From positions 1 through 24,826 of IMG/VR virus record IMGVR_UViG_3300021139_000140: DNA of 24,826 bases. One strand, 5' to 3'. Position numbers and translations under genes: made by a program. Source of the stretch: a virus. Positions 1 to 24,826 of this stretch are shown here, one piece after another (within the stretch, counting starts at the first letter, position 1; every line of letters starts with the position of its first letter). The notes below the pieces were generated by a model. The model saw only the letters and a list, made by a program, of their open reading frames with translations. It ran no database searches and was not told the DNA's origin.

Positions 1-624
1 ATTGGCACCAGCACCGCCAGGGCTACCAGATGAACCACCAAAGTTCCCACCAGCACCACCACCACCTGGTGGATTACCAGCGCCCCCACTAGTAGTTTGC
101 GCAGAGCCACCTGGTGTTGTGCCATTTGGTGCAGCAGCGCCCGTTAAAGTCTGTCCGCCACTACCATTACCTGATGTGTTTGTATCACCACCAGAAGCTG
201 TACCGCCCGCACCCTGATTACCGGTACTACTTCCTTGAATGCCTCCCGAACCTCCAGTTGTCAATAGCGAAAATGATGTTGTAAATGTGCCCTGTGCTGT
301 ATTAGATGATCCACCAATACTACCAGGGCTTGCTGTTCCAGATCCACCTGCGCCACCTGCGCCGACTGAATATGTGAAAGTTTTGCCCCAGCTGGTCGAA
401 GTTAGTGCAAACGTTTTTTTCGAATAGCCACCAGATCCGCCACCACCACCAGCAGTAGTGATACATAAACTAGAACCATGCCCACCACCACCGCCAGCGC
501 CCCACACTTCAATAATAACCTGTGATGTGTTTGTGGGTATTGTTTCAGTTCCTGTGCCTGACGTGGTGTACTTGTGTACGGTTGTAGAGGTTCTTCTCTT
601 TTCAAGCCCAATCATAGATGGCAT
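1..624 (-). CDS. Gly-rich tail fibre / adhesin-like protein, N-terminal part (C-terminus outside window)
   Basis: A reading frame opens at ATG 624 and runs without a stop to base 1 (208 codons), so the gene continues beyond the window. After about 45 residues comes VIIEVWGAGGGGGHG, followed by long Gly/Ser/Thr/Ala-rich sequence ending in GGGGAGGNFGGSSGSPGGAG. The VWGAGGGG signature is typical of the Gly-rich domain found in phage fibre and adhesin proteins (Pfam Gly_rich_2-like, from memory). It follows the 354-residue fibre gene by 8 bases, which fits a distal fibre or receptor-binding part. The start is uncertain. A GGAG stretch at 644-647 lies 19 bases before the ATG but 10 bases before an in-frame GTG at 633, which would overlap the upstream stop (TAGTG) and add three residues. 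The function as an adhesin is inferred from composition and context. Confidence 0.75.
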   Translation of the reverse strand, partial: MPSMIGLEKRRTSTTVHKYTTSGTGTETIPTNTSQVIIEVWGAGGGGGHGSSLCITTAGGGGGSGGYSKKTFALTSTSWGKTFTYSVGAGGAGGSGTASPGSIGGSSNTAQGTFTTSFSLLTTGGSGGIQGSSTGNQGAGGTASGGDTNTSGNGSGGQTLTGAAAPNGTTPGGSAQTTSGGAGNPPGGGGAGGNFGGSSGSPGGAGAN

Positions 625-632
625 AATAAACA

Positions 633-1697
633 CTATGCAGTATCTCCACCGAGTACCCAAACAGCCGCGGCACCAGCATTTGATCTTACGTACACTGTTG
701 CTAATGCCCATTGTCCACCAGTATTTGCACCAGTTGATCTATGAAAGAATGTTGTACCAGCAGCGTTAGCAAATGTAACGTTGCCTGTATTTACTTGAAC
801 GATTGTGCAAGTAAACCCAGCGGGCGCACTATTTGGAAGTGTTACGGTTGCAGCAGCAGTATTGTTTATTTCAAGTATTTTACCAGAATCCGTATTTGCA
901 AGAGTATATGCTGTTACTGATTGTAAGTTTACGTTTGCAAGGAACCCTGTGATAATAGAGTTAGAGAACGTGGTCGCTGCGTTAGTGATAACCACGTTCT
1001 GTGTTGCATTTCCTACAGTAACGTTTGCTGTTGCGGTGTATATAGCAGCATTCACTACACCAGTTGTATTTGCTACGAATACACCAGATGTATTTGCGAT
1101 TACGTTAGATGATGCTAGGTTAGCTGATGTCGTTACAAATAACGTTGCTGTGTTTGTTTGACCAGTAATGTTGATTGCAGTAGTATTTACCAATGTAGAG
1201 TTAGCAGTAAATGTTGTGCTAACGTTGATAGAGCCTGTCGCGTATAACTTTGTAAGATTTAATGTACCAGATGAATCGTTTTGTGTACCATTGCCTAGAG
1301 ACAATGATGCGGCGGCAGAACGAGAAATACCCGAATCATTATTCCAAGATACTACTTGACCAGCAGCAACATTTACATAACCTGTTGTGGTTATACCTGT
1401 TGAGTTGGCAATAAATGAAGTACCGACAGAGTGTACAGCAGCGTTTACTACACCAGTTGTATTGGATACAAAGACACCGGCTGAGTTGATCGATACGTTA
1501 CCACCAGATACGCTATATGATGGAGCATTTGCGCCGACCACGATTAATGTAGAGCCATTGCTCGTATAGAGAATCTGATCTGGCATATTCAACGCAAGAC
1601 CGCCAGCATTGATATACTGACTGTTGGTTGAAACCGTAGTATTAGGTTGTCTACCAGCAACAGATGTGCGGAAGACTTGCAACACAGTATTGGCCAT
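633..1697 (-). CDS. Tail fibre protein, 354 aa
   Basis: The N-terminus (MANTVLQVFRTSVAGR, then TNSQYINAGGLALNMPDQIL) is the attachment-type start shared by many fibre proteins of marine T4-like phages. The middle is Asn/Ser/Thr-rich and repetitive; residues 162-217 are a 56-residue block nearly identical to one in the 1094-residue fibre upstream. The last 95 residues or so (SVTAYTLANTDSGKILEINN, a TLPNSAPAGFTCTIVQ stretch, then QWALATVYV and VWVLGGDTA) look like a compact beta domain common at the C-termini of phage surface proteins. GAGG lies 7 bases before the ATG. It follows the 68-residue coiled-coil gene across 34 bases that hold an inverted repeat. It probably forms part of a fibre; whether it binds a receptor cannot be told. 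Confidence 0.85.
   Translation of the reverse strand: MANTVLQVFRTSVAGRQPNTTVSTNSQYINAGGLALNMPDQILYTSNGSTLIVVGANAPSYSVSGGNVSINSAGVFVSNTTGVVNAAVHSVGTSFIANSTGITTTGYVNVAAGQVVSWNNDSGISRSAAASLSLGNGTQNDSSGTLNLTKLYATGSINVSTTFTANSTLVNTTAINITGQTNTATLFVTTSANLASSNVIANTSGVFVANTTGVVNAAIYTATANVTVGNATQNVVITNAATTFSNSIITGFLANVNLQSVTAYTLANTDSGKILEINNTAAATVTLPNSAPAGFTCTIVQVNTGNVTFANAAGTTFFHRSTGANTGGQWALATVYVRSNAGAAAVWVLGGDTA
1047..1214 (-). repeat. Fibre repeat module, copy C (in the 354-aa fibre)
   Basis: Encodes residues 162-217 of the 354-residue fibre, beginning TFTANSTLVN and ending TGVVNA. It matches copy A (3694-3861) at 52 of 56 residues. By hand alignment about four fifths of the bases match, with a 26-base identical run at 1090-1115 (copy A 3737-3762). 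Differences are mainly at silent positions, so this is either an older duplication held by selection or a block exchanged by recombination between fibre genes. Confidence 0.85.
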
Positions 1698-1714
1698 ATG
1701 GCACCTCTAAGTCA

Positions 1715-1730
1715 ACTGGTATGTACCAGT
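1715..1730 (-). repeat. Inverted repeat (hairpin) between fibre genes
   Basis: On the minus strand this reads ACTGGTACATACCAGT: a 6-base stem (ACTGGT/ACCAGT) around ACAT, or a 7-base stem around CA. It starts one base after the stop of the 68-residue gene (TAA at 1732-1734) and ends a few bases before the AGAGG ribosome binding site of the 354-residue fibre. No T-run follows on either strand, so it is not a standard intrinsic terminator. In this compact region it could affect RNA processing or translation of the fibre gene, or it could be chance. Confidence 0.4.
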
Positions 1731-1731
1731 A

Positions 1732-1938
1732 TTAAAAATCTTCTTCAGTCTTCTTTGCTACTGACTTCTTTCCTGCTTTATCTAAAGCAATCCGAAGCTT
1801 TTCGTTCTCAATATTTAGTTCTTCAATCGCCTTTGTTTTGAAATGAGAGTCCGTCTCTAGAAACAAGACTCTCGTTTGCAAGTCGATTAATGTTGCTTTC
1901 ATCTTTTCAATATAAACAGTGATAAACTCTTCAGTCAT
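1732..1938 (-). CDS. Small coiled-coil protein, 68 aa
   Basis: A short, highly charged protein. Residues 1-55 show the hydrophobic spacing of an amphipathic helix (EFITVYIEKMKATLIDLQTR, then IEELNIENEKLRIAL), and the tail is Lys/Glu-rich. No signal peptide or enzymatic motif is visible. AAGGA lies 6 bases before the ATG, and only 12 bases separate it from the end of the 1094-residue fibre gene, so it is surely co-transcribed with the fibres. Small coiled-coil proteins between fibre genes are common in T4-like phages of aquatic bacteria. A structural or assembly-helper role is possible but not shown. Its placement after a long fibre gene mirrors the 76-residue gene at 7214-7444. Confidence 0.75.
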   Translation of the reverse strand: MTEEFITVYIEKMKATLIDLQTRVLFLETDSHFKTKAIEELNIENEKLRIALDKAGKKSVAKKTEEDF

Positions 1939-1950
1939 AATATATCCTTA

Positions 1951-4900
1951 TTAGAATGTCCCGCCGTCGATACCTCCGAATGCTGGGATATTATTTAGAA
2001 TCTGTAGAACAGTGCCGTTAGCACCAGCAGATGCTAGGCCAACTGGTCCAGAGCCGTTACCATAGAGAACAGCAGCAGAAGTTAGTGTCAGTAGACCAGT
2101 ACCACCAGAACCTGCTCCAAGAGCAGTGGCAAGCGATAGTGTGTTAGCAGTGATGTTGACATTGACAGTCGAATTCGCTGTGATCGTAACACCAGACTGA
2201 GTTGATGTGACACCAAGGAATGACAATGGCATTGGTGACTGAGTAGCACCAATCGTCGCACCAAATGGCGTTGTGTTCGCTGGATATGATGGATTAGCAA
2301 TCTGATTGTTCGAAACAAATAGTGAGAAGCTATTTGAAGATGCAACACGAGCCAAGCCATAGAATGCTGTATAATAAGCATTCGCAGTACCAACAGAACT
2401 TGTACCAGAAGCAACCTGAGACATAATCAAGTTGGTCGAGTTGACCACAGTGACAAATGTGTTCGCAGGAATGTTTGTACCAGTGATCAACTCACCGACA
2501 TAGAAGCCAGCAGTTGTTGTCATCTGTACGTTAGCAGAGTTTAATGTTGTATTCGCTGTAATGTTGGTTGCAGACTGAATAGGCGCACTTGAAATGAATC
2601 CAGTGTCTATTACGTCGGATGTGGTATTATACGCTGATCCCGATGGTGAAACATAGTTAGGGCTATTTTCATCAGCAAGACCAATGATATTATCATTAAT
2701 ATTTAGATTGGTTGTATTGATCGAAGCAAGTGTGCCTTGGACATATAAGTTGCCAGAAATGATGGCATTCTGTACGCTAAGATTTGCTGATGTTGCTGAA
2801 ACGTTACCACCAGTAAACTGAAGAACTGAACTATTAACGTTGAAACCGTATGATGTTGCAACTGATGTTGTATTGATTGTTGTATTGCCAAGAGTGTTAG
2901 CAATCGCAATGTTTGTTGGACCTGTGACTGTTGAGTTACCAGAAACATAGCCAGCAGTAGATACGTTTGTCGTTGGAGTAACAGCAGAACCAACCGAAGA
3001 GTGTAAGTTAGCTTGGACAACACCAGAAGTGTTGGCAACGAACACACCAGAAGTATTAGCAATAACGTTAGATGATGCTATATTAGCTGATGTCGTAACG
3101 TATAGTGTTGCTGTATTGATTTGATTTGTGACGTTTAGATATGAACCAACAGTAAGTGATGATCCAAAGTTAACGGCACCAGAGATGTTTGCGGTACCAG
3201 TGACGGCAAGTGTAGCATTAGGTGCAGTATTGCCAATACCAACGTTGCCGCTGTTTGTGATACGCATTCTTTCATTGGAAGCCAACTGACCACCAGTAAA
3301 GAAGTTAACGTAGTTTGTGCCACCACCTAGAGATGCAACACCGATCGACAAGTTTGTATTAGCAGAATATAGATAAGCATCTGATGGCTGGCTGATCGTC
3401 CAAGAAGAGTTCGACCAGTTGACACCGACCATACCAAAGTCAGCGAAGTTATTGCCAGAAGGTCCATTACTATCAAAGACAATAAAGTCTGTCGATGACT
3501 GTGTGCCTGTGTTGGCATTCCACATAACCATTTCGACATAGTTGTTTTGATTACCAGCAAACTCTGCGATAGATGAATCACCAGCATTAAAGCCAATAAC
3601 AACATTCATATAACTGTTGCCAGTAGCTAATACAGAAGTATTGGCGAGAGATCCACCACTTGATGTGCCGTATGAACCAGCTTTAAGTGCAAATGCGTTA
3701 ACAACACCTGTAGCATTTGCGACAAACACACCAGAGGTATTTGCGATTACGTTAGATGATGCGATATTGGCTGATGTAGTGACAAAAAGTGTTGCGGTAT
3801 TTGTTTGACCAGTAATATTAACGGCAGTAGCATTAACTAGTGTAGAGTTAGCAGTAAATGTGGCACCAGTCTGTATTGTAGTCGCATTTACTGTGCCAGT
3901 GGTCCAAACGCCTGTTGCATTAAGCTGTACGGCTGATGCGATATTAGCTGATGTTGTTGCATAGATCGTAGCAGCATTCACCTGACCAGATACGTTGATG
4001 TATGGACCAGAGAAACCAGTAGTTGCATAGATCGTACCAGCATTTACTGTAGCAGTATTGACTGATGAACCCTGAACAACAGTTGAGCCTATTGCCAATG
4101 TTGTCGATGATAGGTTAGCAATAGATGCACCACCCGTACCACTGATTACCTGAACAAAAGTAGAACCAGTGTTTGATTGTACAACAATATTAGCACTTGA
4201 TGTGATTGAACTGTTGCCGATTGCAAGACTTGCTGATGTTAAGTTTGCAACAGATGACGAGTTCTGAATGGTAAACTGTGGCGCACCAGAGATTGTGTTA
4301 TTACCGTAAGAAACAGAAGTTGTACTGTTTGTTGTGATTGTAAAAGATGGTGCAGTTGATGTATTACCAGCAACAGAAATCGATGTTGTGTTGATCTGTA
4401 CGTTACCAACGTTGGCATATACACCAATAGAAACGTTAGAACTAAAAGTAATAGTGTTCTGGAATGTCTGAGTATTTGACCAGTTCCAGTTGTTTGCAGC
4501 GATCTGGGCACCAGTTAGACCAGCAGAAGCAGCAGCCCAGTAAGGAGCGCCTGTGGCACCATTTGTTGTTAGAACATAACCAGCAGTACCAGTTGAGCCG
4601 TTAGCATTTAATGGAATACCAGAAATAGTTACCTGAGTTGTATTTGCAACAAAAGTCGCACCATTTGTGCTGAGTGAGTTTGCTTGGATTGTGTTGGCCG
4701 CAATCGCAGTTACAGAACTATTACCACCAGAGAATGTGATGCTGTTTCCAGAGAACGTCTGATTATTTGTCCATGTATATGCAAAGCTAGTGTTAGCACC
4801 ACCAGAAGCGATCTTACCAGAGACATATGTGATAATAGCTTGTGATGTTACAAGTTCTGAACCAGAACCGCCACCAGATGCATTTGCACCAAGTATTGAT

Positions 4901-5235
4901 GATGATGTTGAGTTAGAAATAGAAGTGATTAGAACGTTTGATGGAGTCAAAGCTGATGTTGTGATCATCAACCCTGAAGTCAGTGTATTTGAAATGAATG
5001 AGTTGGCGTCAACGACTACCGTAGCATTAGCGGCAAGAGTACCAGGCGTAACTACGTTATTGACATATCCGTATTTGGTACCACCAATGAGCAAAGCAGT
5101 TGTACCAACGCCAGTCTGAGCGCCGATGAAGAATCCGTTTGATGAATACGAATAAGCAAGTTCACCGCCATTCAACGTAGTAGTTGGTGTAGCTGATGTG
5201 TTACTACGTCTGATTTGAACGATTGTATTTGACAT
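1951..5235 (-). CDS. Large modular tail fibre protein, 1094 aa
   Basis: The N-terminus (MSNTIVQIRRSNTSATP, then LNGGELAYSYSSNGFFIGAQ) is the attachment-type start of marine T4-like fibre proteins. The body is Asn/Ser/Thr-rich and repetitive. Recognisable pieces are the repeat block at residues 459-514 with a second partial copy at 704-742; ERMRITNSGNVGIG near 655-670, a motif frequent in fibres ahead of chaperone domains; YVQGTLASINTTNLNINDN near 819-845, followed by DTGF and AFYGLARVASSNSF, a widespread fibre module; and an IP-type beta module near 888-955. The C-terminus ends IDGGTF. No peptidase S74 chaperone domain follows the GNVGIG motif, so trimer folding must rely on something else. 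The ATG overlaps the stop of the preceding gene (TAATG). A tail or side fibre role is very likely; its exact position on the virion is unknown. Confidence 0.88.
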   Translation of the reverse strand: MSNTIVQIRRSNTSATPTTTLNGGELAYSYSSNGFFIGAQTGVGTTALLIGGTKYGYVNNVVTPGTLAANATVVVDANSFISNTLTSGLMITTSALTPSNVLITSISNSTSSSILGANASGGGSGSELVTSQAIITYVSGKIASGGANTSFAYTWTNNQTFSGNSITFSGGNSSVTAIAANTIQANSLSTNGATFVANTTQVTISGIPLNANGSTGTAGYVLTTNGATGAPYWAAASAGLTGAQIAANNWNWSNTQTFQNTITFSSNVSIGVYANVGNVQINTTSISVAGNTSTAPSFTITTNSTTSVSYGNNTISGAPQFTIQNSSSVANLTSASLAIGNSSITSSANIVVQSNTGSTFVQVISGTGGASIANLSSTTLAIGSTVVQGSSVNTATVNAGTIYATTGFSGPYINVSGQVNAATIYATTSANIASAVQLNATGVWTTGTVNATTIQTGATFTANSTLVNATAVNITGQTNTATLFVTTSANIASSNVIANTSGVFVANATGVVNAFALKAGSYGTSSGGSLANTSVLATGNSYMNVVIGFNAGDSSIAEFAGNQNNYVEMVMWNANTGTQSSTDFIVFDSNGPSGNNFADFGMVGVNWSNSSWTISQPSDAYLYSANTNLSIGVASLGGGTNYVNFFTGGQLASNERMRITNSGNVGIGNTAPNATLAVTGTANISGAVNFGSSLTVGSYLNVTNQINTATLYVTTSANIASSNVIANTSGVFVANTSGVVQANLHSSVGSAVTPTTNVSTAGYVSGNSTVTGPTNIAIANTLGNTTINTTSVATSYGFNVNSSVLQFTGGNVSATSANLSVQNAIISGNLYVQGTLASINTTNLNINDNIIGLADENSPNYVSPSGSAYNTTSDVIDTGFISSAPIQSATNITANTTLNSANVQMTTTAGFYVGELITGTNIPANTFVTVVNSTNLIMSQVASGTSSVGTANAYYTAFYGLARVASSNSFSLFVSNNQIANPSYPANTTPFGATIGATQSPMPLSFLGVTSTQSGVTITANSTVNVNITANTLSLATALGAGSGGTGLLTLTSAAVLYGNGSGPVGLASAGANGTVLQILNNIPAFGGIDGGTF
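3010..3126 (-). repeat. Fibre repeat module, partial copy B (in the 1094-aa fibre)
   Basis: Encodes residues 704-742 of the 1094-residue fibre, beginning NQINTATLYV and ending TSGVVQA. It matches the last 39 residues of copy A at 33 positions. The surrounding sequence has more diverged relatives of the same module, for example AATIYATTSANIASAVQLNA just before copy A. Confidence 0.8.
3694..3861 (-). repeat. Fibre repeat module, copy A (in the 1094-aa fibre)
   Basis: Encodes residues 459-514 of the 1094-residue fibre: 56 residues beginning TFTANSTLVN and ending TGVVNA. It is almost the same protein sequence as copy C in a different gene about 2.6 kb away. The core ATLFVTTSANIASSNVIANT recurs in all three copies with few changes. 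Confidence 0.85.
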
Positions 5236-5579
5236 TAGAAGTTCCCGCCATCGATGCTAGTTATGTTTAAGTTATTTGGAGATTCCAGAATAAACTTTTC
5301 TTCTTCAGCATTATATACGAGAGTATTACCATCAGACTCGTCAAGTAGTTCAACGTCTAATAGACCACGTAACTCATTTGCGGCAATCAATGCATCATTT
5401 CTTATTACAATAGGTGTCGCGTTTGTTGAAAATCGAATAGGATTAGTTACTGGAGCAGATACTTCTGCTTCAATGTTTTCATGTTCTGCACCAACCTTAA
5501 CCGATTTTGGTGCAAATGTATTTGTTCCGATTTTAATATTCGAATTGCCCGTAGGGCTAATTCTTACATTAATCGCCAT
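5235..5579 (-). CDS. Short virion structural protein with IDGGNF C-terminus, 114 aa
   Basis: Starts MAINVRISPTGNSNIKIGTN; then an acidic middle, GLLDVELLDESDGNTLVYNA near residues 72-91, and an end reading TSIDGGNF. Short proteins of this kind, with a hydrophobic LVYNA/LVYDA stretch and a C-terminal IDGGxF, occur among fibre genes of T4-like phages of aquatic bacteria. The same ending (IDGGTF) closes the 1094-residue fibre just downstream, so the two probably share a terminal structural element. It overlaps the preceding gene by 11 bases and shares TAATG with the following fibre gene, which implies translational coupling. Its role in the virion is inferred only. Confidence 0.78.
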   Translation of the reverse strand: MAINVRISPTGNSNIKIGTNTFAPKSVKVGAEHENIEAEVSAPVTNPIRFSTNATPIVIRNDALIAANELRGLLDVELLDESDGNTLVYNAEEEKFILESPNNLNITSIDGGNF

Positions 5580-5925
5580 ATGTCACTCCAGAAAGATGAG
5601 TGACTTCAGGTGTAACTGTCAAGATGCCTTCAACAACTCGGACAATGTTATTGCTTGTGTCGATGGTGATTACGTCATAGACATACCTACCATACCACAA
5701 AGCCGCAGTTGTGTTTGCGTCTAGTGATAACTCAATGATTCCATTTGTTGGTTGAGGTATCGAAACATTAAATGATACAGAGTTGGAAGACGTATACCAC
5801 TTGCGAACTTGTGCCTGGGCAGTGTAGCCAGTCAAGTCTAATGGTTGACCACTATCGCCAGTCAAGTTCAATGTTGTATTGAACGTTGTGCCTTGATCTA
5901 AAATGATGTCTGCATGGGCCGCCAT
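5569..5925 (-). CDS. Small beta-rich virion structural protein, 118 aa
   Basis: Starts MAAHADIILDQGTTFNTTLN; then LDLTGYTAQAQVRKWYTSS near residues 30-48, ALWYGRYVYDVITI near 75-88 and VRVVEGILTVTPEVT near 95-109. The alternating hydrophobic pattern points to a single beta-sandwich domain. The DQG...DLTGYT...RKxYxS...GRYVYDV...RVVEG...VTP pattern is a recurring family in the fibre regions of T4-like aquatic phages, sometimes compared with baseplate upper-protein (BppU) N-domains; I know this from memory and cannot assign a function. AAAGGA lies 6 bases before the ATG and overlaps the stop of the homing endonuclease gene, so translation can follow directly from it. Confidence 0.8.
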   Translation of the reverse strand: MAAHADIILDQGTTFNTTLNLTGDSGQPLDLTGYTAQAQVRKWYTSSNSVSFNVSIPQPTNGIIELSLDANTTAALWYGRYVYDVITIDTSNNIVRVVEGILTVTPEVTHLSGVTYGD

Positions 5926-5928
5926 ATT

Positions 5929-6630
5929 TTATCCTTTTACCGATATTTTATTATAGTTGTGTTTGCATTTGTCACCGTGCCATCTAGTCATATTTGGCGC
6001 ATCCACCATTACGTGACAATATACACATTCTTCTTTAGGACGAACGTAACCCATACTATATGCAGATTTTCTATTTTTCAATTTCAATTTTTGTTCTTCT
6101 GTTCTAGTTTTACCCAGATTTTTGCCAATCATAGAAATTGATCTTTTATGTTTATGCTCTTCTGATTGATTTTTGCCAAAATTAGGATTATTACTTCCTT
6201 TTAGAGATTCGCTTATTCTTTTTTTAGATTCGGATGTATGTAATTTGTCTAAACGAGGATGCTTTCTGCCGCCGGCGTCAACATTCCAATTTTGATTTCT
6301 CATCCAATTATCATCTCCGAAATGACGACTACTCGATGGATCAATTGATATGTTGTCTGTTTTATTTAGAAAGTTGGCGCGATTGACAACATTCATTCTT
6401 TTCAATACTTTATTTTCCCATTTTCGAGCAGAATCAATATCATCGAATGTTTTTCTTATTTGTATCACATTTGGTGCACCATTTTCTTGACAAAATGATG
6501 ATACGTGTTTTGATGATGTGAAATATGTTTTCCACAATTCGCCAACGTTGCAACCTCTAGCATATCTTACACCATAATACCAGACATCAAGTTCTTTCCA
6601 ACCTATCAGATATGTATACGCAACAACCAT
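5929..6630 (-). CDS. Free-standing homing endonuclease, GIY-YIG-like with NUMOD3 repeats, 233 aa
   Basis: The N-terminal domain (residues 5-95) resembles a divergent GIY-YIG nuclease: YTYLIGW, then WYYGVRYARGC with candidate catalytic Tyr18/Tyr19 and Arg22, LWKTYFTSSKHV, and Glu72 in WENKVLKRM as the candidate metal ligand. This layout is common in phage genes annotated as homing endonucleases. Residues 130-186 hold two or three NUMOD3-type DNA-binding repeats (HTSESKKRISESLKGSNNP, SEEHKHKRSISMIGK, KTRTEEQKLKL). The C-terminus has Cys202, Cys205, His218 and Cys222, spaced like a zinc finger. The gene is visibly richer in A and T than its neighbours and lies between two conserved fibre-network genes. 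It has its own ribosome binding site (AGGAAAG) and a late promoter motif. No intron is evident; it appears to be an intergenic insertion. Activity is not shown. Confidence 0.85.
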   Translation of the reverse strand: MVVAYTYLIGWKELDVWYYGVRYARGCNVGELWKTYFTSSKHVSSFCQENGAPNVIQIRKTFDDIDSARKWENKVLKRMNVVNRANFLNKTDNISIDPSSSRHFGDDNWMRNQNWNVDAGGRKHPRLDKLHTSESKKRISESLKGSNNPNFGKNQSEEHKHKRSISMIGKNLGKTRTEEQKLKLKNRKSAYSMGYVRPKEECVYCHVMVDAPNMTRWHGDKCKHNYNKISVKG

Positions 6631-6652
6631 AACACTTTCCTATCTTTTCTTT

Positions 6653-6660
6653 TATTTATA
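6653..6660 (-). promoter_or_regulatory. T4-type late promoter motif TATAAATA upstream of the homing endonuclease gene
   Basis: The minus strand reads TATAAATA directly after the stop codon of the 190-residue gene (TAA at 6661-6663), within the 30-base gap before the endonuclease ATG at 6630. This is the exact consensus recognised in T4 by the late sigma factor gp55. Transcription would start roughly 6 to 7 bases downstream, giving a leader of under 20 bases that still contains AGGAAAG (6635-6641), 5 bases from the ATG. An 8-base AT-rich match can arise by chance, but the position is right. Confidence 0.6.
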
Positions 6661-7233
6661 TTAGATAGACAGTGAAGTTCTTTCAAAGTTGACATTACCC
6701 GTAGTCTGTGTTGGCGATACTAGAAGATTGACATAACCAGAAGAGATATTGGCTGAGAAAGTGCCCATAACGCCATTAGTTTGTAACGTTGCGTATTCTG
6801 TAATAAAAACATTTGCTCCACCATCCTGTAAAACCATGATTTCGGTGCATTGGTGTCCAATACCCGTATCAATCTGAAGTAGATACTTTGCGCTACGAAA
6901 AGAAGTAAGTGGAAACTTGTCAACAATCTGATTTGCTGTGCCTGTCGTTAATACTGTTTGACCAGCAACATATGTGGCAGTGTTCATTGTGACATTGCTT
7001 GTGACAATAAGTGTGTTTGATACAGTATTGTTTCCGCCTTGAATGCTACCAAGTGCAATCAAAGTGCTGGCTGAAAACTGTCCATTCACATAAGCATTAC
7101 CTGAGGTGACACCAAGAGTTGAGTTTGCCGTTAAAATACTAAGTGACAAGTTCGCGCACAACTGATTCGTTGTCTGAATCCAGTTATAGAATGTGCCTGT
7201 TGTGGTACTAACGTTAGCTGTTGCTATTGACAT
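6661..7233 (-). CDS. Virion structural protein with FRSAKY C-terminal domain, 190 aa
   Basis: Residues 1-35 (STTTGTFYNWIQTTNQLCAN) look like an attachment helix, followed by a Ser/Thr/Asn-rich beta stretch with GNAYVNGQFSASTLIALG near 65-82. Residues 105-190 form a domain with DKFPLTSFRSAKYLLQID, CTEIMVLQDGGANVFITEYA, GTFSANISSGYVNLLVSP and a final ERTSLSI. This FRSAKY...TEIMVL.DG...TEYATL pattern is widespread in structural proteins of cyanomyoviruses and pelagiphages, as I recall it. The start at ATG 7233 overlaps the previous gene by 20 bases and has only a weak ribosome binding site, so coupling to upstream translation is likely. The gene is probably a fibre or baseplate-periphery part; the endonuclease gene was inserted just after it. 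Confidence 0.82.
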   Translation of the reverse strand: MSIATANVSTTTGTFYNWIQTTNQLCANLSLSILTANSTLGVTSGNAYVNGQFSASTLIALGSIQGGNNTVSNTLIVTSNVTMNTATYVAGQTVLTTGTANQIVDKFPLTSFRSAKYLLQIDTGIGHQCTEIMVLQDGGANVFITEYATLQTNGVMGTFSANISSGYVNLLVSPTQTTGNVNFERTSLSI

Positions 7234-7444
7234 CTTTATTTGCTACCAAAAGTTTGAGAAGATTTTTTATTTCATTAACATCATTTGAAAGATCATCGAT
7301 ACGCTTATTTGTTTTTTCATTTTCAAGTAAACGATTGCGTTCTGTCAAATGCTGATTTAACTCGCCAATGTTTTTATTTATGATAGCACCCGTTCGTGAA
7401 TCTCTGCATAGTCCAGGCACATTGGTCTGAATAAGAGTTTGCAT
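7214..7444 (-). CDS. Small coiled-coil protein, 76 aa
   Basis: Starts MQTLIQTNVPGLCRDSRTGA, followed by IINKNIGELNQHLTERNRL and a helical, charged heptad-like tail (KRIDDLSNDVNEIKNLLKLL). A similar N-terminus (a VPG..RD..TGAIIN stretch) is found in short proteins among the structural genes of many T4-like phages; their function is not known to me. Its ATG shares bases with the stop of the 764-residue gene (TAATG), and its end overlaps the next gene by 20 bases, so it sits in a tightly coupled translation unit. A connector or assembly-helper role is possible. Confidence 0.78.
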   Translation of the reverse strand: MQTLIQTNVPGLCRDSRTGAIINKNIGELNQHLTERNRLLENEKTNKRIDDLSNDVNEIKNLLKLLVANKDVNSNS

Positions 7445-9738
7445 TATGAACTTGTACCGATAGCAGTTAGACTTGCAACACGAGGTGTTACCGAAGTGTT
7501 ATTTGAAACCAATACAAGCTTGACTTGTAGAGTATCATAGCCATCAACAGGTGTTAACGAAGTATTGTAATATCTTGCAATATTCTGATTTTGTGGATTA
7601 TTAAATGTCTGTGATGGATCATTGATCAGATCAATATAATAACCAGGTTGACCGAGAATACTTGTGTTTGATACTGCGGTGTCAAGTGTTAGCACAGTAT
7701 TACTGGTAACAGAAGTTACGGCAGCAATAACATAGTTTGATGGAATAAGTGGATTCCAAATCTTGACAACACTATTGACTGGGATTTCAGTACCAAAGTT
7801 AGTATTAGCGCCAGTCACTACCGCGTTTGCTGTAGCTGAGAATGCAACACCAACAGTCACAGAACCATTTGCTGTGTATGCGCTTGGTGGAAATGCAGGA
7901 AGACCCCAACTCTGAGCAATATAGTTGTTGGTTACTGGTGAACTGACAGCATTAGATGATGCGTTTGCTGGATACAGAAGCGTCCATTCTTTTGCATTAA
8001 ATCCATCTGAATCGTGTGAGTTGTAAATCTTTGCATAAGGCTGAACATATGTGCCAGCGGGAATATAAGAAATCGTTTGTACAACAAGATCCTGTGCAGG
8101 ATAAGTCGAATCAAAGTTGATCTTGGTTGTGATGTGTCTAGACGCGGCTAAGCCAGAAGCAGGAGCAGTTTCACCAACTAGTGTATTGTTGATTGTCACC
8201 GCGCTAGAATAAACGTCTAGACCCTCTGAGGTAACAACAGGGCTGCTATAGATAGAACCGCTAGTGTTTTGAGCGAGAGTGATGTTCAATACACCAGATT
8301 TATTTCTCACGCCGTAGAGCGTGTTAGTAGCTGCCACAACTTCATGTGATCTTGATGCCACAACAGCGTTATAACCAGAAACTGTATTGTTTGCGTAGTT
8401 TACGGCTGCTTGCACTGGAGTTAGTGCATATGTGTTCGAACTTGAATATGCAAACTGAGAACTTAATGCATATGTTGCGCTTTGTGGAGTATTGATAACG
8501 ATTTCTGGCTGAAACGATCCAACAGGAAAGTTAACAATAGATGAAATGTATGCAGTAGATCCCGTGAACTCACCAACAACAGGCGTCAATGAATATACCT
8601 GAGCAGTACCAGTTGTGCCTGTAAATGAAGTTGAGACATTGATCGCTGAAGTATTGATGATAGCCGAGATTGTTGTTCCCGTAGTAATACCAGCAACGTT
8701 TGCAGTGATTGGCTGACCAACAAATAGATTTGTCGTTGATGACAATCCAGTATATTGATTATTGCCATTTGTCAAAGTAGCAGTAAAGTATGTTCCTCTG
8801 TTAAAGAGGTAGTTTGAGTTTGATGCCGTCGAGTTGGACAGATACAAAACGTTAGCTGATTGGTTGTTATAATAAGACACACCAATAGGAGCAGTAAAGA
8901 AACTTGCTGAAGTGTTTGTGCTTGGAAAAGCCTGATCGACAGTCATTGTTGTATTATTGGCAATCGCAACAACATTACGGACTAGATAAGTGTTCGCGCT
9001 TGTATACACGATAAGCTGAGTATTAGTCGCGAATGTGCTTTGGAATGATGTTCCTGTTCCGATTACAGTATTGCTACCTGAACTGAATGCAACTGTACCA
9101 GTAAGATTTGCGACTAGAGGAAAAACTCTTTCGCCACCCAAGAATGAACCTGTTTGATTTGTGATAACAAAAAACTCATAATCACCATTGACAAGTTGAT
9201 ATGTCGCGTTATTTGAACTAAACTGTGCAACACTAACACCATACTTCAACTGTGCATTATTGACAGGAGTAATGTTGCCACTATTGCCGTAATCAAATAG
9301 TTGCCCTGGTGTACCGCCAGCGAAGCCAGTAAACCCTGTGTTCTGTGCAGCGCCTACAATATCATTGCCTATTTGTGCAGTCCAAAGAATATATGCAGGG
9401 TCATCTGCTTGAACGTTGATAGCATATGTTTTTCCAGTATTTAACTGGAGTGGAGCAGGAAATGTAAAAGTTGTTTTAGTTGCTGATGTTGCATCTACGT
9501 TAATAGATGCATATGGAAGATTTGCAACCGAACCACTGAGAACAGAGTTGAATAGTGGAGCACCATTAGAATCTGTAGGCGAAACGCTGATCGTTACTGT
9601 TGGATTATTAATCCCAGATGCATTGTTTGTAGCACTAGGTTTTGCCTGAAAATACAAATCAACGCTTGTCAGAAATACCGTAGCACTCTGATTGACTGAG
9701 TTTGGATCCAAATAAAATGTTTGCGAGTTGATATACAT
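7444..9738 (-). CDS. Modular virion structural protein, 764 aa (baseplate/fibre network)
   Basis: Residues 1-125 (SQTFYLDPNSVNQSATVFLT, SVDLYFQAKP, SGINNPTVTISVSP, FPAPLQLNTGKTYAINVQAD, YILWTAQIG) form a beta domain often found with or fused to DUF4815-type proteins. Residues 213-283 and 626-703 are two copies of a module of type GTV...N.V.GTGTSF...V.SV.S.T.LT. Residues 323-384 carry an IP-type module seen in other genes here. Residues 530-595 (SRHITTKINFDSTYPAQDLV, then SDGFNAKEWTLLYP) and the last 45 (ARYYNTSLTPVDGYDTLQVK) look like further conserved blocks. The ribosome binding site is weak (AGGG before CTATA). No enzymatic motif is visible. The family is probably structural, linking baseplate to fibres; this is inference from family and position. 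Confidence 0.82.
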   Translation of the reverse strand: MYINSQTFYLDPNSVNQSATVFLTSVDLYFQAKPSATNNASGINNPTVTISVSPTDSNGAPLFNSVLSGSVANLPYASINVDATSATKTTFTFPAPLQLNTGKTYAINVQADDPAYILWTAQIGNDIVGAAQNTGFTGFAGGTPGQLFDYGNSGNITPVNNAQLKYGVSVAQFSSNNATYQLVNGDYEFFVITNQTGSFLGGERVFPLVANLTGTVAFSSGSNTVIGTGTSFQSTFATNTQLIVYTSANTYLVRNVVAIANNTTMTVDQAFPSTNTSASFFTAPIGVSYYNNQSANVLYLSNSTASNSNYLFNRGTYFTATLTNGNNQYTGLSSTTNLFVGQPITANVAGITTGTTISAIINTSAINVSTSFTGTTGTAQVYSLTPVVGEFTGSTAYISSIVNFPVGSFQPEIVINTPQSATYALSSQFAYSSSNTYALTPVQAAVNYANNTVSGYNAVVASRSHEVVAATNTLYGVRNKSGVLNITLAQNTSGSIYSSPVVTSEGLDVYSSAVTINNTLVGETAPASGLAASRHITTKINFDSTYPAQDLVVQTISYIPAGTYVQPYAKIYNSHDSDGFNAKEWTLLYPANASSNAVSSPVTNNYIAQSWGLPAFPPSAYTANGSVTVGVAFSATANAVVTGANTNFGTEIPVNSVVKIWNPLIPSNYVIAAVTSVTSNTVLTLDTAVSNTSILGQPGYYIDLINDPSQTFNNPQNQNIARYYNTSLTPVDGYDTLQVKLVLVSNNTSVTPRVASLTAIGTSS

Positions 9739-9753
9739 TATAGCCCTATCAGA

Positions 9754-10308
9754 TTAAAAAAACGTTCCGTGTGGACCCAGATTCGGATCTCTTCTCAATG
9801 GCAGTGATTGTGGTGTTGGTTGTGCGATAGTGATTGTCACCTGAGCAGTTGACGTGCCATCTGCGCTACTCAACAGCCCTATCTTATTACCAATCAGATT
9901 ATTTATCAATGATTGTGTGGCGGTCACGTTAGTCCCAGTTGAAATGCCTGAGTTGTAGAAATAAGTGAAAGAGATTGCACCATTAGCATCTGTGATTAAC
10001 TGACCACCAAGAACACCACCTGTCGGCTGACACATAGAAGAAACGTTTGTTCCGTTGAATGTGAATGTATGAATAGTGTTTGGCTTCAATCCAGTAGCAG
10101 AAAGATTGAATGCTTGATTTGATGCGGTATAGTTGCTGGCACGAGCAAGTTGTTCTACAGCAACAGTTACACCGAGTGGTGTTGTGAGTGGTGTATCTGG
10201 ACCAATAGTTGGTGGAGTTATAATAGAACCTTGAGGTACAGCCAAGTTTGTGTACCCGTTTGGTAATCCTACAACACCATTAGTTACTGAGTAAATAGAA
10301 CCTGCCAT
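9754..10308 (-). CDS. Small Ig-like virion structural protein, 184 aa
   Basis: I chose ATG 10308 (MAGSIYSVTNGVVGLPNG) because AGGA lies 8 bases upstream and the start follows the stop of the DUF4815-type gene by two bases. An upstream in-frame start at 10341 would give 195 residues but overlap that gene by 31 bases with no clear ribosome binding site. Residues 75-130 hold a beta-sandwich signature, LSATGLKPNTIHTFTFNGTN followed by VSSMCQP, then LITDANGAISFTYFYNSG. The GLKPNT..F.F.G..V...C pattern with a later DANG is frequent in phage fibre and baseplate-associated proteins. The C-terminus (QSLPLRRDPNLGPHGTFF) is Pro/Arg-rich. No cell-envelope signal is seen. It most likely decorates or links the baseplate periphery; no specific function can be given. 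Confidence 0.78.
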   Translation of the reverse strand: MAGSIYSVTNGVVGLPNGYTNLAVPQGSIITPPTIGPDTPLTTPLGVTVAVEQLARASNYTASNQAFNLSATGLKPNTIHTFTFNGTNVSSMCQPTGGVLGGQLITDANGAISFTYFYNSGISTGTNVTATQSLINNLIGNKIGLLSSADGTSTAQVTITIAQPTPQSLPLRRDPNLGPHGTFF

Positions 10309-10310
10309 TA

Positions 10311-13300
10311 TTATGTTCCTACTGCTTGTGCTGATGACCACAAGATTGTGCCGTTTGGATTATATATTACCAATGCACCACCAGCAGCAACTGGAATAGT
10401 ATTTGTGATTGACATAATGATAGTATGCTGACCAGCGGAAACTGAATGTGATGCGGTTTGTATAGTGTTATACGAAACGCCTGATATCAGAACAGTTGAG
10501 TCGAGTGTAACGCTGCCCGTATCATCTGCCGCAAACTGGAATGAATATGTACCAGTTGTCGGGAAGTTCACAACAGTTTGAAAAACATTTGTTATAATAT
10601 CATAACCAGAACCGATCCAGATTGCATATGAACGCAAGAATGAACTCCAGCCACCTAGATCCATACCACTTGCACTACACAAGTACCAACCAGTTGATGG
10701 ATATCCTAGTGAAGAATATGTCGTGCCTAGTGTTGATTGTACGTTTGTTAGAATGGTAAATGTTGCTGGTGATACTGACATTGTACCTGTATATGTCACT
10801 GGTGGTGGAACATATGCAGTAGAGTTAGTTGCAACCAACTGTTGAAATAGTGGCACAGAACTATACGGAAGCGTCAATAGTGAACCAGTAACACCGGATT
10901 GTGTGTCATCGGCAGTATCAAAGTTAAAGCCTACATTGTAAGAAGATACAGTTGCAACTACTTCGTTGTTAACAATCATTGTTGTGTTCTGTGGATTGTT
11001 CACATCGGTGTAGTTGTTGCTCTGAAAAGTATCAGCGAAGAAGCCATACTTGAAGCGATTGATAGCACCATTGATTGATGATGGAATCGCTAGACCGCTT
11101 ACGCTCTGTTCTAGTGCAGATAGACTTGCTTGCTGTTCTAGTGCAGCAATACGATTCGCAAGGCTATTGATATCAGACATAGTATAAACAAGTGGCTGAC
11201 TGATTTGTGTATTTGTTGTAGAAGATGTTGGCACAGAAATCGTGTGATTTGCAACACGAGCAAATGAATAGATTTCGTTAGCAACATGCTTATCAATAAT
11301 ATTTGTATAGTTCTGATCTAGCTTCTGTGGTACAGAAGGATATGGTGGAACGAATACCAGATTGATTGTCATCGTATTCGCTGGTTCAGCAGGTGGTACC
11401 AACTTAGTTGAACCAGGTGTGCCAGGAATAGAAACGATATTTGCATTTGTATCAACTACCAGACGATCAACGCGCCCCTGATAGTTCACAAGGTTTGCAG
11501 AGTGTGCGGTACCTGGTGTTGGGAACTGATACGAAGTGCTAAGTGGTTCTGTACCGAACTTGACAACTTCACCACTGAAGATTAGATTTGCTGAACCACT
11601 TGAGGTAGCGGCTGAAGAAATATTAATCGCAGTAGAGTTGACAATAGACACAACAGTTGCATCAACTGGAATGCCAAAGTTGGTTGCGAATACTGAAGTA
11701 CCGACGGTGATTACAGATGTATTTGAGATAGCATTGACTGTTACGTTGCCGCTTGTCAATGTACCAGTTAGAATCTGTGTAGTCAATGCACCGTAGTCGA
11801 TAGGATTGATTGTTGACTTGGCAGTATTAGCTACTGTAATACTAGCAGTATTTGCAATACTTGGACGGAAGTCAACATAATCGATTAGATCGTAGTAGTT
11901 GCCCTGACTGTCATACATCTCAGAGATTTCAAGAGTGTTGATATAACCACTTGAAGTTGCTGTAATGTTTGCATATGGTTGAGCATCATTTACTGGATAT
12001 GAACTACGTGTATAGAAGCCACCACCAGTTTCGGTGAAGTGATCAAACTGTACTACCAATGCATCTGTTGTATTGATTGCAAGCTGTGACGTTGGAGTTA
12101 AATGTAGATACCCCATATCATAGAAGTCTGGATTTTGTTTGTGATCAACATAGAAGTTTGTTGTGACATCAATCCAAGTTGAAGGAATAGATGCAGAGTT
12201 TGCTACGTTTGCTGTAACAACTGTGCTACCAGAAATAACACTTGAAGCAGGTGCTTTATAGACTTTCTTCATACGGAAGATGTCTGGGAAGCCTAGTGCC
12301 CATGGACCAGTATTTGAGTTGACAGCATTTGCAACGTTGATTGCTACAGTGGTATCGCGATTTGGTGTCTTTTGTGTGACTGACTGGCCAGTGGCATATA
12401 CTGGTGTAACAATAGATACGTTTGATGATGTGGTGTTAATCGCTGCTCCAAGGTTGATGGAGAGTTTTGAACCATTCGCTGATACTGTGACTGAACCAGT
12501 AGGCAAAGCCACTGGTACGTTCTTTGGATAGAACACCACAACGTTTGCAGAAGTGTTTGCATTTGCTGGGAATGTATCAACAGTGATTGCACCACCACTA
12601 GCATTAGCGGTTGCAACTCTCTTGATTTCTCCACCAGTATTTGAGTAGATTTTGAGATATTCGCCAGCATAAAGTGATGATGTAGATCCAGCATTTACCG
12701 TAACGATTGTGTTAGATGTGCTGGTAATCAAAGTCAATGAACTTACGTTAGCATTTGCCTGTGCATTCGAACCAGTGAACACTAGACTTAGTTCTAGCAT
12801 CTGATTGTTTGATAGTGTTGCACCATTACCGTATGGGAAGATTTCTCCAGCACCAAGCTGAAGCGTGATAACACCCGAAGCAGCGTTAACAGCAACGTTA
12901 GATGTTCCTGTTGAGAACAAGCCTTGATAGTTGAACGAGTGGTTCGCAGTGCTTAAAACGTTATTTGCGCCAACTGGGAATAGCATTGTCGAGTTGGTGG
13001 CTGATGAAAGAATCGCAACGTTCGTTGAACTTATTGTTGGATTGCTTACGAGAACAATATCAGCAATACCCTGGTTGATACCATTGTTATAATAAACAGA
13101 TTGTGCGTTTAGAAAGTTCTTGCCAGGATATAGATCGATATCATAAAGATATAGCGAAGCAACATAGCTTGGGCTGCCTGGTGTTCCAGACTGTGGCACT
13201 AGCGAACGAATACGCGCTGTACCGATTGCGTTACCAACTGGTGTTGTATTACCTGATGAATAAGCAGCATTGTTTGAAAGGAATGTCTTTGCAGTATCGT

Positions 13301-15062
13301 ATAGTGTTACGTAGTCACCAGTATTGAATGCAAACATACCACCAATCTGTTGAATATTGATGTAGTTGCCATAGTTCAATGTGGTGAATAGTGCGTTCGA
13401 TGTTACAGTATTTGTGCCTTGGTTGGCTTGTAGAAAGAAGCTTGAATACGTCTGGACTTTATAACCAGAAATGTATGCTTCGCCTGGATCAACAACAAGA
13501 TTGAATGTCTGTGATTGTGAAGTTGAGTTCGTTGAACTGTCTAGTGCAGTTACAGTTGAAGCAAATGTAAATGGATCAACCAAGAAGTTGCCATTTGTGT
13601 CAAACGATCTAGATGCAATATTGTCACCAATGGCGCTGTAGATTGTTTGCTGATTCTGTAGATATGGCTGACCATTCGAGAATGCAGTGATTGGGAAGAA
13701 TAGTGTGTTCGCTGAAGCAGAAGCCGCATTGATGACAACGAGTGTTGGTGTTAACTGAAGACGATCAGCACCAGGTGCAGCGAAGTTTGGTTGACCTGTT
13801 GCATTATCAAGCAGAGTTTCATCAATATTACTATTGATGATTGTTTCGGATGTATTAAATCCAACAACAACTTGGTCAGGATATTGACTGTAGCTTGATA
13901 CCACAACAGATTGTGGTGCAACGTTAACGAAGTACCCTTTCTGATAGATCACGCCACCAGAGACGGAGAACGCATATCCAAAGCCAACTGGTCCAGTGCT
14001 ACCAGATGTTGCAGTGTTTGCAACAGTAACCTGCACGGCATAGTTCTGTGCAGTAAGAAGCGATGTGTTGCCTGCGATCTGCGCGACAGTAGCATTACCA
14101 TTTGCAGTCTTGACTGTAACATAAGGAGGAATGACATATCCATTACCTTGAGTTACCATCGAAGCAGAAAGGATTTGACCTGTAGCCGAAGTAGATACAA
14201 CAGCATTTGCACCAGAACCAATAATACCAGTAATCGTGGCAGAAGGATCAACTGTTACTGATGAGTTACCAATCTTAATCGCTGCACTATTTGCGAATGT
14301 CCATGCACTTGCAGTTACAGAAGTATTTGAGATATCGTATGATGAACTGTTTGAGAATGGTGCAAGATTGAGGACAATCGTATTTACAATCGCAGTTGTA
14401 TTTACGCCAACAACAGTTGCGCGAACTGTACCTGGATAAGTTCCTGTGTAAACAGTATTACCAACAAGTGCTTGACCACTACCAAGTGATGCTGAGTTCT
14501 GTACGGCAATAGCTGACAAGAACACAACAGAATCTGAGTTAGAAATACCAGCAGCGACACCACCAACAGGAACATTGACCGCGAAGATCGAAACGTTTGC
14601 GTCTGTGAGTGTTAGAATATCATTCTGCAAATATGCAGTCTGGTTGTTATTTGCACCAGAGTTCGTATAGTTGACAAACAACGTATTAAGAAATGGTGCT
14701 TGTGATAGATAACCAGTATTTGAACCGACGATATATGACGTTAGATTAGTCGAAGAACTGGTGGCGAATAAACCAACATAGTTATTAACTAAAGCTTTTC
14801 CGCCGGCGACAGTAAGGTCATTGATCTTTACATAAGGATAACTGGTAAAGTATTGGAAGTTACATCCCTTGACGATAGTACCTCTATCAAAGATGTTGTC
14901 ACCAAACTGTTCAATCTGATTCTGAACAATACTCTGAAGAACGTTAAGTTCACGAGTTTGTACCGCCACACTTGGCTTGAATAGAACCTGATAATAGTTC
15001 TGTTCGTTTGCGACATAATCGTCAAAATATGGTGATACGGAAAGATCAGTATTGATTGGCAT
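10311..15062 (-). CDS. DUF4815-type large virion structural protein with PA14/GLEYA-like C-terminus, 1583 aa
   Basis: The N-terminus (VSPYFDDYVANEQNYYQVLF, KPSVAVQTRELNVLQSIVQN, QIEQFGDNIFDRGTIVKG; residues 9-66) is the classic start of the DUF4815 family of phage tail proteins. The long middle is Asn/Ser/Thr-rich beta sequence with recurring modules: a GxGY type near 290-325 (VTQGNGYVIPPYVTV) and an IP type near 1091-1163 (VFATNFGIPVDATVVSIVNS). A helical stretch near 1290-1320 (NSLANRIAALEQQASLSALE) could be a short coiled coil. Residues 1419-1583 resemble a PA14/GLEYA-like beta sandwich (TYSFQFAADDTGSVTLDSTV, SVSAGQHTIIMSI, GTILWSS), a fold often linked to glycan binding. GAGGA lies 5 bases before ATG. 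It is likely a baseplate-proximal fibre or whisker-like protein; the binding role is inferred. Confidence 0.85.
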   Translation of the reverse strand: MPINTDLSVSPYFDDYVANEQNYYQVLFKPSVAVQTRELNVLQSIVQNQIEQFGDNIFDRGTIVKGCNFQYFTSYPYVKINDLTVAGGKALVNNYVGLFATSSSTNLTSYIVGSNTGYLSQAPFLNTLFVNYTNSGANNNQTAYLQNDILTLTDANVSIFAVNVPVGGVAAGISNSDSVVFLSAIAVQNSASLGSGQALVGNTVYTGTYPGTVRATVVGVNTTAIVNTIVLNLAPFSNSSSYDISNTSVTASAWTFANSAAIKIGNSSVTVDPSATITGIIGSGANAVVSTSATGQILSASMVTQGNGYVIPPYVTVKTANGNATVAQIAGNTSLLTAQNYAVQVTVANTATSGSTGPVGFGYAFSVSGGVIYQKGYFVNVAPQSVVVSSYSQYPDQVVVGFNTSETIINSNIDETLLDNATGQPNFAAPGADRLQLTPTLVVINAASASANTLFFPITAFSNGQPYLQNQQTIYSAIGDNIASRSFDTNGNFLVDPFTFASTVTALDSSTNSTSQSQTFNLVVDPGEAYISGYKVQTYSSFFLQANQGTNTVTSNALFTTLNYGNYINIQQIGGMFAFNTGDYVTLYDTAKTFLSNNAAYSSGNTTPVGNAIGTARIRSLVPQSGTPGSPSYVASLYLYDIDLYPGKNFLNAQSVYYNNGINQGIADIVLVSNPTISSTNVAILSSATNSTMLFPVGANNVLSTANHSFNYQGLFSTGTSNVAVNAASGVITLQLGAGEIFPYGNGATLSNNQMLELSLVFTGSNAQANANVSSLTLITSTSNTIVTVNAGSTSSLYAGEYLKIYSNTGGEIKRVATANASGGAITVDTFPANANTSANVVVFYPKNVPVALPTGSVTVSANGSKLSINLGAAINTTSSNVSIVTPVYATGQSVTQKTPNRDTTVAINVANAVNSNTGPWALGFPDIFRMKKVYKAPASSVISGSTVVTANVANSASIPSTWIDVTTNFYVDHKQNPDFYDMGYLHLTPTSQLAINTTDALVVQFDHFTETGGGFYTRSSYPVNDAQPYANITATSSGYINTLEISEMYDSQGNYYDLIDYVDFRPSIANTASITVANTAKSTINPIDYGALTTQILTGTLTSGNVTVNAISNTSVITVGTSVFATNFGIPVDATVVSIVNSTAINISSAATSSGSANLIFSGEVVKFGTEPLSTSYQFPTPGTAHSANLVNYQGRVDRLVVDTNANIVSIPGTPGSTKLVPPAEPANTMTINLVFVPPYPSVPQKLDQNYTNIIDKHVANEIYSFARVANHTISVPTSSTTNTQISQPLVYTMSDINSLANRIAALEQQASLSALEQSVSGLAIPSSINGAINRFKYGFFADTFQSNNYTDVNNPQNTTMIVNNEVVATVSSYNVGFNFDTADDTQSGVTGSLLTLPYSSVPLFQQLVATNSTAYVPPPVTYTGTMSVSPATFTILTNVQSTLGTTYSSLGYPSTGWYLCSASGMDLGGWSSFLRSYAIWIGSGYDIITNVFQTVVNFPTTGTYSFQFAADDTGSVTLDSTVLISGVSYNTIQTASHSVSAGQHTIIMSITNTIPVAAGGALVIYNPNGTILWSSAQAVGT

Positions 15063-15070
15063 TATAATCC

Positions 15071-16939
15071 TCAGTAGTTTAGAAGCAACTGAATGGTCTC
15101 AGATTGTGTATTTGCTCTATTGATCGCCGTAAAGTTTTCAATATAAAGAACATCGCCGCTTTCTGGTACCAAATCTGGTGGTGTTACTGTATTTATAGTG
15201 AATGATTGAGTGTCTTGTGATGTGACAGTGCCATTAGCGGCCACAGAGAATGAGTTGATCGTATTGCTTGAATAGATTGGACCAAACTTGTCTGTGACAT
15301 ATACGGTTGTTGCATTACCTGCATAATAGATTGCATTTGCCACAAGTTGACTTGTCGAGTTAGCAATAGAGTTTACCGTTGGATTGCCTTGATAAACAGA
15401 TTGACCAGAACTAAAAGTGCTTGTGGTATAATATCCACTATATTGATAGAACTGTGTGAATGTGGTAAATGGTTTTGTTTTGCCACTAATAGTAAATGCT
15501 GTAATCTGAGCATATGTATTTGAAGTTGTGCCGTGGATCAGACCAGAAGAACTATTTGTTGACACTGCCCATGTAGAACTTGCATTGGTGATTTCTAATG
15601 GCGAAGCATCTTTGACAATACCAGTCGAAACAGTATTACCGATTGTTTGTGTGACTGTCTCACCTACAGTGAATAATCCTGTATTTCCAGAAACAGTAAA
15701 CGTAACATTAGAGAATAATGGATTGCGAATAATACCAATAGACTGATAATCGCTTACCGTCGGGATTGTATTACTTTCTGAGTTGGCGAATGTGATGCTT
15801 AGGCCAACTGTATTGCAAAACAACTCGGCTGCTACGTTGGAACCATGGCCACCTTCTGGACCAGCGATGACGCGAATCGTTGCGGTGTTTGACACACCAA
15901 CAGCAGGAGAAACGTTTACATACGCTCCAGCAGCATATACACCAGTACCGCGATTTAGAACCTGGATCTGATAGATACTATTACCAGCAGCCGCATTGAC
16001 TAGAGCGATTGCAGCCGCAGAGGTATTTGCATCACTGCTATTCAGAATCGTAACAGCAGGAGCAATAATATACTGAGAGCCATTGGTTGGTGCGGTAGAA
16101 AACTGTGAAGCAAGTGTTAGATATGTGCCACTTGTGTTTGAATAGTGGCTTGTGACTTGCTTATATTGACCAGCACCTGTGCCTGAAGTCACATATAGAT
16201 AGCAGCCATTATAATACTGATTAGTCTTCGATGCGTCTGTCGGAAGAACAATCAAAGGATATGTGGTATTTGTCACAGATGACGCTGAAAATGTATTATT
16301 GTAATAGTTGTTATATCCAGAGCCAGTTGTTGCTGTGATATTATTATTTCCATCAACAGGAACAATAACGTCGATTGCACCAGAAACTGCATTGCTTGTT
16401 ACGTTGGCATCAGGTAAAACTGGAATATATCCGCCAGTAGCAAAAGTATTATACAACGAAGCGGGGAACTTGTACATATATTTCCACTGATATCCATCAG
16501 ATGTTTCATAATATGGATCACCAGCAATCGTATCGCTGTATAGTGGCTGTGCTGTAGATGCTGCACCGTTATTGTTGTATAGACACTTCCATACATAATA
16601 ATAAGTCGCTGGTGTGCCTATTGATGTGTATACATAAAAGTTTTCATTAATAAGATTTGTATTCTGGTCATCATACATTGCATAAACTGAGCCAGAGCCC
16701 CATGCAACACCAGTAATCATCAATGAAGCATCTGAGGAGTTCAATGCTTTACCAAACAGCATTGTGTTGTATGCAGTAAACTCGGTCGTGTTTGGATTAT
16801 CGTATAGTGTAGGAACACCATTTGTCCATGTGCCAGCTTGACCCGCAAATACATAATATCCAGAAGACACAGAGTTAACAAACGCCTGGGCATTCTGAAG
16901 TCTATATTTGTTTGTGAGTAGTTGAGTAGTAGTTCCCAT
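15071..16939 (-). CDS. 8: Baseplate wedge protein gp8, 622 aa
   Basis: The gp8 family is recognised from YYVFAGQAGTW (28-38), NTMLFGKALNSSDASLMITG (58-77) with VAWGSGSVYAMYDD (78-91), YYVWKCLYNNNGAAST (114-129), ETSDGYQWKYMYKFP (145-159), and GPEGGHGSNVAAEL (about 360-373) followed by SIGIIRNPL. In T4, gp8 is a dimeric wedge protein that joins the gp10-gp7 complex during wedge assembly. The protein is nearly twice the 334 residues of T4 gp8, with an added C-terminal half containing an F.VGE.VTQ module (LFTVGETVTQTI) and ending in QSETIQLLLNY; long gp8 versions are usual in aquatic T4-like phages, as I recall. TAGGA lies 6 bases before ATG. It follows the gp7-position gene by 8 bases, as expected for coordinated wedge expression. 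Confidence 0.9.
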   Translation of the reverse strand: MGTTTQLLTNKYRLQNAQAFVNSVSSGYYVFAGQAGTWTNGVPTLYDNPNTTEFTAYNTMLFGKALNSSDASLMITGVAWGSGSVYAMYDDQNTNLINENFYVYTSIGTPATYYYVWKCLYNNNGAASTAQPLYSDTIAGDPYYETSDGYQWKYMYKFPASLYNTFATGGYIPVLPDANVTSNAVSGAIDVIVPVDGNNNITATTGSGYNNYYNNTFSASSVTNTTYPLIVLPTDASKTNQYYNGCYLYVTSGTGAGQYKQVTSHYSNTSGTYLTLASQFSTAPTNGSQYIIAPAVTILNSSDANTSAAAIALVNAAAGNSIYQIQVLNRGTGVYAAGAYVNVSPAVGVSNTATIRVIAGPEGGHGSNVAAELFCNTVGLSITFANSESNTIPTVSDYQSIGIIRNPLFSNVTFTVSGNTGLFTVGETVTQTIGNTVSTGIVKDASPLEITNASSTWAVSTNSSSGLIHGTTSNTYAQITAFTISGKTKPFTTFTQFYQYSGYYTTSTFSSGQSVYQGNPTVNSIANSTSQLVANAIYYAGNATTVYVTDKFGPIYSSNTINSFSVAANGTVTSQDTQSFTINTVTPPDLVPESGDVLYIENFTAINRANTQSETIQLLLNY

Positions 16940-16947
16940 TATTAATC

Positions 16948-19900
16948 CTAATGTGTAGTCGGACCAGTGTTAGCGTTAGATATTTCCACTTGCTTGGATA
17001 TTGTACTTGTTTTTACAACAGCGCCAAACAACTTAGTTCCTGCCATGTGAACAACATCTTCTACCATTTGTTCATACTGACTTGGATCAAGTGATGATTT
17101 AATCTCATAAGAAAATGTCTGATAATATTCACCGTCTTGTAGATACTTATCAGAAGACAAAAAGCCCTTTGTCGATGAGTAGAACCCAGCGCCAACACCT
17201 TGTTTGCCTAGATTGACAATAGCTGTACCAGTTCTTGTTCCATCATTCGATGAGAATGTAACAGTTTCAGCATTGACATAACCAATACCAGATGTTTGAA
17301 CGGCAAGTGATGTGACAGTACCTGTTTCTGTAACAACGTTTGCCGTTACATTTGCATTATCGCCTGCATAGCTTGATATTGTGTTTGCGGCGACATAAAC
17401 AACATTTGCGGAAGTACCACTCTGTACACCAACAATATTGTTTCCAGTTACACTAAAATCTTGATTGACAGACCAACGACGAACACTCATCACATTATTA
17501 TTTACAGATAGAACTTTACCAATCGCTGTGCCATATGATGTAAGACCGACTGAACTTACATTTGATGTTGCGAGTGACGTTAATCCGAAAACATTCTGTG
17601 AAGCCACAAATGTTGTTGTATTCGAAACGTTGGCGGTATTAATAGGGCTAGAGACATAAAGAACATTCGCTTGTGGAATATTCGATACCACACCAATAGA
17701 AGATAGAATAGACACAGAAGATGCGACATTCTCGGTGCTTGGTGCTGATGCTAGTTGTAATGCCGTTGAGTTGATAACACTAGTGACAAATCGTAAGTCT
17801 TTACCGCCGATTAGAATATAGTTATTCGCAGCAAAGGTAGAAGTAAAGTTTGGTGCACCTGTATTGGCCAACAGAATAGAACTAACGCTATTTGCAAGAT
17901 ATGTGCCAGCAGGTGTACTGTTTACTTGATATACAGACTCACCAACAGTAAATGAAGGATTTGTGGTGAGATTTACAGTTATGGCATTATTTGTTGCAAC
18001 ATTCTGCGTGACTTCTTCATTTAAGAGGAAAGAACCGCTAGAGTTTGCAATAGTGATTACATAATCTTGTTTGTTGAGTGCCGCCACATATGGCTGATAG
18101 ATTTCGACATATGGTGAATGATTATAGTTTTCACCAGGATTTGTCTGTAAAATAGATTCAATCTCGCCAACTTGTAGAACGCTGAACGATAGAATATCAT
18201 TTAAATAACCAACAGTCAAGTTTGCCGATGGAAACTTAGGGAATCCATAACTAATAGCATTTAATGATAATGAAAGATATAGCTGACCGTTACTATTATA
18301 TCCACCAATCATATCGGTGTAATCAAAGATCGTTTCAGATGAGTTGATTACTCCCAACACCATATTCGCATAAGTGCCAGTTGAAATGCTGATGATATTG
18401 GCCGAAACGTTCTGTGCAGCAGAGACAGCAGAAATAACAGCATTTGCGCTAGACACATTGCCTTTTACTTGATACGTAGTGACGAACGCACCGTTTGATA
18501 CGTTCAATGTCAACTGCGAGGAGTTTGCTGCTAATAGAATACCTGTGGCAACGTTCGCGCTACCATTACTCTGATAGATTAGTTCACCAGGAACAAATGC
18601 GGCAGTGTTGCTTGTAACTGTCAAGTATCGTGGATAGTTCGCTACAACATATGTGTATGCGTTTGTGAGCGCGCCAGTCAATCCAATAACACCAATCTCT
18701 GTGGTGAAGTTGTTTACTGTAGCAGTGGCACCAGATGTTTGACCTGTTACTGTAACACCAGTACCAAAATAGCTATTTGATAATCCAGTAACAACAAGAG
18801 TATTTGATGAATATGTTATTACATTCGCTGTAATGCCATCTGATGTAGTAACTGTCTCGCCTGTTGTAAATGATCCAGTAACACCATAAACAGCAACAGC
18901 AGCATTTGCACCATAAGCAAAAGAGTTTGCATATAGATTTGCAGATAGATTTGATGGATTAACAAAAGTTACGTTAGAGAACTTTTCAAATGGCGCCTGA
19001 CTTGTAGGTAGTGTTGTGTGAACGTTCGACAGACCAATGACAGTGTTTGATATTAAAACATTTGCATTATTTGCATATCCCCAGCCACCATCATTTCTTA
19101 TGAAACTAACGATACCAGTTACGTCTGAAATACCAGTAACACGACCTGTGCCCTGTGCCCCGAACTGTCCATTAAGTGGAACAATATCACCAACATTGAA
19201 ACCATATCCGCCTTCTTGCACGATAAGTTCGCTGAGTGAACCAAGGACAAAAGGAACGTTGGTTAGATCGTTATCATAGCTGAGTAGTTCACCAGTCTGA
19301 AAGTTCTTTTCAGAAACATTTGTGATATAAAAAAGATTGATTAGCTGTGCGCCGATCTTGCGTTTGACAATATGATCAACGAATGCAGTTGCACCAGACG
19401 AAACACCAGTTACAGTCTTGCCAACAAAGCTTGCGTTACGTGGTGATGCAGTGACTTCTAGATACTGTGGAACAATCCATGTGCCAGAAGATGTTGTGAA
19501 AATATCTTCTCCTGGTAGATAAACAGTGATATCTTCACCAAACACCAGATTGAACAAAAGCTTTAGCCCGCGAATGTTACCCTTTGCTCTGTATAGATCA
19601 AGGACTTTCTTTACGGTAAGTCTTTTGTCTGCTAGTGATGTATACTGGATGCCACTTAGATATGTGTCGGTAAAATACACCAGGAAGTCATCCAGAGTGG
19701 TATCCACGTCAGCATAAGACATTAGCTGTCTAGCCATATAGATAGGATTACCAAGCAGCACAGGCGCACCAGCGACAGCTACAGAACCAACAGCACCTGA
19801 CGCTGCACCATATATTTGTGTATTAGATAAAAAAGTACCAGAAATGTTATTGACAGTGATAGTGGAACCTGATATACTCACAACTGTGCCAGATGATATG

Positions 19901-20112
19901 ATATTACCTGTTGAGTCTGATTGGTATACAACTTCGTTATTAGCAAACTCACTAGTCGAATCAATAACAGTTAGTTGTATCACATCATATGACTGTTCCA
20001 TCCATTCATAATACGCGGTTATAAATGCAATCAGATTAGGTCCCTGTTCATTATAGAATGAAGGGAACTGTGATGGAATCAGATTCGATATAGTTTGTTC
20101 GACTTGGCTCAA
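16948..20112 (-). CDS. 7: Large baseplate wedge protein, gp7 counterpart, 1054 aa (TTG start)
   Basis: The N-terminus (SQFPSFYNEQGPNLIAFITA, then YYEWMEQSYDV) and the DKRLTVKKVLDLYRAKGNIR, GLKLLFNLVFGEDITVYLPG region (about 160-205) are conserved in the protein placed between gp6 and gp8 in T4-like aquatic phages. The C-terminus (EYYQTFSYEIKSSL, then VEDVVHMAGTKLFGAVV) is also typical. Length is close to T4 gp7 (1032 residues). The middle carries many short beta modules with F..GE.V (SFTTGETVTTSDG, FVPGELIYQSNG, SFTVGESVYQV) and G.TSGA.A.V stretches. The start codon is TTG, since upstream codons reach a stop (20122-20124) with no ATG; TAAGG lies 7 bases before it. The gp7 label rests on position, length and family memory; identity with T4 gp7 is not visible by eye. 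Confidence 0.72.
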   Translation of the reverse strand: MSQVEQTISNLIPSQFPSFYNEQGPNLIAFITAYYEWMEQSYDVIQLTVIDSTSEFANNEVVYQSDSTGNIISSGTVVSISGSTITVNNISGTFLSNTQIYGAASGAVGSVAVAGAPVLLGNPIYMARQLMSYADVDTTLDDFLVYFTDTYLSGIQYTSLADKRLTVKKVLDLYRAKGNIRGLKLLFNLVFGEDITVYLPGEDIFTTSSGTWIVPQYLEVTASPRNASFVGKTVTGVSSGATAFVDHIVKRKIGAQLINLFYITNVSEKNFQTGELLSYDNDLTNVPFVLGSLSELIVQEGGYGFNVGDIVPLNGQFGAQGTGRVTGISDVTGIVSFIRNDGGWGYANNANVLISNTVIGLSNVHTTLPTSQAPFEKFSNVTFVNPSNLSANLYANSFAYGANAAVAVYGVTGSFTTGETVTTSDGITANVITYSSNTLVVTGLSNSYFGTGVTVTGQTSGATATVNNFTTEIGVIGLTGALTNAYTYVVANYPRYLTVTSNTAAFVPGELIYQSNGSANVATGILLAANSSQLTLNVSNGAFVTTYQVKGNVSSANAVISAVSAAQNVSANIISISTGTYANMVLGVINSSETIFDYTDMIGGYNSNGQLYLSLSLNAISYGFPKFPSANLTVGYLNDILSFSVLQVGEIESILQTNPGENYNHSPYVEIYQPYVAALNKQDYVITIANSSGSFLLNEEVTQNVATNNAITVNLTTNPSFTVGESVYQVNSTPAGTYLANSVSSILLANTGAPNFTSTFAANNYILIGGKDLRFVTSVINSTALQLASAPSTENVASSVSILSSIGVVSNIPQANVLYVSSPINTANVSNTTTFVASQNVFGLTSLATSNVSSVGLTSYGTAIGKVLSVNNNVMSVRRWSVNQDFSVTGNNIVGVQSGTSANVVYVAANTISSYAGDNANVTANVVTETGTVTSLAVQTSGIGYVNAETVTFSSNDGTRTGTAIVNLGKQGVGAGFYSSTKGFLSSDKYLQDGEYYQTFSYEIKSSLDPSQYEQMVEDVVHMAGTKLFGAVVKTSTISKQVEISNANTGPTTH

Positions 20113-20124
20113 CTTACTGCCTTA
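20110..20124 (-). promoter_or_regulatory. Ribosome binding site and TTG start of the gp7 counterpart
   Basis: The minus strand reads TAAGG (20124-20120), a 7-base spacer, then TTG (20112-20110). The stop of gp6 (TAA, 20116-20114) lies inside the spacer. In frame upstream there are only three codons before a stop, and none is ATG or GTG. The next downstream Met is deep inside the conserved N-terminal domain, so TTG decides the start. Confidence 0.7.
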
Positions 20125-21901
20125 CGATTTGGACGTTGACAATGATTTCGTCATTTGGAATCTCAAAGATAACATTCTGTGATGTTGAAACATCTTTGAC
20201 ATTTTCTGGCAACTGACAATAGAAACGAATAGCATCACCTACATATGAGTCAACAAAGAAGTTGGTTAGTGTAATGACACCGTTAGTGAAGTCAACAGTA
20301 CCAACAACATTCGATGGCTGACCAGATACGATCAGATTGCCTGTGTATGTTTGTGTAATGTCATTAAATGAAGCGCCTGTGTCTTCAATGGTATAATAAA
20401 CACCATCAACAATATACTGAGTGCTGGTTACAGTAGTTCCTGATTGCCCTTCAGTGTTGAATGGCATGTTATACGTTAATGTATAGTTCTGTGTTGCAGA
20501 TGTTGGCAATAGTTTCTTCATAACAGAATATTCTGTCTGATTTGAAATGATGCTTGGATGTGCAGAATCGATTGCTTCTACCAGACGCGAATATAGTAGA
20601 GTTGATGCAAAGTTGTCAAGGTACTGTAGATTGTAAGTCTGAATAGCAGATGTAACGAATGTAGAGATATCTGCTGGCTGTAGTGTTGTCTGATTGATAT
20701 TGTACTTGACAGTGGTAGCAACAGAAGCATACGTGTAGTCTGGTTCAACGAACACAGGAATAATAGTCAATGGCGCACGAGTTGCAAGGAACTGTGAATA
20801 TTCTGTGACTTTATCTTGTGGAATATTATCAAAGTTATATAGCTTCAATGAGATGAACACTTTGCCGTATTGTGGAGGTGTTACTGTTTCTCCACCATAC
20901 ACCGATACTGATTCGATTTCTGGATATGTCACTTGAAGAAGTGTTTCATAGTCTGATGTTGTGACCGCACGTTCTTGTGTCGCATAATAGCGAGGAGCAT
21001 TAAACCTGATTGATTCAATGTCTTCGCCAATGTCACCGCCTTGTGCTGGTGATACTGTAGATACTGTGATGTTTGATGAACCACCAATTGTGCCATTTGG
21101 AGTGAACAATGAGATACCATTTGGTAACTGACCGTTTGTTGTTAGATAAGTTGCAACAATAGCAGCACCATCTATCGGTCTTCTACCAACAACATTGTCA
21201 CCAAAGATGATTTGATATTGACTGTTATCTGCTCCTTGTAAGAAGTAAACAGCAGAGTTTGAGTTTAGATCAAGTAGAGAAGTTGATTGAATATACGGAA
21301 TAACATTCGCGCCATTATTCTCAACAGAGATTACAGTCAATGATGTTGTATCAATCGTTGGATTTGACAATGTGAAGTATTGGACATTGGTGTTTGTCTG
21401 TGGTTGCATTATAAAAGTGTCGGTTACAGAAGTTCCTTCATATATTTCCACATTGGAAAAGTAAAAGTTTCCATCTGTATTTGCCTGAACAACAATATTC
21501 TGGTTTGTAGAAAATGTGTAGTTGTTTGATCCTGCTTTACCAGTAAACGATGTGCCCGCTGGAATAGTCAGAATGACTGGATTGTTTGGAACATTCGCAA
21601 CAACAATATCAATTAGAGCATATGATGATCTAAACGAACGAGGTACATAATTGAGTTCTTTTGCACGAAGAACAACCGAGTCGCGTTGTTGTGCAGTATC
21701 CAAAAACATTTCTGATGCGACCATATTCATATAGAACGCATTTAGATATGTGTTGTATGACAATAGGTCTAGAATTACACTGAGATTTGAACCATCAAAG
21801 TTATAGTCCTGAAACTGTTGCTGTGACTGCAAATAAGTCTTCAGGCTGTTTTTATAATCAGCGAAGTCCAATGAAGTCAATGTAATGCTGGTATTTGCCA
21901 T
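20114..21901 (-). CDS. 6: Baseplate wedge protein gp6 (baseplate J family), 595 aa
   Basis: The N-terminal region (residues 10-95: DFADYKNSLKTYLQSQQQFQ, FDGSNLSVILDLLSYNTYLN, AFYMNMVASEMFLDTAQQRD, VVLRAKELNYVPRS) is the conserved gp6/baseplate J start. Further on are TSDYETLLQVTYPEIESVSV and TPPQYGKVFISLKL (about 320-350), a region well kept in gp6. T4 gp6 has 660 residues; this is a little shorter. gp6 dimers form the ring that holds the six wedges together and carries the conformational change during contraction. The start has AGG 6 bases upstream and the gene follows gp25 by three bases, giving the gp25-gp6 pairing usual for contractile injection systems. Confidence 0.92.
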   Translation of the reverse strand: MANTSITLTSLDFADYKNSLKTYLQSQQQFQDYNFDGSNLSVILDLLSYNTYLNAFYMNMVASEMFLDTAQQRDSVVLRAKELNYVPRSFRSSYALIDIVVANVPNNPVILTIPAGTSFTGKAGSNNYTFSTNQNIVVQANTDGNFYFSNVEIYEGTSVTDTFIMQPQTNTNVQYFTLSNPTIDTTSLTVISVENNGANVIPYIQSTSLLDLNSNSAVYFLQGADNSQYQIIFGDNVVGRRPIDGAAIVATYLTTNGQLPNGISLFTPNGTIGGSSNITVSTVSPAQGGDIGEDIESIRFNAPRYYATQERAVTTSDYETLLQVTYPEIESVSVYGGETVTPPQYGKVFISLKLYNFDNIPQDKVTEYSQFLATRAPLTIIPVFVEPDYTYASVATTVKYNINQTTLQPADISTFVTSAIQTYNLQYLDNFASTLLYSRLVEAIDSAHPSIISNQTEYSVMKKLLPTSATQNYTLTYNMPFNTEGQSGTTVTSTQYIVDGVYYTIEDTGASFNDITQTYTGNLIVSGQPSNVVGTVDFTNGVITLTNFFVDSYVGDAIRFYCQLPENVKDVSTSQNVIFEIPNDEIIVNVQIVRQ

Positions 21902-21904
21902 GGT

Positions 21905-22336
21905 TTACCTAATGCGATAAAGGATTGTAGAAAGCGTAACAGGTTTATTTATGTTGACAATATAGAATGTGATGGTTATCGCATATGCATTTTGCTCTTC
22001 ATATGGAGTAGCAATAATAGAGATTAATTTTGCTCTTGGTTCATGGTTTGCGATAATGTTTTCTATTTCAATCTGAATACCACTTTGAGTGATAGAACTA
22101 ATAGGTTCGAACAAATAGTTGCGCAAGTTTCCTCCTATATCTGGTTGAAACGGGCGCTCATATTTGTTTGTTAAAATAAGATTTAGAATCGACTGACTTA
22201 CCGCGTCTTCGTTCTTTTTTATGACAAGATCATGCAATTCTGGATGCACCACAAAGTTGTCGAACAGATCGCTATAAAGAAGCGACTGTGAGGCTGTAGG
22301 TGTGAACTTGTCTTGATTGAACGATGATTGTGCCAT
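21905..22336 (-). CDS. 25: Baseplate wedge protein gp25 (GPW/gp25 family), 143 aa
   Basis: The GPW/gp25 signature lies at residues 47-78: VSQSILNLILTNKYERPFQP, then DIGGNLRNYLFEP. The second half is a beta-strand pair (RAKLISIIATPYEEQNAYAI, TITFYIVNI). Length compares well with T4 gp25 (132 residues). In T4, gp25 lies at the inner wedge, bridging gp6/gp53 to the hub and sheath; homologues occur in all contractile tails. AGGA lies 7 bases before the ATG, and only one base separates it from the 486-residue gene upstream. The lysozyme name sometimes given to this family is historical and no lysozyme catalytic site is expected. Confidence 0.93.
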   Translation of the reverse strand: MAQSSFNQDKFTPTASQSLLYSDLFDNFVVHPELHDLVIKKNEDAVSQSILNLILTNKYERPFQPDIGGNLRNYLFEPISSITQSGIQIEIENIIANHEPRAKLISIIATPYEEQNAYAITITFYIVNINKPVTLSTILYRIR

Positions 22337-22337
22337 A

Positions 22338-23798
22338 TTATGTTCCTGCTACGGGAATTGGTATTTGATTGAATGTAATACTTGCACTTGTATTTGATGA
22401 TGTAGCATTATTAGACATAATAATAGCATTTACAATATAGTTTAAAGTAATCGTGTTTGGTGTTGTTCCTAAATAAGGAGCAGAAACAGTAACTAGATTG
22501 TTATATACGTTCGTAACTGTACAACCATTAGCAAATGCGGGATCAGTTGATGTCAATGCCAAACCAATCACAACATTACTATCTATAGGCGACATCGTTA
22601 AGACAGAGGACTGTGATGTACTGATAGTTGCAGAGAATGAACCAGGCGTATTACTTATAGACACTGCTGTTGTATTTGCTGGAATAGATCCATCGGCTGC
22701 AACCAACACTTGACCGATTGATACGGCCGTGTTTACATCATAGTGTATAATCTGATTATTGCCAGAAGTCACGGTGCCAGTAAATGGAGAAGATGTTATT
22801 GTCACGTTTGATACGTAATTTTGCAAAAACTCTGCGTGTGTGTTTCCAATAGCAATCGCGCTAGTTAAGAAGTTCGCAGTGTTTGAAGTGTCGTATATAG
22901 GATATCCATTTGAGCCAGATGATCCTAATAAAGTTGTGACTTGTTGTTGCATCTGGCTTACTCTTTGTAGAGCAGGAGCAGCGGCAGATGAAACTGTTGA
23001 TTGTATGCCATTAACAACACTTAATGCAGCAGTACCTGTTGTAATATCAACTGCTTTTGATACTGCATTGATTTGACTGACAAGTGTATTTGTCACAATA
23101 TTATTATTGCCTAAAGCACCTGTAACTGTGCTAATAGCAGCATTTTGCAACTGAGATACCGCCGTATCAATGTTATTTATAACTGTATTGATTGGTTTAG
23201 TTGCGGCAGATATTGCTTGATTTTCTAGATTTAGAATCTCGTTCTGTAGTTGCTGTAAAGTCTGAATAGCACATGCTTCAAGTCTAGGCGCTGCCGCCTC
23301 AACGGCAACTACTAGTTTTTCTACTGCAATTCCAAGTTTGACAATAGCAAGTGTATACTTGATCTGTGCTTCAAGTTGTGGTGATATTGGACCAAGTATC
23401 AATTTTCCCAACCATTTAACAATAGATACAGGATTAGGTGAAGGTAAACTAGAAATGGGAAGATATTGCTTTACAAGATCCAGTTCATGTTGTATTGCTT
23501 TTTTAGCTTTTGATTCAATGCCTGCCAGATTACGCTTTACAATCTTCTGTAAGTTATCACAATTCGTTGTATATTGAATCTGTGCAGTGAGTTTGTTGAT
23601 ATGTTCAATATTAACATCGATGTCTTGAATGTCACTATTGATCTTGGCAATCTGTAAAGAAGTCTGCACAGATGCAGTAATCAAGTCAATTTCGCTTTGA
23701 CTAAATGGAGGAATATTAATAGCCAAAGGAGCAGTAGCATTTAGTGCTGTTATCGAATCCGTAAGATTTGATGTAGTTACTGGTGGAGTTGATGCCAT
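22338..23798 (-). CDS. Unknown protein between gp5 and gp25: helical N-terminus, beta modules at C-terminus, 486 aa
   Basis: I do not recognise a family. Residues 30-120 and 150-310 are predicted by eye to be mostly helical, with coiled-coil-like stretches (SDIQDIDVNIEHINKLTAQI, TLQQLQNEILNLENQA). Residues 120-190 contain Ala/Val/Leu-rich helices (LAIVKLGIAVEKLVVAVEAA) that might be amphipathic rather than membrane-spanning. Residues 336-470 are Asn/Ser/Thr-rich beta sequence with two copies of the IP-type module (VSIGQVLVAADGSIPANTTA and VVIGLALTSTDPAFANGCTV). Position between the hub protein gp5 and gp25 suggests a hub, tail-tip or inner-baseplate part; a tape-measure-like or hub-plug role is conceivable but not shown. 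AGGA is 11 bases before ATG, a longish spacing. The C-terminus is VAGT, as in the DUF4815-type protein (AVGT). Confidence 0.7.
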   Translation of the reverse strand: MASTPPVTTSNLTDSITALNATAPLAINIPPFSQSEIDLITASVQTSLQIAKINSDIQDIDVNIEHINKLTAQIQYTTNCDNLQKIVKRNLAGIESKAKKAIQHELDLVKQYLPISSLPSPNPVSIVKWLGKLILGPISPQLEAQIKYTLAIVKLGIAVEKLVVAVEAAAPRLEACAIQTLQQLQNEILNLENQAISAATKPINTVINNIDTAVSQLQNAAISTVTGALGNNNIVTNTLVSQINAVSKAVDITTGTAALSVVNGIQSTVSSAAAPALQRVSQMQQQVTTLLGSSGSNGYPIYDTSNTANFLTSAIAIGNTHAEFLQNYVSNVTITSSPFTGTVTSGNNQIIHYDVNTAVSIGQVLVAADGSIPANTTAVSISNTPGSFSATISTSQSSVLTMSPIDSNVVIGLALTSTDPAFANGCTVTNVYNNLVTVSAPYLGTTPNTITLNYIVNAIIMSNNATSSNTSASITFNQIPIPVAGT

Positions 23799-23800
23799 GG

Positions 23801-24634
23801 TTAATCTATTCCTGTAATAATACCACTATCAAAATATACGTTATCGCCTGTCGGTGTTGTGAATGTTCCTGATGGGTATAAATCAGAAACAATGGCGCCG
23901 CTTGTAGTTATACCAGAACCTAGAACATGCAATCCACCTGGAGCATACATTGAAATGTCTGTTGCAGACGTCATTGTAATACTATTAGCAATCATGTTGC
24001 AGTTTCCAGTTACAATAACTGTAGTGTCGCCTCCAACAAAAACATGTTTATTCTTGACTATGATTTCCCATCCATCATCAACAATCTTGGAAACACTTTG
24101 TCCTGCACTATTTATTTCAGTGTATGTGCCTGATTTATGAAATACGCGGACTCTTTCGTGACCAGGAGTATCGTCATATTCTATAACATGACCAGATCGT
24201 GTGACTGTCACTTGATTGTACGGATACTTTGCTGCATATGCTGAGTCTGGTTCTGTGCCAAACTTCTGTATATTAAGTGTGTTGATACCACGAGCAAGAC
24301 CAGGCACATCATTCGTTGCTTGTGTGCCATCTGGTAGTTTAGCATACGTGCCCCAGATCATCGGCAATTGCTTTTCTTGCCCGTCTAGAAAGAATCCAAA
24401 CACCTGAGAACCTACTAGTATACCTGTAGGAGATTTGCCTACTCCATTATGACCAGCAGATGTTATATCTTGAATGGGTGTTGCCCAGAGTAATTCATTT
24501 GTTTGAATCGAAGGATCATCGTGTTCGTTGATGATACGAACGCGCACACGCCCAAGTTGCTGTGGATCGTTGACGTCTTCTACAGTTCCGATAAACCAAC
24601 GAAACTGCTCTTCGCCCATTCTTTTTGTTGTCAT
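23801..24634 (-). CDS. 5: Baseplate hub/spike protein, gp5-like OB-fold, no lysozyme domain, 277 aa
   Basis: Residues 11-100 form the gp5/VgrG-type OB domain: FRWFIGTVEDVNDPQQLGRV then RVRIINEHDD, with GILVGSQVFGFFLDGQEKQL and PMIWGTYAKLPDG. Residues about 142-174 (VTVTRSGHVIEYDDTPGHER, then VRVFHKSGTYTEI) are the conserved entry to the beta-helix spike, and the rest (VGGDTTVIVTGNCNMIANS) is regular beta repeat sequence ending in YFDSGIITGID. T4 gp5 (575 residues) has a lysozyme domain between these parts; none is present here, as is usual for this family in aquatic T4-like phages. The protein trimer would form the tube-tip spike. The ATG is 7 bases after GGAG, in a 12-base gap behind the hub gene. 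Confidence 0.9.
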   Translation of the reverse strand: MTTKRMGEEQFRWFIGTVEDVNDPQQLGRVRVRIINEHDDPSIQTNELLWATPIQDITSAGHNGVGKSPTGILVGSQVFGFFLDGQEKQLPMIWGTYAKLPDGTQATNDVPGLARGINTLNIQKFGTEPDSAYAAKYPYNQVTVTRSGHVIEYDDTPGHERVRVFHKSGTYTEINSAGQSVSKIVDDGWEIIVKNKHVFVGGDTTVIVTGNCNMIANSITMTSATDISMYAPGGLHVLGSGITTSGAIVSDLYPSGTFTTPTGDNVYFDSGIITGID

Positions 24635-24646
24635 AGAATATCTCCA

Positions 24647-24826
24647 TTATGCATAATCATCATAGAAGCCCTTGATCAATTCCATTGACACCATATATGA
24701 TTTTGGATTAGGCGCATTGTTTATGATGATGTGTCTGATTCTAGATATTATATAGTTGCCATTGATAAGTCTGTTATCATCTGGCTTATCAGTAGCACCA
24801 GTTGGATTTGGTGTATTGATTGTGAT
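24647..24826 (-). CDS. C-terminal fragment of a probable baseplate hub protein, 59 aa visible
   Basis: An open frame enters from the right edge and ends at TAA 24647-24649. The visible residues include RLINGNYIISRIRHIIINNA, then YMVSMELIKGFYDDYA. A G.YIIS.IRH......Y.M.LE..K pattern is typical of the C-terminus of hub proteins of the gp27 / gpD type, which sit directly before the spike protein in many contractile phages. The context (next gene is gp5-like) supports this, but only a short tail is visible, so the assignment is tentative. GGAGA near its stop serves as ribosome binding site for gp5. Confidence 0.6.
   Translation of the reverse strand: MTINTPNPTGATDKPDDNRLINGNYIISRIRHIIINNAPNPKSYMVSMELIKGFYDDYA

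Follow-up and report, generated by a model that had tools for sequence, protein, structure and literature searches.

A GIY-YIG homing endonuclease gene that probably inserted behind an existing late promoter in the fibre operon of an uncultured T4-like phage

Probable insertion at a fibre assembly gene

Comparative analysis of the virus record IMGVR_UViG_3300021139_000140 (IMG/VR; the whole stretch of 24,826 nucleotides, termed the window) identified what is, in all probability, a free-standing, SegE-like GIY-YIG homing endonuclease gene that has no promoter of its own and whose insertion point is the start codon of a 118-aa fibre assembly gene, behind a late promoter and leader that were already in place. 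In the proposed mechanism, the endonuclease gene would land at the 118-aa start codon, taking over the leader, Shine-Dalgarno sequence, and start position, and its last codons would re-supply a Shine-Dalgarno sequence to the displaced gene. The endonuclease would be transcribed late from the borrowed promoter, jointly with the fibre genes behind it, and would cut empty alleles near the leader and the 118-aa start (the 118-aa gene being the probable target region); repair off the occupied genome would then copy the endonuclease in, plus flanking sequence. Transcription start, cleavage, and movement of the gene are what we infer from sequence comparison. As a promoter-less homing endonuclease in a fibre operon, the gene is ordinary in kind and unusually clear in detail.

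The window was assigned to a T4-like phage because proteins at 21905-22336 and 20114-21901 matched baseplate wedge PHROGs and the 118-aa protein matched the PHROG "L-shaped tail fiber protein assembly" (Table 1). The 118-aa protein had matches in 106 records of the phage collection, all below 60% identity and mostly from cyanophages with some methylophages and pelagiphages, and the 190-aa protein had no Pfam or PHROG match. The 190-aa gene ends at 6661 with the codon TAA, followed by the leader, and the 118-aa gene starts (5925) 3 bases past the endonuclease stop. The position between these two genes agrees with the initial annotation, which had placed the insertion in the fibre operon. Sigma-70-like promoters between genes (8 vs. 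8.3 in shuffles) and terminators between genes (1 vs. 1.2 in shuffles) showed no excess. Farther along the window, segments of 108-167 bases at 1048-1214, 3017-3124, and 3695-3861 (-), 81-83% identical, were repeated within the 1094-aa gene and the following 354-aa gene, and positions 1-500 displayed a GC content of up to 53% at the low end, with a proline-rich plus-strand reading and a glycine-rich coding strand composition as in phage adhesins.

Table 1. Features of the insertion locus and of related sites (window coordinates unless a contig is named)
Feature	Position	Strand	Basis
190-aa gene, fibre-region protein, directly 5' of the insertion	6661..7233 (coding 7233-6661)	(-)	ORF call
Leader, 30 bases (6660-6631), Shine-Dalgarno AGGA at 6638-6641	6631..6660	(-)	Sequence and empty-site comparison
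TATAAATA, T4-type late promoter motif, directly 3' of TAA	6653..6660	(-)	Kept in empty L106, L107, L108
Predicted free-standing GIY-YIG homing endonuclease gene, 233 aa	5929..6630	(-)	Pfam, PHROG, alignment, structure model
GIY-YIG nuclease domain, residues 1-92	6355..6630	(-)	Alignment and model
NUMOD3 DNA-binding motif, residues 131-162	6145..6240	(-)	Pfam
Zinc-finger-like C-terminus C-x2-C-x12-H-x3-C, residues 202-222	5965..6027	(-)	Sequence
AAAGGA in last endonuclease codons, probable Shine-Dalgarno for 118-aa gene	5932..5937	(-)	Sequence
371-base tract identical in both occupied haplotypes, strongly diverged flanks	5891..6261	(-)	Alignment
118-aa gene, L-shaped tail fibre assembly type	5569..5925	(-)	PHROG E=8e-26
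114-aa gene	5235-5579	(-)	ORF call
1094-aa fibre gene	1951-5235	(-)	ORF call
Exchanged module 3' of the insertion (114-aa and 1094-aa genes)	1951..5579	(-)	Contig comparison
Empty site of 240-aa cassette (own hairpin late promoter; present in G002)	1939..1952	(-)	Window vs. G002
HEG205 locus	L111 (G001) 18546-19955; L115 (G002) 1179-2585		Contig comparison

Features of the endonuclease protein

The 233-aa ORF is predicted to be a homing endonuclease gene of the GIY-YIG/NUMOD3/Cys-His kind. Pfam identified one stretch of NUMOD3 (E=2e-9), which was matched by 10/13 aligned family members, and the PHROG homing endonuclease match gave E=3.5e-13. The SegE_GIY-YIG profile reached E=0.022 and 15.4 bits in this protein, below the curated cut-off of 25, and was matched at E up to 0.1 by 9/13 aligned family members (best 1.9e-6). 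Residues Y7, Y19, G20, R22, E72, and N89, which we take to be the catalytic residues of the GIY-YIG fold, were invariant in 13/13 aligned sequences, and C202, C205, H218, and C222 form the finger-like C-terminus. An AlphaFold2 model had a mean pLDDT of 58.9, with 77-90 in seven of the first nine ten-residue blocks, 62 and 54 in the other two, and poor values past residue 90. The top VIA-align match of the model was the catalytic domain of I-TevI (Z 7.7, 84 residues, rmsd 2.8 A; a Z below 8 is not conclusive alone), followed by a second I-TevI catalytic domain entry (Z 7.5), a 5hmC-specific restriction endonuclease (Z 5.6), and UvrC GIY-YIG domains (4.6-5.0), with unrelated rows at 3.3 or below. 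Foldseek gave a weak result for the same model (E=0.41), and a sequence-profile search of solved structures returned a single match to an unrelated protein (E 0.041). Alignment and model together suggest a GIY-YIG fold with its conserved residues. The initial annotation had called a homing endonuclease gene here, and the NUMOD3, PHROG, and I-TevI-type model matches bear that out; its description of the gene as AT-richer holds only mildly, for the GC content was 33.8% compared to 36.6-43.1% in 14 other genes measured, while GC3 (24.8%) fell within their range (23.8-40.3%). The gene is under purifying selection, with dN/dS 0.08 between the two occupied haplotypes and, in the opening 336 bases that encode the nuclease half, 0.05 at a dS of about 1.1.

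The late promoter motif in related contigs

The window contains three copies of the motif TATAAATA, each on the coding strand and two of them inside genes; the copy in the endonuclease leader, which the initial annotation had correctly located directly past the upstream stop, ends 22 bases 5' of the endonuclease start. With one mismatch allowed, the window held 46 TATAAATA-like sites against 40 by chance, which is no excess. In five related contigs (G001, G002, G005, G007, and G008), oriented along their structural genes, the exact motif occurred at 43 forward sites, non-independent counts since the contigs share sequence, compared to 7 reverse sites, and 25 sites sat 15-60 bases 5' of a start, starts being simple longest-ORF picks. 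The 55 other letter orders of the motif had a forward mean of 8.6 (maximum 27) and a mean of 1.2 sites before starts (maximum 11, for ATATAAAT, which overlaps the motif). The strand bias and the sites at a short distance before starts support the earlier reading of a T4-type late promoter motif, and TATAAATA appears to act as a late-promoter signal in these phages. TATAAAT is used as the known T4 late promoter in two papers on T4-like phages (PMC9004378, PMC3037559). Elsewhere in the window, TATAAATA at 15190-15197 (-) lies inside a 622-aa gene, 127-128 bases before a 1583-aa gene, and was present at the same place in 8/8 covering sequences (window and G002-G008), including outgroups at about 67% identity; it is possibly an internal late promoter.

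Promoter ownership at occupied and empty sites

A search with the 190-aa protein recovered eight loci in which the 190-aa gene was 93-100% identical, five of them occupied by the endonuclease gene and three (L106, L107, and L108) empty, so that occupied and empty sites exist among close relatives as for a homing gene; the empty site that the initial annotation proposed to look for is thus a real one. Four of the five occupied loci carried the window haplotype (99.99-100% identical over the stretches compared) and the fifth, in G002, an endonuclease 94% identical to that of the window. L106 and L107 did not differ from one another in the 4.1 kb compared; on the upstream side of the insertion they shared 98.5% identity with the window over 4607 aligned bases and L108 shared 92%, the overall range for the three empty sites being about 90-99%. 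A leader pattern scan returned 15 stretches, eight of them this locus (five occupied and three empty), and a scan for the conserved 118-aa start returned eight stretches from the same contigs; neither revealed further haplotypes, and only two occupied and two empty haplotypes are known near the window.

All three empty loci had the order 190-aa stop, TATAAATA, A-rich leader with Shine-Dalgarno, and ATGG of the 118-aa gene, and the endonuclease ATGG of the occupied sites takes the position of this 118-aa ATGG. The left junction of the window resembled the empty leader of L106, while the occupied right junction AGGATAAAATATGG resembled that of L108, AGGATAATATATGG. The AGGA-to-ATG spacing at the 118-aa gene of the window was that of empty L108. 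The Shine-Dalgarno-to-ATGG block was therefore seen twice at the occupied site, once as that of the endonuclease and again as that of the 118-aa gene, from the last endonuclease codons. No remnant of the endonuclease was identified in L106 and L107. Because all three empty relatives keep the TATAAATA leader before the 118-aa gene, the promoter would have been present first, and by parsimony the endonuclease gene inserted into a leader already holding it; the promoter without the endonuclease, as a promoter-less cassette would have left it, appears at 3/3 empty sites. The initial annotation had regarded the promoter as the element's own, had promoter, ribosome binding site, and gene moving as a unit, and had suggested for this promoter a possible present role in driving the fibre genes downstream. 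The empty loci contradict the first two points, since motif, leader, and Shine-Dalgarno are kept there, and reverse the history in the third, the promoter having by parsimony belonged to the fibre gene first.

The 118-aa gene was surveyed at 65 loci, 61 of which had at least 700 bases upstream; a relative of five query endonucleases occurred within 1.2 kb upstream in 5/61, all from this clade, which makes the insertion the derived state by parsimony; the other 56 informative loci, including outgroups G006-G008, had no such endonuclease. The arrangement was weaker in the more distant relatives G006 and G007 (L043 and L044), where the motif CATAAATA started 17 bases before the 118-aa start, and G008 (L046) had no motif before it, suggesting that the promoter is older than the insertion and limited to this part of the tree. 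Relatives found in Acidovorax phage ACP17 and in Stenotrophomonas phage Ps15 are each flanked by two baseplate wedge genes, and the gene ends overlap or abut, leaving no space for a separate promoter.

Other arrangements were considered for the window gene. A promoter carried as part of the mobile unit was rejected on the motif and leader kept at the empty sites. A self-contained promoter-plus-hairpin of the I-TevI type was rejected on the unstructured leader, in which no hairpin was predicted (0 kcal/mol, z 0.42), and on the motif present at the empty sites. Lastly, no recoded or duplicated 118-aa 5' end was detected at the window site (score 28 vs. a shuffled maximum of 37), and no codons appear to have been replaced in the manner of yeast WHO elements.

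Endonuclease genes with predicted hairpin promoters in the same phages

Further endonuclease genes of these phages are preceded by another type of leader. G002 carries a 240-aa endonuclease gene between a fibre gene and a 68-aa gene (L114 14193-14953) and a 219-aa gene (L115 2601-3297), and a 267-aa ORF of the same kind occurs in G006 (L122 near 5789) and G007 (L125 near 10912). The 240-aa and 219-aa proteins matched the PHROG homing endonuclease, Pfam identified NUMOD3 in the former and nothing in the latter, and their GIY-YIG motif was read by eye. Each is preceded by TATAAATACTCTAG...GGAGTATTT, where the 3' side of the promoter pairs with the ribosome site. Hairpins of -9.8 to -17.1 kcal/mol (z -3.6 to -5.5) were predicted for four leaders of this type, including one from L146; one of the four, trimmed after the promoter motif, retained only -2.1 kcal/mol. 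At the insertion place of the 240-aa gene the window is empty and without a promoter, from which it follows that the promoter of the 240-aa gene came with the gene. Movement as a unit is thus, by this comparison, the right description for the 240-aa gene. In G008 (L127, about 3410-3524, -) a hairpin promoter was kept before an endonuclease gene with a large internal deletion that adjoins a 68-aa-type gene.

Sequence exchange around the insertion

The insertion sits at the edge of an exchanged fibre module. Upstream of it, the empty contigs G004 and G003 were 98.7% and 96.5% identical to the window, compared to 73% over the 118-aa gene, and were unmatched over roughly 3.5 kb beyond. The first 50 bases of the 118-aa gene were 86-98% identical between haplotypes, followed by divergence even between both occupied ones. 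The identity of G002 with the window was 94.8% farther upstream and only about 87% in the last 700 bases; dS was 0.86 for the 190-aa gene, about 1.1 for the first 336 bases of the endonuclease gene, 1.74 for the 118-aa gene, and 0.10 for the fibre gene common to both. Amid this divergence, a 371-base tract over the right end of the insertion was identical in both occupied haplotypes, spanning residues 124-233 in the DNA-binding half of the endonuclease and reaching into the start of the 118-aa gene. When the 246 differences were placed at random over 1665 bases in 20000 trials, the longest identical runs had a mean of 37 and a maximum of 101. The tract is, to judge by the alignment, a recombination (conversion) tract, for which homing with co-conversion is one cause and ordinary recombination another. 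The occupied haplotype of G002 is a single contig at this site, where an assembly chimera is possible.

Four endonuclease genes were found within 29600-43297 of G002, of which the 233-aa and 240-aa genes lie at the edges of the fibre block with about 4 kb between them. G001 and G002 matched in 6580/10515 bases over the stretch from the 233-aa to the 205-aa gene and in 14821/16720 bases further on; the resemblance of the two contigs extends over most of the length they share and is weakest between these two genes. An island moved by flanking endonucleases is therefore inseparable from the general similarity of G001 and G002.

The paralogue HEG205 and the connector gene

HEG205, a 205-aa relative of the window endonuclease (phmmer E about 1e-20) that reaches 25 bits for Pfam SegE_GIY-YIG, was identified in G002 and in G001, a 36-kb contig of the window haplotype. 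Ahead of it stand a CATAAATA leader and a fragment of the connector gene (PHROG head-tail adaptor) that comprises the first 23 codons and ends in an ATGA overlap with the HEG205 start; the full connector gene 3' of HEG205 begins inside the last HEG205 codons. The connector gene of the empty relatives L161-L163 matched, in its first 69 bases, the upstream fragment of G001 at 67/69 positions and the new start at 41/69; beyond this stretch the identity with the empty relatives returned to 90-100%. The 60 bases before the connector start were identical in G001 and L161, and the HEG205 leader of G002 differed more. Fragment and new start agree in 16/23 residues. From the 67/69 and 41/69 matches and the flank identity it follows that the old connector start has remained as a leftover and that the gene has acquired a recoded start. 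The 5'-duplication score was 96 vs. 34 in shuffles and 94 vs. 33 for the two HEG205 haplotypes. Out of 44 non-redundant endonuclease loci, 15 had no recognizable downstream start, and among the 29 judged only the two HEG205 haplotypes clearly displayed a 5' duplication; L021, L146, L158, and L213 exceeded the shuffled maximum by only 1 or 2 points, taken as chance. A WHO-like arrangement, with a recoded target end and the old end as a fragment, is thus indicated for the paralogue HEG205 only, and the replacement of the first 23 connector codons is the most novel by-product of the analysis. In G002, contig positions 39639-40243 and 40605-41207 (L114 and L115) form a tandem repeat (629 alignment columns, 70% identical) that duplicates the end of a glycine-rich tail-fibre-like gene, along with the connector leader and the first connector codons.

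A tentative generalization, which we hold to be somewhat more probably wrong than right, is that SegE-like genes form a class capturing late-gene starts: they would land at or just behind a start codon, keep the promoter and ribosome site, and return a replacement start, and the recoded 23 codons of HEG205 would also protect the connector gene from cutting. If such a class exists, the replacement would be a Shine-Dalgarno and ATGG in the window and the recoded first 23 connector codons in HEG205, and losing such an element would endanger the expression of an essential late gene.

Alternative explanations

That the endonuclease has its own late promoter, with promoter, ribosome site, and gene moving jointly, would fit the motif ending 22 bases before the endonuclease start and the existence of such a unit at another endonuclease gene of the same phages. 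The motif and leader kept in 3/3 empty relatives and a leader without the hairpin typical of self-contained units make this highly improbable. An endonuclease ancestral in the clade, with the empty sites produced by its precise loss or by exchange for an empty allele, is also improbable: frequent recombination at this place would make replacement by empty alleles easy, but 56/61 informative 118-aa loci, outgroups G006-G008 among them, are without the endonuclease and L106 and L107 hold no remnant of it.

Two other readings concern what the gene does at its place. The fibre module may swap by ordinary homologous recombination at conserved gene starts, with the endonuclease as a passenger at the border, a reading that comes near to an even chance and falls a little short of it; the conserved first 50 bases of the 118-aa gene (86-98% identical), the divergence behind them even between occupied haplotypes, and the differences of the empty phages from the outgroups in this same region speak for it. 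The identical tract spanning the DNA-binding half and the 118-aa start, and the second endonuclease gene bordering the same module in G002, speak against it, neither decisively. It is rather unlikely that the protein is no longer mobile and is kept by the phage, e.g., to exclude co-infecting relatives. A dN/dS of 0.05 in the nuclease half is stronger selection than expected for a decaying selfish gene, yet the patchy presence, empty sites, and identical tract suit ongoing movement, and both roles can coexist. 

Comparison with known systems

In these uncultured T4-like phages, naturally occurring occupied and empty sites allow promoter ownership to be decided base by base, and one phage group displays both published expression solutions, the borrowed host promoter and the self-contained hairpin promoter. 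According to the available text of PMC2988022, seven T4 endonuclease genes are apparent promoter-less cassettes using upstream promoters. The window gene appears similar in having no promoter of its own, the orientation of its neighbours, and an existing upstream promoter put to use, but differs in that the takeover is visible at base level, exactly at the start codon, and in that the displaced gene is given a new Shine-Dalgarno. A borrowed promoter is a known way of life for homing genes, seen here with occupied and empty close relatives. The likeness to SegE-like GIY-YIG proteins (Pfam PF19835) with NUMOD3 lies in a nuclease domain profile-related in 9/13 family members and in the NUMOD3 motif; the window protein differs in its C-terminal Cys/His finger and a score below the Pfam cut-off, and the gene differs in its site from T4 segE, which in the source text available lies at inh/uvsW.

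I-TevI, segB, and Aeh1 mobE each have a late promoter and a hairpin that covers the ribosome site (PMC2988022, PMC3014915, as far as their text was available). The 240-aa gene of G002 matches this arrangement. The window gene shares with it the late promoter directly before an endonuclease gene and differs in the lack of a hairpin, the hairpin type preceding the 240-, 219-, and 267-aa ORFs instead. Nuclease genes at exchange boundaries were already described as HEG islands, defined in the text available as high-identity blocks of more than 10 kb flanked by endonuclease genes in otherwise dissimilar phages (PMC10448857). Here, too, endonuclease genes (233-aa and 240-aa, in G002) border a fibre block that has been exchanged, but this block is about 4 kb and similarity extends along most of the length of the relatives compared. 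Since the site borders the fibre module, it is relevant to the question of homing as a driver of host-range gene exchange.

Among the titles and abstract openings covered by a literature search in which subscription journals were mostly absent, none pointed to a phage endonuclease with recoded, duplicated, or truncated target ends. The yeast WHO elements replace the 3' end of FBA1 according to the available part of PMC7282813, and HEG205 alone resembles them in that a neighbour gene end is replaced by a recoded copy with the old end left as a fragment. HEG205 differs in affecting the 5' rather than the 3' end, as a mirror image, and in its nuclease family; if confirmed, it would be a phage counterpart of the WHO elements.
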